Assembly: GCA_958295645.1 (NCBI GenBank)
Contig: OY282361.1
Span: 1,702,501-1,766,500 of the forward strand
Reading direction: 5' to 3'
DNA length: 64,000 nt
DNA from: Longimicrobiales bacterium
GTDB taxonomy: Bacteria > Gemmatimonadota > Gemmatimonadetes > Longimicrobiales > Gaopeijiaceae
Within the stretch, counting starts at the first letter, position 1; the number at the start of each line of letters is the position of its first letter. Positions 1 through 64,000 of this stretch are shown here, piece after piece. Below the pieces are notes generated by a model. That model was not told the origin of the DNA. It worked only from the letters and a program-made list of their open reading frames with translations, and did no database searches. A program made the position numbers and the translations under genes.

Positions 1-819
1 CAGCACGCCGAGGAGGCCGTGTGCTTCTGCGTGCGCGAGGGCCTGGAGGTGATGTTCGTCACGGAGGACACCACGCGAGCCGACAAGGCAATGCTCCGAA
101 CCTTGTATGGCCACGCCATCGGCTGGGGCGCGCGGCGGATCTGCCTGTCGGACACGGTGGGCCACGCGACGCCGCACGGCGTGAGGGCGCTGGTCGAGTT
201 CGTGCGACGCGAGATCGTCGGCCCCTCCGGCGAGGAGGTCAAGATCGACTGGCACGGCCATCGCGACCGGGGGCTGGGCATGGCCAACGCCTTGGCCGCC
301 ATCGGGGCCGGGGCCGATCGCATCCACGCCACGGCGCTGGGCATCGGAGAGCGCGTCGGCAACGTGGAGATGGACCTGCTGCTGGTGAACCTGAGCTTGG
401 CGGGGGCGCACAAGGCCGACCTCACGCGCTTGGCCGAGTACTGCGAGCTGGTGTCGAGGGAGTGCCGCGTGCCCATCCCGTCCAACTATCCGGCGCTGGG
501 CGCGGACGCCTTCCGCACCGCGACGGGCGTGCACGCCGCCGCCATCGTGAAGGCGGAGGCGAAGGGGGCCCACTGGCTGGCCGACCGCGTCTATTCGGCG
601 GTTCCGGCGTCGGTGGTCGGCCGGCGCCAGGAGATCGAGATCGGCCCGATGTCGGGGATTTCCAACGTGAGGCACTGGCTGGCGCGCCGCGGCCACGACG
701 CGGACGACGAGGCGCTTTGCCAGCTCGTCTTCGACCGGGCGAAGGCGGTGGACCACACGCTGACGGAGGACGAGGTGCTCGCCGTCGTGGCGGAAGCGGA
801 GCGCAGGCGGGCGGGGTGA
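1..819 (+). CDS. LeuA/homocitrate-synthase family acyltransferase (5' truncated)
   Basis: The reading frame is open from the first base of the window, so the start lies upstream; about 272 residues remain. The visible part is the second half of an HMGL-like TIM barrel that condenses acetyl-CoA with a 2-oxoacid. Metal-binding DWHGHRDRGLG (two His) and the glycine-rich GIGERVGNVEMD are present. The protein ends soon after the barrel and a short subdomain, without a full LeuA leucine-binding regulatory domain, so it resembles short 2-isopropylmalate, citramalate or homocitrate synthases. The substrate cannot be fixed from this fragment. An isocitrate/isopropylmalate-type dehydrogenase lies 8.5 kb downstream but is not adjacent. 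The stop overlaps a possible GTG start of the response regulator. Confidence 0.8.
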   Translation, partial: QHAEEAVCFCVREGLEVMFVTEDTTRADKAMLRTLYGHAIGWGARRICLSDTVGHATPHGVRALVEFVRREIVGPSGEEVKIDWHGHRDRGLGMANALAAIGAGADRIHATALGIGERVGNVEMDLLLVNLSLAGAHKADLTRLAEYCELVSRECRVPIPSNYPALGADAFRTATGVHAAAIVKAEAKGAHWLADRVYSAVPASVVGRRQEIEIGPMSGISNVRHWLARRGHDADDEALCQLVFDRAKAVDHTLTEDEVLAVVAEAERRRAG

Positions 820-851
820 CGGACGGGCAGGCGGGCGGAGCGGGCGACGAA

Positions 852-1625
852 ATGGAGGAACGGGCCGCAGCAGGGACACAGGGACGGCGAACGGCCGGCC
901 GCGGCGAGGGCGCTCGCGGGAGGCCTCGCGTGCTCGTCGTGGAGGACGACAGCGACATCGCCGCCCTGATCGTGTACCACATGGTGAAGGCCGGGTACCG
1001 GGTGGAGACGGCGGCGAACGGCGCGGACGGGCTGGACTGCCTGAACCGCGAGTTGCCGGACTTGGTGGTGCTGGATCGCATGCTGCCCGGACTGCCGGGC
1101 GACGACGTCCTTCGGTCCATGCGCTCCAATCCGTCCACGCGGCCGGTTCCGGTGCTCGTGCTGACGGCGCGAAGCGACTCGGCCGATCGGATCGAAGGAT
1201 TGGAGATGGGCGCCGACGACTACCTCACGAAGCCCTTCGATCCGCGCGAGCTGCTCCTGCGCGCGGCGGCCATCCTTCGGCGGGCGCGCGACGGCGAGAC
1301 GGCCGACGAAGCCGAGCGCGTGCTGGCGGCAGGCGCCTTGCGCGTCCGCTTGGACGCCAGACGAGTCACGCTGGACGGCCGGGAACTCTCGCTCACCCCC
1401 ACTGAATTTCGGTTGCTCGCGAGCCTGCTTGAACGCCGCGGGCGGACCCAGAGCCGGCGCCGCCTCCTGGAGGACGCCTGGCCCGGCGACGCGAACGGCA
1501 TGCACCGGCCCGGGACCCGGACGGTGGACATGCACATCCGCCGCCTGCGCTCCAAGATGGGGCCGGCGGGAGAGTGGATCGAGACCGTTCGGGGGTTCGG
1601 CTATCGGTTCCGCAGGTCCGCGTGA
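852..1625 (+). CDS. phoB: PhoB-like phosphate response regulator
   Basis: OmpR/PhoB-family transcription factor, about 257 residues. The receiver domain starts near residue 27 (VLVVEDDSD acidic pair), with the phospho-acceptor Asp in VVLDRMLPG and the conserved Lys in YLTKPFDP. A winged-helix DNA-binding domain ends in VRGFGYRF. It should bind pho boxes when phosphorylated by the adjacent kinase. ATG at 852 is chosen; a GTG at 816 overlapping the previous stop (GTGA) is an equally possible start and would add 12 residues. Both choices leave an unusual basic, Gly/Arg-rich N-terminal extension before the receiver. Being first in a phoR-pst-phoU cluster makes the PhoB role secure. Confidence 0.9.
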   Translation: MEERAAAGTQGRRTAGRGEGARGRPRVLVVEDDSDIAALIVYHMVKAGYRVETAANGADGLDCLNRELPDLVVLDRMLPGLPGDDVLRSMRSNPSTRPVPVLVLTARSDSADRIEGLEMGADDYLTKPFDPRELLLRAAAILRRARDGETADEAERVLAAGALRVRLDARRVTLDGRELSLTPTEFRLLASLLERRGRTQSRRRLLEDAWPGDANGMHRPGTRTVDMHIRRLRSKMGPAGEWIETVRGFGYRFRRSA

Positions 1626-1665
1626 CGGAGCGGAGACGGGCAGCGGCGAAGAGGCCCGCGCGTTC

Positions 1666-3428
<1,763 letters not shown>

Positions 3429-3432
<4 letters not shown>

Positions 3433-4394
3433 GGGAGCGGCGGCGAGCAGTCCAGCGTGGTCGGCCGCGGTGCGGTTGGCGGCGGGGGTTCGCGGCATTC
3501 TCGGTTCTCTTGCAGGCCGGCTGTCAGGGCTCGGGGGACGTGGTGGTGGTGGACGGATCCAACAGCGTCCTTCCGCTCTCGGAGGCCGTCGCCGCGGCCT
3601 TCGCGGAGCGCCATGGCGGAGGCCGCGTCGCCCTGCGCTCTTCCGGGACGGGCGGCGGCTTTCGGCGGCTCTGCGACGGGGAGACCGACATCGCGACCGC
3701 CTCTCGTCCGATGTCGGCCCGCGAACGGGCGCGGTGCCGCGAACGAGGCGTCCGGCACGTGGCCCTCCCCGTCGCGCGAGACGGGGTGACGGTCGTGGCT
3801 CACTCGCGAAACGCCCTCGTCGCCTGCCTGGGCCTGGGCGAACTGAGACGCCTGTGGGCGCCGGGCAGCGAGGTCTCGACGTGGCGGGCGTTGCGGCCCG
3901 GCCTTCCGGCCCAGGCCGTCCGCCTGTACGCGCCCGGCTCCGACTCCGGCACGTTCGACTTCTTCACGCGAGTGGTGGTGGGGCGCGCCAAGGCCAGCAG
4001 GGCCGACTACGATCCCTCGGCCGACCACGAGACCATCGCCCGCGGCGTGGCGGGAACTCCCTGGGCGATGGGATACATGGGCTACGCTCACTACGCCGCG
4101 AACCGCCACGCCCTGCGCGCGCTGCAGGTGGACACCGGGGCGGGTTGCGTGGCGCCGTCGCCGAAGAGCTTCGCCGACGGAAGCTACAGCCCGCTCGTCC
4201 GCGAACTCCATCTCTACGTGGCCGAGGACGCGCTGCGGCGGCCCGCGGTCGGGCGCTTCGCGGGATTCTTCGTCGACGCCAGCCCGCGCTTGGCGCCCGA
4301 AGCCGGGTACGCCGCCCTGTCCGCAGCCCAATACGTGCGGAGCCGCGCCCTGCTGGCGGAGGCGACCCGGGCCGCGGAGCGCGGCTCCTCGTGA
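3429..4394 (+). CDS. pstS: PstS phosphate-binding lipoprotein
   Basis: Substrate-binding component of the phosphate ABC transporter, about 321 residues. The N-terminus is strongly basic, then FAAFSVLLQAGC gives a lipobox with the lipid-modified Cys near residue 32. The mature protein begins with the family pattern VDGSNSVLPLSEAVAAAF and carries RSSGTGGGF and SGTFDFF, the oxyanion-binding loops of PBP-like phosphate receptors. GTG at 3429 overlaps the phoR stop. The start is preceded by coding sequence rather than a strong ribosome-binding site, consistent with coupling. Identity is supported by the following pstC, pstA, pstB and phoU genes. Confidence 0.9.
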
Positions 4395-4395
4395 A

Positions 4396-5343
4396 GTGGC
4401 GGCCCGCATGGTCGCGCGAACCGTGACGCGCCCGCTCTTCTTGGAGGGGACCGGCGGGCCGGGAGCGCGCGCGGACCGAGTCGCGAGGCGCGTCTTTCTG
4501 GCCTGCGCCGCGCTGACCGGAGGCACGGCGGCGGTGGTCCTGGGCGTCCTGGCGGTGGGCGCCGCGCAGTTCTTCGCCGAGGCGCCGGCCGGCGGCTTCT
4601 TCGCCGGAACGACCTGGGCGCCGTTCGCCGAGGAGCCGCGCTTCGGGGTGTGGCCGCTGGTGGCCGCCACAAGCCGGATCACGATTGGCGCGATCTTGGT
4701 CGCGGCGCCTCTGGGGCTTTTGTCGGCCGTCTACTTGCAGCACTACGCGGGGCGGCGAACCGGCGCGGTCGTAGCGGCGGCCGTGGCGGCCCTGGCCAGC
4801 GTGCCCACGGTGGTCTTCGGGTACGTGGCGCTGAACGCGGCAACCCCGCTGCTCCGCTTGGTCTGGCCCGGCGCCGAGGCCTTCAACGGCGCATCCGCCA
4901 CGCTCGTCGTGGGCCTGATGATCGCGCCGACCGTCGCCTTCCTGGGCCGCGAAGCCCTGGCCGCGGTGCCGCCGGCCTACTTCCACGCCGGAATGGCGCT
5001 GGGGGCTTCGCGCGGGCGCGTCGTGGCCCTGGTCGTGGCGCCCGCCGCGGCGCGGGGAATCGCCGCCGCCGTCCTTCTGGCCATGGCGAGAGCCGTCGGC
5101 GAGACCATGATCGTGACGATGGCCGCCGGCAGCCACGCGGGGCTCGCCTGGAGCCCCCTTGAAGGCGTGCGCACGCTCACCGCGTTCGTCGCGCAGACGA
5201 GTCTGGGGGACATCGCCCCCGACGGCCCCGACTTCCGAGCCGTCGCGGCAGTCGCCGCGCTGCTGTTCGTCGTCACCTACGCCATGCACGCCGCCGGCAG
5301 GGCGTTGCTGGCGCGCCGCCCGGCAGGGAGCGCGCACCCGTGA
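4396..5343 (+). CDS. pstC: PstC phosphate permease subunit
   Basis: Integral membrane subunit of about 315 residues with roughly six hydrophobic helices. The first lies near residues 35-60 and is followed by a periplasmic loop. The binding-protein-dependent transport signature appears as GMALGASRGRVVALVVAPAA, the EAA loop that docks onto PstB. The frame opens with GTG at 4396, one base after the pstS stop; ATG at 4408 is a possible alternative. The stop overlaps the pstA start (GTGA). It forms the phosphate channel with PstA. Confidence 0.9.
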   Translation: MAARMVARTVTRPLFLEGTGGPGARADRVARRVFLACAALTGGTAAVVLGVLAVGAAQFFAEAPAGGFFAGTTWAPFAEEPRFGVWPLVAATSRITIGAILVAAPLGLLSAVYLQHYAGRRTGAVVAAAVAALASVPTVVFGYVALNAATPLLRLVWPGAEAFNGASATLVVGLMIAPTVAFLGREALAAVPPAYFHAGMALGASRGRVVALVVAPAAARGIAAAVLLAMARAVGETMIVTMAAGSHAGLAWSPLEGVRTLTAFVAQTSLGDIAPDGPDFRAVAAVAALLFVVTYAMHAAGRALLARRPAGSAHP

Positions 5344-6254
5344 CTCCGCCCGTCGCCGAACGATCCGCCTACCCCGTGTCGCCCACGATCCAGGCCGCCG
5401 CCAAGCCCATGCTTCCCGGCCGCCGCCGAGACTTCCTGGCCGGCGCTTCCCGCTTGGCGGCCGCGACCATGTTGGCCGCGGCGGCGGGCTTGGCCGGCGT
5501 GCTTGCGCGGGCCGTCTGGCAGGCCAACGGAGGGAGCGCGGACGGGACGCCGTACGCGGGAGGGGCCGGGTGGGAGACGATCGGCCCGGCGGTCGCCGGC
5601 ACCCTCTGGCTCGCGCTGGCGACCGCCGCGCTGGCCCTGCCCATAGGATTGGGGACGGCGTTGTACTTGGAGGAATACGCCCGTCCGAAGAGGCGGGCCG
5701 TCCGCGCGTTCCAAGCGGCCGTCGCTCACTTGGCCGGCGTGCCCTCGGTGGTCTACGGCGTCGCGGGTCTCGTCGTTCTGGTGCATGGACTGTCCGCCGG
5801 GCGCAGCATCTTCGCCGGAGGGCTGGCGCTGGCCGCGCTCGCTCTCCCCACCGTCGTCGCGACCTCCGCCGAAGCCATCAGGGCGGTCCCGGACGACCTT
5901 CGCACCGCGGCCTACGGCCTGGGCGCCACGCGCTGGCAGGTCGTCCGCCACCAAGTGCTCCCGGCGGCGGCGGCCCCCATCGCCGCAGGCGCCTGCGCGG
6001 CGATCACCCGCACCGCGGGCGAGGCCGCCCCCCTTCTCGTCCTAGGCGCAACCTCGTTCGCCACGTTCGCGCCCGCAGGCCCGGGCGACCCCCTCGTTTC
6101 GCTGCCCACGCAGGTGTTCGCCTGGGCCGTCCGCCCGCAAGCCGAGTTCGCCGCGCAAGCCGCCGGGGCCGCCATCGCCTTGTTGGCCATCCTCCTGGGT
6201 CTCAACGTCGCGGGCTTGTTCCTCCGCCGCCGACTCCGCAAAGTCCTTCCGTGA
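5340..6254 (+). CDS. pstA: PstA phosphate permease subunit
   Basis: Second phosphate channel subunit, about 304 residues with six predicted membrane helices. It contains TALYLEEYA, typical of PstA, and the EAA loop TAAYGLGATRWQVVRHQVLP for contact with the ATPase. The GTG start overlaps the pstC stop. The N-terminal 40 residues are polar and basic and precede the first helix (LAAATMLAAAAGLAGVLA). It ends 25 bases before pstB. Confidence 0.9.
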   Translation: MTPPVAERSAYPVSPTIQAAAKPMLPGRRRDFLAGASRLAAATMLAAAAGLAGVLARAVWQANGGSADGTPYAGGAGWETIGPAVAGTLWLALATAALALPIGLGTALYLEEYARPKRRAVRAFQAAVAHLAGVPSVVYGVAGLVVLVHGLSAGRSIFAGGLALAALALPTVVATSAEAIRAVPDDLRTAAYGLGATRWQVVRHQVLPAAAAPIAAGACAAITRTAGEAAPLLVLGATSFATFAPAGPGDPLVSLPTQVFAWAVRPQAEFAAQAAGAAIALLAILLGLNVAGLFLRRRLRKVLP

Positions 6255-6279
6255 TCGCCCCCTCCACCGACGCCCTGCC

Positions 6280-7065
6280 GTGACCGCCCACGATCCCCGG
6301 CCGGGCCCACCCACGGATGCCCCCGTGTTGTCCGCCGACCGCCTGTCCGTCCGCTTCGGCTCCAAGACGGCCCTCGCGGACGTGTCGCTCGACGTTCCGG
6401 CGCAGAAGATCGTGTCGGTCATCGGACGCTCGGCCTGCGGCAAGACCACGCTCCTGCGGGCGTTCAACCGCACCAACGAGATGATCGCGGGCGCTCGCAC
6501 CACCGGCACGGCGCGCTTCCACGGAACCGACCTGTACGGCCGGACGGTGGACCCCGTCGAAGTCCGGCGGCGCATCGGCATGATCTTCCAGCGGGCCACG
6601 CCCTTCCCCAAGTCCGTGTTCGACAACATCGCGTTCGGACCGCGCGCCGGCGGCTTCGCGGGCGACCTTCACGAACTGGCCGAGGAGGTGCTCACGTCCG
6701 CCGGACTCTGGGCGGACGTCGCCGGCGACTTGGACGCGCCTGCACTGGCCCTGTCGGCGGGGCAGCAACAGCAGCTCTGCATCGCGCGAACCCTGGCCGT
6801 CCGCCCGGACGTGCTCCTGATGGACGAACCAACGGCGTCGCTGGACCCCGCCGCAACCGCGCGCATCGAATCCCTCGTCCACTCCCTCAAGGCCACCTAC
6901 ACCGTCGTGATCGCCACGCACGACCTGTCCCAGGCCGCCCGCCTGTCCGACATGACCGCCTTCCTCGACGCCGGAGAACTCGTGGAGTACAGTCCAACGG
7001 CGACTCTCTTCACCAATCCAAGGACCCGGCAAGCGGAGGAATACGTGACGGGACGGACTTCGTGA
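6280..7065 (+). CDS. pstB: PstB phosphate ABC transporter ATPase
   Basis: ATP-binding subunit of about 261 residues. Walker A is GRSACGKTT, Q-loop IFQRATPFP, signature LSAGQQQQLCIAR, Walker B VLLMDEPTASLD and switch His ATHDLSQAARLSD. The usual PstB pattern is GPSGCGKST and LSGGQQQRLCIAR. Here the signature's second Gly is Ala and the following Arg is Gln, which is unusual for a strictly conserved ATP-contact motif; family membership is still clear. The GTG start lies 25 bases after pstA. It powers phosphate import and, with PhoU, signals to PhoR. Confidence 0.9.
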   Translation: MTAHDPRPGPPTDAPVLSADRLSVRFGSKTALADVSLDVPAQKIVSVIGRSACGKTTLLRAFNRTNEMIAGARTTGTARFHGTDLYGRTVDPVEVRRRIGMIFQRATPFPKSVFDNIAFGPRAGGFAGDLHELAEEVLTSAGLWADVAGDLDAPALALSAGQQQQLCIARTLAVRPDVLLMDEPTASLDPAATARIESLVHSLKATYTVVIATHDLSQAARLSDMTAFLDAGELVEYSPTATLFTNPRTRQAEEYVTGRTS

Positions 7066-7108
7066 AGCACGACGCGGGGGCGAAGGAAGGGCCGAAGGAG
7101 CCGGTCTG

Positions 7109-7918
7109 GTGAACGAGACGCCGGCAACGAGTCCCTTCGAGGCGGAACTGGGCCGCCTCCGCGAGCTGCTCCTGGACATGGGCGGACAAGCGGAGCGGCT
7201 CGTGCACATGGCGTTGGCCGGGTTGTCCGCGCGAGACCCGCGCCAAGCCAAGGCCGTCCGCAAAGCCGACGACGAAATCGACGCCTTGGAGATCGAAGTC
7301 GACGAGCGCGTGCTGGAGTTCCTGGCCCTGCAGCGCCCCATGGCGGGCGATCTGCGCTTCGTCTTCGTCGCGCTGAAGGCCTGCAACGACATCGAGCGCG
7401 TGGGCGACCACGCGGTGAACATCGCGAAGGCCTGCCGGCGAATCATCGGCCATCCTCCGTTGCCGGACATTCCGGAAGTATGGGAAATGGGGCGGCGGGT
7501 GCGCAGAATGCTGGGGTCTGCGCTGAACGCTCTCGCCAACCGGGACGCCGCCGCCGCCCGCCTGATCGCGGACGAAGACGAACAAGTGGACAGCATGCGC
7601 GGCTCCGCCTTCAGAATCATTATTTCCTACATGCTCGAACAACCGCGCTACATCAGTCCCGGCCTGGACACGATCCTCGTCGTGCAGAACTTGGAGCGGA
7701 TCGGCGACTTGGCTACGAACATCGCCGAGGACGTCGTGTTCCTGCTGGAAGGCAAGTCCATCAAGCACGCCAAGCTCGGGGACCGCGACGCGACGGAGGA
7801 GCGAACCCGCAACGAAGAAAACCTCCCCGCCGGCGACTCGCGCCAGGACGTCGCGGCGGCCGGGGCCGAAACAGAGGCGCCTCGGCACAGCCTGGACTCC
7901 CGGGGCGAAGAGTCGTGA
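7109..7918 (+). CDS. phoU: PhoU phosphate signalling protein
   Basis: Two-repeat helical bundle of about 269 residues. Repeat one contains VRKADDEIDALEIEVDERV and ACNDIERVGDHAVNIA; repeat two contains NLERIGDLATNIAEDVVFL. These D-x-E-R-x-G-D-x-x-x-N-I motifs bind metal clusters in PhoU and mark the family. The last 40 or so residues after the second motif are polar and longer than in short PhoU proteins. It represses PhoR-PhoB signalling when phosphate is plentiful. The stop overlaps the GTG of the downstream dehydrogenase (GTGA), so that enzyme may share Pho control. Confidence 0.9.
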   Translation: MNETPATSPFEAELGRLRELLLDMGGQAERLVHMALAGLSARDPRQAKAVRKADDEIDALEIEVDERVLEFLALQRPMAGDLRFVFVALKACNDIERVGDHAVNIAKACRRIIGHPPLPDIPEVWEMGRRVRRMLGSALNALANRDAAAARLIADEDEQVDSMRGSAFRIIISYMLEQPRYISPGLDTILVVQNLERIGDLATNIAEDVVFLLEGKSIKHAKLGDRDATEERTRNEENLPAGDSRQDVAAAGAETEAPRHSLDSRGEES

Positions 7919-8751
7919 ACACCGGCGAGAAGGAAGCGACCGGGCATCTTCTCGACGCTTTGGCCACCGAACCCGAACCGGCAACGGAGCCTTCTTCGCT
8001 CGAAGGCCGCGGTGCGCTCGTCACCGGAGGATCCAGGGGGATAGGAAGGGCGGTCGTCGTCGCGCTGGCGCAAAGCGGCGCCAACGTGGCCTTCAACTAT
8101 CTGGACACCGGCCCGGAAAGCCGCCAGAGCGCAGCCGAGACGAAGGACGAAGCCTGTGCACAGGGCGTCGAAGTCTTCGCCAGCGCGGGCGACGTGCGCG
8201 ACGCGGCAGCCGCGGAGGACTTCGTGGACGAAGCCCGCGGGCGCTTGGGAGGCCTGCACATCCTCGTCAACAACGCGGGCGTGGGGAGAGACCGGGCACT
8301 TTGGCACATGACGCCGGAGGAGTGGCGCACCGTCATAGACACGAACCTGTCGGGCGCCTTCTACTTCATTCGCGCGGTGGCCCCTCTGTTTCGCGCCCAG
8401 CAGTTCGGCAAGATCGTCAACATCTCCTCTGTTCACGGATTCTGCGCCGAATTCGGATTGGCCAACTACTGCTCGTCCAAGGCCGGCCTCGCGGGTCTCA
8501 CGCGAAGCGCCGCGACCGAACTGGGGCCGTCCAACGTCAACGTGAACGCTGTCGCGCCCGGCTACATCCGCACCACCGAACTGACCGCCCGGGTCCCCGC
8601 CGAGATCATGGACCGAGCCCGCGAGCGCAGCGTCCTGGGCCGGCTCGGCGACCCGCAGGACGTGGCCTCGGTCGTCCTCTTCCTCTGCTCGGAAGCGGCC
8701 CGCCACGTCACCGGCGTCGTGCTCCCGGTCGACGGCGGCTACCTCGTGTGA
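7915..8751 (+). CDS. SDR-family oxidoreductase (FabG-like)
   Basis: Classical short-chain dehydrogenase, about 278 residues. It has the cofactor motif [10 protein letters not shown] near residue 38, NNAG in [10 protein letters not shown], catalytic Ser in NISSVHG and the Tyr-Lys pair in YCSSKAGL. It ends with [10 protein letters not shown] as 3-oxoacyl-ACP reductase-like enzymes do. The GTG start overlaps the phoU stop; a 30-residue N-terminal extension precedes the Rossmann fold. The substrate is unknown. Placement at the end of the pst operon is unusual, and stand-alone FabG paralogues often act outside fatty-acid synthesis, including in polyhydroxyalkanoate metabolism; that role here is only a guess. 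Confidence 0.8.
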
Positions 8752-8752
8752 C

Positions 8753-8776
8753 AAGGGCGGCGGCGCCGACGCCCTT
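8753..8776 (+). terminator. Candidate hairpin after the pst operon
   Basis: Two bases after the dehydrogenase stop, AAGGGCG is followed 10 bases later by its exact complement CGCCCTT. This is a GC-rich hairpin at the end of the phosphate operon. There is no T-run after it, so it may act as a weak or Rho-assisted terminator or an mRNA 3' end stabiliser. Confidence 0.35.
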
Positions 8777-8941
8777 TCGCGCGGTTCGGCCCAGCGCACC
8801 CCTCGTGCAGGTACGTCATCGGCGTGGTTAGCGTCGAGGCGGGCAGAGGCAAAGACCGGCCCAGACACGTTTATCTTTAGGCGTCAGGTCAGGTTCGCCC
8901 CCTCCCAGCCGCCGGCAGACGGTGCGCGAAATCCCACGCGG

Positions 8942-9394
8942 ATGACGGACAGAATTCACCGAACCGACGCAGAGTGGGGCGAGCATCTGACCTCCGAGCA
9001 GTTCCGGGTGACGCGGCGCGGCGGCACCGAACGAGCCTTCTCGGGCGAGCATTGGGATCGCAAGGACGACGGCAACTACCGGTGCGTCTGCTGTGGCCTG
9101 TCCCTCTTCGAGTCCGCCGACAAGTTCGATTCCGGCACGGGCTGGCCGAGCTTCCATTCGCCGGCGGCGCCGGGACGCGTGAGCGAGAGGGACGACAGGA
9201 AGTTCTTCCTGCGACGGACCGAGGCGGTGTGCGCCCGTTGCGACGCGCACTTGGGACACGTCTTCCCGGACGGGCCGCAACCGACGGGCCTCCGGTACTG
9301 CGTCAACTCGGCGTCGTTGAAGTTCGAGAGCGCCGAGGCCGCCGAGGCCGCTCCCGCGTCCGCGGGCGAACCGACCGCCGAGGACCATGAATAG
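8942..9394 (+). CDS. msrB: Peptide-methionine (R)-S-oxide reductase MsrB
   Basis: Repairs the R-epimer of oxidised methionine in proteins. It is about 150 residues long. Two CxxC pairs (CVCC and CARC) form the structural zinc site. The family core [10 protein letters not shown] is present, and the catalytic Cys lies in [12 protein letters not shown]. The ATG at 8942 comes after a 190-base gap holding the hairpin after the pst operon. The last eight bases overlap the start of the next gene. There is no signal peptide, so the enzyme is cytoplasmic. The C-terminal tail is Ala/Glu-rich and probably disordered. Confidence 0.92.
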
Positions 9395-10421
9395 CGGTGC
9401 GCAAGGCGGCAACGTCGTCACCGTCATCGCGGGCGACGGAATCGGCGCCGAGGTCACGGACGCCGTCCTTCGGGTGCTGAACGCGGCGGGCGCGGGGCTC
9501 GAATACGATCGCCGGGAGGCCGGAGTCGGCGCCATTTCCGCGCACGGGACCCCCCTCCCGCAATCCACGCTGGACTCGATCGACGCCAACCGGGTGGCGC
9601 TCAAGGGGCCGCTGGCCACCCCGGCCGGATCCGGCTTCCGTTCCGTGAACGTGGCCATTCGCAAGCACTTCGACCTCTACGCCAACGTGCGCCCCGTGCG
9701 GACCATCGTTCCCGGCGGACGCTACGAAGACATCGACCTCGTGCTGATCCGCGAGAACACCGAGGGTCTCTACGTGGGGGTCGAGCACTTCATCGGCATG
9801 GAGGGCGATCCGAAGGCTGCGGCGGAATCGGTCATGATTACCACGCGCTTCGGCTCCGAGCGCATCGTGCGCTTCGCGTTCGACTATTCCCTCGCCCACG
9901 GCCGCAAGAAGGTGACGCTGGCGCACAAGGCCAACATCCTGAAGCACACGCAGGGCCTGTTCCTGGAGGTCGGCCAGCGCTTGGCGGGCGACTACGCGGG
10001 CCGGGTCGGCTTCGAGGACCGAATCATCGACGCCACCGCCATGTACTTGGTCCTCGACCCCTACCGCTTCGACGTGCTGGTCATGGAGAACATGTTCGGC
10101 GACATCCTGAGCGACCTGATGGCCGGCCTGGTCGGAGGACTCGGGTTCGCGCCGGCGGCCAACGTCGGGGAACGCCATGCGGTCTTCGAGGCCGTGCACG
10201 GTTCCGCGCCGGACATCGCGGGCCAAGGCGTGGCCAACCCCACCGGTCTTTTGCTCTCGGCCTGCCTCATGCTGGACCACCTCGGCCGCTCAGCGACGGC
10301 GAACCGCATCCGCGATGCCGTGTCCGTCGTGGTTCGCGGCGCCTTGGCGAGGACTCACGACATGGGCGGCGACGACGGCACCGCGGCCTTCACCAACGCC
10401 GTCGTGAGGGCGCTGGGTTGA
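9387..10421 (+). CDS. NAD-type isocitrate/isopropylmalate-family dehydrogenase
   Basis: Beta-decarboxylating dehydrogenase of 344 residues. It has GDGIGAEV at the N-terminus, the substrate loop [20 protein letters not shown], the catalytic-Tyr region [10 protein letters not shown], the Lys in [10 protein letters not shown], the metal Asp region [13 protein letters not shown], and the cofactor loop [12 protein letters not shown]. The S-x-N-x-x-[IL]R phosphorylation-loop style favours isocitrate dehydrogenase (NAD+) over 3-isopropylmalate dehydrogenase, but homoisocitrate or other 3-hydroxyacid substrates cannot be excluded. It overlaps msrB at the 5' end and the next gene at the 3' end (TTGA). 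Confidence 0.82.
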
Positions 10422-10750
10422 CCGGCAGGGGCAACGGCTCTCCGGCCCCGAGCGAAGACAGCCTCTCCTGCGGGCGTTGCGGGCGCCCCTTCCCCGCCCC
10501 GGAACTCGACCGCCTCCTCTGGTGCGACGAATGCGTGGCCACGGCCCGCGCAACGGCGAGAAAGGCCGGATGGCTGGCCGGAACCGGCTTGGCCGCCGCG
10601 TTCGCGCTGTGGATCGCGCTCGTGCAGCAGCCGTCGCGGCTCGTGATGGGCGGCTGGGTCGGCGCCGTGCTGGCCACATGGTGGCTCGGAGGTCGAATCG
10701 GCCGCGAACTCTGCTTCGGCGTGTTGCGCTTTCGGGGCCGGCCCCGGTGA
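10418..10750 (+). CDS. Small zinc-ribbon membrane protein, unknown function
   Basis: 110 residues. An N-terminal zinc ribbon (CGRCGRPF then WCDECV, two CxxC pairs) is followed by two hydrophobic segments, AGTGLAAAFALWIALV and GGWVGAVLATWWLGG. The start is a TTG overlapping the dehydrogenase stop (TTGA), so it is probably translated only with its upstream neighbour. I do not recognise a named family. The layout suggests a small membrane protein with a cytosolic metal-binding head. Confidence 0.6.
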   Translation: MTGRGNGSPAPSEDSLSCGRCGRPFPAPELDRLLWCDECVATARATARKAGWLAGTGLAAAFALWIALVQQPSRLVMGGWVGAVLATWWLGGRIGRELCFGVLRFRGRPR

Positions 10751-10844
10751 CGACAATCCTGTAAAGCCCAGTTGCTGCTCCGGCAAGCGTTGCTTGACCT
10801 GTTGCCGAGAAACATACGGCGAAAAGCGTAGGACGAACAGAACC

Positions 10845-11111
10845 TCAGTTCCCCGAAAGCCAGTTCTTGGTCTTCAGCTCGGGAACACGACCGAATTCGC
10901 GATCGTTGCGTATGTCGAGACCGAGACGAAAAGCTTGCAGACGTTGCAAGTTGTGATCGACCTGCCCCGAGTGCATGACGCCAAAATGCAATTCCGCGTA
11001 CGTAATCGACGAGATGCAAATCCGATCGGCATGCTGCTTCACGCGATCGGTTAGCTTGGAATGTTGTTTTCTCATGACAAATATGCAAATGTCAGTATCC
11101 AACATAAACAT
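10845..11111 (-). pseudogene. VapC-like PIN toxin with an internal deletion
   Basis: 88 residues. The first 60 match the N-terminal half of a VapC PIN-domain ribonuclease: MLDTDICIF with the first catalytic Asp, then ISSITYAELHFGV with the acidic Glu. The sequence then jumps straight to NDREFGRVPELKTKNW, which matches the extreme C-terminus of VapC (usually VTND.REF.RVPGL..ENW). About 50 residues in between, including the D-x-x-I-A-A acidic region needed for metal binding, are missing without a frameshift. A GAGG ribosome-binding site lies 6-7 bases before the ATG, 9 bases after the TIR gene stop. No VapB antitoxin gene is visible. Likely inactive. Confidence 0.7.
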
Positions 11112-11120
11112 CGCACGGCC

Positions 11121-12128
11121 TCATTCTGATGTTGGGAAGACGGCATCGAAATCGCGTTCCTCCAACGGCGACAACGGCTCGCGCTCCGGAAGACTAGCAG
11201 GCGACCATGACGCAAAATATGCATCCCAATCCTTGACTGATATAGCCTTTCGATTGTCGCTTCCATGTTGACGATCCTGCAACAAACGGACTCGCTCTTC
11301 AATGTGATAGGCAACTTCTTGCGGCTCCTTATTCCTGGCGTCCAAGTATCCGTCGGTCGGCAGTATTCCGTCGACATCTCCCTTTCCGATGCGTACATAC
11401 ATGACTCGACTGTACTCCTTGGCTAATACAAGTTTATCAATAGCGCGAAGCTCTAGGCCGCACCATTGCTTATCCTGATATGTGTTATCGATGAAAGCCA
11501 CAACAAGGCTCGATCGCTTGCTGTAGATCTTCAGAAAGAGATCGAACATATTGGGCCTACCCAGGTGTGCTTCATAATCCTTATCGTAGAAGCAAGCGTC
11601 GCGACCGATCCATCGTTGAAGTTCGCGGACGACGTCCTCAACATATCGGCGCTTTTCTCCGGGAAACGAAACAGCCACCTGAAAACGATGCGTGTCAATA
11701 TCAATGGGTCTCCACACGGGCAAGTTAATGCCCATTGGTCGCAATTGTCGTGCCAAGTCAACTTCTTTGACGGCCCAGTGTGTGCGATCCAGTTCCCATG
11801 AAGTCAAACCAAGTTCGTTGTGATATTCTTCAAGCTGGTCAGCCGTCAAGAAGCGATCGACATCCATTACGGTGTACTTGACCGTCACGTATTTTTCTTT
11901 GACAGCGACATCGCTAACGAAACCAAATAACGGATTCTTATCGCACTGTCGTTCATATGCAAAAACGGATGGAAGGCGACGAAGGCGACGGACCTGATAC
12001 TCGGCAAGGGGGCCAAAGCGTTCTTTCATCTCCTCGCTGGTAAAATCCCTCACGCATCGATCCTTTGCGAGCTTGATCGGTTCGCCGTTCCACGCCCCAC
12101 GGTCGGAACTCACAAAGATGTTGTACAT
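11121..12128 (-). CDS. TIR-domain protein, candidate NAD-consuming defence effector
   Basis: About 335 residues in an AT-richer islet. The C-terminal half is a TIR domain: FQVAVSFPGEKRRYVEDV as strand A/helix A, CFYDKDYEAHLGR as the BB-loop region, SSLVVAFIDNTY, then WCGLELRAI with the conserved Glu used as the NADase catalytic residue in bacterial TIRs. The N-terminal 150 residues form a separate domain ending in SWELDRTHWAVKEVDLARQL, which I cannot assign to a named family. ATG at 12128 is chosen because GAGGACGAGG precedes it closely; an upstream GTG at 12209 would add 27 residues. No pAgo, ThsA, cyclase or other known TIR partner is adjacent; only the broken VapC follows. Confidence 0.75.
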   Translation of the reverse strand: MYNIFVSSDRGAWNGEPIKLAKDRCVRDFTSEEMKERFGPLAEYQVRRLRRLPSVFAYERQCDKNPLFGFVSDVAVKEKYVTVKYTVMDVDRFLTADQLEEYHNELGLTSWELDRTHWAVKEVDLARQLRPMGINLPVWRPIDIDTHRFQVAVSFPGEKRRYVEDVVRELQRWIGRDACFYDKDYEAHLGRPNMFDLFLKIYSKRSSLVVAFIDNTYQDKQWCGLELRAIDKLVLAKEYSRVMYVRIGKGDVDGILPTDGYLDARNKEPQEVAYHIEERVRLLQDRQHGSDNRKAISVKDWDAYFASWSPASLPEREPLSPLEERDFDAVFPTSE

Positions 12129-12561
12129 GTCCTCGTCCTCTCTTGGACAGCTCGCGACGCACTCTCCTTCCGCGACGATCCGGTCGTTCCGGCGTTCTCC
12201 GTATCGCACCAGCCACGGCGTCGAGAATGTAACGATGCCTTGCGCTGCCCGCCAAGCCGTCCGCCGACGGCCCGTCCCTGGACGCGGCGCCCAACAGCGG
12301 CCTGCAGTTGCCTAGGGATCATGGTGGGCAGTTGTTGTTGCGCGACTGCGACGTACCCGATGCGCAGAACCGCTCCATGGGCTCGGCGGCGGACTCGAGC
12401 ACCGAGCAACCGCCCGCATCCCAGCCGGTGCGCACATCCCCGATCACCTCCGACACCGGACGCTGGCTTACCTTAAGGATTGGAGACGGCGCGGCCGCCC
12501 CGCCACTGCCAAGTGCAACGGCCACGCAACCAGAACGCCCATCCCTGGAGAAAGCTTCGAC
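12129..12561. other. Gene-free edge of the TIR islet
   Basis: 433 bases between the TIR gene and glutaryl-CoA dehydrogenase. The first part should hold the leftward TIR promoter. From about 12300 the composition returns to the GC-rich background. Short open frames exist on both strands but none has a recognisable product. I see no transposase, integrase, tRNA or clear inverted repeat that would explain how the islet arrived. Confidence 0.5.
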
Positions 12562-13746
12562 GTGACCGCCAGATTCGAAGGCATCGACTTCTACGACGTG
12601 GACGCGCTGTTGTCCGAGGAAGAGCGGATGGTTCGCGACACGGTTCGGAGTTGGGTGGAGGACCGGGTTCTTCCGGTCATCGGCAAGGCGTACGTGGACC
12701 GCCGGTTTCCGAAGGAGCTGATACCGGAGATCGGCGAGCTTGGGATGCTGGGCGCCAATCTGCCCGAGGAGTACGGGTGCGCGGGGCTGGGCAACGTGGC
12801 GTACGGACTCATCATGCAGGAGCTGGAGCGGGGCGATTCGGGGATTCGCTCGTTCGCGTCGGTGCAAGGGGCGCTGGTGATGTATCCCATCCACGCCTTC
12901 GGGAGCGAGGAGCAGCGCGCGGAATGGCTGCCCAAGCTGGCGGCGGGCGAGAAGATCGGCTGCTTCGGCCTGACCGAGCCGGATTACGGTTCCAATCCCG
13001 CGGGCATGATCACGACGGCGCGGCGGCGGGACGGCGGCTGGGTGCTGAACGGCGCCAAGATGTGGATCACCAACGGCTCGATGGCCGACGTGGCCGTGGT
13101 GTGGGCGCAGACCGGCCAGGCGGGAGACGCGCGCGGGATTCGCGGATTCGTCGTGCCCACGAACGCGCCCGGCTTCAGCGCCCGCGACCAGAAGGGCAAG
13201 CTGTCGTTGCTGGCGTCGGACACGAGCGAACTGGTGCTGGAGGACGTCGAGCTGCCGGACAGCGCGCTCATGCCGGGCTCCTCGGGGCTGCGCAGCCCGC
13301 TCATGTGCCTCACGCAGGCCCGCTACGGAATCGCATGGGGCGCGGTGGGCGCGGCAATGGCCTGCTTCCACGAAGCGGCTAGGTACGCGGGCGAGCGGGT
13401 CATGTTCGACGGCCCCATCGCGGGCAAGCAGATTCAGCAGGTGCGCATCGCCGACATGCTCACGTCCATCACCCAGGGACAACTCCTGTGTCTTCGCCTG
13501 GGACGTCTCAAGGACGAGAGCAAGATGACGCCCCAGCAGGTCAGCTTGGCCAAGCGCGCCAACGTGGACATGGCTTGCAACGTCGCCCGCGAGGCCCGGC
13601 GGCTTCTGGGCGCCAACGGCATCCTGGCCGAGTACTCCGCCATGCGGCACATGGCCAACCTGGAGTCCGTCTACACGTACGAGGGCACCCACGACATTCA
13701 CTCGCTGGTTCTGGGCCAAGCGGTGACTGGACTCGCCGCGTTCTGA
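12562..13746 (+). CDS. gcdH: Glutaryl-CoA dehydrogenase (acyl-CoA dehydrogenase family)
   Basis: 394-residue flavoenzyme that oxidises and decarboxylates glutaryl-CoA to crotonyl-CoA in lysine and tryptophan breakdown. Features matching this subfamily are GDSGIRSFASVQGALVM, with the Arg that contacts the second carboxylate, the FAD loop CFGLTEPDYGSNP, WITNGSMADVAVVWAQT, and the C-terminal YTYEGTHDIHSLVLGQAVTG with the catalytic Glu. The GTG at 12562 gives the expected length. It converges with the following permease gene. With ornithine aminotransferase, fused E1 and amino-acid permease elsewhere in the window, it points to amino-acid catabolism. Confidence 0.88.
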   Translation: MTARFEGIDFYDVDALLSEEERMVRDTVRSWVEDRVLPVIGKAYVDRRFPKELIPEIGELGMLGANLPEEYGCAGLGNVAYGLIMQELERGDSGIRSFASVQGALVMYPIHAFGSEEQRAEWLPKLAAGEKIGCFGLTEPDYGSNPAGMITTARRRDGGWVLNGAKMWITNGSMADVAVVWAQTGQAGDARGIRGFVVPTNAPGFSARDQKGKLSLLASDTSELVLEDVELPDSALMPGSSGLRSPLMCLTQARYGIAWGAVGAAMACFHEAARYAGERVMFDGPIAGKQIQQVRIADMLTSITQGQLLCLRLGRLKDESKMTPQQVSLAKRANVDMACNVAREARRLLGANGILAEYSAMRHMANLESVYTYEGTHDIHSLVLGQAVTGLAAF

Positions 13747-13811
13747 CCGGGAAGCTCGCCGCGCTGCAACCGGACCGGATCGTCGCGCGTCGGCCGCGTC
13801 CCCCGGTGGCC

Positions 13812-15236
13812 TCACCCCGCCTGCTTCCGCGCCTTCTCCAGTTTCCGGCGCCGTCCCAGCCACAGGGCCACCACCAGCCACAGCCCCGAGATCGGAACCA
13901 TCGCCTGGGCCGACCCAGCCATGCCGAGGCCCAGCACGCTGTGCGACCATACGCCGATCAGATCGCCGGTGCGGTACACGAACGTGTCGTTGAAGTTCTT
14001 GGCCTTGTAGCGGTCGGCGCGCGGCAAGACCGTGTAGAGCACCTCGCGAACCGGTCGCGCCAGAGCGAATTCGCTCGCTCGTCGCAGAACTTGGAACACC
14101 ACGAACACGGCGAAGACCGGCACGACGCCCAGCAAAGCGAATCCCGCTAGGCTGAGCAAGGGCGCGAACGCCAGCGTCGCCCCGACGCCCAGCCATTTGA
14201 TCAGGCGTCTCGTCAAGAACAACTGTGTGCACAGGGTCAAGATGTTGACGGCCAAGTCGAGGCGCGCGAAGACCGCCGTCTGTGCCGCCGGGTCCGGGAA
14301 CGTTCGCGAAATGACCTCGGCCCGGATGGGGTACAAGAACGCCGACCCAATCGTGAAGAGAAGCATGAAAAGACAGATGCCGAACAGGTAGGGCGACTCC
14401 ACGACCCGGCGGATTCCGTCCAGCGCCGTCCCTCCGATCACGGCGCCGGCCTCGCGCGCGCCACGCTTGGCCTTCAGGGGGAGAATCGTGCCGGGCGGGG
14501 GAGTCGCGCCCACGTCTCGCCGTTCCGAAGTCTTCGCCGAGGCTGGCGGCTCTCCGCTCGCGCCGACGACGATCCCGGCCTTCCGGTCCAGCCCCTTCAC
14601 GCAGGCAACTCCGCATTCCATGAGCAGGATCGAGGCCCAGAACAGATTGACGGGCGTGACGAGCTCGGCCAGGAAGGCGGTGACGGACGAGCCCAGCACG
14701 CCGCCCAAGGTTCCGCCCACGCCGATGACGCCGAAGAGCCGCTTGCCCTGTTCTTCCTTGAAGATGTCGATCATGAACGACCAAAAGACCGACACGACGA
14801 AGAGGTTGAAGATGCTGAGCCATACGAAGAAGATCCGGCCCAGCCACACTTCGGCCCCGTCCGGCAACGTCTTCATCAGCAGGAAGAAGACCGCCAAGTT
14901 GGCCATGAAGAAGCGGTAGCAGACGGTCACGAAGCGCCTTCGGGACCAGCGCGACACGATGGCGGCGAAGATCGGGTGCGCCGCCAGCATCCCCGCGCAC
15001 GTGCCGGTGAACAGCCAGCGGATGTTTCGCACGTCCCCGGCCACGGCCATTTCGTCGCGGATGGGCCGGAGGATGAAGTACGCCGCCAGGATGCAGAAGA
15101 AGTAGGCGCACGAGAGGAGAACGGTGCCGGCCTCGCCCGGGCGGACGCCAGTCAGGCGCGCCACGAATTCGGCCAGAGGGGCTGGCACGCCCCGCGCAGG
15201 CGCATCTCGGGGCCCGGGGGGCGACGCTGGCGTCAT
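13812..15236 (-). CDS. ADP/ATP-translocase-like major facilitator permease
   Basis: About 474 residues with roughly 12 membrane helices. AYFFCILAAYFILRPIRDEM near the N-terminus, WLSIFNLFVVSVFWSFMIDIF, GKRLFGVIGVGGTLGG and YKAKNFNDTFVYRTGDL are the pattern of the bacterial NTP-carrier-like MFS group (TlcC type). A polar loop rich in Pro, Ala and Glu separates the two halves. It is a paralogue of the divergently transcribed neighbour. ATG at 15236 is preferred over an upstream TTG because it starts closest to the conserved region; neither has a strong ribosome-binding site. In free-living bacteria the substrate of this group is unknown. Confidence 0.75.
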   Translation of the reverse strand: MTPASPPGPRDAPARGVPAPLAEFVARLTGVRPGEAGTVLLSCAYFFCILAAYFILRPIRDEMAVAGDVRNIRWLFTGTCAGMLAAHPIFAAIVSRWSRRRFVTVCYRFFMANLAVFFLLMKTLPDGAEVWLGRIFFVWLSIFNLFVVSVFWSFMIDIFKEEQGKRLFGVIGVGGTLGGVLGSSVTAFLAELVTPVNLFWASILLMECGVACVKGLDRKAGIVVGASGEPPASAKTSERRDVGATPPPGTILPLKAKRGAREAGAVIGGTALDGIRRVVESPYLFGICLFMLLFTIGSAFLYPIRAEVISRTFPDPAAQTAVFARLDLAVNILTLCTQLFLTRRLIKWLGVGATLAFAPLLSLAGFALLGVVPVFAVFVVFQVLRRASEFALARPVREVLYTVLPRADRYKAKNFNDTFVYRTGDLIGVWSHSVLGLGMAGSAQAMVPISGLWLVVALWLGRRRKLEKARKQAG

Positions 15237-15479
15237 GTCAGCGCAGGCTCGCAATCATGAGGGTCGCTGGCGTTTCCTCTTCGCGGGATCGCGGCGAGGC
15301 CACTTGCCGACGGTGAACAATCGTCTTCTTTTCCGTTTCGTTCAATCCCCGCGAAGCCATGGCCGCCGTTTTCGCGCGCGGCCCGGTCGTTGGGGCAGTC
15401 GGCGACGGGCGGGCAAGGGACGCAAGAACCAGGGCAGCGCGAATGAAGAATCCGCCGCGAACGAGGACGTAGCGCGAAG
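15237..15479. promoter_or_regulatory. Divergent control region of the permease pair
   Basis: 243 bases shared by two back-to-back paralogous permease genes. It is less GC-rich in its middle (around 15310-15345) than the flanking genes and must carry both promoters. I could not assign -35/-10 boxes or an operator with confidence. Confidence 0.45.
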
Positions 15480-16880
15480 ATGAAGAATCTTCGGGCAGGT
15501 CTGCTCCGGGCGCTGAACATGCGGGAGGGCGAGTTGGGCCTTGCGCTCGTCTCGGCCCTCTTCTTCTTCCTGATCTTGTGCGGGTACTTCTTGATCCGTC
15601 CGGTGCGCGAGGCGTTCGGCGTCTCCCGCGGCATGGACCAGCTCCGGTGGTTGTTCGCCTGCACGTCGGGGGCGTCGCTTCTCGTGGTGCTGGCGTTCGG
15701 CCGTGCAGTGGCCCGCATGAACCGGCGGCGCTTCATCCCGGCGGCGTACCTGTTCGTCATCGCCTGCCTGCTCGTGTTTGCCGGACTGCTGTTCTCGGGC
15801 GTCGGCGGCGGAGCGGCGGGCGCCGGCGCCGAAGCAGCGCCCGCGAAGTGGATCAGCTACACGTTCTACGTCTGGTTGAGCGTGGTGAACCTGTTCATGA
15901 CGAGCGTGTTCTGGGCGTTCATGGTGGACACCTTCGACGCCGACCAGGGAAAGCGGCTGTTCGCCTTCATCGGCATCGGCGGCACGCTGGGCGCGTTCGC
16001 AGGCGGAACCACGGCGAGCTGGATCAGCAACGCGGTCGAATCCCCGCACCTGCCGGCGGGCCTCATGATCGCCGCGAGCCTCTTCTTCGCGGCCGCGATC
16101 GTCGTGATGCTGTCCATCGACCGCAAGATTGGACGCGCCACGGCGGCCTCCGTCGCGATGCGGGCGGACGGGGGCGCGACCGGGCAGGCCCAGCGGGCCG
16201 ACGACGACACGTCCCGCGAGCAACGCGCGTCGGCTGCAGGACTCTCGCCGAACGAGCGGTTCCTCTCGTTCTGGGAGGGACTGCTGCTGGTGCTGAGGTC
16301 CCCGTACATGCTGAGCATCGGGCTGTGGGTCATGTTCATGGCCGTGTCCAACACGATGATCTACTTCACGCAGGCGAACATCGTCCTCGAGAACACGGAC
16401 ACGCTCAGCCAGCGGATCGGCAGCTTCGCGCAGTTCGACTACGTGAGCCAGTTCGCCGTCCTCCTCACGCAAGTGCTCGTCACGACGCATCTCGTCAGGA
16501 AGCTGGGCATCGGATGGACGCTGGCGATCCTCCCGCTGCTGACCCTGGCCGGATTCGTCGTGCTCGCCGTCTGGCCCGTGTACGGCGTCATGTTGATCTT
16601 CCAGGCGGTGCACCGCGCCGGCCGTCATGCCGTCGCGCGGCCTTCGCGCGAAGCCCTCTTCAGCGTCGTGACGCCTGCCGAGAAGTACAAGGCCAAGCCC
16701 GTGGTCGACGTCTTCTTGTACCGGGCCGGGGACTTGGCCGGCGTCGGCGTGGACGGCTTGCTGGCGCGCCTGGGGCTGGGCATCGGATGGATCGCCTTCG
16801 CCACTGCGCCGCTGGCTGCTGTTTGGGTCGTCCTGTCGGTCGGACTTGGCGCCGCCCGGGCTCGCCGAGCATCCCAGTGA
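15480..16880 (+). CDS. ADP/ATP-translocase-like permease, paralogue of left neighbour
   Basis: 466 residues with about 12 membrane helices and the same landmarks as the divergent gene: CGYFLIRPVREAFG, WLSVVNLFMTSVFWAFMVD, GKRLFAFIGIGGTLGAF and YKAKPVVDVFLYRAGDL. ATG at 15480 is followed by a short amphipathic N-terminus. The pair probably arose by inverted duplication, then diverged. Two related half-functions could assemble as a hetero-oligomer or import different nucleotides or phosphorylated compounds; this is inference. It is followed after 122 bases by a secreted amidohydrolase. Confidence 0.75.
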   Translation: MKNLRAGLLRALNMREGELGLALVSALFFFLILCGYFLIRPVREAFGVSRGMDQLRWLFACTSGASLLVVLAFGRAVARMNRRRFIPAAYLFVIACLLVFAGLLFSGVGGGAAGAGAEAAPAKWISYTFYVWLSVVNLFMTSVFWAFMVDTFDADQGKRLFAFIGIGGTLGAFAGGTTASWISNAVESPHLPAGLMIAASLFFAAAIVVMLSIDRKIGRATAASVAMRADGGATGQAQRADDDTSREQRASAAGLSPNERFLSFWEGLLLVLRSPYMLSIGLWVMFMAVSNTMIYFTQANIVLENTDTLSQRIGSFAQFDYVSQFAVLLTQVLVTTHLVRKLGIGWTLAILPLLTLAGFVVLAVWPVYGVMLIFQAVHRAGRHAVARPSREALFSVVTPAEKYKAKPVVDVFLYRAGDLAGVGVDGLLARLGLGIGWIAFATAPLAAVWVVLSVGLGAARARRASQ

Positions 16881-17002
16881 GCCGGTTGCGCCGTGCTCCC
16901 GGGCCGCTGCTGGCCGAACAAGACGTCCCCTGCGAGGCTTGCACGGGCCCCTTCGCGAAGCAGGCGGCAAGGATCGCAACAACAACCCCAACAAAGATCG
17001 CA

Positions 17003-18355
17003 ATGAACAAGACGACTCGCTGTTCCCTGCACCGCTTTCTCCCCGCCTTCGCTCTGCTGGCGTCCGGCCTGGCCATGGCGCCGCCCGCGAAGGCCGCCCA
17101 GCCTCACGAGCACATGCACGACGGCCCCACCGTCCTCCGCGCCGCCCGCATGCTGGACGTGGACGCCGGCCAAATACGCGAGAACGCCGTGATCGTCGTC
17201 GAAAACGGCCTGATCACTGCCGTCAATCCCCCCGGCACGCCCGCCGGAGCGCACGAAATGGACCTCGGCGACGTCACCCTGCTGCCCGGACTCGTCGACG
17301 CCCACACCCACTTGGCCGGACAACTCGGCGCAGGGAGCTTCACCGATGCCGTCACGCGCACGGAGCTGTACGGAGCCTTCAACGCGGCCAAGTACGGCGG
17401 CATCACGTTGCGCGCAGGATTCACGACCGTGCGCGACTTCGGCGGCGACGTGACCGTGGAGCTTGCGGAGGCCGTCGAGCGAGGCGACGTGGCGGCCCCG
17501 CGCGTGATCCCGTCGCGCCATCCGCTGGGCATCACCGGCGGCCACTGCGACGTGACCGGATTCGCGCCGGGGATCCTGGAGGCCGGCCCGGAGCGCGGGG
17601 TCGCCGACGGGCCGTGGGAGGTCGTCGAGGCCGTCCGCTACCAGATCAAGCACGGCGCGCAGGTGATAAAGACTTGCGCGACCGCGGGCGTCCTGTCGAT
17701 GGAGGGACCGGTCGGTGCGCAGCAGTACACGGAGGAAGAGCTCGCCGCGATGGTGGCGGAGGCGGCCCGCCACGGCGTGAAGGTGGCGGCGCACGCCCAC
17801 GGCTCGGAGGGAATCCTGGCAGCCGTGCGGGCCGGGGTGGCTTCCATCGAACACGGGTCGGCGCTCACCGACGAGATCATGGACCTCATGATCGAGAAGG
17901 GCGTGTACTTGGTGCCGACCACGTACTTGGTGGATCGAATCCCCCTCGACGATCTGCCGCCGCTCGTGCGCCGCAAGGCCGAGGAGGTGCTGCCCATGGC
18001 CCGCGAGAGCGTGCAGAAGGCCATTTCGCGGGGCGTTCCCATAGCGTTCGGGACCGACGCGGGCGTGTTTCCGCACGGCGAGAACGCGGGCGAGTTCGAA
18101 GTCTACGTGAGCATGGGCATGAGCGAAGCGGAGGCCGTCCGCACCGCCACCGTCCACGCGGCCGACCTGCTGGGCGTCTCCGACCGGGGCCGTCTCGCCG
18201 ACGGACTGCTGGCCGACGTGATCGCCGTGCCCGGCAATCCGCTGAACGACATTTCGGTCCTCCGCGACGTGCGGTTCGTGATGCTGGGGGGACGCGTGTT
18301 CAAGCACGTCGTCGGCGGGCGGGACATGCACTCGATGCGGGACGCCGGACCATAG
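17003..18355 (+). CDS. Secreted metal-dependent amidohydrolase (imidazolonepropionase/prolidase-like)
   Basis: About 450 residues. A Sec signal peptide covers residues 1-32 (FLPAFALLASGLAMAPPAKAA). The TIM-barrel metal ligands are visible: DAHTHLAG (His101, His103), the carboxylated Lys in VIKTCATAG, His in VAAHAHG, His in IEHGSAL and Asp in AFGTDAGVFPHG. This is the subfamily annotated as amidohydrolase or Xaa-Pro dipeptidase in many environmental bacteria, acting in the periplasm on cyclic amides or dipeptides. ATG at 17003 is chosen because it begins the signal peptide. The stop is close to the amino-acid permease, suggesting peptide hydrolysis coupled to uptake. Confidence 0.82.
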   Translation: MNKTTRCSLHRFLPAFALLASGLAMAPPAKAAQPHEHMHDGPTVLRAARMLDVDAGQIRENAVIVVENGLITAVNPPGTPAGAHEMDLGDVTLLPGLVDAHTHLAGQLGAGSFTDAVTRTELYGAFNAAKYGGITLRAGFTTVRDFGGDVTVELAEAVERGDVAAPRVIPSRHPLGITGGHCDVTGFAPGILEAGPERGVADGPWEVVEAVRYQIKHGAQVIKTCATAGVLSMEGPVGAQQYTEEELAAMVAEAARHGVKVAAHAHGSEGILAAVRAGVASIEHGSALTDEIMDLMIEKGVYLVPTTYLVDRIPLDDLPPLVRRKAEEVLPMARESVQKAISRGVPIAFGTDAGVFPHGENAGEFEVYVSMGMSEAEAVRTATVHAADLLGVSDRGRLADGLLADVIAVPGNPLNDISVLRDVRFVMLGGRVFKHVVGGRDMHSMRDAGP

Positions 18356-18446
18356 CGACCTGACGGTTCATGCGCTTCACCGGGGCCGGTTCGTAGCTCG
18401 CCGCAGGGGGCGCCCGAGCGGCTACGGCCCCTACGCCGCCGGCTCG

Positions 18447-19724
18447 GTGGTGGTGGCCAGCATGATCGGCACCGGCGTCTTCACCAGCCTGGGATTCCAG
18501 CTGGTCGATATCCAGTCCACGTTCCCGTTGCTCCTCCTTTGGGTCGTGGGAGGCACAGCGGCCTTCTGCGGGGCCGTCTCCTACGCCGAACTCGGGGCCG
18601 CGATTCCCCGTTCCGGCGGCGAGTACGCCTTCCTGTCGCGGATCTACCATCCGGCAGCAGGGTTCGTGTCGGGCTGGGTGTCCGCCACCGTCGGGTTCGC
18701 CGCCCCCACGGCGCTGGCCGCCATCACCTTCGGGACGTACTTGGCCTCGGTGTTTCCCGCGCTGTCGCCGACCTGGCTCGCGTCGGGGCTCGTGGCGGCG
18801 CTGGCTGGAGTCCATGCGACCACCTACCACCGCTCCAGCCTCCTCCAGCGGAGCTTCACCACCGTCAAAGTGATCCTGGTGGCGGCCTTCTGCGCGGCGG
18901 GGGTCGCGCTGGCCCCGGATCCCCAGCCCGTCTCGCTGCTTCCCGCGCCCGGCGACGGGCGAATCGTCTTCGGGGGCGCCTTCGCCGTCTCGCTCGTCTA
19001 CGTCTCCTACGCCTACACCGGCTGGAACGCCGCCACCTACCTCTCCGGCGAACTCCGCAACCCCCAGCGCACGCTTCCTCGCGTGCTGGCGGGCGGCACG
19101 CTTCTCGTGGCCTTCCTCTACACGGCCCTCAACTACACGTTCCTCCGGGCCGCGCCCATGGCCGAAATGCAGGGCAAGGTCGAAGTCGGCTACGTGGCCG
19201 CCTCGCACCTGCTCGGCGCAGCCGGGGCCGCCGTCATGGGCGTGGTCCTGGCTCTGCTGCTCGTCTCCACCGTGAGCGCCATGATCATGGCCGGCCCCCG
19301 CGTCCTCCACGCGATCGGCGCCGACCATCCCCTCTTCGGTCGCCTCGCCCGCACGAACCGGCACGGCATCCCCGCCACCGCCGTGCTTGTGCAGGCCGGC
19401 CTAGCCCTGCTTTTCGTCGCGACGGCGTCGTTCGAGACGGTGCTCGTGTTCTCCGGGTTCATCTTGGCGCTGAACAGCTTGGCGGCCGTAGCGGGCGTCT
19501 TCGTCCTGCGACGCCGCGAACCCGGCCTGGAGCGCCCGTACCGCGCTTGGGGCTACCCGGTCACGCCCATCGTCTACATGGGCCTGACGATCTGGACGCT
19601 GGCCTACTTGCTCCGCACTCGCCCCGAAGAAGCATGGGCTGGACTTGCGCTGGTGGTTGCGGGCCTAGCCCTCTACCGCGTCGCCGGGCGCGCCGCGCGA
19701 GAAACGCGAGGCGACGACCCATGA
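18447..19724 (+). CDS. APC-family amino-acid permease
   Basis: 425 residues from the first canonical start, with about 12 helices. MIGTGVFTSLGF is the APC substrate loop of helix 1; SYAELGAAIPRSGGEYAFL and AYTGWNAATYLSGE are also family motifs. Homology clearly extends upstream: the frame reads GYGPYAAGSVVVASM from 18420, but between the previous in-frame stop and 18447 there is no ATG, GTG or TTG. A CTG at 18360 is the only plausible alternative. Starting at GTG 18447 would trim the beginning of helix 1. Exchange or proton-coupled uptake of amino acids is expected. Confidence 0.8.
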   Translation: MVVASMIGTGVFTSLGFQLVDIQSTFPLLLLWVVGGTAAFCGAVSYAELGAAIPRSGGEYAFLSRIYHPAAGFVSGWVSATVGFAAPTALAAITFGTYLASVFPALSPTWLASGLVAALAGVHATTYHRSSLLQRSFTTVKVILVAAFCAAGVALAPDPQPVSLLPAPGDGRIVFGGAFAVSLVYVSYAYTGWNAATYLSGELRNPQRTLPRVLAGGTLLVAFLYTALNYTFLRAAPMAEMQGKVEVGYVAASHLLGAAGAAVMGVVLALLLVSTVSAMIMAGPRVLHAIGADHPLFGRLARTNRHGIPATAVLVQAGLALLFVATASFETVLVFSGFILALNSLAAVAGVFVLRRREPGLERPYRAWGYPVTPIVYMGLTIWTLAYLLRTRPEEAWAGLALVVAGLALYRVAGRAARETRGDDP

Positions 19725-19754
19725 GGCGTGCGCGGCTTGCAACGTTCCGCCGAG

Positions 19755-19827
19755 AGCTGGCGCGGGGACTCGAACCCCGGACCTGCTGATTACAAATCAG
19801 CTGCTCTGCCAACTGAGCTACGCCAGC
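19755..19827 (-). tRNA. tRNA-Thr (anticodon UGU)
   Basis: Full cloverleaf on the minus strand, 73 bases. Acceptor GCTGGCG pairs with CGCCAGC, the D-arm is GCTC...GAGC, the anticodon stem GCTGA/TCAGC encloses TTTGTAA (anticodon TGT), the variable loop is AGGTC, and the T-arm is CGGGG-TTCGAGT-CCCCG. The 3' CCA is not encoded. It lies 75 bases downstream of cysS, at the end of the long leftward gene chain. Confidence 0.95.
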
Positions 19828-19902
19828 ATCGCCGGCCAAGAATCTGTCGCCGCGCGGGCCGCAGGGGAAGGGCGAGCGGGCTGGGCCGCACCGCGCGTCC
19901 GG

Positions 19903-21468
19903 TCACCCGCCTCCTGCGCGCACTCTCGTCCAGCGCGTTCCGCTTGGCGTGTCCTCGATGCGGACTCCCTGGGCCGCGAGTTCGTCGCGGATGCGGTCGG
20001 CCGTCGCGAAGTCTCGGCGCCCGCGGGCTTCGTCGCGGGCTGCCACGAGCCGCTTGATGCCGTCCTCGGCGTCCTCTTCGAGCCTGCGCGACCCGTCTCC
20101 GAGGTCCAGAACGCCCAGCACGGCGTCGATTCCGGCTAGGGCCTGAAGGAGGGCTTGCCGGTCCTCGGATGCGATGCCGTGCGGGGCCGCGTCCATGGCG
20201 GCGTTGGCCTCCCTGACCATCGTCCAGAGTTCGGCCAGGGCGCGCGAGACGTTCAAGTCGTCGTCGAGAGCCCCGAGAAAGGCGTCCAGGCCGCATCGCG
20301 CGCGCTCCGCGAGGTTCGGGGTCGCCGGCGAGCCGGGAGCCGGGGGCGGGTTGGGCGAAGGCAGGGGGCTGGAGGCCGGGAGCGTGTCCGGGCCAGAGGC
20401 CGCGCCGGGGCCGGAGGGCCGACCGGAGGGAGAGGCCGAGCCCGGCGGAGAGGGCAGTTCGCGCACGCGGCGGCGGAAGTCGAGGAGCCGCTGCACTGCG
20501 GTCGCTGCGGCCTCCAATCCCGCGCGGGTGAAGTCGAGTTCGCTCCGGTAGTGGGCGGACAGCAGTATCCAGCGGATCGCGGCGGGATCGTGGCCTTCGT
20601 CCAACAGGTCGCGCACGGTGTAGTAGTTGCCGGCGGACTTGGACATCTTGCGCCCTTCGACCTTCAGGTGCTTGACGTGCAGCCAGTATCGCGCGAACGG
20701 CTTCCCCGTGGCCGCTTCGGACTGAGCGATCTCGTTCTCGTGATGGGGGAAGAGGAGGTCCTCGCCGCCCAGGTGGATGTCGATCGTGTCGCCCAGCATG
20801 GTGGTGCTCATGGCCGAGCACTCCAGGTGCCAACCCGGCCGTCCTTCGCCCCAGGGCGAGTCCCACACGGCTCCTGCCGCCCGGTCGGCCGGGCGCGCCG
20901 CCTTCCAGAGCGCGAAGTCCCGCGCGTCGCCCTTCTCGTATTCGTCGGCGTCGATTCGCGAGCGTCCCGCGTCCACCGCGCCCGCCTCGCCCACCCCGCA
21001 GCCCGACAGCCTCCCGTAGTTCTCGAACGAAGAGACGGAGTAGTAGACGGAGCCGTCGGCGGCGGCGTAGGCGTGTCCTTGGGCCAGGAGCCGCTTGATG
21101 AAGTCCGTCATCACCTCCACGAACTCGGTCGCGCGGGGGTGCTGGGAGAAGGGCAGCAGACCGAGGACCCTGGCGTCCTCCCGAAACGCGCGCACGAAGG
21201 GCTCGGTGTGCTCTTCGAGCGACCGTCCGGCCCCGGCGGCGCCCTCGATGGTCTTGTCGTCGACATCGGTCAGGTTGACCACGAACTCGACCTCGTGGCC
21301 GCGCGCTCGCAGGTGGCGGTGAAGCAGATCGTAGACGAGGAAGGCCCGGAAGTTGCCGACGTGGGCGAAGTCGTAGACGGTGGGACCACATCCGTAGACC
21401 GCGACCCGCGGCGGATCCAGGGGCGCGAAGTCCACCCGCTCGCGCCGCAGGGAGTCGTACAGCTTCAC
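19903..21468 (-). CDS. cysS: Cysteinyl-tRNA synthetase
   Basis: Charges tRNA-Cys. It is 521 residues long, about 60 more than the Escherichia coli enzyme. The zinc-binding YGCGPTVYDFAHVGNFR carries the HIGH-type motif (HVGN); WHLECSAMS, HHENEIAQSE and the KMSKS signature (RKMSKSAGN) are present. The extra length is a Pro/Ser/Gly-rich linker of roughly 50 residues near positions 345-395, between the stem-contact fold and the C-terminal helical domain. The GTG start is overlapped by the stop of a 25-codon duplicated mini-cistron (GTGA). Confidence 0.95.
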   Translation of the reverse strand: MKLYDSLRRERVDFAPLDPPRVAVYGCGPTVYDFAHVGNFRAFLVYDLLHRHLRARGHEVEFVVNLTDVDDKTIEGAAGAGRSLEEHTEPFVRAFREDARVLGLLPFSQHPRATEFVEVMTDFIKRLLAQGHAYAAADGSVYYSVSSFENYGRLSGCGVGEAGAVDAGRSRIDADEYEKGDARDFALWKAARPADRAAGAVWDSPWGEGRPGWHLECSAMSTTMLGDTIDIHLGGEDLLFPHHENEIAQSEAATGKPFARYWLHVKHLKVEGRKMSKSAGNYYTVRDLLDEGHDPAAIRWILLSAHYRSELDFTRAGLEAAATAVQRLLDFRRRVRELPSPPGSASPSGRPSGPGAASGPDTLPASSPLPSPNPPPAPGSPATPNLAERARCGLDAFLGALDDDLNVSRALAELWTMVREANAAMDAAPHGIASEDRQALLQALAGIDAVLGVLDLGDGSRRLEEDAEDGIKRLVAARDEARGRRDFATADRIRDELAAQGVRIEDTPSGTRWTRVRAGGG

Positions 21469-21562
21469 GATCTGCCGACTTCTGCGCGATGGCGCGTACC
21501 GCGCCCGCCGCCTTGCGTCCGACCGGAGTCGTACAGCTTCACGAGCTGCCTGCTTCTGCGCG
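21451..21562. repeat. 38-base direct repeat of the pyrF/cysS junction
   Basis: 21451-21488 and 21525-21562 match at 35 of 38 positions. Each copy carries GTGAAGCTGTACGACTCC on the minus strand. In the left copy this is the true cysS start; in the right copy the TGA is the pyrF stop and the overlapping GTG opens a 25-codon frame (complement 21465-21542). That frame's own stop overlaps the real cysS GTG. Confidence 0.85.
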
Positions 21563-22297
21563 GCCCGTCTCCGCGCTCCCGGCCAGGTCGGCGAACGCCT
21601 GCGCCGGGTCGAGGGCTTGCGTGACCGGACGGCCGACCACGACGTGGCTGGCCCCCGCCGCGAACGCCTCTGCCGGGGTTCGCACGCGCTTCTGGTCGCC
21701 CGCGTCGGCGCCGGGGGGACGGATGCCGGGCGTCACGATCGCCGCCTCCGCACCCAGCACGGGACGCAACAGGGCCGCCTCCGCGGCAGAGCAAACGACG
21801 CCGCCCAAGCCCGCGTCGCGAACCGCGGCCGCATAGCGCCGGGCCTCGGCGCCTACGTTCTGCACGCTGCGTCCGAGGACTCCGCCCAGCGACTCCGCGT
21901 CGTGCGAGGTCAGCACGGTGACGCCCAGCACGGTCGTGCCGGGCCCCGCGCCCGCTGCCGCGGCCCGCAGCATGGCCGAACCACCCATCGCGTGCACCGT
22001 CAGCAGGCTGGCGCCCAATCGGGACGCCCGCGCCACGGCCCGCGCCACCGTGTTCGGTATGTCGTGGAACTTGAGGTCGAGGAACACCTGCTTGCCTTTC
22101 TCGCGAAGCTCCGCCACCACGGCCGGCCCGGCCGTCGCGTACAGCTCCATCCCAACCTTGTAGAACCGGCAACCGTCGCCCAGCCGGTCCACCAGCGCGA
22201 GGGCGGTGGACGGGCTCGGGAAGTCGAGGGCCACGATGATCCTGCCGCCTTCGACGGAAGACGGAGGCCGGGCAACCACGATGCCCCCGCCGCTCAT
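21539..22297 (-). CDS. pyrF: Orotidine-5'-phosphate decarboxylase
   Basis: Last step of UMP synthesis; 252 residues. Catalytic tetrad region FLDLKFHDIPNT (Lys, Asp) is present, with IIVALDFPS at the first strand, VHAMGGSAM, and the phosphate-binding PGIRPPGADAGDQKR and VVGRPVTQA. The ATG start overlaps the pyrD stop (ATGA), so the two pyrimidine enzymes are translationally coupled. The stop lies inside the duplicated junction shared with cysS. Confidence 0.93.
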   Translation of the reverse strand: MSGGGIVVARPPSSVEGGRIIVALDFPSPSTALALVDRLGDGCRFYKVGMELYATAGPAVVAELREKGKQVFLDLKFHDIPNTVARAVARASRLGASLLTVHAMGGSAMLRAAAAGAGPGTTVLGVTVLTSHDAESLGGVLGRSVQNVGAEARRYAAAVRDAGLGGVVCSAAEAALLRPVLGAEAAIVTPGIRPPGADAGDQKRVRTPAEAFAAGASHVVVGRPVTQALDPAQAFADLAGSAETGRAEAGSS

Positions 22298-23352
22298 GGA
22301 ACCGTCATCTCCCGAGGGACCGTCCGCTCGTCCCGAGGAGCCGTCCGCCCATCAACTGGTTCAAGCTCGCCGACCTGCCCGCGCCCGACTCGTCGCGACG
22401 CCGACGCCGGCCGACCGCGCGCTCGCTCGAGCGCGTCGTACGCCAGCGCCCGGGCGATGCGAGCCGCGCAACGGGGGTCGGCGAACGAACCCGTGCCGAC
22501 CTGCACGAAGGTGGCGCCCGCGGCCAAGTAGGCGCGCGCGTCCTCCGGCGACAGGACGCCGCCCGAGCCGGCCACGGGAACGCGGGTGGCCGCCGCGACT
22601 GCCCGAACCGCCGCCAGTCCCGTCGGCAGAAGAGCCGGGCCGCTCGTCCCTCCCGGCCCCGCGCCCAGCCGCGCACCGCCGTCCGTCCGCAACAAGAGTC
22701 CCGGCATGGTGTTGACGGCGGTGATTCCATCCGCGCCGCGAGCCGCGGCCGTGGCGGCGGTGGCGCCGATGTCGGGATCGTTGGGCGCAAGCTTGGCCAG
22801 CAACGGGCGCGAGGTGAGAGGCCGAACCTCGTCCAGGATCTCCCCCATCGCCGCACCGTCCAGACTGAACGGTCTGCCGCTGGCGTGTTCGTCGTTGGGA
22901 CAGGAGAGGTTGAGTTCGTATCCCAGGAAGCCGTCCTCCGCGTCCAAGCCGCGCACCACGGCCGCGTACTCGGCGGCGGACCGCCCCGCGACCGAGACCC
23001 AGACCGGCAGTCCGCCCAACGCCCGGGCCATCCAAGGCAGCTTCTCGCGCCGGACGGCCTCCAGCCCCGGGTTGGCGAGCCCCACCGAGTTCAGCATCCC
23101 CTCGGGAAACTCCGCCACTCTCGGCGCGGGGTTGCCCCGGCGCGGCTCCACCGTCACCGACTTCGTGACCAAGGCGCCCACTTCCGACGGCGACATCACG
23201 GCGACGACGGGTTCGCCGAATCCGCAGGTGCCCGCCGCCAGCCACACCGGGCCGGCGAACGAAGCCCCAAAGGCGGACACCACGCCGACGGCGCTCTCCG
23301 CGGGGGCGCCCTTTCCCGCGGGACTCCGGCCGACTCCCGGCGCAAGGCTCAC
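22294..23352 (-). CDS. pyrD: Dihydroorotate dehydrogenase, class 1
   Basis: Oxidises dihydroorotate to orotate. It is 352 residues long, with the class 1 cytosolic signature: catalytic Cys in ELNLSCPND, LAKLAPNDPDIG, ITAVNTMPG and the flavin-phosphate loops GSGGVLSPEDA and VQVGTG. The C-terminal tail after about residue 305 is a low-complexity Arg-rich extension that includes two 7-residue repeats (RTAPRDE, RTVPREM). The GTG start overlaps the stop of a 48-codon repeat ORF. Class 1B enzymes need a PyrK electron-transfer partner, which is not seen here. Confidence 0.92.
   Translation of the reverse strand: MSLAPGVGRSPAGKGAPAESAVGVVSAFGASFAGPVWLAAGTCGFGEPVVAVMSPSEVGALVTKSVTVEPRRGNPAPRVAEFPEGMLNSVGLANPGLEAVRREKLPWMARALGGLPVWVSVAGRSAAEYAAVVRGLDAEDGFLGYELNLSCPNDEHASGRPFSLDGAAMGEILDEVRPLTSRPLLAKLAPNDPDIGATAATAAARGADGITAVNTMPGLLLRTDGGARLGAGPGGTSGPALLPTGLAAVRAVAAATRVPVAGSGGVLSPEDARAYLAAGATFVQVGTGSFADPRCAARIARALAYDALERARGRPASASRRVGRGQVGELEPVDGRTAPRDERTVPREMTVP
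22299..22340. repeat. 21-base tandem repeat at pyrD-pyrF junction
   Basis: Two adjacent 21-base units (22299-22319, 22320-22340) encode the repeated RTAPRDE/RTVPREM at the pyrD C-terminus and run into the pyrF ATG. Each unit holds a CTCGGGA(G/C) stretch that could serve as a ribosome-binding site for pyrF. Confidence 0.6.
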
Positions 23353-23495
23353 TCGCGATCCTCCACGGCCCTCGGCGCAACATTCATTGGGCGGTCGTCG
23401 ACGGCTCTCGGCGCGACATCCATCAAGCGCTCCTCGGCAACTCTCGACACAACGTCCATTGAGCGCTCCTCGGCAACTCTCGGCGCAAGGCTCAT
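23349..23495 (-). CDS. 48-residue repeat mini-ORF linking smpB and pyrD
   Basis: Short frame made almost only of four 12-residue repeats of the form M-x-V-A-P-R-V-A-E-E-R-x. Its ATG overlaps the smpB stop (ATGA) and its stop overlaps the pyrD GTG (GTGA), so ribosomes could pass from smpB through it to pyrD. Every repeat begins with ATG preceded by a GAGGA or GAGGAG Shine-Dalgarno-like stretch, so each can initiate. It is probably a translational coupler rather than a functional protein; no family is recognised. Confidence 0.45.
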   Translation of the reverse strand: MSLAPRVAEERSMDVVSRVAEERLMDVAPRAVDDRPMNVAPRAVEDRE

Positions 23496-23499
23496 TCGC
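23356..23499. repeat. 36-base tandem repeat, four copies, each with RBS and ATG
   Basis: Units at 23356-23391, 23392-23427, 23428-23463 and 23464-23499. Read on the minus strand each has a start codon; the best pair reads GAGGAGCGCTCAATG, with GAGGAG six bases from ATG. The beginning of pyrD (MSLAPGVG) and the end of smpB (ERAVKERE) look like decayed fifth and sixth copies. There are no unique spacers, so this is not a CRISPR array. Confidence 0.85.
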
Positions 23500-23962
23500 G
23501 CTCCTTGACGGCTCGTTCGGCTTCGCGGTCCATCGTCTTTCGCCTCAGCTCCTCGCGGCGGTCCCGGTGCTTCTTCCCGCGGCACAGCGCCAGCGTGACC
23601 TTGGCCACGCCCCGCCGAAAATAAATGTCCAGCGGGATCAGGGTGAGCCCCTTCTCCTCCATCTTGGCGATCATGCGGCGGATTTGGTCGCGGTGCAGCA
23701 ACAACTTGCGGGGACGGGTCTCGTCGTGATTCCACCGGTTGGCGCCGCCGTAGGGAGAGACGTGCAGGTTGTAGAGCCACAGTTCGCCCGCCGCGGGACG
23801 CGCGTGAGCGTCCTGGAACGCGACCTTCCCTGCCCTCACCGACTTGACCTCCGTCCCGTGCAGGACCAGGCCCGCCTCCCAGGTGTCCAGGATTTCGTAG
23901 GCGTGGCGGGCCTTCTTGTTGCGCGCCACGACTCGCCGCGAGCGCGCCGGAGTCCCCGTCAA
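23492..23962 (-). CDS. smpB: SsrA-binding protein SmpB
   Basis: Binds tmRNA and delivers it to stalled ribosomes. About 156 residues from the TTG at 23962, which overlaps the transpeptidase stop (TTGA); GTG at 23929 would give 145. Family landmarks are ARNKKARHAYEILDTWEAG, HGTEVKSVRAGKVAF, LHVSPYGGANRWNHD, RPRKLLLHRDQI and the basic tail with GKKHRDRREE. SmpB proteins usually have 10-20 residues before the ARNKKAR motif, which favours the TTG. No tmRNA gene is visible in the window. Confidence 0.92.
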   Translation of the reverse strand: MTGTPARSRRVVARNKKARHAYEILDTWEAGLVLHGTEVKSVRAGKVAFQDAHARPAAGELWLYNLHVSPYGGANRWNHDETRPRKLLLHRDQIRRMIAKMEEKGLTLIPLDIYFRRGVAKVTLALCRGKKHRDRREELRRKTMDREAERAVKERE

Positions 23963-24723
23963 AAGATGAGAACCGGCGTCCCGACCTCGACCATGTGGTA
24001 GAGCTCGCGGGCCGCCTCGTTGGTGAGGCGAATGCAACCGTGGGAGACTCGCCGTCCGTCCGCGTCGGGGACCAAGATAAGTTCCGGCCGCTCCGTGCCG
24101 TGGATGGCGATGCCGTCGCCCAAGTAGATGGCGGTGTTGCCCATGGCGCCGGGAATCCGCCGCGACCAGTGATCGGGGCTGGGGACGGGCCGTCGCCGCT
24201 CGACGAAATACCAGTCCGGCGCCACCCAGACCGGGTCCTTCTCCTTGCGCCGCACTCGGAAGAGGCCGCGCGGGGTGGAGAAGGTCCACCGCTGCCCGGC
24301 CCCCGCCAAGCGAAACCCGGTGCCGGTGCCGGCCGGGGCCGACCAGAGAAGATCCGCCCCGTCCGCCCAGTAGACGCGGCTCGTCTGCAAGTGAACCAGC
24401 ACGTACGGTTCGCCGAGGTCCGCCAAGGGCGACGCCAGGGACGTGAAGCCGTCGGCGGCGGGGTCCCCGAAGAAGTCGGCGCCGGTGCCGGCCCGGTCGT
24501 CCTCCTGAAGGGCGGTCGCGCCCACGGCCGCGGCGGTTCCGCAGACGATGTTCGCGCAAGCAACGAGGAGCCCAATCCAGGCCGAACGGCCGCAGACGGC
24601 GGCCAGCCCGGTCCAAACCGAACCGCAACAAGCGACAGCCGACTTGGTCCAGACCGAACGGCCGCGCGTGCGCGGTGAAGTCCGCCCTGCGCGACCGCGC
24701 GGACTCCATGCGCGAACCCTCAC
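23959..24723 (-). CDS. Secreted L,D-transpeptidase (YkuD fold)
   Basis: Cross-links peptidoglycan or attaches proteins to it. About 254 residues. The catalytic motif [10 protein letters not shown]...SHGCIRLTN has the nucleophilic Cys, and the region before it has the YkuD strand [12 protein letters not shown]. The GTG start overlaps the transaldolase stop. The N-terminus is odd: a basic stretch, then three 12-residue repeats beginning [24 protein letters not shown] and [12 protein letters not shown]. These supply the hydrophobic part of a signal sequence or anchor and are encoded by a 36-base tandem repeat. Confidence 0.85.
24571..24678. repeat. 36-base tandem repeat, three copies, in transpeptidase 5' end
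   Basis: Units at 24571-24606, 24607-24642 and 24643-24678 share a (G/A)TCCA-CCGAAC core. They are in frame with the L,D-transpeptidase and encode 12-residue repeats in its signal region. The period equals that of the smpB-pyrD repeat 1.2 kb away, but the sequences differ. Confidence 0.75.
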
Positions 24724-25370
24724 GCCTTGCGCGACTCCCAGTCGGCGAGAAAGCTCCGGATTCCCCGGTCCGTGAGCGGGTGGGCCATCGACTGCTCCAG
24801 CACATTGAAGGGGCAGGTGGCGATGTGCGCGCCCGCCAAGGCCGACTCGACCACATGGCGGGGATGGCGGATCGACGCGGCGAGGATGCGCGTCTCGATC
24901 TCCGGGTTCATCTCGAAGACGGCGGCGATCTCGCGGATCAAGTCCATGCCGTCGTGGGAGATGTCGTCCAGCCTGCCCAGGAACGGGGACACGACGAAGG
25001 CGCCCGCCAAGGCCGCGAACAGGGCTTGATTGGCGTTGAAGACGAGGGTCACGTTGCAGCGGATGCCCTTCTCGCGCAGGCGGGAGACGGCCTCCAGGCC
25101 CGCCGGCGTGCTCGGCGCCTTGACGATCACGTTGGAGTGCCAGCCCGCGTACTCGACGCCCTCGGCCACCATGCCGTCGGCGTCCTCGGAGACGGTCTCC
25201 GCGCTGATGGGGCCGTCCACCAACCCGGCGATCTCCTTGATGGTCTCCTCGAATCCGGCGCCTCGTTCGCGAGCCAGCAACGTCGGGTTCGTCGTCACGC
25301 CGCTGAGGATGCCCCACCGGGCGGCGACGCGAATCTCCTCCAGGTTCGCCGTGTCCAGGAATATCTGCAC
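24720..25370 (-). CDS. Transaldolase / fructose-6-phosphate aldolase family
   Basis: 216 residues, the size of the short transaldolase (TalC/Fsa) subfamily. It has [27 protein letters not shown], the Schiff-base Lys in [28 protein letters not shown] and [10 protein letters not shown]. Family members transfer dihydroxyacetone units in the non-oxidative pentose phosphate pathway or cleave fructose 6-phosphate; the sequence alone does not decide which. The usual VKIP around the Lys is VKAP here. It sits among pgi and pyk genes in a central-carbon chain. Confidence 0.88.
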
Positions 25371-25405
25371 GAAGCGTTCCTCGGCGGCGGGAGAGGCGGC
25401 TCCGG

Positions 25406-25816
25406 TCAGCCGGCCGGTTGCGGCTCGGCGGAATCCTCGTCGTCCGGCCCGTCGTCCTCGCGGGCGGTCTCGCGTCCGGCGGCGACTCCCGCCCGGTAGG
25501 CGGCCTTGGATCGTTCAAGCTTGTGCTCCAGATCCGCCCGCGCGTCGGCGGCCAGCCTCTTCCCCTGCTCCACGACGTCCTTGGCCGACTCGACCCGCAG
25601 GCCCAGATCGTCGCGCAGGCCCCGCACGCGGTCCTCCGTCAGATCCTTCAGCCGCTTGGCCTGCTCCTTGAGGCGGCGCTGCGTCTCTTCGCCGGAGCCC
25701 GGAGCCAGCAACAGAGCGATCCCGGCGCCCACGACGGCGCCCAACAGGAACGCTCCAATCTCGGATCGGCCGTCCTTCTCCACGACGACCGTGCGGTGGC
25801 TGTCTTCGGAACTCAT
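25406..25816 (-). CDS. YtxH-like membrane-anchored coiled-coil protein
   Basis: 136 residues. One membrane segment near residues 20-42 ([23 protein letters not shown]) is followed directly by [17 protein letters not shown] and a long charged helix to about residue 115. The LLAPxSGEETR junction is the hallmark of YtxH-like general-stress proteins, whose biochemical role is unknown. The acidic tail is disordered. It lies 34 bases downstream of pgi. Confidence 0.75.
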
Positions 25817-25850
25817 GGCAGGTCCAACTTAAGAGGGAGCGTCCCTGCGG

Positions 25851-27299
25851 TCAAACCTGCCAGCGCGGGTCGGGCGGGGGAATGCGCGAGCGGGCCTCCG
25901 CGGGCCGGGCGATCAGTTCGCGGGCCAGCTTCTTGCTCAGCTCGACGCCGGGCTGGTCGAGGGGATCGACCCCGTACAGCGCGCCGGCGTAGACGACCGC
26001 GATCTGGAACAGCATGATCAGCGCGCCCAGCGAACGCGCGTCCAGTCGGTCGGCGGTCAGGGTCATGTTCATGCGCCCGGCCCGGCGGAGCGCGTCGGCG
26101 GTCGCCCGCCGCTCGCCGTCGAGCAGCTGGAAGAGCGTGCTTCCCCCCAAGTACGAGACGGCCGGATCGTCGCCGAACAGGCGCGGCACGGCCACGTCCT
26201 CGCCCGGATCGCGGCAGGCGACGAAGACCACCGCCTTGTCCCGCGGACCCTCCATGAGCAGCTGGAGCACCGAGTGCTGGTCGTTGGCGCCCAGGGCCGG
26301 CAACGGCGTCGGTCCGGTTTCCACGATCGCGCCCGTCCTGTCGCGGGCCTTGCCCAGGGACTCGGCCCAGAGCTGCTGGAACCAAGCGGCAAGCCAGCGC
26401 AGGCGGTCCCCGTAGGGCATGAGGACGTGGATGCCCGCGCCCGCCTCCGCGTCGGCCGCGTGGAGAAGCGCGGCGACCATGCCGGCCGGGTTCTCCCGCA
26501 GTACCGGACTCTCGCAGCGCCGCACCATGTCCGCAGCCCCGCCGAGGAGGGCGCCCGTGTCGATGCCGGCCGCCGCCGCGGGCATCAGGCCGACCGCCGA
26601 AAGCGCCGAGAAGCGCCCTCCCACGTTCTCGGGCACCGACAAGCACCTGGTGCCCAACTCCTCGGCCAGCCTGCGGAGCGGACCCCCGCGCCCGGTCGTG
26701 ACCACGAGACGCCGGGGCGCGTCCTCGCCCGCCGCCCGCTTCAGCCGGTCCCACGCGACCATGAAGTTGGCCATGGTCTCGGCGGTCGAGCCGGACTTGC
26801 TCACCACGTTGAGCGCCGTGCGGCGGAGGTCCAGCCGCGTCAGGAGCGCCGATGCCGTGGCGGGATCCGGGTTGTCGAGCACGTACAGGCGCGGACCGGA
26901 GCGTTGCGCGTCCCCGCGTTCGCCGCCATGGTCCGGCGGCGCCGCGTCCAGTTCGTTCCGGAAGGGCGAGAGGAGAGCCCCCCCAAGAGCCTTCGCGCCC
27001 AACGCCGATCCCCCGATCCCGATCACGACCAGCGCGTCGCAGCCGACGACCCCCCGGGCCGCTTCCCGGGCACGCGCCTCCGCCTCGCGGTCGAACGGGA
27101 GCGCGAAGAAGCCCATCTCGCCCGACCTCCGTCCGTCCTCCACTTCGCGGAAGGCCGCCTCGAACCGGCGAGCGACGTCGCCCTCGCCCACGAGCCGCTC
27201 CGGGTCGGTTCCGCCGCTGGGCAAGACGCCCGTCAGCATGTTGCCGTAGTCGACCACGACGGTCGCCCCGTCGCTGGGCGCAGCCGAGCCCGCCGTCAT
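25851..27299 (-). CDS. pgi: Glucose-6-phosphate isomerase
   Basis: Interconverts glucose 6-phosphate and fructose 6-phosphate. About 482 residues, nearer the short bacterial form than the 549-residue enterobacterial enzyme. Sugar-phosphate loops GIGGSALGAKALGG and VVSKSGSTAETM, the NDQHSVLQLLMEGP catalytic region and the C-terminal Lys in GVELSKKLA are seen. The ATG overlaps the upstream hydrolase stop (ATGA). A polar insertion rich in Gly, Asp and Arg lies near residues 120-140. Confidence 0.92.
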   Translation of the reverse strand: MTAGSAAPSDGATVVVDYGNMLTGVLPSGGTDPERLVGEGDVARRFEAAFREVEDGRRSGEMGFFALPFDREAEARAREAARGVVGCDALVVIGIGGSALGAKALGGALLSPFRNELDAAPPDHGGERGDAQRSGPRLYVLDNPDPATASALLTRLDLRRTALNVVSKSGSTAETMANFMVAWDRLKRAAGEDAPRRLVVTTGRGGPLRRLAEELGTRCLSVPENVGGRFSALSAVGLMPAAAAGIDTGALLGGAADMVRRCESPVLRENPAGMVAALLHAADAEAGAGIHVLMPYGDRLRWLAAWFQQLWAESLGKARDRTGAIVETGPTPLPALGANDQHSVLQLLMEGPRDKAVVFVACRDPGEDVAVPRLFGDDPAVSYLGGSTLFQLLDGERRATADALRRAGRMNMTLTADRLDARSLGALIMLFQIAVVYAGALYGVDPLDQPGVELSKKLARELIARPAEARSRIPPPDPRWQV

Positions 27300-28102
27300 T
27301 CCACGTCCACCGACAGCCCGTCGTACGCGGGTTCGATCCCCTCGGGCAGAGCCGCCGCCAGATCGCCATGCCCGAGCCGGTGCGTCAGATGGGTCAGGAA
27401 GGTTCGGCGCGCGCGCACCTCGCGAGCGGCTTCGACCGCCTCTTCGACGTTGAAGTGGGTCGGGTGCGGCCGGCCCCACCAGAGCGCGTTCAGCACCAGG
27501 ACGTCCACGCCGCGCAGGATGTCGAGCGCCTCGGCCGGCAGTCCCTTGGCGTCGGTCACGTAGCCCAGGCCGCCCGTGCGCAGGCCGAAGGCGTGAGCCG
27601 GACCGTGCGGGACGCGAAACGGCGTCACGCGGGCGCCCAAGAGGTCCTCGGAACGCCCGTGCGCATACGTCTTGAGCGCGATGCGCGGCTTGGTGGTGCC
27701 GGCGGGCACGCGCACGGCGGCGTCGAAGATGTAGGGGAAGCGACCTGCCAGCTCGCGGTCCATCCCTTCGGGAACGTAGGTGGGCACGGGTCCGCGCCCC
27801 TGCGTGGAGAAGACGCGGACGTCGTCGATGCCGTGCACGTGGTCGGCGTGCAGGTGCGTGTACCAGACGGCGTCCACCTGATCCACGCCGCAGCCGAGGA
27901 GCTGCAGCCGGAGCTCCGGCGGCGTGTCGATCAGCAGGTTGCCCCCGGCGAACTGCAACAGGGCGCCGTGGCGGGTGCGCTTGTCGCGCGGATCGTCGGA
28001 CCTGCAGTTGGCGCAACCGCAGCCGATCACCGGCACTCCGAACGACGTCCCCGTGCCGAGAAAGATCAGGCGCACGCCGAACCGGCCTCGCGGCTCTCGC
28101 AT
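27296..28102 (-). CDS. Metallo-beta-lactamase-fold hydrolase (PhnP-like)
   Basis: 268 residues. The GTGTSFGVPVIGCGCANCRS start, with a Cys-rich zinc site, followed by TRHGALLQF and the metal motif YTHLHADHVHGIDDVR, is typical of the PhnP/phosphoribosyl cyclic phosphodiesterase branch of the superfamily. YVTDAKGLP and LTHLTHRLGH complete the site. The real substrate here is unknown. The ATG abuts a set of 21-base repeats that fill the gap to pyk, and the stop overlaps pgi. Confidence 0.82.
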   Translation of the reverse strand: MREPRGRFGVRLIFLGTGTSFGVPVIGCGCANCRSDDPRDKRTRHGALLQFAGGNLLIDTPPELRLQLLGCGVDQVDAVWYTHLHADHVHGIDDVRVFSTQGRGPVPTYVPEGMDRELAGRFPYIFDAAVRVPAGTTKPRIALKTYAHGRSEDLLGARVTPFRVPHGPAHAFGLRTGGLGYVTDAKGLPAEALDILRGVDVLVLNALWWGRPHPTHFNVEEAVEAAREVRARRTFLTHLTHRLGHGDLAAALPEGIEPAYDGLSVDVE

Positions 28103-28165
28103 CCGTCGCCCCGCGTCTCGGGACCATCGTCCCGCGCTTCCAGGCCGTCGCTCGGCGGGCGCGTC
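28103..28165. repeat. 21-base tandem repeat, three copies, between pyk and hydrolase
   Basis: Units at 28103-28123, 28124-28144 and 28145-28165 with a CC(G/A)TCG(C/T) core. They occupy the entire 61-base spacer between the pyk stop and the hydrolase ATG. The period equals seven codons. Confidence 0.65.
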
Positions 28166-29579
28166 AGAGCTGCTCGACCCTCATCGTGTTGGTCGAGCCC
28201 GGGCGGTGGAACGGCAGGCCCGAAGTCACCACCACCGGATCGCCCGGCCGGCCCACACCGGCCTCCGCGACCACGCGCTTTCCCAGCTCGGTCAGGCTCT
28301 GGTACGTCACTTCCTTCTCCTCGGCCAAGACCGGGCGGACGCCCCAGACGCCGCAGAGCTGCCGGTACACCCGCCGCTCCGTGCAGACCGAGAAGATCGG
28401 CGCCGCCGGGCGGTAGGACGACACCAGCTTCGCCGAGAATCCGCTCCGCGTGATCACCACGATGGCCGCCCCCAGGTCGGCCGCCGACCGCACCGAAGAG
28501 GCCGCCACCGCGTGCTCGGTGAGCGACGCGCCCCGCCGCTGGATCGGCCCGGTCGCGGAAAGGTAGTGCGGCCCCTTCTCCAGCACGCCGCTTGCCTCGA
28601 TCTCGCCCGCGATGCGCACCATCGTCTCCACGGTCGTCACCGGGTGCTTGCCCACGGCCGTCTCGCCCGAAAGCATCAGCGCGTCGGTCCCGTCCAGAAT
28701 GGCGTTCGCCACGTCCGACGTCTCGGCCCGGGTCGGACTCGGGAACTCGGTCATCGACTCGAGCATCTGCGTGGCGGTGATCACCGGGCAGGCGTAGCCG
28801 TTGGCGGCCTGGATGATGCGCTTCTGGGCCAGGGGAACCGACGCGAAGGGCAGCTCCACGCCCAGGTCGCCGCGCGCGACCATCACCGCGTCGCTGTGCG
28901 CCAGGATGCCGTCGAGTTCGTCCAGCGCACCCGCCTTCTCGATCTTTGCGACCAGCCAAGCTCGGCCCGCAAGCCTTCTGCGGAGGTCCTCCACGTCGCG
29001 GTGCGTGCGCACGAACGACAGGCACACGTACTCCGCGCCCATTTCAAAGGCCAGCGCGAGGTCGGCCACATCCTTCTCCGTCACCGCCGGCGTGCTCAGG
29101 TTGAGACGCGGCAGGTTGATGCCCTTGCGGCTCTGCAGCATGCCGCCCCGGAGCACTTCGAACCGGGCCCGCGTTCCGTCCGTGTGCACGCAGGCGAGTT
29201 CGAGTTGGCCGTCGTCGAGAAGGAGCTGCGTCCCCGGGTCGACTTCCTCCGCCAGAGCGGCGTACGCCGTGGGGATCTCGCCCGGTTCGCAGGCGTCTTC
29301 GGGCGCAATGGTCACCGTTCGGCCGACCACGAGCTCGACCGGCGCCGCAAGCTTGCCGATGCGCAACTTCGGCCCCTGCAGGTCGATCATCACCGCCACC
29401 GGGCAGTTCTCGGCCTGGGCGGCCTCGCGCACGAGACGGATGCTGCGCCGGTGCGCGTCGTGGTCGCCGTGCGACATGTTGATGCGGGCCACGTTCATCC
29501 CCGCCCTCACCATGCCGGCCAACGCCTCCAGCTTCGCGCTGGCCGGCCCGATCGTGGCGATGATCTTGGTCCTGATCAT
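28164..29579 (-). CDS. pyk: Pyruvate kinase
   Basis: Final ATP-yielding step of glycolysis; about 471 residues. TKIIATIGPAS, VARINMSHGDHDAH, LQGPKLRIG, the catalytic Lys in WLVAKIEKAGALD, VARGDLGVELP, the TATQMLESM substrate loop and SGETAVGKHP are present. ATG at 29579 begins the canonical MIRTKIIATIGPAS. A GTG 60 bases upstream is in frame but adds only two copies of a 7-residue repeat (DFPRWDS, DLPRWDS). It is the first gene of the long leftward chain that ends at tRNA-Thr. Confidence 0.95.
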   Translation of the reverse strand: MIRTKIIATIGPASAKLEALAGMVRAGMNVARINMSHGDHDAHRRSIRLVREAAQAENCPVAVMIDLQGPKLRIGKLAAPVELVVGRTVTIAPEDACEPGEIPTAYAALAEEVDPGTQLLLDDGQLELACVHTDGTRARFEVLRGGMLQSRKGINLPRLNLSTPAVTEKDVADLALAFEMGAEYVCLSFVRTHRDVEDLRRRLAGRAWLVAKIEKAGALDELDGILAHSDAVMVARGDLGVELPFASVPLAQKRIIQAANGYACPVITATQMLESMTEFPSPTRAETSDVANAILDGTDALMLSGETAVGKHPVTTVETMVRIAGEIEASGVLEKGPHYLSATGPIQRRGASLTEHAVAASSVRSAADLGAAIVVITRSGFSAKLVSSYRPAAPIFSVCTERRVYRQLCGVWGVRPVLAEEKEVTYQSLTELGKRVVAEAGVGRPGDPVVVTSGLPFHRPGSTNTMRVEQL

Positions 29580-29729
29580 GGAGTCCCAGCGTGGCAAGTC
29601 GGAGTCCCAGCGTGGGAAGTCTCTTGGAGCGGACGCCACGTCCGGATAGGCCGCGGCCTCCGGTCCGAAGCTAAGTTAGGATTGGGCGCCCGGCTATCTT
29701 GCCCCGCGCCCGACCACCACCCCGCCCCC
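29580..29729. promoter_or_regulatory. Divergent control region of pyk and rnd
   Basis: 150 bases between the leftward pyk chain and the rightward RNase D gene. The pyk-proximal side has a 21-base direct repeat (29580-29600, 29601-29621; GGAGTCCCAGCGTGG core) immediately before the ATG. The centre (29670-29700) is less GC-rich and is the likely promoter area; I cannot assign boxes reliably. Confidence 0.45.
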
Positions 29730-30869
29730 ATGCATCCCATCGCCTTCGTAGACTCGCCCGCCGGCGCCGGGGCCGTCCAACGCGCTCTGGCCGGGGCGGC
29801 CGCCGTAGCCGTCGATTGCGAAGCCGCCGGCTTCCACCGCTACTCCGACCGTCTCTGTCTGGTGCAGGTCTCCACACCTGCCGAGACGTTCGTGCTCGAC
29901 CCCCTCGCGACGCCCCTCGCCGACTGCCTGAAGCCCTGCCTCGAAGCGCCGGACGTGAGCGTGCTGATGCACGGCGCCGTCTTCGACCTGATGCTCCTCC
30001 GGCGCGACCTGGGCGTCGAGACCCTGGGCTTGGTGGACACTCAAGTCCTCGCGTCCTTCGCGGGCGAGTCGGCGGTTGGCCTGCAGGCGTTGCTGGAACG
30101 GCGCCTGGACGTTCGCGTCACCAAGAAGTTCCAGCGGGCCGACTGGGCCGCGCGCCCGCTCACGCGCGAGATGATCGACTACGCGGCCGGGGACACGCGG
30201 CACCTGCACCGGCTGGCGGGCGTGCTCCGCGAGTCCGTCCGCGAGCAGGGCCGGGAGCGCTGGGCCGAGGAGGAATGCCGACGGATCGAGCAGGCGGCCA
30301 CGGCGCCGACGGAGGAAGAGACGGTCGATCCCGTGACCCGCGTGAAGGGAGCCGGCAAGCTGGACGACCGGATCGTGACTGCGCTTCGGGAGGCGCTGCG
30401 GTGGCGCGACGGGATTGCGCGTGCGCGGGACCGCGCGCCTTTCCGGGTGGCCACCGACCAAGCGCTGCTGGCCGCCGTGCTGGCCCAGCCCAGCGACGTG
30501 GACGCGCTCGGCGGGATTCGCGGCTTCCCTTCGAGACTGGCCCGCGAGCGTGGCCGGGGGCTGTTGCAGGCCCTGCAGAAGGTGCAGCGGATGCCCTCCG
30601 AGATGCTGGCGCCCTACCCCTCGGCGCACGGCCGGAGAAAGCGGGAGCGCCGTCCCGACGAAGCCGTGTTGGAGCGTCTGAAGGCAGCGCGCAACAGTGC
30701 GGCCGTCGAATTGGGCCTGGAGCGGGGCCGCGTGATCGCCAACCACGCCTTGCGGTCGGTCGCGTTGGCCCAGCCGAAGAACTTGGCGGAGCTGGCGTCG
30801 GTGACGGGCGTGCGACGGTGGCAGGTGGAGGCGCTGGGGGACGCCTTGCTGGAGGCGCTTGCGGGTTGA
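29730..30869 (+). CDS. rnd: Ribonuclease D
   Basis: 3'-5' exoribonuclease of about 379 residues that trims tRNA and other structured RNAs. DEDD-type exonuclease motifs: VAVDCEAAG (Asp, Glu; usually D-T-E), HGAVFDLMLL (Asp) and DYAAGDTRHL (Tyr and final Asp). HRDC-type helical repeats follow from about residue 215, including DRAPFRVATDQALLAAV and a second copy near the C-terminus with LAQPKNLAELASVTGVRRWQ. ATG at 29730 directly precedes the fold. It converges closely with the next gene. Confidence 0.9.
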   Translation: MHPIAFVDSPAGAGAVQRALAGAAAVAVDCEAAGFHRYSDRLCLVQVSTPAETFVLDPLATPLADCLKPCLEAPDVSVLMHGAVFDLMLLRRDLGVETLGLVDTQVLASFAGESAVGLQALLERRLDVRVTKKFQRADWAARPLTREMIDYAAGDTRHLHRLAGVLRESVREQGRERWAEEECRRIEQAATAPTEEETVDPVTRVKGAGKLDDRIVTALREALRWRDGIARARDRAPFRVATDQALLAAVLAQPSDVDALGGIRGFPSRLARERGRGLLQALQKVQRMPSEMLAPYPSAHGRRKRERRPDEAVLERLKAARNSAAVELGLERGRVIANHALRSVALAQPKNLAELASVTGVRRWQVEALGDALLEALAG

Positions 30870-30878
30870 CTCGGCGGG

Positions 30879-31325
30879 TCAGCCGCCGGTCGCTTCCAGT
30901 TCTCGCTTGTGCTCGATGCAGTAGCGGGCGTGGGGGAGCGCGTCGAGCCGACGGAAGCTGATCGGCTTTCCGGTGGCATGGCAGCGTCCGAAGTTGTCCG
31001 GGTCGTTGTACAGGCGCCGCAACGCCTCTTCGATCCGGTACAGGTAGCGGCCTTCCTTGGTGGCGAAGAGCGCGGCCTTCTCCCGCTCCATGGCTTCGGT
31101 CCCCTGGTCGGCCATGTGGTCGGTGTACCCCGCCACGTCCGTGTCGCCGGACTCCGCGGCCCGCGCCGCCTCGGCAAACCGTCCGAGACCGCGCAACACC
31201 TTCTCCCTCTCCTCGCGAAGCCGCTTCTCCAGATGGGCGAGCTGCTCCCGCGTCAGCAGGGGACCCTGCCCGGCCTCATGGGAGCTTCCGGCCCCTTGGG
31301 CGTTCTGGCTGTTCTTGGAAGGCAT
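30879..31325 (-). CDS. DksA/TraR-family regulator with altered zinc finger
   Basis: 148 residues. A long helical hairpin (residues 25-100, EKRLREEREKVLRGLGRF) ends in a C-terminal finger GRCHATGKPI...ARYCIEHK. DksA binds the RNA polymerase secondary channel and works with ppGpp. The canonical four Cys are reduced to two, each first of a pair (C-x-x-T and C-x-x-H), as in several degenerate family members. No Asp-x-x-Asp tip motif can be assigned with confidence. It converges with rnd; its promoter lies in the 254 bases up to yggX. Confidence 0.78.
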   Translation of the reverse strand: MPSKNSQNAQGAGSSHEAGQGPLLTREQLAHLEKRLREEREKVLRGLGRFAEAARAAESGDTDVAGYTDHMADQGTEAMEREKAALFATKEGRYLYRIEEALRRLYNDPDNFGRCHATGKPISFRRLDALPHARYCIEHKRELEATGG

Positions 31326-31579
31326 TGGCGCCGCCGTAGGCCCCTCTCGTTCCCGTCTCTTCGGTCTCGCCGACCGGCACGCCTTGAATTTAGCCTAGGC
31401 GGTGCAGCCGGCAACCGGACGGGGGACGGCGTCCGCCTCCGCTCGCGCCGCATTCCCCTTTCTTCCCCCGTCCTTCGCGAGGCCGACGCCGAACCTAGCC
31501 GTGGCGGCTGTAGCTTCCGACTGTTGGCAACGCCCCTTCGCTCCCCATCCCACATCCCGACAATCTGCCCGGAGACGCC

Positions 31580-31942
31580 ATGAACACCGTCGCCTGCCGT
31601 CGCCACCCCGATACGCCCGGCCCCGCCGTCGCGACGCCGCCGTTCCGGTCGGACCTTGGCGAACGCATCTGCCGAGAGATTTGCGCCCGTTGCTGGCAGG
31701 ACTGGCTGCAGCACCAGACCCTCCTGATCAACCATTTCGGACTCGACCCCAGAAAACGGGAGGCCCGCGAGTTCCTCTACGCCCAAGTCAAGGCGGTTCT
31801 GTTCGGAGAGGGCGAGCCGGCGGCCATCGACACGTCCCTCCAGGGGACGATCGGGGCAGGAGGAACAACCGACGGGCAGAACCGGACGGCCGGAGGACGG
31901 GGAGGAACGACCGAGCCGGGCACGGATTCCGCGGCGTCGTAG
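31580..31942 (+). CDS. YggX-like Fe(2+)-trafficking protein with C-terminal extension
   Basis: 120 residues. The central part LGERICREICARCWQDWLQHQTLLINHFGLDP followed by LYAQVKAVLFGEGE (positions about 26-75) matches the compact YggX fold linked to iron handling and protection of iron-sulfur clusters; the WxxWxxxQTxLIN pattern is diagnostic. The final 40 residues are Gly/Thr-rich and disordered, an extension absent from the roughly 90-residue enterobacterial protein. The start at 31580 is ATG. Confidence 0.72.
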   Translation: MNTVACRRHPDTPGPAVATPPFRSDLGERICREICARCWQDWLQHQTLLINHFGLDPRKREAREFLYAQVKAVLFGEGEPAAIDTSLQGTIGAGGTTDGQNRTAGGRGGTTEPGTDSAAS

Positions 31943-32011
31943 CGGCGACGAGGTCCTCTAGGTCGCAGGCTCGCCAGGACCGTCGCTCTTGGCCATGCTG
32001 AGCTCGTTGGC

Positions 32012-32770
32012 CTACCCCGCCAGCGTCCTCTCCAACGCCTCGATCGTGGTTCGGTCCCGCTCTGAGCTCTCGTTGATCTTGTCGGCCAGGTACTCGATGT
32101 TGTCGAGCGGGGCGTCGCCGGCCAAGCGGCCCAACTGGGATCGGTTCGTGCTCCCCAGCGCGTCGGCGATCTTCTGCGCCTCGGCGAGGAACTGGCTAGC
32201 CAGCGCCTCGATGGTCCCGTGGGCATGGGCAATGACGGCTTCGGCCTTGCCGGACAGCGCCTCCAGCCGCTTCACTTCCACTAGGTCGCTGGTGCTGCGA
32301 TCCATGGCCGCCAGCTTGGCCTCGCAGCGATGGTAGAACTGGCGCAGCGCGTTCGCCCGGCCGTCCACCTCCTCCAGCGCCGAGCGGAGCTTGCTCCTCA
32401 GACTGCGCGCGGTCTTCAACTGCAGGGTCGCGAGTTCGTTTCCCGAGTCGCCCCGCAACCGCTCGTCCCAATAGGCGACCCGGCCTTCGACTTCGTCCAC
32501 TGCCTCCGCCAACGGAGTTCGAGCACGCTCCCATTCGGAACGAGGCCCCAAGGTGCGTCTCCGGTGCGCCTCCAACGAGTTTCGCAGCAACGAAAGGGCG
32601 CAGCGGTGCACGGCAACGACCGCAGCCGCGTCGCCCGCCTCGTAGGCTGCCACGCCGCGTTGGATGCGCTTGCGGATTCGCCTTCCGCGAAGCAGAAACG
32701 GGGACAGCCCGAAGGCGACGATCGCCGCGACGGCCCCGACCGCGAGTCCCAGTCCCAGCTCATTTACCAC
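32012..32770 (-). CDS. Membrane-anchored coiled-coil protein, unknown function
   Basis: 252 residues. One hydrophobic segment (LGLAVGAVAAIVAFGLSPFL) at the N-terminus is followed by a basic stretch and long charged helices with heptad character to the end. No catalytic motif is seen. The GTG at 32770 is the only canonical start, but the same frame stays open upstream to 32923 and reads a convincing amphipathic and hydrophobic stretch (RTRWGIAIGIAVYLFAV) without any ATG, GTG or TTG. The real protein may start earlier at a rare codon. It lies downstream of ornithine aminotransferase on the same strand. Confidence 0.5.
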   Translation of the reverse strand: MVNELGLGLAVGAVAAIVAFGLSPFLLRGRRIRKRIQRGVAAYEAGDAAAVVAVHRCALSLLRNSLEAHRRRTLGPRSEWERARTPLAEAVDEVEGRVAYWDERLRGDSGNELATLQLKTARSLRSKLRSALEEVDGRANALRQFYHRCEAKLAAMDRSTSDLVEVKRLEALSGKAEAVIAHAHGTIEALASQFLAEAQKIADALGSTNRSQLGRLAGDAPLDNIEYLADKINESSERDRTTIEALERTLAG

Positions 32771-32903
32771 GGCGAAAAGGTAGACTGCTATCCCGATGGC
32801 TATCCCCCAGCGGGTCCTCGCCGAGGCCGCAACACCTCCGCCCTCCTCCTCCGCCGCCAGCCCCTCGTAGTACTCCCGCGCAACGCCCCTGAAGTCGATC
32901 TCC

Positions 32904-34172
32904 CTACCCTCCCAGCACCACCCTTATGTCCACCAGCGCATCCTCCAGCGCCGCTCGGTCCACGGTCAGCGGCGGCGCGAACCGCACGACCTGCTGGTGC
33001 GTCTCCTTGGCCAGAATCCCGCGTTGCTGGAGCGCTTCGCAGAACGGCCGGGCCGTGCCCGAGGACTCGCGGATCACCACGCCGATCATGAGGCCCTTGC
33101 CGCGCACTTCTTCGACGTGGGGAGACCGAATCGCGCGCAGCTCGTCGGCGAACCACTGTCCCAGTTCGTCGGAGCGGCGGGACAGATCCTCTTCCAGGAT
33201 CACGCGCAGGGAGGCACGGCCCACTGCGGCGCCCAGGGGATTGCCGCCGAAGGTCGAGCCGTGGTCGCCGGGGCGGAACACGTCCATGAACTCGGCGTCG
33301 GCGATCACCGCGGACACGGGGTACACGCCGCCGCCCAAGGCCTTGCCCACCACCAGCACGTCGGGGTGCACGTCCTCCCACTCGCAGCAGAAGAGACGGC
33401 CCGTGCGCCCAAGGCCGGTCTGAATCTCGTCGGCGACGAAGGCGGTTCCGTTGTCGCGGCAGAGCGCGGCGGCCTCGGCGAGGTAGCCCTCCGGGGGCAC
33501 GACCACGCCCGCCTCGCCTTGGACGGGCTCCACGAGGAAGCCGGCGGTGTTGGGACCGAGCGCGGCCTTCAGGGCGTCCAGGTCGCCGTAGGGAATGAGC
33601 TTGAAGCCCGGCGTGAAGGGGCCGAAGCCCTCGCGGTACTGCTCGTCGGACGAGAAGCCCACGATGGTGGTCGTGCGTCCGTGGAAGTTGTCTTCGCAGA
33701 CGACGATCTCGGCCTGGCCGGCCGGGATGCCGCGGGTCTCGTAGCCCCACTTCCGCACCATCTTGACCGCAGTCTCCACGGCCTCGGCGCCCGTGTTCAT
33801 GGGAAGCGCCGCGTCGTAGCCCGTCGCCTCGCAGAGTTCGCGCAGGAACGGCCCCATCTGGTCGTTGTGGAAGGCGCGCGAAGTCAGCGTGAGGCGTTCC
33901 ATCTGGGTCTGGGCCGCGGCCATGATCTCCGGATGGCGGTGTCCCTGGTTGAGGGCCGAATAGGCGCTCAGCATGTCCAGGTAGCGGTTGCCCTCGACGT
34001 CCCAAACCCAGGCGCCCTCGCCCCGGTCGAGCACGACCGGCAGGGGCAGGTAGTTGCGGGCGGAATAGCGCTCGGCCTCGTCCAGGTAGGAGGCGGTGCG
34101 GCTTGCCGAGTCCTGGGAGGGCGAGGCGGCGCCCACGGAGGGCGCTTCGGGGGTCATGGTCGCTGTCGTCAT
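32904..34172 (-). CDS. rocD: Ornithine aminotransferase
   Basis: PLP-dependent class III aminotransferase, 422 residues, converting ornithine and 2-oxoglutarate to glutamate semialdehyde and glutamate. Subfamily marks are YLDMLSAYSALNQGHRHP, MNTGAEAVETAVK, DNFHGRTTTIVGFS, VEPVQGEAGVVVP, FVADEIQTGLGRTG and the PLP Lys in VVGKALGGGVYPVSAV. It links arginine and ornithine breakdown to proline and glutamate. The nitrilase-family gene lies 79 bases upstream on the same strand. Confidence 0.93.
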   Translation of the reverse strand: MTTATMTPEAPSVGAASPSQDSASRTASYLDEAERYSARNYLPLPVVLDRGEGAWVWDVEGNRYLDMLSAYSALNQGHRHPEIMAAAQTQMERLTLTSRAFHNDQMGPFLRELCEATGYDAALPMNTGAEAVETAVKMVRKWGYETRGIPAGQAEIVVCEDNFHGRTTTIVGFSSDEQYREGFGPFTPGFKLIPYGDLDALKAALGPNTAGFLVEPVQGEAGVVVPPEGYLAEAAALCRDNGTAFVADEIQTGLGRTGRLFCCEWEDVHPDVLVVGKALGGGVYPVSAVIADAEFMDVFRPGDHGSTFGGNPLGAAVGRASLRVILEEDLSRRSDELGQWFADELRAIRSPHVEEVRGKGLMIGVVIRESSGTARPFCEALQQRGILAKETHQQVVRFAPPLTVDRAALEDALVDIRVVLGG

Positions 34173-34251
34173 GTCGTTTCTAGGCTGAAGTGAGCCGGGG
34201 CCAGATGGGCGGCCCGAATCGCGGGAAACGCCAAATCTAGCGCATGAACCG

Positions 34252-35214
34252 CTACTGGCGCTGTTCGCCGCTCACCGATCTCGACGGCGCCTCGTTGACC
34301 GCCAGCCGGAACACGTCGGGCCGCGCGTAATGGCCCACGACGTCGAAGTCGAACTTGCCGCGCGCGATGTCGCCCATGTCCAGGTTCGCGTACAGGATTC
34401 CCGTTTCGCCCAGCAGCGGACCGGCGACGGGTTGGCCCAGGGGATCGTAGACCGAGGTGCCGCCAGGGCAGAGCACGTCCGGCCAGTCCGCCATCTCGTC
34501 CAGGATTTCGATGTCGGCGGGATAGTGCTCCTTGGCGACGAACTGGTTGCAGCCGACTACGAAGCAACGGCCCTCCAGAGCGATGTGGCGGAGCGTGGCC
34601 TGCCAGCGGTCGCGGGCGTCCGCCGTGGGCGCCAAGTAGATCTCGACTCCCTTCCCGTACATGGCCATGCGGGCCAGCGGCATGTAGTTCTCCCAGCAGA
34701 TCAGGCCCCCGACCTTGGCGAAGGGCGTCTCGACCACCGGAAGCGTGCTGCCGTCTCCCTCGCCCCAGATCAGGCGCTCGGCCGCGGTCGGCTTGAGCTT
34801 GCGATGCAGGCCGGCCAGCTCGCCCGCGGGAGTGAAGTACAGGAGCGTGCAGAAGAGAGTGGAGGGCGAGTGCGGCGCCCCGCGCTCTATGACGCCCACC
34901 GCCACGTAGGCCCCGGCGCTGCGAGCGGCCTCCGCCATGCGCCGAGTCTCGGGACCGGGAACCTGGACGGCCGCCTCCCAGTAGCGTCCGAACGTGCGGC
35001 GCCCGGCAGGCTTGCGGCCCCCGACGGCGGTGCCGAAGGCAAGTCCCCACGGATAGCCCCCGACGAAGGCTTCCGGAAAGACGACGAGTTCGGCGCCTTG
35101 GCCGGCCGCCTCGGCGGTGGCGGCGCAGACCCGGTCCACGGCGGACGCCGAATCGAAGGGAAATCCCCGGGGCTGGACGGCGGCGACGCGGACTTGACGG
35201 CTCGTTGCGTTCAT
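34252..35214 (-). CDS. Nitrilase-family carbon-nitrogen hydrolase
   Basis: About 320 residues. The catalytic triad is visible: Glu in ELVVFPEAFVGGYPWG, Lys in LHRKLKPTAAERLIWGEG and Cys in GGLICWENYMPLARM. The CWENY and RLIWGEGDGS patterns match true aliphatic or aromatic nitrilases rather than carbamoylputrescine or omega-amidases. ATG at 35214 has GGAGG four bases upstream. A second GGAGG-CGCC-GTG copy 20 bases earlier opens a 7-residue leader whose stop overlaps this ATG. It converts a nitrile to the acid and ammonia; the natural substrate is unknown. Confidence 0.88.
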   Translation of the reverse strand: MNATSRQVRVAAVQPRGFPFDSASAVDRVCAATAEAAGQGAELVVFPEAFVGGYPWGLAFGTAVGGRKPAGRRTFGRYWEAAVQVPGPETRRMAEAARSAGAYVAVGVIERGAPHSPSTLFCTLLYFTPAGELAGLHRKLKPTAAERLIWGEGDGSTLPVVETPFAKVGGLICWENYMPLARMAMYGKGVEIYLAPTADARDRWQATLRHIALEGRCFVVGCNQFVAKEHYPADIEILDEMADWPDVLCPGGTSVYDPLGQPVAGPLLGETGILYANLDMGDIARGKFDFDVVGHYARPDVFRLAVNEAPSRSVSGEQRQ

Positions 35215-35244
35215 GGCGCCTCCGGCGCGTTCACGGCGCCTCCA
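35205..35244. repeat. Duplicated ribosome-binding site and start codon of the nitrilase
   Basis: Two 20-base copies on the minus strand: GGAGGCGCCGTGAACGC and GGAGGCGCCATGAACGC. The upstream GTG at 35234 starts an eight-codon frame (including stop) whose TGA overlaps the nitrilase ATG (ATGA). Confidence 0.8.
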
Positions 35245-35336
35245 TCGGACGCCCCGGCTGCCGCTCGGGGCACCCAGGCCCGCGGCACGTTTCAAGATAG
35301 TTGCGGAGCGGGGCTCCTGGTGCAAGCATTGGAGCC

Positions 35337-36962
35337 ATGCGCGACTTCAACACCTCCGGCCCGGTCGTAGCGGCCGACCACTACCACATTCCGCCGCTCG
35401 AGCGGGGCGGCCTCGGTGAAATTCGGCGGCTGATCGCCCGAAAGCGCTATTTCGTCCTTCATGCGCCGCGGCAGACGGGCAAGACCTCCGCTCTGCTGGC
35501 GTTGCAGGACTTGCTGAACGCGGAGGATGCCTATCATTGCGTCTACGTCAACGTCGAAGGCGGGCAGACCGCGCGGGAGGACGTGGAAGCGGCAGTGCGC
35601 ACCGTCCTCAACGAGATCGCTGAAGGGGCCTACGACGCGCTGGGCGACGAGCACCTGGGCAAGACATGGCCCGCCGTCCTGGCCAAGGCCGGCCCCCACA
35701 GCGCCTTGCGCACCGCGCTGACCCGCTGGGCCCGGGCCGCTCCCAAGCCGCTCGTGTTGCTGATCGACGAGATCGACGCGCTGGTGGGAGACTCCCTCTT
35801 GTCGGTGTTGCGGCAGCTGCGAGCCGGCTACCACCTCCGCCCGGGGGGCTTCCCCCAGAGCGTGGCGCTGTGCGGCGTTCGCGACGTGCGGGACTATCGC
35901 ATCCACTCGAACTCGGCCAAGACCATGGTCGCCGGCGGCAGCGCGTTCAACGTGAAGGCGTCGTCGCTGCGCTTGGCCGACTTCTCGCGCGACGACGTGC
36001 GCGCCCTGCTGGGCCAGCACACGGCGGAGACGGGCCAGCCGTTCGCCGAGGAGGCCGTGGAAGCCGTCTGGAGCCGGACGCGCGGCCAGCCGTGGCTCGT
36101 CAACGCGCTGGCCTACGAAGCCTGCTTCGGCGCTGGCGAGGAGTCGGTCCGGAACCGGTCTCGCCCTGTGGAGGCCGCCAACATCCTGGCCGCCCAGGAG
36201 GCGATCGTCGTTCGCCGCGAGACCCATCTGGATCAGCTGGCGGACAAGCTTCAGGAAGACCGGGTGCGACGGGTGGTGGAGCCGCTTCTGGCTGGAGCCG
36301 AAGCCTCGGAAGCCTCGGAACGCGATTTGGAGTACGTGCGCGACCTGGGCTTGGCCGCCCCCGATCCGCCGGTCCGAATCGCCAATCCGATCTACGCCGA
36401 AGTGGTGCCGAGGGAACTGACGCGGTTGGCGCAGGAAGAGCTGGCCTTCGACCCGGCTTGGTACATGGACGACTCCGGCGGCTTGCAGATGGACAAGCTG
36501 CTGGCTGCGTTCCAGCAGTTCTTCCGCGAGCATTCGGAACACTGGGCGGGGCGCTTCCAGTACAAGGAGGCCGGCCCCCAGCTGCTGTTGCAGGCGTTCC
36601 TTCAGCGCGTCGTCAACAGCGGCGGGCGCATCGAGCGGGAGTACGGCCTGGGGCGGGGGCGCACGGATCTGCTGGTCATGTGGCCGGGAATCGCCGGCGG
36701 GCGGATGGACGACCCGGAGCGCCGAGGCGGCTCGATGGACAAGTTCGTCGTCGAATGCAAGGTGGTGCGCGAGCGCAGGGGCTTGGAGCGCACGGTGGCG
36801 GAGGGGGTGGAGCAGACGGCGCGGTACATGGACCGGTGCGGCGCCGAGGCGGGACACCTTGTCGTCTTCGACCGTCGCGAGGAGCGCAGCTGGGAGCAGA
36901 AGGTGTTCCGCGAGAGCCGGACGGCCGAGAGCGGCGTCGAGATCGAGGTCTGGGGGATGTGA
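35337..36962 (+). CDS. AAA ATPase with PD-(D/E)XK-like C-terminus
   Basis: About 541 residues. Walker A is HAPRQTGKTSALLAL near residue 45, Walker B LVLLIDEIDALVGD near 145, with SNSAKTMVAGGSAFN and LADFSRDDVRALLGQH following. This is the AAA-like signal-transduction-ATPase pattern with a helical lid ending near residue 360. The C-terminus has GRTDLLVMWP and, 25 residues later, KFVVECKVVR: the D...E-x-K spacing of a restriction-endonuclease-like fold. Such proteins are widespread, often transferred, and lack a settled function; roles in defence or mobile elements have been suggested for relatives. It is divergent from the nitrilase. Confidence 0.7.
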   Translation: MRDFNTSGPVVAADHYHIPPLERGGLGEIRRLIARKRYFVLHAPRQTGKTSALLALQDLLNAEDAYHCVYVNVEGGQTAREDVEAAVRTVLNEIAEGAYDALGDEHLGKTWPAVLAKAGPHSALRTALTRWARAAPKPLVLLIDEIDALVGDSLLSVLRQLRAGYHLRPGGFPQSVALCGVRDVRDYRIHSNSAKTMVAGGSAFNVKASSLRLADFSRDDVRALLGQHTAETGQPFAEEAVEAVWSRTRGQPWLVNALAYEACFGAGEESVRNRSRPVEAANILAAQEAIVVRRETHLDQLADKLQEDRVRRVVEPLLAGAEASEASERDLEYVRDLGLAAPDPPVRIANPIYAEVVPRELTRLAQEELAFDPAWYMDDSGGLQMDKLLAAFQQFFREHSEHWAGRFQYKEAGPQLLLQAFLQRVVNSGGRIEREYGLGRGRTDLLVMWPGIAGGRMDDPERRGGSMDKFVVECKVVRERRGLERTVAEGVEQTARYMDRCGAEAGHLVVFDRREERSWEQKVFRESRTAESGVEIEVWGM

Positions 36963-37062
36963 GAATCGCGCGACGCCGGCCGTCGCGGATTGGTTGTTGC
37001 CGGAGTCCTCCCTTGCCGAGCTGGGGCGCCGTGGGCAGTCTTGTTGCGACGGGACGGCCAGC

Positions 37063-37142
37063 TCGGCGTCGCAGGCGTCTGGCCCGGCGTCGCAAGTGCC
37101 CGGCCCGGCGTCGCGACGGGCCCGGCATCGCAGGCTTTCGGC
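37063..37142. repeat. Irregular 21-base repeats upstream of the M20 amidohydrolase
   Basis: In the 290-base gap after the ATPase gene, units with a C(C/T)CGGCGTCGC core start at 37063, 37084, 37105 and 37122 (the third copy is 4 bases short). The remaining gap up to 37252 shows nothing else except GGAGAAATGACC before the downstream start. Confidence 0.5.
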
Positions 37143-37252
37143 GTCGTGGGCGTCCGGCGTCCCAGCCGAGCGGGCGCCGACCAAGCCGGCCGCCCCCTTG
37201 TCCGCAAACGAAGCGCCTCGGGAAAATCCAAGACCTCCGGAGAAATGACCAC

Positions 37253-38758
37253 GTGAACAACTTCGCCCTACGCACCCCCCTGTCCGCCGCCAAACCTTCG
37301 GCGGCGCGGTTCTCCTCCTTCGCCTTGGCGGTCGCCGCCTTGGCCGCCCTGCCGCCCCTTTCGCCGGCCGCCGCCCAGAACGGGCACGACGCCGTCGCAG
37401 CCCACGTGGAGGCGGGAGCCGACCGCTACGCCGGAATCGCCCAGCAGATATGGGACTGGGCGGAGGTCGGGTACCAGGAGACGCAGAGCAGCGCGTTGTT
37501 GCGCGACGCCTTGGCGGAGGCCGGGTTCGAGATCGAGGAAGGCGTGGCCGGGATGCCTACGGCGTTCGTGGCGAGCTGGGGATCGGGGTCGCCGGTGATC
37601 GGCATCTTGGCGGAGTACGACGCTCTGCCGGGGATCACGCAGGACCGGGCGCCGGAGCGTGCGCCGCGGCCGGAGATGGGGGCGGGGCACGCCTGCGGGC
37701 ACCACTTGTTCGGTGCGGGGTCGGTGGCCGCGGCGCTGGCGGTCAAGGCGTGGCTGGAGGAGTCGGGGACGCCGGGCACGGTGCGCCTCTACGGAACGCC
37801 CGCCGAAGAAGGGGGCGCGGGCAAGGTGTACATGGTGCGCGGCGGGCTCTTCGCGGACGTGGACGCCGTGCTCCATTGGCATCCGGGCGACTCGAACGAG
37901 GCCAGTCCTTCGTCGTCGCTGGCCAACAAGTCGGCCAAGTTCAGGTTCTACGGGGTCTCGGCCCACGCCGCGGGGGCGCCCGAGCAGGGACGCTCGTCGC
38001 TGGACGGGGTCGAGGCCATGAACCACATGGTCAACCTCATGCGCGAGCACGTGCCGCAGGAGACGCGCATCCACTACGTGATCACGGCCGGCGGACACGC
38101 GCCCAACGTGATCCCGGACTTCGCCGAAGCCTTCTACTACGTGCGCAACCCGGACCCGGAGATGGTCAAGTCGCTGTTCGAGCGCGTGGTGAAGGCGGCC
38201 GAGGGCGCGGCCATGGGAACGGGCACGCGCATGGAGTACGAAGTGATTCACGGCCTGTTCGCGATGATGCCGAACGAGACGCTGCAGCGCCGGGCGCAGG
38301 CCAACCTGGAGCGCGTGGGCGGCGTGGTCTACGACGAGGACGAACGGGCGTTCGCCGAAGCCGTACGCACGACCCTGCGGGAGGACGCACCGCCGGTCGA
38401 AGCCGCCGCCGAAGTCGAGCCGTACATGCCGCGGCCCGGCGGCGGCTCCACGGACGTGGCCGACGTCAGCTGGGTCGTGCCCACGGTGGGAATGAGCGCC
38501 GCCACCTGGGTGCCGGGCACCCCGGCGCACTCTTGGCAGGCCATCGCCGCGGGCGGGACGTCCATCGGGAACAAGGGGATGATCGTCGCGGCCAAGACGC
38601 TGGCCATGACCGCGGTGGACCTCTTCTCCGACCCGGCGCTGCTCGAGGCCGCCGCCGCCGAGCATCTCGAGCGCGTAGGCCCGGACTTCGAATACGTGTC
38701 GCTGGTGGGCGACCGCGACCCGCCGCTGGACTACCGCAAGCCGCCCCAGGGCAACTAG
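37253..38758 (+). CDS. Secreted M20-family amidohydrolase (AbgB-like)
   Basis: About 501 residues with a Sec signal peptide (residues 1-43, FALAVAALAALPPLSPAAAQ). Zinc ligands: GAGHACGHHLFGAG, the catalytic Glu pair in GTPAEEGGAGK, His in VLHWHPGD, and a C-terminal His in PGTPAHSWQ. The dimerisation domain has GVSAHAAGAPEQGRSS. The pattern is that of p-aminobenzoyl-glutamate/indole-acetyl-amino-acid hydrolase relatives, probably cleaving N-acyl amino acids or peptides in the periplasm. GTG at 37253 begins the signal peptide; GGAG lies 12 bases upstream. Confidence 0.85.
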   Translation: MNNFALRTPLSAAKPSAARFSSFALAVAALAALPPLSPAAAQNGHDAVAAHVEAGADRYAGIAQQIWDWAEVGYQETQSSALLRDALAEAGFEIEEGVAGMPTAFVASWGSGSPVIGILAEYDALPGITQDRAPERAPRPEMGAGHACGHHLFGAGSVAAALAVKAWLEESGTPGTVRLYGTPAEEGGAGKVYMVRGGLFADVDAVLHWHPGDSNEASPSSSLANKSAKFRFYGVSAHAAGAPEQGRSSLDGVEAMNHMVNLMREHVPQETRIHYVITAGGHAPNVIPDFAEAFYYVRNPDPEMVKSLFERVVKAAEGAAMGTGTRMEYEVIHGLFAMMPNETLQRRAQANLERVGGVVYDEDERAFAEAVRTTLREDAPPVEAAAEVEPYMPRPGGGSTDVADVSWVVPTVGMSAATWVPGTPAHSWQAIAAGGTSIGNKGMIVAAKTLAMTAVDLFSDPALLEAAAAEHLERVGPDFEYVSLVGDRDPPLDYRKPPQGN

Positions 38759-38789
38759 AAGCCTCCGGCCAAGCTCCGTCCGCCCCGCC

Positions 38790-41366
38790 CTACCCGCATT
38801 CCGAGAAGCCGCACACGTAGCACTTCTTGCAGCCCTCCTCGAAAGCCAGCTGGCTGGAGCCGCAAGCCGGACACGCGCCCAACGCGGCGTCGGTGTGGTC
38901 CACGTACTGCGCCCGCGGCTTGGCCACGGCGGGCGCGCTGCCGGAGGCCGGAGCCGGCGAGACCGAGATCGGCAACTCTTCCTGCACGCCTTCCTTCTCC
39001 GCGAGGTAGCGCTCGATGGCCTGCGCGACGGCATCGGGGGCGGACAGCACCTTCTGCACGCCTACGCCGACCGCGCGATCGCAGGAGATGCCGCGCAGCT
39101 GGTCGCGCACGGCCGTGATGGACACGCCGGAGCGCAACGCGAGCGAAGCCAGCCGACCGATCGCCTCCGAGTCCGCCATGGCCGCCCCTCCGGCCTTGCC
39201 CAGCGTGCAGAACACCTCGAACGGCCTCCCCGCGGCGTCTTCGTTGACGGTCACGTAGAGGTCGCCCAGGGGGGATTTCATCTTCATGGTCCGGCCCTTG
39301 AGCACCGCCGGGCGCACCCGCTTGCTGCGACCCGCGCCGGCCTTCGAGTCCTGGCGGCCCAACGCGGCATTGGCTTGCTCCAACTCGCCCTCCAGCTTGT
39401 GACCGTACGCCCGGGCATCGGCCAGCTGGAGCTTGGCGTCCGCCAGCAGCCCCTCGACTTCCGCAGTCCGGAGCCGCCAGGCCTCGGCGTCTTGGCCTTC
39501 CAACCTGCTCTTCGCCACTTCGTCCGCCGACTCCTCCCGGCCGGTCTTGCCTGTCGAGAGCACTTGCATCGGCCGCGAGCCGTCGCGGTAGACGGTCACG
39601 CCCTTGCAGCCCGACTCGAAGGCCCTCTCGTATATCTTGCGGACGTCGTCGCGTGTCGCGTCGTGAGCGAAGTTGGTGGTCTTGGAGATCGCCGAGTCCA
39701 CGTGCTCCTGGAAGGCCGCCTGCATCCGCACGTGCCATTCCGGCGTGATGTCGTGCGAGGTGCGGAAGACTTCCTGAACGGCATCCGGCACTTCGTCGAA
39801 GTGGGCGTGGCCTTCCTCGGCGATCCGCGTCATCAGCTCCTCGGAGTGCCAGCCGTCGGCCTTGGCCGCGGCCACGAAGTCCGGGTTCACGTCCGGCATC
39901 ATGACGCCTGCTTGGTTCCTCATGAACGCCACGGCGAACAGAGGCTCGATCCCGCCGCTGCACCCGGCGATGATGGAAATGGTCCCGGTGGGCGCCACGG
40001 TCGTCAGGTTGCAGTTGCGGAGCCGCCGGAAGGGCCGGATCCGATCCCCGTCGCGGTTGCGGGCGCAGCTCTCGTCCGGCCCCCAAATGGACTCCTCCCA
40101 GGCCGGGAACGCCCCGCGCGTCTCGGCCAAGCTCTCGGAGGCCGCCATCGATTCCTCTTCGACGAAGGCCATCACCGTGCGCGCCAAGCCGACGCCCGCT
40201 TCGGAGTCGTAGCGCACGCCCAGGCGCACCAGGAGATCGGCCCAGCCCATGACGCCCAGCCCCACCCGGCGAATCTGCTGCGCCAGCCGGCTGATGTCTT
40301 CCAGCGGATAGCGGTTGGCGTCGATGACGTTGTCCAGGAAATGGACCGACAGGTGCGTGGCTTGGCGGAGTTCGTCCCAGTCGATGCCGTCGGCCGGGTC
40401 GTCGAAGCGGCCCGCCTTGGCGAAGGCACCCACGTTGATGCTGCCCAGATTGCACACGTCGTAGGCCAGCAGGGGCTGCTCGCCGCAGGGATTGGTGGCC
40501 TCGTAGGCGCCCAGCCGCGGCACCGGATTGAAGTCGTTCGCCCGGTCGATGAAGAAGACGCCCGGCTCGCCCGTCAGCCAGGCGCCGTCCACGATCATGT
40601 CGAAGATCTCGCGGGCGTTCTCGCGTCCGGCGACCCCGTGGTCGCGCGGACTGACCAGGTCGTATTCGGTCCCGGCGCGGACGGCTTCCATGAAGGCGTC
40701 CGTGACGGCCACCGAGATGTTGAAGTTGGTCACCTGGGAGGTGTCGTTCTTGCAGCGGATGAACTCGCGAATGTCGGGATGGTCCACCCTCAGGATGCCC
40801 ATGTTCGCCCCGCGCCGCGTGCCGCCCTGCTTCACGACCTCGGTGGAGGCGTCGTAGAGCTTCATGAACGAGACGGGCCCGGAGGCCACCCCCATCGTCG
40901 AGCGCACCGGGTCGCCGGTGGGGCGCAGGCGCGAGAAGGAAAAGCCCGTGCCCCCGCCCGACTGGTGCACGAGCGCCATGGCTCGGAGCGTGTCGTAGAT
41001 GCCGCTGCGGTCGTTCGACAGCGCGTCCTCCACGGGCAGCACGAAGCATGCCGACAGCTGCCCCAGGGGGCGGCCCGCGTTCATCAGCGTCGGGGAGTTG
41101 GGCTCGAACCGGCCGGTCGTCATGAGGTCGTAGAAGCTGCGCGCGAGTTCCTCGGCGGCGGCCTCGGAGCTCCCGTGCTTGCGGTCCTCCTCGGCGACGA
41201 CTCTGGCCACCCGCCAGAACATGGTCTCCGGTTCCTCGGTCGGTTCGCCGGACTCGTCCTTCTTCAGGTACCGGCGGGCCAGCACCACGCGCGCGTTGGC
41301 GGAGAGGTCGGCGGCGGGGAGATCGGGAGGAACGTGGTCGTCGAAGACCGGGGCGAGCGGGGGCAT
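38790..41366 (-). CDS. nrdJ: Adenosylcobalamin-dependent ribonucleotide reductase (class II)
   Basis: Makes deoxyribonucleotides; about 858 residues. Catalytic-site ATNPCGEQPLLAYDVCNLGSI, the N-terminal Cys in LGQLSACFVLPVED, SGGGTGFSFSRLRP and APTGTISIIAGCSGGIEP identify a NrdJ. After the barrel (about residue 610) comes a coiled-coil linker (EVEGLLADAKLQLADARAY), a conserved domain from about 660, and the tail CPACGSSQLAFEEGC with CYVCGFSECG, whose Cys pairs re-reduce the active site. It does not need oxygen or an NrdB subunit. No cobalamin riboswitch is obvious in the 224 bases upstream. Confidence 0.95.
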   Translation of the reverse strand: MPPLAPVFDDHVPPDLPAADLSANARVVLARRYLKKDESGEPTEEPETMFWRVARVVAEEDRKHGSSEAAAEELARSFYDLMTTGRFEPNSPTLMNAGRPLGQLSACFVLPVEDALSNDRSGIYDTLRAMALVHQSGGGTGFSFSRLRPTGDPVRSTMGVASGPVSFMKLYDASTEVVKQGGTRRGANMGILRVDHPDIREFIRCKNDTSQVTNFNISVAVTDAFMEAVRAGTEYDLVSPRDHGVAGRENAREIFDMIVDGAWLTGEPGVFFIDRANDFNPVPRLGAYEATNPCGEQPLLAYDVCNLGSINVGAFAKAGRFDDPADGIDWDELRQATHLSVHFLDNVIDANRYPLEDISRLAQQIRRVGLGVMGWADLLVRLGVRYDSEAGVGLARTVMAFVEEESMAASESLAETRGAFPAWEESIWGPDESCARNRDGDRIRPFRRLRNCNLTTVAPTGTISIIAGCSGGIEPLFAVAFMRNQAGVMMPDVNPDFVAAAKADGWHSEELMTRIAEEGHAHFDEVPDAVQEVFRTSHDITPEWHVRMQAAFQEHVDSAISKTTNFAHDATRDDVRKIYERAFESGCKGVTVYRDGSRPMQVLSTGKTGREESADEVAKSRLEGQDAEAWRLRTAEVEGLLADAKLQLADARAYGHKLEGELEQANAALGRQDSKAGAGRSKRVRPAVLKGRTMKMKSPLGDLYVTVNEDAAGRPFEVFCTLGKAGGAAMADSEAIGRLASLALRSGVSITAVRDQLRGISCDRAVGVGVQKVLSAPDAVAQAIERYLAEKEGVQEELPISVSPAPASGSAPAVAKPRAQYVDHTDAALGACPACGSSQLAFEEGCKKCYVCGFSECG

Positions 41367-41590
41367 GACGGGCCTCTGGGGGATGAATGACTGCCTGGCT
41401 TGAGCGACGGCTGTTACGGCGCCCGAGGAGGTCCCGCGCCGCCGGCGGAGGATTCCGGGGGGCGGCAAGCGCGGCGACGGCGACGGCGGACTCGGTTCGA
41501 GTCCATTGCGAACGGATGCCCCATATGTTGTGTCCTGCCCTTGATCATGCAACTGCTGGTAGTGGCGCCGCAAAGGTAATACAAAATGCT
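41367..41590. promoter_or_regulatory. Upstream region of nrdJ
   Basis: 224 bases with an AT-richer part at 41515-41590. On the minus strand TTGCAT and ACATAT are separated by 18 bases and could be a promoter; the overlapping ACACAACATATGGGG resembles half of an NrdR box. Both are weak matches. The rest is GC-rich without visible features. Confidence 0.3.
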
Positions 41591-44500
41591 CTAGAAGGCA
41601 TTGCCGAGGCGGACGTAGAAGCGGGAACCACCGCCGCGCAGGGCCGCCGCCCAGCCGGTGCGGACGGTCAGCTTGACGGCGTAGAAGGGGAGGACGAGCG
41701 CCGACAGCTCGGCGCCGGCGCTGGCGAGGGCAGGAAGCCGCGGGTTGTCGAAGCCCGGCTGGCCCAGAACCGGCCCCCAGGCGTTGCCCGCGTCGAAGAA
41801 GAGCGCGCCGTGCACCCGGTCGTAGAAGAGCGGGAAGGCGCCGACTCCCCGGTCCACCTGAAGCAGCGGGAACCGGTACTCGGCGGAGGCCGTCCAGGCG
41901 ACACGGCCGAAGCGGCGTCCTTCGGCGTAGCCCCTCGCGGGGAAGAGGAGGGGCGAGCCGGGGAGCCCGTATCCCGCCACCGACCACGACTCGCCCGCCG
42001 CGCCGCCCACGTCGAAGTGGTACTGATCGGCGCCCGGCCCTGAGGCGTATCCCGCGGAGGCGCGCAGGGCGAAGACGTGATTGCCGAACCCGGGCCAGCG
42101 GACGGCCTTGTAGCCCGCGACCTGGGCGAGCGCCTCGTTGAACGAACCGTCTTCCCCCGCGGCGCCGGTCGGCGCGGCCGTCCTCTCGCGGCGAATCCGG
42201 CCGGCCAGGGAGATCGAGAGGCCGTCCTCCCTCGAGATCGAGAACGGCCGCCGCCGGACGTTGGACGCCCAGAGTCCCGCGCGCGCCTCGGCGTAAGTCC
42301 GCCGGGGCCGGGAGAGCGTCGCCAGCTTCGAGGCGTCCCGGCCCTCCAGATCGAGCAGCATGAAGTCCTCCCGGACGAGGCCCGCCCGCGCGGTCAGAAC
42401 CACGTTGTTCACGAGGCCGCGGCGCACCCAGGACGAAGAGAGCATCGCGCGGCGTTCCCTGGACAGGAGCAGGAACTCCACGACGGAGCCGTCGGAGCGT
42501 TCGGCCGCCAGCGTGCGGGAGCGGGCGTCGTAGTCCTGCGAGGCCGACAGGCCGAAGACCGGGTTGCCGAGCCCCGCGTACTGGTACCCGAAGGCGCCCG
42601 TGAAGCGCCGGTCGAGCGACAGCATCGCAGCCGCCGAGAAGGCGTGCCTGCCGACCAGGTCGCGGCCTTGGGTGCGCAACCCGAGCGAGAGCTTGACGGC
42701 GTCGTGGCGGTCGCCGGCGCGGTCAAGGGCGGTCTGGGACATCTGGACCTGCGGAACCCAGTAGTGCGGGCGAAGCGTGCGCAGGGCGCGGTACTTGCCG
42801 GGCTGGGCGGGCGAGGCGCCGGGGTCGGCGGCGGGGGCAGGCGGGTCGGCGGCGGTGGCAGGCGGGTTAGCGGCGCGGGGGACGGCGGAGGGCGGGGCGG
42901 ACGGCGTCGGGCCGGAGGGGGCTTCTGCGGCGAAGCGCGGGCTAGTCGGCTGGGGATCGAACCAGCGCTCCGGCGAGAAGGGGATGCGGCGGATGCTCCA
43001 CCCGTTCGCGTGGTAGGAGGAGTAGTAGAGCCACCGCCCGGAGGGGTCCACGGAGGGATGGGCGGCCCCGCCCAGGACGTTGGTGACCTGGCGGATTTCG
43101 GGTTGGCCCGCGCCGTTCGGCGGCGCCAGGGCCACGAAGACGTTGGGGATGCCGGTTCGGTCGGACGACCAGACGACGCCCGACCCGTCGGGAAGCCAGT
43201 ACGGCGCCGTATCGACGGCCCGGTCGACGGTGACCGCGACGGACAGCGCGCCGTCCGCGTTCAGCACGACGATGTCCATCATCCCGGGCGCCGTCCAGCG
43301 CGCGGCCGCGATGCGCTGGCCGTCCGGCGACCAGCGCGGGTAGGCCCAGTGGCGCCCGGCGGCCGGAGCGGCAAGTTCGGTCAGGCGGCCGGTCGCCAAG
43401 TCCACGAGCGCCAGGCTGTTCGTGCCGCCGCCCTCCTGCACCGCCACCGCGCGCCGTCCGTCGGGCGACACGTCGGCGTAGGCGAGCCTGAGGCCGTCGG
43501 TCAGCCGCTCCACCGATCCGTCCATGTCCAGTTGGTACAGATCGCTGTAGAGGCGGTGCGCCCCGGCGAACTCGAGGTCCTGAAAGACCAAGCTGCCGTC
43601 CGAGCGCCAGGACAGCGAACCGCTCGGCCGGTTGACGTGGTGCAGCGTGCGGGCGTTCGCGCCGTCCGGATCCGCGATCACGATGCGGGGATCGTCCACC
43701 CCGTCGTCGGCGAGAAACGCCACCATGGCGCCGTCCGGCGAGACCACGGCTTGGCGCGCGACCCGGCCCGCGTCCTCCACGACCTCGCCCTCGGTGACCG
43801 GCGCCCATTCGGCCGCCCGCTCCGCGACCGCCCTCTGGCGCCGCGAGACCACCTCGCGCCACTCGTCCCAGCTCTCCGAGAGCGGGACGCCGAACGCCGA
43901 CCGGCCGGCCGCGCCCAGGCGATAGGGAATCGCTTGGCCCGCGACCGAACGCGCCAAGTCGCCCAGGGCCGCCTCGCCGCGGCTGTCGGCCATGTGGTGC
44001 AGGTAGCGGGCGCCGTACACGTAAGGGCGGTGGCCGCCCGGCCAGACCGGCGAGTCCCCCGACGTCTGGTCCAGCGGGCTCAGCGCGTCCTCCAGCACGG
44101 CTGCCCGCAACACCATTTCCTGCCAGGTTCCGCGGGTCCGCCCGGCGCCGGCGATCTCGGATTCGTAGTACGTGGCCAAGCCCTCCGAAACCCACGTCGG
44201 CGCGGCCGCCGACGGAAAGACCGGCCAGCCCACCGGCATCCGCCCGAACACCGCCCGGGCCGTCTTGGCCAGCAGGTTCGCCATCTCGAAATGGAACGTG
44301 TGGACCAGCTCGTGCGTGATCACCAACTCGAGCCAGTCGTCGAAATAGGAGAGGCTGCCGCCGTCCATGGGAGGGCGCGCGAAGACGGTGATCTGGTTGT
44401 ACGGGGCGGGCGAAGCGTAGCCGTTCGAGATGTCGGCGTGGTCGGTCAGCAGCAGTTGGATGCGGCCCCCGGGCGGCGCGGCGAAGCGTTCGGCGATCCG

Positions 44501-44704
44501 GCCGTGCGCCCGTTCGGCGATTGCGGCGGCCTTGCGGGCCAGGGAAGCCAGCGCCTCGGGGTAGGTGACGTCGAAGTGGGCGGTCCGGAGCTGGCGCCAG
44601 TTCTCGTCCGGGGGCGGCGCCTGGGCTTCGGCCGAACGGAGGGAAGCGAGCAGCAAGCAGGCCGCCGCCAGGAACGCGGGCAGGACGGGGAAGCGGCGGC
44701 GCAT
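41591..44704 (-). CDS. Peptidase MA / TolB-propeller / outer-membrane barrel fusion
   Basis: About 1037 residues with a signal peptide (FLAAACLLLASLRSAEA). Residues 30-280 are a gluzincin-like protease: HELVHTFHFEMA gives HExxH and WVSEGLATYYES the third ligand. From about 290 to 600 come TolB/PD40 blades (VSPDGAMVAFLADDG, WSPDGQRIAAARW, VDPSGRWLYYSSY). A Pro/Ala linker (about 610-660) precedes an aromatic, alternating-strand region ending in FYVRLGNAF, a terminal Phe typical of outer-membrane barrels. The protein probably sits in the outer membrane with enzyme and propeller in the periplasm or outside. ATG 44818, overlapping the upstream stop, is an alternative start. Confidence 0.78.
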   Translation of the reverse strand: MRRRFPVLPAFLAAACLLLASLRSAEAQAPPPDENWRQLRTAHFDVTYPEALASLARKAAAIAERAHGRIAERFAAPPGGRIQLLLTDHADISNGYASPAPYNQITVFARPPMDGGSLSYFDDWLELVITHELVHTFHFEMANLLAKTARAVFGRMPVGWPVFPSAAAPTWVSEGLATYYESEIAGAGRTRGTWQEMVLRAAVLEDALSPLDQTSGDSPVWPGGHRPYVYGARYLHHMADSRGEAALGDLARSVAGQAIPYRLGAAGRSAFGVPLSESWDEWREVVSRRQRAVAERAAEWAPVTEGEVVEDAGRVARQAVVSPDGAMVAFLADDGVDDPRIVIADPDGANARTLHHVNRPSGSLSWRSDGSLVFQDLEFAGAHRLYSDLYQLDMDGSVERLTDGLRLAYADVSPDGRRAVAVQEGGGTNSLALVDLATGRLTELAAPAAGRHWAYPRWSPDGQRIAAARWTAPGMMDIVVLNADGALSVAVTVDRAVDTAPYWLPDGSGVVWSSDRTGIPNVFVALAPPNGAGQPEIRQVTNVLGGAAHPSVDPSGRWLYYSSYHANGWSIRRIPFSPERWFDPQPTSPRFAAEAPSGPTPSAPPSAVPRAANPPATAADPPAPAADPGASPAQPGKYRALRTLRPHYWVPQVQMSQTALDRAGDRHDAVKLSLGLRTQGRDLVGRHAFSAAAMLSLDRRFTGAFGYQYAGLGNPVFGLSASQDYDARSRTLAAERSDGSVVEFLLLSRERRAMLSSSWVRRGLVNNVVLTARAGLVREDFMLLDLEGRDASKLATLSRPRRTYAEARAGLWASNVRRRPFSISREDGLSISLAGRIRRERTAAPTGAAGEDGSFNEALAQVAGYKAVRWPGFGNHVFALRASAGYASGPGADQYHFDVGGAAGESWSVAGYGLPGSPLLFPARGYAEGRRFGRVAWTASAEYRFPLLQVDRGVGAFPLFYDRVHGALFFDAGNAWGPVLGQPGFDNPRLPALASAGAELSALVLPFYAVKLTVRTGWAAALRGGGSRFYVRLGNAF

Positions 44705-44728
44705 GGCCCCGCAATGGCCTCGGCGAGG

Positions 44729-44791
44729 CCGGAGAGGGTTGCGGAGAGACCGGAGAGGGTTGCGGCGAAGCCGGAGAGGGTCGCGGCTCAC
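44729..44791. repeat. 21-base tandem repeat, three copies, at the barrel gene start
   Basis: Units at 44729-44749, 44750-44770 and 44771-44791 (CCGGAGAGGGTTGCGG core). They lie between the ATGA-coupled start at 44818 and the signal-peptide ATG at 44704, and in the longer frame encode RDPLRLR, RNPLRSL and RNPLRPR. Confidence 0.75.
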
Positions 44792-44814
44792 GGGGTGCGA
44801 CCAGGGCCGGCGGG

Positions 44815-46572
44815 TCATGGCTTCTGCCTCGCCTTGGCGCGCGATACGGCGGGCACGTTGGGAGATCGAACCACCGACAGATCCGCGAACGCCGCCGCGT
44901 CGGCCTCGTCGGAAGCATCGGGGTCGCACGGCGCAATCGACTCTGCGGGCGGGCTGTCGGGATCGAGAGTGCGCGGCTCGGTGATCTGCAGCAACTGGGC
45001 CAACCGCCCGCCCACGTTGAACGACACGAGCCAGCAGAAGCGGTCGCCGTTGCGTTGCAGCACCGGCGCCACGTAGATGTCGGTCACTCCGTCCGGGGCA
45101 AAGGCGACGAACTTGGCGTTCAGGCTGTCGCTTCGCGAAAAGAAGTCGCGCTCGTCTCTGGAGAACGGAAAACCGACGGACGGGAGGCCGCTGTAGAGGT
45201 GGAAGACTCTCGGCTTTCTGCTGAAGACGACGGCCTCTTCCGGCAAGAACTCGCCGGCCCAAGCCGCCATGGCGACCACGACGGTTCCCTGGGGCGACAG
45301 GCAGGCCACGGGCACGCTCGTTGCCGCGCATTCCTCGCGGAAGAACGCGGCCGCCACCGAGTTCCGATACGCGGACCACGACAAAGGCACGGCGACCGCC
45401 GCCGCGCCCGCGGCAAGCGCGAGCTCCGGCCGGACGCGGAACCGGCGCGCCAGGGCCGCCAACGCCCCGGCCGAGTAGTGCAACATCACCGGAAACAGCG
45501 GCAGGGCATACCGGTCTCCTCCCCATACGGCCGGCCACACCACCAGGAGCCCGGCGTAGAGCGGGAAGAAGAACTCGGCCACGCCGGCGCCCTTGCGAAT
45601 CTGCCGGACCCATCCAATGCAGACCAGCGCCGCGAGCGCCGACCCTCCGGCGACGGCCCAGGCGCCGCCCCAGCCAGCGAGACCTGTGGCGACGTAGTCC
45701 GTGGTGTAGTTCCAGACGTTTTCCGCAATGCGCTCGACGAAGTCCACCGCGCCGACGGTCCCCAAGCTGGGATCGTACGGGGAGACCAGCCAGAACTCGG
45801 AACCGTAGGAGCCTGTCGTCGGATCCCTCGACAGCCAGAGCGCGGCAAGCGCCAGGAAGCCGGCGACGAACCCTGCCAAGGCCTTCCAGCGGTTGGCCGC
45901 CCCGAGCCAGAGGACCGCGGCCACGACCAGGGGCAGACCCGCCGCGCGGGTGAAGTAAGCGACCACCGCGAGCGCGAGCCCGGCGGCGAGGGTCCAGGGC
46001 CGAGGTTGGGCGGCGGGAACAGCATCGCTGGGTTGCGGGGCGGCCGGGGCCGCGGCGGCCCGGTTCGGCGTCAGCAGCCAGAGGCCGGCCAGCGTCAAGG
46101 CGGCGAAGAGAGGATCGGCGAGCACCCAAGAGGACCCGTACAAGGCGGTCGGCGACAGTCCGTAGAGGAGCGCCACGGCCGCCGCCGCGCCTGTGCCGCG
46201 CAACCGTCGCACCCACAGGAAGCAGAAGGCCGCGGAGAGCCCCGTGAGCAGAATCGACAGCGTCTTGAACGCCGTCCAGGTCTCGGCGCCCGCCCGCATC
46301 ATGGCCGCGAGCGCCAACGGGTAGGCTGGAGGGTACTTCGCGTGCGGCGGAGCGCCGGGCGTCCAGGTCTCCGCGTACTCGCCGTCGTACGCCATCGAGG
46401 CGCCCAACGAGAGGTATGCGGCGTTGTCTCCGCCCGAGTGCATGCTCGGCAAGGCCGCCATGTAGGCCACGGCCAGCACCGTGGCCGTCGTCGCGGCCAG
46501 GGCGGCGGCGGAGCGGCCCGAGCGCGGCCGGCTCGCTGACGGCGGGCCCGAACCCGACGGGCTCCTGCTCAC
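44815..46572 (-). CDS. GT-C-like polytopic membrane protein (glycosyltransferase family 39-like)
   Basis: 585 residues with about 10-12 membrane helices and a soluble C-terminal domain from about residue 420. The first periplasmic loop has SGGDNAAYLSLG, where GT-C enzymes keep an acidic residue, and KYPPAYPLALA resembles the ArnT/PMT family. It may transfer sugars from polyprenyl phosphate donors to cell-envelope acceptors. The GTG start overlaps the murQ stop, and its own stop overlaps a possible start of the next gene. The assignment rests on topology and the first-loop motif. Confidence 0.6.
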   Translation of the reverse strand: MSRSPSGSGPPSASRPRSGRSAAALAATTATVLAVAYMAALPSMHSGGDNAAYLSLGASMAYDGEYAETWTPGAPPHAKYPPAYPLALAAMMRAGAETWTAFKTLSILLTGLSAAFCFLWVRRLRGTGAAAAVALLYGLSPTALYGSSWVLADPLFAALTLAGLWLLTPNRAAAAPAAPQPSDAVPAAQPRPWTLAAGLALAVVAYFTRAAGLPLVVAAVLWLGAANRWKALAGFVAGFLALAALWLSRDPTTGSYGSEFWLVSPYDPSLGTVGAVDFVERIAENVWNYTTDYVATGLAGWGGAWAVAGGSALAALVCIGWVRQIRKGAGVAEFFFPLYAGLLVVWPAVWGGDRYALPLFPVMLHYSAGALAALARRFRVRPELALAAGAAAVAVPLSWSAYRNSVAAAFFREECAATSVPVACLSPQGTVVVAMAAWAGEFLPEEAVVFSRKPRVFHLYSGLPSVGFPFSRDERDFFSRSDSLNAKFVAFAPDGVTDIYVAPVLQRNGDRFCWLVSFNVGGRLAQLLQITEPRTLDPDSPPAESIAPCDPDASDEADAAAFADLSVVRSPNVPAVSRAKARQKP

Positions 46573-47480
46573 GGTCGCCCGGCTCCAGCCAAGGCCGCAA
46601 CCGCCCGCACCATGCCGCCGGCCTCGGCCAGCGCCTCGCGAGCCTCCTCGCGGGTCATGCCGAGCCGCTCCATGACGATGGCGGTCTTCACGTGGCCGCC
46701 GGCGCCGGCGAGAAGGACGCGCGCGGCCTCGCGCTCCAGGCCCAGCTTGGTCATGAGGATGCGCTCGCCGCGGTCCTGCAGTTTCCGGCAGGTGACCTGA
46801 AGGTCGACCATCAAATTGCCGTCCACCTTGCCGCAGAGGATCATGGCGGTCGTGGTGACGGCGTTGAGGACCATCTTGGTGGCCGTCCCCGCCTTCATGC
46901 GCGTCGAACCGGCCACGACCTCGGGGCCGGCGAGGGGCGCGATCACCACGTCGTGGGAATGGCGCAGGGCGGGCGAAGCGGGCGTGCAGAGCAGGAAGAC
47001 CGTCCTCGCGCCCCGTTCGCGCGCTCGGGCCAGGGCAGCGTGCACGAACGGCGTGGTCCCCGAGGTGGCGATGCCGAAGACCAGGTCCCGCGAGTCCACG
47101 GCCTTGGCGTCCATCGCCTCCGCGCCCGCCTCTTCGTCGTCCTCGGCGCCTTCCTGGGCGCGCACCAGGGCCTCGCGTCCCCCGGCGATCACGCCCTGCA
47201 CCATCTCCGGCGCGGAGCCGTAGGTGGGAGGCATCTCGGCCGCGTCGAGCACGCCCAGCCGTCCCGACGTGCCCGCGCCCACGTACAGCAGGCGTCCCCC
47301 CGTCCGAAACGCCTCCGCCGCCAAGCGGGCCGCCCGGGCGATGGCGGCGGCCTCGGCCCCCACCGCGGCGGCCACTCCTGCGTCCTCCGCGTTGATCAGG
47401 CGGACGATCTCCTCGGCGGACAGGCGGTCGACCTCTTCGCTACGCGGATTGCGTTGTTCCGTCAGGCGGTCATCCAGCAT
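46569..47480 (-). CDS. murQ: N-acetylmuramic acid 6-phosphate etherase
   Basis: Cleaves the lactyl ether of MurNAc 6-phosphate in cell-wall recycling; about 303 residues, the normal length. Sugar isomerase-fold signatures are RLLYVGAGTSGRLGVLDAAEM, PPTYG, GIATSGTTPFVHAAL, VVAGSTRMKAGTATKMVLN and KVDGNLMVDLQ. ATG at 47480 begins MLDDRLTEQRNP, the usual MurQ start, and overlaps the 3' end of the upstream lipoprotein gene by 11 bases. Confidence 0.93.
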   Translation of the reverse strand: MLDDRLTEQRNPRSEEVDRLSAEEIVRLINAEDAGVAAAVGAEAAAIARAARLAAEAFRTGGRLLYVGAGTSGRLGVLDAAEMPPTYGSAPEMVQGVIAGGREALVRAQEGAEDDEEAGAEAMDAKAVDSRDLVFGIATSGTTPFVHAALARARERGARTVFLLCTPASPALRHSHDVVIAPLAGPEVVAGSTRMKAGTATKMVLNAVTTTAMILCGKVDGNLMVDLQVTCRKLQDRGERILMTKLGLEREAARVLLAGAGGHVKTAIVMERLGMTREEAREALAEAGGMVRAVAALAGAGRP

Positions 47481-48252
47481 TGCTCGCACCAGCGCCGGGG
47501 ACCGAGACCGAATCCGCAAGGAAGGGCACCGAGAAGGCCGTCCGCATCTCGACCAGGATCGTCGTGCCCGCCCTGATCCTCCCCTGGTACGGCCGCGACT
47601 GGACGAAGCCGCCGAACGGGTTTCGCGTCCGAACGCCTCCGGCCAGGACCGCATGCACGGGCCGCTCGTAGGCCGCGGCGGAGAGCGTCTCGAACTCCAG
47701 CTCGAGGTGCGCGTCCTCTCCGGGTCCGGGCGACGGCTCCGAGACCAGAACGCGGCCCAGCAGCTTGGCGCCGGCCGACACGAGGAGCCGCCCGTCGGCC
47801 GCCAGCACGTCCGCGGCGACCGTCGCGATCACCGCGTGTCCGGCCAAGTGCCGCTCCGCCGAGACCTCCTCGTCCAGGGACGCCCGCACCATCGTGCCGG
47901 CCGGAACGAGCAACAGACCGGGACCGGCCTCCAGCGCCGCGGAGTCCGGCAGTCCCTCTTGGGAGCCGGGCTCGGCAACGCCCTCTTCCACCTCCGCATC
48001 CCCCGGGCTCTCCATCTCCCGGCCGGCCCCGGCCGTCTCCGCGCCGGAGGCCTCCGCCCCCGCCCCGCCTGCCCGGCGCGCCGAGTCGGCTCTCGCGAAG
48101 ACCTGCAGGGCCTCTTCGTCCGCAGGCGCCTGAACCGCTCCCCGCCCGTCCGCCCCGGCCTCCCCTTCCGGCTGCTCCGCACCTCCGCAGGCCATCCACA
48201 GCAAGGACGCGGCCGAAAGCGTCCGGATTCCCAGCCGGCGGTTCGTCGTCAA
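47470..48252 (-). CDS. Predicted lipoprotein with disordered linker, unknown function
   Basis: About 260 residues. TTG at 48252 is chosen because GGAGGAGCGG precedes it at 8 bases and it opens a lipoprotein signal (LSAASLLWMACGG, Cys near 23). Residues 25-110 are Glu/Gly/Ala-rich and disordered. The C-terminal half has LLVPAGTMVRASLDEEVSA, ADGRLLVSAGAKLLGRVL and AGTTILVEM, a beta-rich pattern that loosely recalls TrbI/VirB10-type C-terminal domains, but no conjugation genes are near. The link to murQ hints at an envelope role. Confidence 0.55.
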   Translation of the reverse strand: MTTNRRLGIRTLSAASLLWMACGGAEQPEGEAGADGRGAVQAPADEEALQVFARADSARRAGGAGAEASGAETAGAGREMESPGDAEVEEGVAEPGSQEGLPDSAALEAGPGLLLVPAGTMVRASLDEEVSAERHLAGHAVIATVAADVLAADGRLLVSAGAKLLGRVLVSEPSPGPGEDAHLELEFETLSAAAYERPVHAVLAGGVRTRNPFGGFVQSRPYQGRIRAGTTILVEMRTAFSVPFLADSVSVPGAGASNAG

Positions 48253-48388
48253 TTCGCCGCTCCTCCTCGCGCGCGGTTCCGCAAGACGCGGGGCGAACGC
48301 CTTGCGACGGCCGTTCTCGCGCGGGGGTGCCAGGGCGCCGCGCGGGCCTTTCGTTGAATCTGTCCAATCGCGAACCATTATCAAGGCG

Positions 48389-48472
48389 TCCCCTTCCCCA
48401 GTCCGGCCCGAAACCCGTGGGCGCAAGGCATCGGCTTCCGGTCCAGTCGTCCCCTTCCCCCGCCCGGCCCGA
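48389..48472. repeat. 23-base direct repeat upstream of the ABC exporter
   Basis: 48389-48411 and 48450-48472 share TCCCCTTCCCC-GCCCGGCCCGA with two or three mismatches, separated by 38 bases. The second copy ends 19 bases before the exporter ATG. No start codon lies in the repeat. Confidence 0.6.
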
Positions 48473-48490
48473 GAGGCCAACTTCCGCGCG

Positions 48491-50275
48491 ATGCGACAAC
48501 TCAAGACGATCGTCCCGTACTTCCGCCCCTATCGGAGGGCGCTGAACTGGGGCCTCGTGCTGGTCGTCGTCGCCAACGGGTTCACGCTGGCCAGCCCCTA
48601 CGTGCTGAAGCTGGCGATCGACGGACTGACGGGAGACGAAGGGACGCTGGACGCGGACGCGGCTCGCGCCGCCGGCTTCTACGCGGCGCTCATCGTGGCG
48701 ATGGCGCTGGCGGGAGGCGCGGCCCGTTACGGAATGCGCGAGATCATGAACGGGCTCAGCCGCCGCATCGAGGTGAACCTGCGCAACGACTTCTTTCGGC
48801 ACCTGCTCAGGCTGGACGCGGGATTCTACGGCCGCACGCGGACAGGCGACCTGATGAGCCGCGCGACCAACGACACTCTGGCCGTGCGCCAAGCGACGGG
48901 GCCCGCCGTCATGTACTCCGCGAACACGATCGTGAACTTCGCCTTCGGCCTGGTCCTGATGGCCCTGATCGATCCGGGGCTCACGCTGGCGGTGCTGGCG
49001 CCCCTCGCCGTCCTTCCTCCGGTCGTGGTCAGGTTCGGCAGGGCCATCCACCACCGTTTCGAGGACATTCAAGAGCAGTTCGGGACGCTTTCGACGATGG
49101 TGCAGGAGAACATGAGCGGCGTGCGGATCGTGCGCGCCTACGGGCAGGAGGCGGCGCAGGCGGACGAGTTCGACGCGCTCAATCGCGAGTACCTGAGGCG
49201 CAACATGCGCTTGGCGTACGCTGCCGGCGGGTTCCATCCCGTGCTTGGATTCCTGACGGGATGCGCCACGGTGGTCCTGCTCTGGTACGGAGGCGCGCGG
49301 GTGATGTCGGGCGCGATCACCACGGGGGACTTCGTCGCCTTCTTCTGGTTGCTGGCGATGCTGGCCTGGCCCATGATCACGCTGGGATGGGTGGTCAACC
49401 TGTTTCAGCGGGGGGCGGCGTCGATGGAACGGCTCAATCGCATCTTCGCCGTCGAGCCCCGGATCGCCCCGCCGCGCAGGCCGCGTCCCATGCCGAGCGG
49501 CCCGGCGGAGATCGAGTTCCGGTCCGTGAGCTTTCGTTATCCGGGCTCCGGACGGGCCGCGCTGGAGGACGTGTCGTTCACGGCCCAGCCCGGCAAGACG
49601 GTGGCCGTCGTCGGGCCCACCGGATCCGGAAAAAGCACGCTCGTCGCGCTCGTGGCGCGCACCTACGACCCCACCTCCGGCGCGGTGCTGCTCGGCGGGC
49701 GCCCCTTGACGGACTACGACCCGGCCGACGTGCGTGGGCGGATCGGAGTCGCCCCCCAAGACAGCTTGCTCTTCTCGGACAAGCTGGGACGCAACATCGC
49801 GCTGGGCGTGCCGGAGTCCGTGACCGGCGAGGCCCGGGCGCGAAGAGTGGAGGAGGCCTCCGCGGCCGCTCGTCTCCACGAGACCGTGCGGGAGTTCCCG
49901 GACGGCTACGAGACGATGCTCGGCGAGCGCGGCATCAATCTCTCGGGCGGCCAGAAGCAACGCGCGACGCTGGCCCGGGCCCTGGCGATCGATCCGGCGG
50001 TGTTGGTTCTGGACGACGTGCTGAGTGCCGTGGACACGGAGACCGAGAGCCGCATTCTGGGGGGCCTGCGCGAGGAGCTGCGAGGGCGCACGGCCTTCGT
50101 CATCTCGCACCGGGTGACGGCGGTCCGGGAGGCCGACTTGATCCTGGTGCTCGTGGACGGCCGGATCGTGGAACGAGGCCGGCACGCCGATTTGATGGCG
50201 CTCGGCGGCGCCTACGCTTCGCTGCTCCGGCGGCAGCTGCTCGAGCAGGACTTGTCCATGGCGGGAGCGGCCTGA
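48491..50275 (+). CDS. ABC exporter, fused membrane and ATPase domains
   Basis: 594 residues: a six-helix type 1 exporter membrane domain (residues 1-320) and a nucleotide-binding domain. Walker A GPTGSGKSTL, Q-loop VAPQDSLLFSD, signature LSGGQKQRATLARAL, Walker B VLVLDDVLSAVD and switch His ISHRVTAV are complete. EDIQEQFGTLSTMVQENMSGVRIVRAYGQE is typical of lipid A and multidrug half-transporters. It acts as a homodimer or with an unlinked partner; the cargo is unknown. It converges with ccdA, separated by 60 bases. Confidence 0.88.
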   Translation: MRQLKTIVPYFRPYRRALNWGLVLVVVANGFTLASPYVLKLAIDGLTGDEGTLDADAARAAGFYAALIVAMALAGGAARYGMREIMNGLSRRIEVNLRNDFFRHLLRLDAGFYGRTRTGDLMSRATNDTLAVRQATGPAVMYSANTIVNFAFGLVLMALIDPGLTLAVLAPLAVLPPVVVRFGRAIHHRFEDIQEQFGTLSTMVQENMSGVRIVRAYGQEAAQADEFDALNREYLRRNMRLAYAAGGFHPVLGFLTGCATVVLLWYGGARVMSGAITTGDFVAFFWLLAMLAWPMITLGWVVNLFQRGAASMERLNRIFAVEPRIAPPRRPRPMPSGPAEIEFRSVSFRYPGSGRAALEDVSFTAQPGKTVAVVGPTGSGKSTLVALVARTYDPTSGAVLLGGRPLTDYDPADVRGRIGVAPQDSLLFSDKLGRNIALGVPESVTGEARARRVEEASAAARLHETVREFPDGYETMLGERGINLSGGQKQRATLARALAIDPAVLVLDDVLSAVDTETESRILGGLREELRGRTAFVISHRVTAVREADLILVLVDGRIVERGRHADLMALGGAYASLLRRQLLEQDLSMAGAA

Positions 50276-50335
50276 GGCCAGGCGCACCAGGGACGCGGCC
50301 GTGTTACCTGCCGGAGTCCTGCCCCTCCCGGGGGC

Positions 50336-51070
50336 CTACAGGCGGTCCAGCAGAAAGTCGGGCGTGAAGCGATTCAGGTAGGCCGCCAAAGTGACGAAGG
50401 AGCCCGTCACCAGGAGCAGGCCTAGCAGGATCAGCAGGACGCCTGCCACCTTCTGGACGGCCGGCAGGAAGCGGCGGAACCCGGCGAAGGCGGTCAAGAA
50501 GCGCTCCAACGCCAGGGCGGAGATCATGAACGGGATGGCCAAGCCCATCGAGTACACGAACAGGAGGAGCATCCCCCAGCCCAGCTCCTCCTGAGCGGCC
50601 AGCGTCATGATCGCGCCGAGCTGCGGGCCGATGCAGGGCGTCCAGCCCGCACCGAAGGCGACGCCGACCGCGACCGCGCCCAAGTAGCCGACGGGCTTGT
50701 CGGCCAAGTGCAGCCGCTTCTCGCGCAGGAGCGGCGCCAGCTGAAAGACGCCCATCAAATGGAGCCCCAGGACGATGATCACGATGCCTCCCGCCCTTGC
50801 GATCCAGTCCCTGTAGTACAGAAGAAAGCTGCCCACGAACGACGCCGACGCCCCCAGCAGCACGAAGATCAGCGTGAAGCCGGTCACGAAGAGGCCCGCG
50901 TGCACAAGGACGCGACGGCGGTCGAATCCCTCCTGCATGTCCTCCAAGGAGACGCCGGTCACGAAGGAGAGGTAGCTCGGGACCAGAGGGAGCACGCAGG
51001 GCGACAGGAAGGACAGCAGTCCCGCGCTCAACGCGATCAGGATGCCGACCGATTCGTTCACGGATTCCAT
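50336..51070 (-). CDS. ccdA: CcdA-type cytochrome c biogenesis / thiol transfer protein
   Basis: 244 residues, six membrane helices. Two redox-active Cys lie in helices 1 and 4: LSFLSPCVLPLVPSYLS and GAGWTPCIGPQLGAI. It carries reducing equivalents from thioredoxin across the membrane to periplasmic proteins. The gene ends a leftward chain containing a YyaL-type thioredoxin-fold protein and two beta-propellers; a thiol-redox link is possible but unproven. Its start is 16 bases after the small unknown gene. Confidence 0.9.
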   Translation of the reverse strand: MESVNESVGILIALSAGLLSFLSPCVLPLVPSYLSFVTGVSLEDMQEGFDRRRVLVHAGLFVTGFTLIFVLLGASASFVGSFLLYYRDWIARAGGIVIIVLGLHLMGVFQLAPLLREKRLHLADKPVGYLGAVAVGVAFGAGWTPCIGPQLGAIMTLAAQEELGWGMLLLFVYSMGLAIPFMISALALERFLTAFAGFRRFLPAVQKVAGVLLILLGLLLVTGSFVTLAAYLNRFTPDFLLDRL

Positions 51071-51086
51071 CGGGAACCTCCGATCC

Positions 51087-51521
51087 TCATTCCGGCGCCC
51101 GCGGGCCGGCCAGTTCCTCTTCGAACAGGGCCGGAGCGTAGCTGCGCAGGAGGCGCTCGAACGTGCTCGCGTCGCCGCCCACCGACACTTGCCGGGGACT
51201 TCCCGTGGGCTCCGGGCTGCGCTGCGCGACCTCTTCCATCATCGCGGGCAGGCGGCCCGGGGGAGCCACGCCTTCGTCCGCGAACTGCGCGTCGAAGTAG
51301 AGGCCCTTGCCGGTTCGCCGAGCCGAATAGCAAACAGTGACGAGCCGGCGAGAATCGCCCCCGGCGAAGCAGCTGGCGACGACCAGTCCCTGTTCCCGCC
51401 GCCCCTGCGCCATCGGAGGGAACAGCCAAAGCCTGTCGATGACGGCCGTACCCAGCCGCTCGCCCGCCGCGCCGACTGCGCGCGGCAACGCCTCGGGCAC
51501 GCCCGCCTCGGAGCCGGCCAT
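51087..51521 (-). CDS. Small conserved-looking protein of unknown function
   Basis: 144 residues between the fused E1 and ccdA. ATG at 51521 gives MAGSEAGVPEALPRAVGAAG; the central part DRLWLFPPMAQGRREQGLVVASCF is followed by RRLVTVCYSARRTGKGLYFD, which reads as alternating beta strands, and the C-terminus is helical (FERLLRSYAPALFEEEL). I recognise no family. Codon use and tight spacing (20 and 16 bases) support it as real. Confidence 0.55.
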   Translation of the reverse strand: MAGSEAGVPEALPRAVGAAGERLGTAVIDRLWLFPPMAQGRREQGLVVASCFAGGDSRRLVTVCYSARRTGKGLYFDAQFADEGVAPPGRLPAMMEEVAQRSPEPTGSPRQVSVGGDASTFERLLRSYAPALFEEELAGPRAPE

Positions 51522-51541
51522 CTTCGCGTACCGTCGCCGAC

Positions 51542-53677
51542 CTAGTAGGACGCCAGGCCGAGAACGGCCTGAAGCACGTCGTCCGGCTGCGGCAGGATCG
51601 CCTGTTCCAGCTGCGGCGAATACGGCACCCAGGAGTCCGCCGAAGCCACCCGCCGCACCGGCGCGTCGAGCCACGGGAACACGTCGTCGGCGATGCGCGC
51701 GGCCACCTCGGCGCCCAGCCCGAAGGAGAGCGCGTCCTCGTGGGCGACCACGACCTTGTTCGTGCGGCGCACCGAATCGGCCACCGTGTCCATGTCCAAC
51801 GGCGAAATCGTGCGCAGATCGATCACCTCGGCGCTCACGCCGTGCCGGTCCTCGGCCACGCGCGCGGCGTCGCAGACCCGCTTCACCAGGGCGCCGCAGG
51901 CGACCACCGTCACGTCGCGACCCGCACGCACCACCTTGGCCTTGCCGAACGGCACCATGTAGCCGGGACCGGGGTCGGCGCTCTTGTTGTGAACCTGGCG
52001 GTACAGGTGCTTGTGCTCCAAGAACAGGACGGGGTCGTCGCAGCGAATGGAAGTGCGCAGCAGGCCGTTCGCGTCCAGGGCGTTCGAGGGCAGCACGACG
52101 CGCAGGCCGGGCGTGTGCGCGAACAGCGTGGCGCCGGTCTGCGAATGATAGATGCCGCCCTTGATGTATCCGCCGTAGGTGGTGCGGACGACCACCGGAG
52201 CGGACCAGTCGTCCCCGGAGCGGTACCTCATCGTGGCCAGCTCGTTGCGCAGCTGCATGAAGGCCGGCCAGATGTAGTCGAAGAACTGTATTTCGACGAC
52301 CGGCTTGAGGCCCCGAACGGCCATTCCGATGGCGCGTCCGACGATGTTGGCCTCGGCGAGGGGCGCGTTGTACACCCGGTCGGCCCCGAACCGGGCCTGA
52401 AGTCCGTGCGTCACCTTGAAGACGCCGCCCTTGCCCTTCACCTCGGCCAGCGCCTCCTCGCGAGAGGCGTCCGCCACGTCCTGCCCGAAGAGGACGATCC
52501 GGGGGTCGCGGGCCATCTCGTCGCGCAGGCAGCGGTTGAGCAGGTCCACCATGGTGAGCGGGCGGTCCTCCGCGAACGCCGGCGAGTCTTCGGTGTCGAA
52601 GGCCGCGCTCGTTGGATCGACGGTCTCCGAGTAGAGCCACTTGGAGGCCGTCTCGGGGGGCGGCTGAGGATGCTCCAGGGCTTGGTCGGCGGCGGCGGAC
52701 ACGGCCACCTTCACGTCCGCTTCGAGCTGGTCCAGGCGCTTCTCCGATGCTGCGCCCGTCTCGATCAGCATTCGGCGCGTGCGCGCAAGGGGGTCGCGGT
52801 CGTCCTGCTTGGCGCGCTCGGCAGGCGTTCGGTAGGCCGTCTCGTCGTCGGAGGCCGAGTGCGAGTAGGGACGGGTCGTATGCGCATGCAAAAGGGCCGG
52901 ACCCCGGCGCTCGCGGCACCACCGCACGACCTGGCCCGCGGCGGCGTGGGACTCCAGCACGTCGGTGCCGTCGCACTCGACGATCTTCAGGCCGGGAAAG
53001 CCGGTCAGCAGGCGCGAGACGTTGCCTCCGGCGGTCTGCACCTCGACCGGCACCGAAATGGCGTACTCGTTGTCCTCGACGACGAACAACACCGGCAGAT
53101 CGAGGTTGCAGGCCGTGTTGAGCGCCTCCCAAAACTCGCCTTGGGAGGTGGTGCCGTCGCCGGCGCAACACACCACGATCTCGTCCTCCGCGAAGGGGGC
53201 GACGTGCTTGCGAAGCGCGGGAAGCCGGGAGGCCAGCATCCCGGCCTCGGCGGTGCCGACGGCGTGCAGGAACTGGGTGCCCGTGGGGGAAGACGACGAC
53301 ACCATGGCGAGGCGGGAGTCCCCGAAGTGCGCAGGCATCTGGCGGCCTCCGCTGGCCCGGGCGGCCTCCGCGGCCGTCCCTTGAAGGAAGTGCTCGACCG
53401 GCGCGACGCCCGTCGCCAGCGCGAGCGCGCGGTCTCGATAGTACAGGTAGAGCCAGTCCGACCCCGGCCGAAGACGGTCGGCGAGCGCCACCTGCACGGC
53501 CTCGTGGCCCGCTCCCGCGATTTGGAAGAACACCTTGCCCTGCCGGTAGAGCATGCCCTCGCGGTCGTCGATGCTTCTCGACGTGACCATGGTGCGATAC
53601 CATGCCAGCAGGGTGTCCGGGGCGGGGCGGTCCCTGCTCTCCGCTCCGGCCTCGGTCTCCGATCTCGGTACGTCCAC
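51542..53677 (-). CDS. Fused alpha-beta 2-oxoacid dehydrogenase E1 (branched-chain type)
   Basis: About 711 residues. The alpha part (to about 345) has the thiamine-diphosphate motif [16 protein letters not shown] and the phosphorylation-loop equivalent [11 protein letters not shown]; the beta part (about 360-711) has [39 protein letters not shown] and [12 protein letters not shown]. Alpha and beta are normally separate genes; the fusion is seen in some Bacteroidota and Gemmatimonadota. It decarboxylates branched-chain 2-oxoacids for transfer to a lipoyl E2, not encoded here. GTG at 53677 is chosen because AAGGAGAGGC lies immediately upstream. Confidence 0.88.
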
Positions 53678-53828
53678 GCCTCTCCTTCCGGTCCGTCCCC
53701 TCCGTGCGACCGCCTCCGCGCGCGAGGCGGCTCTCGAAACCGGCCCAAGCGCCTTCGACGGGCACGACTCCGGCTCGCGGGTCGTCGAATGCGGGAAGGC
53801 TACCGGCCGAGTTGCGAATATAAGCGCG

Positions 53829-55247
53829 TCACTTGCTCGCAGGAGCCCGCCGGCCCACTGCGGCCCCCGGCGCGACGACACGCAAGACGCGAGCCGCGGA
53901 CCGTTCAAGGTCGTCGCTGACCACTCCTGCGAGCAGGCTGTCGTTGCCGGCCATGGGACGGAACCCGTCCGGCAAGGAAACCGCCCCTAGGAACGTCGCC
54001 TCCGTGCCGCCAACGTCGAAGATGTCCCACAACCTGCTCGCGTTCGGCCGACCGAGAGGGCCAGCGTACTCGTCGTCCACGCCAAGACCCCGCTCCACCC
54101 ACAACGCGCCCGGCGGACCCCAGAAGACATTGGTGATCATGGGAAACGATTCGATTCCGTCGGCCATGTCGACCGGTGGGGCCGACCTCCGCACGAGGGA
54201 CGACCAGTCTTCCGGCGCCTCGCCCGGGTGCGCGAGGTGGCGACGCAGGTCTCTCAGGAACGAAGCCGTGGGCCGCCGCTGGGACACGTCGCGAGCGATC
54301 GTGCCAAGGGTGTCGCCTGACTCGCCGGCGATGACGTGCAGAACGTATTTGTCGCCGTAACCGGCCACCACACGACCCTCGGGCATTGAAGCCAACAGCG
54401 GAAACGCGCGAAACGGGTTGAAGAGGCGCATGAAATCGTCCGCTCGGCGCTTGTGCCACACCCGACTCCCGTCCGACGCGCCCAACACCATCGCAAATAG
54501 CCCGCCGTCGCTCACGTCCGCCGTCATTCTCCACGCGATGACGTTGCCAGCTGCGAGGGCCACCTTAACGGTCATGCCACCGACGGACGGCGCACTCCAC
54601 CGGCGGGTTTCAGCACCCTGCCAAGTGTAGAGTCCTGTGCGCATCCCGGCGGCGACAATGGTCTCGCCCTCAATGCCGACCATGACCACGCCGTCTAGTT
54701 CGCCTGGCCCATCTCCCATTCTGCCCCATTGCGCCACGACGTCTCCCTCCGCGGAGACGACAGCGATCTGTGGAGCGTCGGTCGAGCCATAGTCCGAAAC
54801 CACGATCCGGCCGTCGTCGAACATGGCCATGGCCACGATCACACCGAAGTGAAGCTCGGAATCGTCGAAGCCGATCGTAAACACTTCCTCCGTGCGCACG
54901 CCTACGCCGGTTTGGCCTTCCGCCCCAAGTGCTTCCGCTGCAAAGACGACTGTCCCGACCAGCGCGAAGCACCATACGAGCACCGTTAGCTTGTCAGGCT
55001 TTTTCTTGCGACGGACGTAATCGGCCAAGACTGCGATCGTCAGCAACAACCACGTCGCGGAAACGAGAATTTTCCCGATTGCGAGGCCTGTTTGGCTTTC
55101 CGTTGCCAAGACGACTGTCCAGGCCAGCGTGAGGCAGCACCATACGACCACCATTCCCTTGTCAGGCTTTTTCTTGCGACGGACGCAAACGGCCGATACT
55201 GCGATCGTCAGCAACAACCACGTCGCGAGAATGAGAATGTTCTCCAT
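53829..55247 (-). CDS. 6-bladed beta-propeller protein with duplicated membrane hairpin
   Basis: About 472 residues. The N-terminal 110 residues contain two copies of a 56-residue unit: hydrophobic [10 protein letters not shown], basic VRRKKKPDK, a second hydrophobic segment and a QTG turn. The rest is a beta-propeller with blade motifs [43 protein letters not shown] and [14 protein letters not shown] at 55247 is preferred since AAAGGAG lies five to six bases upstream. It is a paralogue of the next gene in line (31 bases upstream). Related propellers are abundant in soil and marine Gram-negatives; ligands are unknown. Confidence 0.72.
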
Positions 55248-55253
55248 TTCGAC
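54905..55253. repeat. 168-base tandem duplication in the propeller gene 5' end
   Basis: TTGTCAGGCTTTTTCTTGCG occurs at 54991 and again at 55159, 168 bases apart, and similarity extends over nearly the whole unit with one 3-base difference. The duplicated unit is in frame and encodes the two membrane-hairpin copies. Confidence 0.85.
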
Positions 55254-55278
55254 TCCTTTGTTCATGGAACGTCGTGCT

Positions 55279-56442
55279 TCAACAACACGCCTCAATGCCC
55301 GGAATCTCGACGCGCAATACCCTCAGTCCGGACTGCCCCAGCTCGTCGGTCACCCGGCCGGCGAGCAGGTTGTCGTTGCCGGCCAACGGGCTGAAGCCCT
55401 CCGGCAACGACACTGCACCCAAGTACTTGCCTCCGTCCATGCCGACATCGAAGACATCCCATAGTCTGCTCGTCCGCCAGTGCTCGAGATGCGCCGCAAA
55501 CTCGTCGTCGATTCCCAGGTCGCGTTCAACCCAGAGCGCGCCCGGCGGTCCCCAGAAGGCGTCCTTGATCAAGCTGAACGAATCAAGATCGTCATCGCGC
55601 TCGGTTGCGCTGCGCACGAAGGCCCGCGTGGGGCGTCGCACTGAGACCTCGCGAGCAATCCGCCCGATCGTGTCGCCCGACTCGCCGGAAAGGACTTGGA
55701 GAACGTACTCGTCGCCGAATCCCACCACGACGCGCTTGCCGGGCATCGAAGCCAACAGCGGCTTCGGGGCAAACCGGGCCGTCAACGAAAGGTCGAACGC
55801 CGGCGGTGCCGGACGCGAAATCCAAGTCTGCCGCTGGTCCCAAGGACCAAACGTGTAGAGGCTGGCACCACGGAGTTGGTCAAGGTCCATAAGGTCGCCG
55901 CTGGCCGCCATTTCGCCGATCTTGGCATAGTCCATTCCCAACTTCCACGTCACGACTTGTCCTGCGACAAACGCGATGGCTCGCACCGCCCCACCGAGGC
56001 CGTCGCCGCGATCCGCCGCTAGGAGGCTTTCCGGCAAGTGTTCCTGGCCCAGTTGGTAGCGAACCAGTTCCTCGCCACGCCACGTGTACAGCCCGGCCCG
56101 TGCCGCGCTAGCCAACGCCACCGTGTCGGGCGCGACGAAGACGGCTCTTATTATCTCCCCCCCGCCTGCTTTCAATTCGCCCGGCCCATCGCCTAGTCGG
56201 CCCCATCGCGCCATGACGTCGCCGCTCGCCGAGACCACGGTCACAGCTGGATCGACGGCGCCCAGGCGATCCAACACCAGGATCATTCCGTCTTCCGAGA
56301 ACGAGACGGATTGGATCGACTGAAAGAAGACATCGCCACCGTCGAGACCGAGTGTGAAGACTTCGGCGGTCTGGGCAACGTGACTCGGGGACTGGCCCGG
56401 GGCCGGGTGCGCTGCGGACGCCATCGAACAGACCAATATCAC
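55279..56442 (-). CDS. Secreted 6-bladed beta-propeller protein
   Basis: 387 residues from GTG 56442. Propeller landmarks parallel those of the downstream paralogue: VSFSEDGMILVLDRLG, RWGRLGDGPGELKAG, LLASMPGKRVVVGFGD and [17 protein letters not shown]. The GTG start gives a signal peptide that is too short (VILVCSMASAA). The same frame upstream reads RRAVRSLVILVCSMASAA from a CTG at 56472, which has GGAG seven bases before it and overlaps the stop of a small upstream ORF. A CTG start would give a complete signal peptide. Confidence 0.7.
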   Translation of the reverse strand: MILVCSMASAAHPAPGQSPSHVAQTAEVFTLGLDGGDVFFQSIQSVSFSEDGMILVLDRLGAVDPAVTVVSASGDVMARWGRLGDGPGELKAGGGEIIRAVFVAPDTVALASAARAGLYTWRGEELVRYQLGQEHLPESLLAADRGDGLGGAVRAIAFVAGQVVTWKLGMDYAKIGEMAASGDLMDLDQLRGASLYTFGPWDQRQTWISRPAPPAFDLSLTARFAPKPLLASMPGKRVVVGFGDEYVLQVLSGESGDTIGRIAREVSVRRPTRAFVRSATERDDDLDSFSLIKDAFWGPPGALWVERDLGIDDEFAAHLEHWRTSRLWDVFDVGMDGGKYLGAVSLPEGFSPLAGNDNLLAGRVTDELGQSGLRVLRVEIPGIEACC

Positions 56443-56468
56443 CAGAGAGCGAACGGCCCTTCGCCCGC

Positions 56469-56603
56469 TCAGCGTCTTGCTCCATCCGCGTTCGTGCGCG
56501 GAGCGGCGTCGGGCGACGGCAACAATCCGTCCGCGGGCGAGGTGGCAAGGAGGCCGCCAAGGACGGCGAGCGTGGCCAGGAGCCGGGTGACGTTGCGGTT
56601 CAT
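56469..56603 (-). CDS. 44-residue secreted peptide (small ORF)
   Basis: ATG at 56603 has GGAGAACAGC directly upstream, a good ribosome-binding site. The product starts with a classic signal peptide, MNRNVTRLLATLAVLGGLLA, followed by a short polar tail. Its TGA overlaps the CTG proposed as the true start of the propeller protein. It could be a leader that couples translation, or a small exported peptide. No family is recognised. Confidence 0.4.
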   Translation of the reverse strand: MNRNVTRLLATLAVLGGLLATSPADGLLPSPDAAPRTNADGARR

Positions 56604-56755
56604 GCTGTTCTCCTCGGTTTCGTGTGCTTTCGAAGTCGCTTGGGCCGCGCCCGGTCCAGATGCCGACGCTTCGGGCGCACCGTATCCCTACAACACCCGA
56701 GAAGCAAGATCATACCACCCAGATCAGCCGACGGGCAAATTCGGTGCGGGGAAGA

Positions 56756-57362
56756 CTATGCACGGGACAGCGGCAACCCGGTACGCTCTCGGAGCTTGTC
56801 GGCCAACTGCTTGCGGCCGACACTCGCTTGGTTCGCCACAGTCTGCGGCGACAGCCCGAGAACGAGGGCGACTTCCGTGGTGGACCAGCCATCGAGATGA
56901 CGCATCCTGACGACCTGCGCTCTGCGCGCCGGCAACTCTGCGAGGGCACTCGTCGATGGCGTCGGCGAGCTCCTTGGCCTCTACCAGTTCGTCCGGCAAG
57001 GGGGACCGAGGCGGGCGCGGGGCGTGCTCTTGCACGATTTCTCGGCCTCTCCTGCGGTCTCGGCAGTAGTTGATGGCCAAGTTGCGCACGATGCTGAACA
57101 GGATCGAGCGGACGACGCTGTTCGGACGCCATCGCTTCCGATTGTTCCAGAACTGCATGAAGGCGTCTTGGACCACTTCCTCGGCCGACTCCCGCGTGCC
57201 GGTAATCGCACGGGCACGGCCTTGGAGGACGACCTGGTTGTCCCTCATGACGACGGCCAGCGCCCTCTCGTCGCCCTCCCGCATCCGGCGCAGGGCTTCG
57301 CCGTCGCGACTGGCCTGCATTGCCGCCCAAGACGGACTCGGACGGATGGGCTGATCGGACAT
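56756..57362 (-). pseudogene. ECF sigma factor interrupted by a one-base insertion
   Basis: ATG at 57362 opens a sigma-70 region 2 domain (AEEVVQDAFMQFWNNRKRW, SILFSIVRNLAINYCRDRRR). The frame is lost after LADAIDE. Removing one base from the GGG run at 56944-56946 (CCC on the coding strand) gives AIDECLAELPARRAQVVRMR followed by HLDGWSTTEVALVLGLSPQT, a normal region 4, and a stop at 56756, for a 201-residue ECF sigma factor. Either the gene is inactivated, the run is slippery, or the base is an error. It lies just upstream of the propeller genes, which it might have controlled. Confidence 0.75.
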
Positions 57363-57480
57363 CTCCAGCTCCTCGGTCTGATGGATTTCGACGTGCCTCC
57401 ACTTCTTGGTACTCCGGGATGCCCAAGAAAGTTCCCGCGACGCCCATCCGAACCCTTCCGGCCGCCGCCCCTGGAACCGC

Positions 57481-59634
57481 TCAGACCGCGTTGCGGCGCT
57501 CCACGGGTCCCAGTCCCAGGTCGCTCGGAGACGCTTGCGCCACCGCGGGCGCGGCTTGTCCAAGGGCGTCGGCCAGGGCGTCCGGCGAGGAAACGGGCGC
57601 TTGGCAGGCGGCGCCGACGCACACGAAGGCGCGACCGGGCTGGTCGAGGCGGCCCTGCATGGCCGGGAGCGAGGCTAAGGCTGCTGAGGCTGGATCGCCC
57701 CCGGCAAGCACGCGGTTGGGGTGGGCGTGGCGGTGGGCCACGGCCAGCATGGCTGCGACGTTCCCCTGCTCGTCCACGGACCCACCGGCCGGGCCCGGTG
57801 GCTGCGGCGCCCCGACCAGCACGATCTCCAGCGGCATCGTCCGCGCCACCAGGGCGGCGGCCAGGAGGCGGCCGATCCCCAGCGGGTGGCGTTCCATCGT
57901 GCCCGCTTCCCGAAGCACGACGGCCTCGGCCGCGGCTTGGTGTTCCGTGTTGCCGGCCAGCCGCGCCGATCTCGCCATGAGTTCGGTCGCCAGCGAGTTG
58001 CCGGAGGGGACGGCGTTGTCCATGATGTCGCGCGGGCGGACGATCAGGCGCTCGCCGTCGCTCGCGGCGTCGTAGAACATTGCGTCGCCCGCGTCCCAGA
58101 AGCGCTCCATCGTCCTGTCGGCGATCCGCAGGCCCTCCTCCAGCCACTGCGGGCGAAGAGTGGCTTCGTAGAGCGACAGGCAGGCGTTGCCGAGGGCGCC
58201 GTAGTCCTCCAGGAAGCCTTCCACGTGAACCCGGCCCGCGGTCCAGACCCGGAACAGGCGTCCACCCCGGTCCAGCGCCGCCAGCAGGGAATCGGCGGCT
58301 TCGGCGGCGGCCGCCGTGTAGTCCGGACGTCCGAGCGCCGGGCCCGCCTCGGCCAGCGCGCGGATGGCCAGTCCGTTCCACCCGGCGAGCACCTTCTCGT
58401 CGCGCAGGGGGGCCTCGCGTTCGGCCCGGCGCGACTTGAGCGCCGCCAGGGACTCGCGCATCCGCCGCTCCAAGTCCACGAGCGCCATTCCTTCGCGCCT
58501 GGCCACCGCGTCCAATCCGTGCGCCAAGTGCAGGATGTTGCTGCCTTCGAAGTTCCCGGCGGCGCTCACGTCGTACAGGCGGCCGACCAACTCCGCCTCC
58601 TCATGGCCGAGGCAGTCGGCGACCTCGTCCGGCGTCCACACGTAGAACGCTCCCTCCCGTCCTTCCGAATCCGCGTCCCTGGCCGAATAGAAGAGGCCTT
58701 CGGGCGAACGCAGGTCCTCGAGCACGTAGTCGAGCGTCTCCTCGGCGACGGCCGCCATGCCGGGCGCTCCCAGCACGTGCGCCCGCACCAGCGCGCTCGC
58801 GATCAGCGCGTTGTCGTAGAGCATCTTCTCGAAGTGCGGCACCAGCCAGCGCGCGTCCACGGAGTAGCGGTGAAAGCCGCCGCCTACGTGGTCGCGGATG
58901 CCGCCCGCCGCCATGCGGGCCAGCGTGCGGACCGCCATCGCCGGGCCTCGCGCTTCCGGGTCCGCCCCCGACCGCAGCAGGAATTCCAGGAACATGGGCT
59001 GCGGGAACTTGGGCGCGCCCCCGAAGCCGCCGTGCACCGGATCGAAGGTCCGCTGCGCCGCCGCCACCGCGCCGTCGAAGAGGGGAGCCGCGTCCTCCTC
59101 GTATCTTCCCGCCGCGGGCCGCGCCGCCGTCGAACTCGCCAGCAGCGCTTCCGTGATCCGCCCGCTCGCCCGCACCACCTCGCCCCGCCGCGACGCGTAG
59201 GCCTCGGCCGCCGCCGAGAGCACCTGGCGAAACGCGGGCATCCCGTGGCGCGGCACGGGCGGAAAGTACGTCCCCCCGTAGTACGGCACCCCGTCCGGCG
59301 TGAGGAAGACCGTGAGCGGCCATCCCCCCTGCCCCGTCATGGCCTGGACCGCTGTCATGTACACCGAGTCCAGGTCGGGCCGCTCCTCCCGGTCGAGCTT
59401 GATGTTCACGAACGAACGGTTCATGAGAAGCGCCGTCGCCTCGTCCTCGAACGACTCGCGCTCCATGACGTGGCACCAGTGGCACGCCGAATACCCGACC
59501 GAGAGCAGGATGGGCCGGTCGCGCTCCTTGGCTAGGGCCAGCGCCTCGTCGCCCCACGGATGCCAGTCCACCGGGTTGCGGGCGTGCTGCAACAGATAGG
59601 GACTGGTCTCGGCAGCGAGCCGGTTGGACTTCAT
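57481..59634 (-). CDS. YyaL/DUF255 thioredoxin-fold protein with helical barrel
   Basis: 717 residues. The N-terminal thioredoxin-like domain has [18 protein letters not shown] and [16 protein letters not shown] (C-x-x-C-H), then [13 protein letters not shown] and YFPP. The remainder is an (alpha/alpha)6 barrel like N-acylglucosamine 2-epimerases, with [31 protein letters not shown] and [12 protein letters not shown]. The family is widespread and its reaction remains unclear. No signal peptide is visible. ATG at 59634 is two bases from the perfect palindrome TTGTCATGACAA. Confidence 0.85.
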
Positions 59635-59635
59635 T

Positions 59636-59647
59636 TTGTCATGACAA
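59636..59647. promoter_or_regulatory. 12-base perfect palindrome beside the DUF255 start
   Basis: TTGTCATGACAA lies one base upstream of the ATG (minus strand), where a ribosome-binding site would be expected. It could be an operator or a chance palindrome. Confidence 0.25.
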
Positions 59648-59796
59648 CACGACTGCCTGGCTAAGGCACTCGGCGACGGTTAGTCATGCGGCCGGGCCTC
59701 TCCCAGAGTCGAGGGAGCCTTCGGGCCGTCTCGGGCGGCCGCCGACATCTATCGTATTATGGTAACCGCCCGACGACAGCTTCCCAAGCGAGAGAA

Positions 59797-60603
59797 ATGA
59801 ATCGCCGACTACTGCTGGCGGCGCTGCGGCGTCCGTGGATCGTCCCCGCGATGGCTTCGGCGGCCTGGGCGTTTCGCGCGCGCGGCTGGCACCGAAGGCC
59901 GCCCTTCCTCCCGCTGCCCTCGAAGGACTACATGCGATGGCGCATGGAGACGGCCTACGGCGACGCCGACGCGAAGCCGCCCTTGGACGACATCGCCGGC
60001 TTCCTGCGCTGGTCCGCCCGGATGCGCCGCCGAATGACCGGACGCTCGCCGGCTGCCGGCTGGGCCAAGGCCGCCGGCTTGCTGGGGCTCGCCGGGTTCG
60101 CCGCATGGGCCAACGTCTACGGCCCGGAGCAGGAGAGCGTGCGCGAAGCGGTCGCCGGCGGCGGGTATCCGGGATTGCTGGGCCTGTCGGTGCTCAGCGG
60201 ATTCAACGTGATCGCCGCCGTGCCCATCGTGTGGTTCTATCCTCTGCTCATCGAGGCCGGGTTCGAGCCCGTCCCCACGCTGGCGACCATCGCGCTGGGC
60301 ATGACGGGGGGCGACCTGCTGGGCTACGTCGTCGGCACGGTGTCGCGCGACGTCTTCAAGGCTCGGCTGATCGGGTTTCACTGGCGGGTGGAACGCCTGC
60401 GCGCTCGTCATCCGGTGCTGCCGCTGGCTCTGGTCTTCGCGTACGCGGGCTTCGTGCCGGCGCCCAACGAGCTGATCGTCGTTCCGTTGGCGTATTTTCG
60501 CTATCCCGTGCTGGGGATCATGGCGGCGGTGTTCCTCGGCAACATCGTCTTCAACACGTGGATGGCCTTCGGGGTGGGGTGGGCGTTCGGAGCGGGCGGA
60601 TGA
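59797..60603 (+). CDS. VTT/DedA-like membrane protein
   Basis: About 268 residues with a soluble N-terminal 85 residues and then four to five hydrophobic segments. YPGLLGLSVLSGFNVIAAVP and ALVFAYAGFVPAPNELIVVPLAYF resemble the re-entrant loops of the VTT (SNARE-associated, YqaA/DedA) family, which includes lipid-carrier flippases. ATG at 59797 follows AAGCGAGAG. Assignment is by pattern and is moderate. It is divergent from the DUF255 gene. Confidence 0.55.
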   Translation: MNRRLLLAALRRPWIVPAMASAAWAFRARGWHRRPPFLPLPSKDYMRWRMETAYGDADAKPPLDDIAGFLRWSARMRRRMTGRSPAAGWAKAAGLLGLAGFAAWANVYGPEQESVREAVAGGGYPGLLGLSVLSGFNVIAAVPIVWFYPLLIEAGFEPVPTLATIALGMTGGDLLGYVVGTVSRDVFKARLIGFHWRVERLRARHPVLPLALVFAYAGFVPAPNELIVVPLAYFRYPVLGIMAAVFLGNIVFNTWMAFGVGWAFGAGG

Positions 60604-60617
60604 CGGGGTGGGCGGGC

Positions 60618-60750
60618 CATGGCAGGAGGCGCGGGTCATGGCAGGCCGAGGCGATCATGCCACGATCGGCGAGTTGTGGCAGGTTCGGCAAGAGATGGCA
60701 GGCCGCACAGACGATGGCAGGCCGAGCCGATCGTGCCAGGGTCGGCGGGC
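60618..60750. repeat. 19-base tandem repeat, seven copies, upstream of coaE
   Basis: Units begin at 60618, 60637, 60656, 60675, 60694, 60713 and 60732, exactly 19 bases apart. The core is (C/G)ATGGCAGG; every unit has ATG or GTG at the same place. Since 19 is not a multiple of three, successive start codons fall in different frames. Confidence 0.9.
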
Positions 60751-60762
60751 GGTGAGGCCGCG

Positions 60763-61365
60763 TTGCTGATCGTGGGGCTGACGGGCAACGTCGCGGCGGG
60801 CAAGACCGCGGTGGCGGAGATGTGGCGGGGCGCGGGCGTGCCGGTCGCTTCGGCGGACGAGTTCGCGCGGCGGGCGGTCGCGCCGGGGTCGGCCGCGCTG
60901 GCCCGAATCGCCGAACTGTTCGGTGAGGGGATCGTGGGCGCGGACGGGGAGATGGACCGGGCGGCGGTTCGGCGGATCGTGTTTGCCGACACCGGGGCTC
61001 GGCGGCGGCTGGAGGCCGTGGTCCATCCGGTCGTGAGGGTGTTGCGCGACGAATGGACGGAGGCGCGGCGAGCGCGGGGAGCGGAACTCGTGGCCTGGGA
61101 GGCGCCGTTGCTCTACGAGACGGGCATGGACGGCGAAGTGGACGTGGTCGTCGTCGTGGACGCGCCGGCGGACCTGCGGCGGAGGCGCGTCATGGAGAGG
61201 CGCGGCTTGGCGAGCGAGGAGGCGTTGGCGGTGATGGAGGCGCAGGCGTCTGCGGGAGACAAGCGGCGGCGGGCGGACTTCGTGGTCGCCAACGACGGGA
61301 GCCTCGAAGCGCTGGCGGCGCGGGCGGCCGAAGTGCTGGACGCCCTGCGGGGCCGGGCTCCATGA
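60763..61365 (+). CDS. coaE: Dephospho-CoA kinase
   Basis: Last step of coenzyme A synthesis; 200 residues, normal for the family. P-loop GLTGNVAAGKTAVAEMW, then SADEFARRAV, EAPLLYETGMD and VVVDAPADLRRRRVMERRG. TTG at 60763 gives MLIVGLTGN, the usual start, and has GGTGAGG five bases upstream; GTG 60733 inside the repeat array would add ten residues. The stop overlaps the next ATG (ATGA). Confidence 0.92.
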   Translation: MLIVGLTGNVAAGKTAVAEMWRGAGVPVASADEFARRAVAPGSAALARIAELFGEGIVGADGEMDRAAVRRIVFADTGARRRLEAVVHPVVRVLRDEWTEARRARGAELVAWEAPLLYETGMDGEVDVVVVVDAPADLRRRRVMERRGLASEEALAVMEAQASAGDKRRRADFVVANDGSLEALAARAAEVLDALRGRAP

Positions 61366-62375
61366 GTTCCGCTGCCGCTGGCCTGCCGTTGGGGAGCGAC
61401 TGCGGCGAGGCCCTGGACGCGCTGGGCCGGGCCTCCCGGATCGTGCTTTCGACGCACCACAACGCGGACGGCGACGGGGCCGGGTCCGAGGCGGCGCTGG
61501 CCATGCACCTCGCCGGGCGGGGGAAGCACGTGCGGATCGTGAACCCGACGCCCTTCCCCGAGGCGTTCGCCTTTCTGTTGGACGATGCCTCGCGGGTCCT
61601 TCCGGTGGGCGGGCAAGAGGCCGCCGACGCCTGCCGCGAAGCCGATCTCGCGGTCGTTCTGGACACGTCCGAGGCGAAGCGCATCGGCCCCGTGCACGCG
61701 CTGATCCGCCACCTTCCGGCGGTGGTGATCGACCACCACCCGGCCGGGGCGGACGGGATTTCGGGCATCGTGGTGCGCGACACGACGGCCGCCGCCACGG
61801 GCGAAATGGTGTTCGCGCTGCTGGAGCGGGACGGCGCCGCGTGGACGCCGCAGATGGCGGCCGCTCTCTACACGGCCGTCCTGACCGACACGGGCGGCTT
61901 CCGCTTCTCCAACACCACGCCGACCTGCCTGCGCACGGCCGCCCGGCTGATCGAACTGGGCGCGGCGCCGCACGACCTGCACCGAAGAGTGTACGGGAGC
62001 TTCCGGCGGCGCCGGTTCGCGCTGCTGCAGGAGTCGCTGGCGACCCTGGAGGTGCACGAGTCGGGACGAGTGGCGTGGATGATCGTGCCGGGCGCCGCCT
62101 ACGGCCGGACGCAGGCTTCGGTCGAAGACTTGGAAGGGTTCGTGGACGTGCCGAGGAGCATCCGCGGCGTGGAGGTGGCGCTCCTGTTCCGCGTGGCCAA
62201 GGACGGGCAGACCAAGGTGTCGATGCGGTCCGGCGCCGCCGTGGACGTGAACCAGTTGGCGGCGGCCTTCGGCGGTGGCGGCCACCCACGCGCGGCCGGG
62301 GCGGTGCTGCCGGAGCCGATGGAAGAGGCCGTCCGGAGAGTCGTCGGCGCGGTCGTCGGCGCATTGGCCGAGTGA
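61362..62375 (+). CDS. DHH/DHHA1 phosphoesterase (NrnA-like)
   Basis: About 337 residues. DHH motifs: THHNADGDGAGSE, VVLDTSEAKRIG, IDHHPAGADG and TDTGGFRFSNT; the C-terminal DHHA1 domain has GGGGHPRAAGAVLP. Proteins of this layout degrade nanoRNA, pAp or cyclic dinucleotides such as c-di-AMP or pGpG. No membrane or PAS/GGDEF segment is present, which favours the NrnA type. The ATG overlaps the coaE stop. Confidence 0.88.
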   Translation: MSSAAAGLPLGSDCGEALDALGRASRIVLSTHHNADGDGAGSEAALAMHLAGRGKHVRIVNPTPFPEAFAFLLDDASRVLPVGGQEAADACREADLAVVLDTSEAKRIGPVHALIRHLPAVVIDHHPAGADGISGIVVRDTTAAATGEMVFALLERDGAAWTPQMAAALYTAVLTDTGGFRFSNTTPTCLRTAARLIELGAAPHDLHRRVYGSFRRRRFALLQESLATLEVHESGRVAWMIVPGAAYGRTQASVEDLEGFVDVPRSIRGVEVALLFRVAKDGQTKVSMRSGAAVDVNQLAAAFGGGGHPRAAGAVLPEPMEEAVRRVVGAVVGALAE

Positions 62376-62569
62376 GCGCCGGGTTCTGAAGGCCGCCACT
62401 TGCAACGACGAGGGCGCCGACGCGTCCGTTGGCGCAACGGCTCCTTGAGGCGGGCGGGTCGCCGCCGCTGGCGCGCCCCCTGGCCGCGGCCGGCCGGCTG
62501 GCCCGTCCCGCCATTGGCCAAGTAGGATGAACGAACCAGCCCGTCGTCCCCTAGTCCCGAATCGGACCA

Positions 62570-64000
62570 TGTCTCCCAACGTCATCCCCCGCTCGCCCGC
62601 CCTGGCCGTCCCAAGGCCGGCCTTCGCCGCCCTCGCCCCAGCGCCAGCCCGGGGATGGCCCCATGCGCTGGCCTCCGTCGTCGCGCTAGCCCTCGCATTG
62701 GCGCTCGCGCCGTCCTCCGAAGCCGCCGCCCAGTCGCGCCGAGCCTATCCCGCCACCGCCCATGGCGGGAACTACATGCACAACTTCTACCTGCCTCCGG
62801 CCCCCGCCACCACGCCCTGGTACCCCGCCTGGCATCCCAGCGGCGCGACTCTGGCCGTCGCCATGAGCGGCTCGATTTGGGAAGTGAATCCGGCGACCGG
62901 GACGGCCACGGAGATCGTCCACGGGCCGAAGTACTATTCCTCTCCCGGCTATTCTCCCGACGGAGCCTGGCTGGCGTACACCGCCGACGACGACGGCATC
63001 TCGATCGGCTTGGAGGTCTTGAACACGGCTACCGGCGAGCGCCACGTGCTCGCGGAGGACGAGCATGTTCACGCCGATCCGCGCTTCTCGCCGGACGGGA
63101 GCCGCATCGCCTACGTGTCGACCGCGCCCAGCGGCTACTTCAACGTCTACGTCCGGCCCTTCGCGGACGGACGCTGGACGGGGCCGCCCGAGGCCGTCAC
63201 GACCGATCATTCCTTCGGCCGCAACCGCCTGTACTTCGGGCCTTGGGACATGCACACGTCGCCGGCGTGGCTCCCCGACGGCGAGGAGCTGCTGCTGGTG
63301 TCCAATCGGGACGTCGCGCTGGGGAGCGGCAACGTATACCGGGTCCCGGCCCGGGCCGGGGGAATCGAGACGCGCCAAGTCGTGCTGGACGAACAGACCT
63401 TGTACCGTACCCAGCCCGACGTGGCCTACGACGGCAAGCGCTTCGTGTACTCGTCCACCGCCGGCGCCGCGGACCAGTTCCAGAACTTGTACGTGCAACC
63501 GACCGTCGGCGGCGAGCCCTACAAGCTGACCTTCTTCGAGCACGACGCCTTCCATCCCCGGTGGTCGCCCGACGCCGAGTGGATCGCGTTCGTGGCCAAC
63601 GACGGCGGCCTGCCCCAGCTGTACTTGCTGGAGACGAACGGCGGCCGCCTGCAGAAGATCGAAATCCGGCGGCGGAACTGGGCGCGGCCCATGGGGGTCT
63701 TGTCCGTGGAGACCGTGTTGGAGCGGGGAGAATCGTCCGGGGGCGGCGAGCGCGTGGCCAGCCGGGTCCATCTGACGGCCTCCGACGGCAAGTTCTACGC
63801 CCCGGCGGACGCCTATGCGCGGGTCAGCCGGGCGGGCGACCGCGTCTTTCATCATCCGGGCGCCTTCGCCGTGGAGCTGCCCGCCGGGCCGGCCGAGTTC
63901 ACGGTGGTGCGCGGATTCGAGACGACGCCAGCCACCGTGCAGGTGGAGATTCAAGAGGGAGACACGACCGCGCTGACGGTGGCGCTGGAGGAAGTGTCGG
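62570..64000 (+). CDS. Secreted TolB-like beta-propeller protein (3' truncated)
   Basis: The frame runs from ATG 62570 to the end of the window, 477 codons without a stop. A signal peptide lies around residues 30-55 (ASVVALALALALAPSSEAAA). PD40/TolB blades include WHPSGATLAVAMSG, YSPDGAWLAYTADD, FSPDGSRIAYVS and WSPDAEWIAFVAND. The visible C-terminus turns into a beta-sandwich segment (YAPADAYARVSRAGDR). The layout matches long secreted proteins that continue into an amidohydrolase domain, but that part is outside the window. Confidence 0.75.

Follow-up and report, generated by a model that had tools for sequence, protein, structure and literature searches.

How can a gene stay translationally coupled to its operon neighbour once additional sequence lies between the two? 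This question is raised by the pyrF-cysS junction of a Longimicrobiales bacterium, located in a window of 64,000 nucleotides (positions 1,702,501 to 1,766,500 of contig OY282361.1), where the stop/start overlap of the coupled-pair type is present twice.

The pyrF-cysS junction

The features of the junction are as follows.

21539-22297, minus strand: pyrF (OMP decarboxylase), Pfam PF00215
21525-21562, minus strand: repeat copy A, with the pyrF end, its TGA overlapped by a GTG and the first mini-ORF codons; 35 of 38 positions identical to copy B
21489-21524, minus strand: filler of 36 nt between copies A and B, unlike either flank
21465-21542, minus strand: predicted mini-ORF of 25 codons, VKLYDSGRTQGGGRGTRHRAEVGRS, from the pyrF stop to the cysS start
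21451-21488, minus strand: repeat copy B, with the end of the mini-ORF, whose TGA overlaps the GTG of cysS, and the opening codons of cysS
19903-21468, minus strand: cysS (cysteinyl-tRNA synthetase) with a GTG start, Pfam PF01406

The pyrF stop TGA (21541-21539) is overlapped by a GTG (21542-21540), and the mini-ORF opening there ends on a TGA (21467-21465) overlapping the cysS GTG (21468-21466), with GTGA present at 21542-21539 and again at 21468-21465. The gene identities are backed by Pfam: in the upstream protein, residues 19-235 match OMP decarboxylase, and in the downstream protein, which begins with VKLYDSL, the catalytic domain of cysteinyl-tRNA synthetase extends from residue 15 onward. 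These coordinates bear out the earlier note on this DNA, which had described a 38-nt stretch occurring twice with 35 identities, one copy holding the pyrF stop overlapped by a GTG and the other the cysS start, and a first GTG opening a 25-codon frame whose stop overlaps the cysS GTG. Its figure of 74 bases between the copies is correct as the offset from start to start but not as a gap, as only 36 nt separate the copies.

The best ungapped repeat in 21400-21700 scores 29, whereas none of 300 mononucleotide shuffles of this region exceeds 14, and a search of the 2.886-Mb genome with the 124-nt junction gives a single match. The filler shows no likeness beyond chance to the pyrF tail, 289 of 500 shuffles scoring as high, nor to the cysS 5' end, where 98 of 500 do. 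A clean 74-nt tandem repeat today is therefore rejected.

We consider that this architecture probably goes back to junction duplications that are specific to this lineage and were filtered by selection for coupling through termination-reinitiation, a reading that builds on the observed sequences, duplications and frames and on the simple-overlap fit of relatives at three junctions. Short stretches spanning an NTGA stop/start overlap would have been duplicated in place, repeatedly, in this lineage, the first copy retaining the stop of the upstream gene and the last copy the start of the downstream gene; at pyrF-cysS, a simple overlap would have preceded the duplication. When NTGA is repeated at distance L, the frame of the first start can terminate at the second TGA only for an L of 2 mod 3. 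With a unit of this class that lacks stops, the start of the first copy would automatically open a mini-cistron that ends on the next start and joins the opening codons of the downstream gene to the closing codons of the upstream gene. In multi-unit arrays the hand-over would run in relay, a unit of 1 mod 3 would break the relay and tend to be lost, and a unit of 0 mod 3 would give an in-frame N-terminal extension of the downstream gene.

On a presumed polycistronic mRNA, a ribosome that terminates at the end of pyrF would start anew on the GTG, read 25 codons, terminate again and then reinitiate at cysS, and by this route termination-reinitiation coupling would survive the insertion. According to one study with reporters (PMC10666635), the last 15 nt of the upstream gene suffice for coupling, and in native E. 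coli pairs a gap of 14 nt reduces coupling by 40-80% while one of 38 nt removes it almost or completely. The 70-nt gap after pyrF should thus uncouple cysS unless it is bridged, and the mini-cistron may provide this bridge.

Recurrence of duplicated junctions

A second case is located in the same operon, about 2 kb upstream of the pyrF-cysS junction.

23492-23929, minus strand: smpB, Pfam PF01668
23476-23512, minus strand: repeat copy at the smpB stop (ATGA), 32 of 37 positions identical to 23333-23369 at offset 143
23355-23482, minus strand: imperfect array of 36 nt between the two copies, 72 of 92 positions identical at offset 36
23349-23495, minus strand: predicted mini-ORF of 48 codons, MSLAPRVAEERS...AVEDRE, from the smpB stop to the pyrD start
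23333-23369, minus strand: repeat copy at the pyrD start (GTGA), the pair of 23476-23512
22294-23352, minus strand: pyrD with a GTG start, Pfam PF01180, its stop overlapping the pyrF ATG (ATGA)

SmpB, PyrD, PyrF and CysS are all assigned by Pfam, and the smpB/pyrD mini-ORF, MSLAPRVAEERSMDVVSRVAEERLMDVAPRAVDDRPMNVAPRAVEDRE, opens PyrD-like (VSLAP).

Further repeats were noticed in the window. The pyrD/pyrF junction (22294-22380) is a plain ATGA overlap, preceded by a pyrD tail that by eye resembles a 21-nt imperfect repeat. At 54968-55252 the 5' end of a minus-strand gene carries an imperfect tandem duplication of 168 nt (102 of 117 positions identical), which is 0 mod 3 and gives an in-frame protein extension. 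In the spacer at 60604-60760, units of the type ATGGCAGG recur (30 of 34 positions identical at offset 76) before a gene starting near 60763 that looks coaE-like by eye, a candidate duplicated start region.

The genome was sampled in 60 stretches of 20 kb which, with the window, amount to 1.259 Mb without N (44% of 2.886 Mb), and three relatives (G024, G025 and G004) were sampled over 395, 380 and 400 kb, with genes and starts taken from our own simple codon-usage caller. Co-directed pairs with a gap of at most 400 nt were scanned for a repeated NTGA with a score of at least 13, anchored at the upstream stop or the downstream start. Duplicated NTGA is found at 16 of 638 co-directed junctions in this genome versus 2 of 595 in the three relatives (Fisher 0.0014), individually 0 of 203 in G024, 1 of 166 in G025 and 1 of 226 in G004. 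An earlier scan of 438 pairs from the upstream stop had given 18 matches at 13 junctions versus 3 at control sites, these being up to five random stop-like sites per pair inside upstream genes; the relatives showed no clear difference between junctions and controls (2 and 4, 1 and 2, 2 and 0).

Twelve of the 16 rows are classed as linked, their copies connecting to the downstream start, and some of them form chains (17 nt three times, 17 twice, 35 twice and 11 twice). Left out were L186:5512, with a copy inside the upstream gene, and L194, L246 and L255, with copies out of register to the called downstream start. The architecture is thus observed at pyrF-cysS and smpB/pyrD in one operon and at ten further linked junctions in the sampled stretches; gene names below follow Pfam families except for both L186 genes and the last gene of the second L192 case.

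pyrF/cysS: unit of 74 nt
smpB/pyrD: unit of 143 nt
L138, GH3-beta-lactamase/SSF symporter: unit of 50 nt
L179, SDR/UbiA-family prenyltransferase: units of 17, 17 and 17 nt, giving VSLGAP, VSFGAP, VSLDAP, then VSLEERL
L183, ATP synthase epsilon-type/PHP: units of 11 and 11 nt, giving VTGR, VKRR, then VKLDL
L186: unit of 60 nt, in frame
L192, 2Fe-2S subunit/molybdopterin subunit: units of 35 and 35 nt, giving VTPSGAVARCQA, VTPGGATARCQA, then VTPGGAAP
L192, molybdopterin subunit/next gene: units of 45 and 45 nt in frame, after a 46-nt interval read through by the upstream gene
L244, PlsX/FabH: unit of 56 nt
L245, phosphoribosyltransferase (PyrR, judged by its place)/aspartate-ornithine carbamoyltransferase: units of 17 and 17 nt, giving MSARPE, MSAGLT, then MSASPK
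L251, MlaE/ABC ATPase: unit of 74 nt, giving VSIEIVAGQAWASRSRGACRSGPGR, then VSIEIRGL
L252, DHDPS/PurA: unit of 71 nt, giving MSGRFPEAGEGFADRRFAAMTAGR, then MSGRAAP

The stops of the linked mini-ORFs overlap the next start at -4 nt, as in the ORFs of mycobacterial MIRU repeats; ribosome-delivering uORFs also have a stop that overlaps the start of the gene they serve. In L251 the first copied start lies 11 nt past the upstream stop, and in L138 and L244 it lies within, and in frame with, a mini-ORF opening on the upstream stop. At L183 (3180-3340, minus strand) a GGGAGG start region is additionally repeated at offset 39 (32 of 34 positions identical), the upstream copy having GCG for the GTG start; a 39-codon ORF still bridges this junction.

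As to the cause of the duplications, loss of mismatch repair was rejected, the MutS and MutL families being present. In the whole genome of this bacterium (G000), MutS_V has two matches versus three in each of three relatives, and the strongest MutS match and MutL are present.

The sampled genomes also yield counts that speak against our preferred reading. Bridged junctions of any origin number 55 of 638 here, 18 of 203 in G024, 9 of 166 in G025 and 8 of 226 in G004, a share about equal here and in G024 and lower in the other two; this genome is set apart by the duplication and not by bridging itself. Its overall density of short repeats is higher, at 54 per Mb versus 25, 18 and 32 in the relatives. 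Both observations are what would be expected if the copies were neutral debris, with many local short duplications tolerated at junctions, mini-ORFs opening by chance in stop-poor high-GC DNA and cysS starting independently. Few stops occur in the bridging phase, with 0.0115 per codon in other spacers, and spacers are unconserved in relatives. This explanation has to be reckoned with, though we hold it to be unlikely in view of the frame of the duplications.

Frame of the duplications and phase of the spacers

Among the 12 linked duplications, ten have units of 2 mod 3 and the remaining two have units of 0 mod 3 (P 5e-4 for at least ten). As the rule was first noted on three cases, the fairer count is that of the nine cases from later stretches, seven of which are 2 mod 3 (P 0.008); among all 16 rows it is 12 (P 8e-4). 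The same bias is apparent from spacers in general: pairs with NTGA at both ends and a gap of 20-250 nt fall into phases 0, 1 and 2 as 13, 7 and 26 (2 versus 1, P 0.0013), and as 21 versus 5 for phase 2 versus 1 without the nine linked duplications contained in this set (P 0.0025). The phase-2 spacers are open in 24 of 26 cases, versus 18.7 +/- 2.2 expected. Pairs with NTGA at neither end are spread evenly in this genome (38/40/40), those with NTGA at the downstream start only give 18/22/31, and those with NTGA at the upstream stop only give 46/14/16, as expected where the caller missed the true overlapping start. A first frame test with gaps of 5-250 nt pooled over four genomes had given 49 versus 17, with a skew in other pairs as well (246 versus 188); it was replaced by gaps of at least 20 nt because short gaps may follow Shine-Dalgarno spacing.

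The excess in phase 2 and the bias of the linked duplications argue against neutral debris and are consistent with selection for coupling as the cause of the frame bias. The earlier claim that coupling was kept through the duplication is thus partly supported, by way of the other junctions of the same genome. Several counts nevertheless run against this reading. The second L192 case, L194 and L246 also hold an adjacent 1 mod 3 interval, and the repeat loci here that are not confined to a gene, junctions included, are mostly 0 mod 3 (19/3/8 in phases 0, 1 and 2); of the 38 loci confined to genes, 36 are 0 mod 3. In the relatives, pairs with NTGA at both ends show no significant phase excess (8/9/13), and a lean to phase 2 is seen in those with NTGA at neither end as well (36/41/62), again a point against the reading.

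The frame also bears on the proposal that the copies persist because they serve as duplicated initiation sites or phase-variable repeats tuning the downstream gene, with peptide and frame irrelevant. Multi-unit arrays exist, the 36-nt units of smpB/pyrD repeat a GAGGAG-like stretch and an ATG, and the minus-strand repeats of L183 bear GGGAGG near the start, all of which would suit such a role. An irrelevant frame is at odds with the frame bias, the overlapping stop is retained in most linked copies, and RNA structure was rejected as a candidate, there being no folding signal at the five junctions tested (z between -0.44 and 1.24); taken together, this proposal appears improbable.

That the mini-ORFs encode functional small proteins is very improbable. 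While some bridging ORFs from the scan resemble ordinary small genes, such as one in L195 that is presumably YidD-like, the duplicated mini-ORFs have only 4 to 48 codons and are chimeras of the ends of their neighbours. The junctions are moreover mutually unlike: each of 14 junctions compared by BLAST with the 1.26-Mb sample matches itself, the sole cross-match being a weak one of 28 nt from L252 to L246 7046-7073, outside the L246 junction.

Relatives, known systems and consequences

The nearest relatives share 62-63% PyrF identity, and none of the compared genomes is labelled as the same genus. In G024, the nearest relative, the pyrF/cysS spacer is 156 nt long and unrelated, which is literally what the earlier note had named as evidence against its reading, namely relatives with an unrelated spacer and an independent cysS start; at such a distance, this rather points to a lineage-specific event and does not refute the reading. 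The sequence after pyrF in the nearest relative but one, G025 (L004), reads as N, and the comparison was made without it. Across the family pyrF/cysS spacers vary, often with a further ~450-800 nt or more in between. Conservation of the bridge in the family was looked for and not found, and at the 132 other pyrF stops that could be tested no junction duplication is present.

To infer the polarity of the change, 12 of the gene pairs were compared with DNA of relatives, in which eight adjacent pairs were found. The expansion looks derived at three junctions where relatives fit a simple 4-nt overlap: GH3/SSF has a single GTGA overlap in G025 (76% and 70% identity), smpB/pyrD fits a single GTGA overlap in G024 and overlaps in G025 too, and MlaE/ABC ATPase in G025, at 45-46% identity and perhaps as a paralogous pair, is compatible with one ATGA overlap. 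Against this stand smpB/pyrD in G015 and G022, with a longer spacer and no overlap, and atpC/PHP in G024, with a TAG stop and a 21-nt gap. At SDR/UbiA in G024 a 40-nt gap is bridged by an unrelated 15-codon ORF.

For two further pairs the distances are hand estimates. The 2Fe-2S/molybdopterin gap, estimated from coordinates alone, is +66 here versus about +2 in G024, +5 in G025 and -10 in G004, with +20 in G013, +23 in G020, +110 in G006, +121 in G003 and 1.6 kb in G018, the compact gaps belonging to the two nearest genomes (83-87% identity). Between the aligned ends of the PyrR-like protein and the carbamoyltransferase there are 14-50 nt in G020, G006, G018, G004 and G003 and 84-93 nt at the corresponding points here. 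In G024, G025 and G013 the two matches either overlap or are at most 10 nt apart, and the upstream match crosses a TGA.

A junction duplication is also present in a relative. At L235 of G004 (12387-12313, minus strand) two 37-nt units hold a mini-ORF, VSASAGARGPCRGERERWREEPLPG, that ends on the copied start and resembles the end of the upstream protein. The units are each 1 mod 3 and are bridged together as 74, which counts against our reading.

The nearest known systems are the MIRUs of mycobacteria, which work alike but are not the same. According to a 2025 review (PMC12548453), the MIRU is an apparently mobile repeat containing an ORF that is coupled at -4 nt to the gene that follows. Short units at gene junctions, an ORF overlapping the next start at -4 nt and copy-number arrays are shared (PMC12548453, PMC2734929), whereas MIRUs form a dispersed, apparently mobile family and here each unit copies its own flanking genes. 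A MIRU-like dispersed repeat was rejected on the mutual unlikeness of the 14 junctions. With termination-reinitiation of overlapping genes (PMC6728339, PMC10666635) the junctions share the NTGA overlap as presumed hand-over site, but here the two genes are separated by one additional mini-cistron or by several in a chain. Ribosome-delivering uORFs and bicistronic designs, as treated in PMC12548453, likewise have a short ORF with its stop overlapping the next start and a proposed role in ribosome delivery; here the ORF lies within an operon, opens on the stop codon of the gene before it and derives from junction duplication. In the literature searched, which took in a minority of subscription journals, no title or opening of an abstract mentions junction duplications giving rise to bridging mini-cistrons.

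A bolder version of the reading, which we regard as decidedly doubtful, is that of genome-wide self-generating coupler relays, in which junctions would grow and shrink by 2 mod 3 units with one mini-cistron each and copy number would set downstream translation. If this were true, the junctions would act on cysS, pyrD, the pyrB-like carbamoyltransferase, purA, fabH and the UbiA-family prenyltransferase like a translational rheostat with heritable, graded settings, and not like an on/off switch.

With respect to operon evolution, junction duplication would offer a mechanical route by which an operon junction may lengthen without uncoupling, with a mod-3 rule predicting which insertions survive. 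The natural chains of two or three mini-cistrons, down to 4-6 codons, would bear on the minimum length of a cistron that can pass on a ribosome. Finally, tiny chimeric ORFs may arise in this way in one step, a class that ordinary annotation would probably overlook.

Follow-up and report, generated by a model that had tools for sequence, protein, structure and literature searches.

A stop-start overlap duplicated in tandem, and a candidate coupled mini-cistron, between smpB and pyrD of a Gemmatimonadota bacterium

Termination-reinitiation at 4-nt overlaps is strict (PMC6728339, PMC10666635), and at gaps of ~20 nt coupling is nearly abolished (PMC10666635). In mycobacteria, the repeats known as MIRU contain an internal ORF coupled to a gene at -4 (Supply 1997, as described in the review PMC12548453); they form a dispersed, apparently mobile family, and their coupling is thought to soften what the insertion does to the neighbouring gene (PMC12548453). 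In the synthetic bicistronic design, a short leader cistron hands ribosomes to the next gene (PMC5995908). Tandem repeats of constant size have been described in Bacillus (PMC8161180), where, in the accessible text of that paper, they are abundant in some species only, have mostly fixed units of 52 or 20-21 nt and show no tie to stop-start overlaps.

The locus described here lies in a 64,000-nt stretch of DNA (the window, whose positions are used throughout) from a single-contig, 2.89-Mb genome of a marine-type bacterium of a Gemmatimonadota lineage. Like the termination-reinitiation coupled pairs, its mini-cistron has ATGA and GTGA overlaps at its two ends; unlike them, where two ordinary genes are joined, the overlap itself is duplicated and a new cistron lies between. 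With MIRUs it shares a short ORF-bearing repeat placed at stop-start (DTGA) overlaps with both flanking ORFs. However, no homologous family is dispersed at many loci, 45 bridging spacers of this genome being only locally similar, and the array is therefore not a MIRU; nor did it arrive from elsewhere, being made of the sequence of the local junction. In contrast to the engineered leader cistrons it is natural, sits within an operon and was born by duplication, and as in Bacillus it belongs to a genome rich in tandem repeats. We found no description of junction duplications that create cistrons in a literature search that left most subscription papers outside, and a search by term found no mention of duplication in the accessible text of PMC10666635 and PMC12548453.

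Read along the minus strand, the genes are tal, a YkuD-type L,D-transpeptidase gene, smpB, ORF48, pyrD, pyrF, a second mini-ORF and cysS (Table 1), and the nearest named relatives of the SmpB are Gemmatimonadota metagenome-assembled genomes. The original prediction, a 36-base unit repeated four times between smpB and pyrD, holds in substance: Tandem Repeats Finder (TRF) returned period 36 with a score of 138, and the period-36 identity is 0.72, whereas 5000 shuffles reached at most 0.47, so that the head-to-tail copies exceed chance, as in a minisatellite. The four units are diverged, and the last is 35 rather than 36 nt long. Also borne out is the 48-codon ORF formed by the array, which translates as MSLAPRVAEERSMDVVSRVAEERLMDVAPRAVDDRPMNVAPRAVEDRE followed by the stop; its ATG overlaps the smpB TGA (ATGA, 23495-23492), and at the other end its TGA and the pyrD GTG overlap (GTGA, 23352-23349), placing it on the same strand and at -4 to both neighbours, as in coupled pairs. 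A Shine-Dalgarno sequence and an ATG had been proposed for every copy. ATG1-3 are indeed preceded by Shine-Dalgarno-like sequences (duplex energies -7.5 to -7.9, compared with -9.3 for pyrD), but unit 3 (GACGACCGCCCA) has GACGAC instead, leaving ATG4 at 23387 with -1.9. As the four ATGs share a single frame, the array forms one cistron, not four.

Table 1. Positions in the window of the genes, mini-cistrons, array units and duplicated junctions
Feature	Position	Strand	Evidence or remark
smpB (SsrA-binding protein), GTG start	23492..23929	-	NCBIfam NF003843/TIGR00086, E 2.6e-57
smpB/pyrD junction copy 1 (smpB tail, ATGA, ORF48 start)	23476..23512	-	86% to 23333-23369, 37 nt
ORF48, 48-codon mini-cistron formed by the array, ATG to TGA	23349..23495	-	
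Unit 1 (u1), 36 nt	23460..23495	-	Left half copies pyrD head
Unit 2 (u2), 36 nt	23424..23459	-	
Unit 3 (u3), 36 nt	23388..23423	-	No Shine-Dalgarno (GACGAC)
Unit 4 (u4), 35 nt	23353..23387	-	Right half copies smpB tail; holds pyrD Shine-Dalgarno
smpB/pyrD junction copy 2 (ORF48 tail, GTGA, pyrD head)	23333..23369	-	Matches copy 1
pyrD (dihydroorotate dehydrogenase), GTG start	22294..23352	-	Pfam PF01180, 7e-57
pyrF (OMP decarboxylase)	21539..22297	-	Pfam PF00215; ATGA overlap with pyrD
pyrF/cysS junction copy 1	21525..21562	-	92% to copy 2, 38 nt, 74 nt apart
pyrF/cysS mini-cistron (VKLYDSGRTQGGGRGTRHRAEVGRS, then stop)	21465..21542	-	Overlaps each neighbour by 4 nt
pyrF/cysS junction copy 2 (true cysS start)	21451..21488	-	
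cysS (cysteinyl-tRNA synthetase), GTG start	19903..21468	-	Pfam PF01406

The array unit is a fusion of the head of pyrD (MSLAP) with the tail of smpB (RAVKERE, similar to RAVEDRE). Since the smpB tail and pyrD head recur together 143 nt downstream with 86% identity over 37 nt, the array represents its own junction in amplified form, and the ends of smpB and pyrD, which had been taken for decayed extra copies, are better read as its two donors. The array is absent from the ~30 nearest relatives (SmpB 70-77% and PyrD 66-75% identical), in most of which the smpB stop overlaps the pyrD start directly by 4 nt, as GTGA or ATGA. The comparison of copy number among related genomes that had been proposed as a check thus has nothing to compare. 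The condition that had been named as refuting the idea, a lack of the repeat in close relatives, came out as such a lack in every relative tested, all of them outside the genus. In more distant genera (L012, L014, L019, L024, L123), 0.8-1.3 kb of DNA separate smpB from pyrD, and smpB is followed by an amidase-like frame (VVIDPGHGG) in certain other relatives, L016 and L022 among them. The founding event was a tandem duplication of a GTGA overlap of smpB and pyrD, with a seed of probably 35 nt at the similarity of GAGCCG (smpB) to GAGTCG (pyrD), to which in-frame copies of 36 nt would then have been added to give the total of 143 nt.

A second junction of the same operon shows the same pattern on a smaller scale. 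The pyrF/cysS junction, CGCGCAGAAG...TCGTGAAGCTGTACGACTCC, occurs twice, 74 nt apart, with 40/60 matches between the copies, where none of 20,000 null draws exceeded 33, and the mini-ORF between them resembles CysS at its start and PyrF at its end. Among relatives, pyrF and cysS overlap directly in a few and are separated by a spacer of 20-80 nt in most. Both distances, 143 and 74 nt, are of the form 3k+2. When a duplication of this length spans an NTGA overlap, the resulting ORF reads the head of the downstream gene and then the tail of the upstream gene, both in their native frames, and is therefore open by construction and stops exactly at the second overlap. With remainder 0 the first start is fused to the downstream gene, whose product gains an N-terminal extension, and with remainder 1 the ORF is out of register; these consequences are arithmetic rather than inference. 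One gene of this genome (C1 ~2029880-2031055, L140/L180/L200/L243 sample) has three in-frame N-terminal copies of VNARMRxAGSRRRD, the remainder-0 outcome of a junction duplication.

The frame rule was suggested by the window itself, and the frame bias was retested with the window left out. Genes were called in 2.06 Mb of the same genome with a home-made codon-bias model, and each stop junction was scored against the DNA downstream, with a cut-off of 14.5 (null maximum 14.0 in 6000 mismatched pairs). Duplicated same-strand junctions numbered 16/1121 here and 0/434 in relatives, the latter a small control of 0.4 Mb of one relative plus short loci of others. Among the 13 of start type, the distance left remainder 2 in ten, 0 in two and 1 in one (binomial P 0.0016), and no bias towards remainder 2 was found in the null for such junctions. 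The 3k+2 excess is genome-wide: for the 95 spacers in which both the stop and the start are of the form xTGA, (gap+4) mod 3 was 2, 0 and 1 in 54, 25 and 16 cases, respectively (P 2e-6), compared with remainder 2 in 15/44 control spacers from one relative and three unrelated high-GC replicons, and it survives two other rules for calling starts, removal of the window and removal of recognisable duplicates. Gaps bridged by mini-ORFs amounted to 57/736 (7.7%), compared with 8/320 (2.5%) in the controls (Fisher P 7e-4), which are likewise small and include 0.55 Mb of the unrelated replicons. Once the frame bias is allowed for, openness contributes little more: 27 bridged gaps of 41-100 nt were observed where 23 were expected, given the frame, from shuffled gaps. 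The downstream starts of bridged pairs resemble those of -4 overlaps in Shine-Dalgarno strength and start codons, and are unlike unbridged starts.

Most of the other bridged junctions contain one mini-ORF only, and some of the bridging ORFs are ordinary genes that the caller missed, one of them yidD-like and placed before yidC. Single mini-cistrons precede purA-, rpe-, recG- and purQ-like genes, two 12-codon ORFs precede a xanthine-dehydrogenase-like gene and three short ORFs are chained before a CyoE-like gene, all of these names coming from reading the translations rather than from family searches. Repeated units are found in the chain VSLGAP, VSFGAP and VSLDAP, each closed by a stop, before VSLEERL (17-nt unit), and in the pair VTPSGAVARCQA and VTPGGATARCQA, likewise each closed by a stop, before VTPGGAAPAR (35-nt unit). 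Within the window, three further spacers (25817-25850, 1626-1665 and 7066-7108) are bridged by mini-ORFs with a 4-nt overlap to both neighbours.

We consider it likely that these local duplications have been tolerated since they leave neighbouring genes translationally coupled through termination-reinitiation. Reinitiation being strict, and nearly abolished by some 20 nt, a 139-nt spacer with no mini-cistron would be expected to uncouple pyrD from smpB. With the mini-cistron in place, each end of that spacer retains a -4 overlap. Coupling from smpB through ORF48 to pyrD is predicted from this anatomy: ribosomes ending smpB would reinitiate on the mini-cistron, and those ending the mini-cistron at the pyrD start would reinitiate on pyrD, so that coupling would outlast the insertion, by which it would otherwise be broken; the peptide itself is presumably irrelevant. 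The same event took place at pyrF/cysS and, across this duplication-prone genome, at many further junctions. Junction duplications are probably frequent here, and those of length 3k+2 would persist as coupling is kept; duplications of other lengths, which would lengthen the downstream gene or break its coupling, are seen less often. The wider proposition, that tandem duplication of stop-start overlaps under 3k+2 is a recurrent birth route for coupled mini-cistrons, even relays, in operons, with selection for coupling as a genome-wide length filter, we regard as evenly poised. It yields a testable rule, namely that duplications across a 4-nt overlap should survive at length 3k+2. If true, new small cistrons would have a simple way of arising, the strength of selection on translational coupling could be read out within a genome, and MIRUs and engineered bicistronic leaders would have a natural counterpart.

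Against coupling-preserving duplication stands the view that the array is a neutral minisatellite whose place at the junction is accidental and which leaves translation unaffected, pyrD starting independently at its own strong Shine-Dalgarno sequence. This genome does carry 9.5 tandem arrays per 100 kb, compared with 4.2 in the relative G066 (17 compared with 2 for arrays of at least three copies), half of them outside genes or across gene ends; the pyrD Shine-Dalgarno sequence is good, and ORF48 is without detectable selection. Such neutrality nevertheless leaves unexplained both the 3k+2 excess, at start-type junctions as in spacers, and the overlap-like look of the bridged starts, and we judge it unlikely. 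In the original prediction, the array was instead a possible ribosome relay that raises or tunes pyrD translation by copy number. The relay fits the two 4-nt overlaps and the many other bridged junctions, but the copy-number part is unsupported, given that the ATGs share one frame, unit 3 lacks a Shine-Dalgarno sequence, the array is absent in relatives and the codon statistics carry no sign of selection. That every unit is a ribosome entry point and the unit count sets pyrD output is therefore very improbable, even though ATG1-3 have Shine-Dalgarno-like sequences at good spacing, all three read through to the stop that overlaps pyrD, and the array region folds less than its shuffles (z +2.5): none of the ~30 nearest relatives has another copy number, and elsewhere single mini-ORFs prevail, with a strong Shine-Dalgarno sequence at only 30% of mini-ORF starts.

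It is scarcely credible that ORF48 encodes a functional small protein of which the repeats are protein repeats. The 36-nt period is divisible by 3 and the open frame has a gene-like low GC at the second codon position, but the product has no Pfam match and a neutral codon score, 49% of neutral simulations leave its frame open, and the peptide, absent in relatives, joins the PyrD head to the SmpB tail as a chimera. Substitutions among the units by codon position gave a mixed pattern with no clear sign of selection. An RNA-structure element was rejected on the weak folding and on an Rfam result consisting of a sub-threshold Twister-sister on the opposite strand, and a dispersed or mobile element on BLAST, which found no further copies in the genome and none in plasmids.

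Other repeats and local peculiarities were seen in passing. The same operon has another 36-nt tandem array (24582-24665, 2.3 copies) in the tal/YkuD spacer, 1.1 kb upstream of the smpB/pyrD array; at 54933-55242, a 168-nt unit repeated 1.9 times spans a gene start, and in L131 (4102-4226) a stop-containing 40-nt unit is present three times at a gene end that faces a convergent gene. Inside pyrD, a stretch at 23101-23136 (GCGCCGAGAGTGGCGGAG, APRVAE) is similar to units 1 and 2, by chance or conversion. PyrD here also has an N-terminal extension of ~20 residues (23284-23352) relative to most relatives, with other extensions in L121 and L120.
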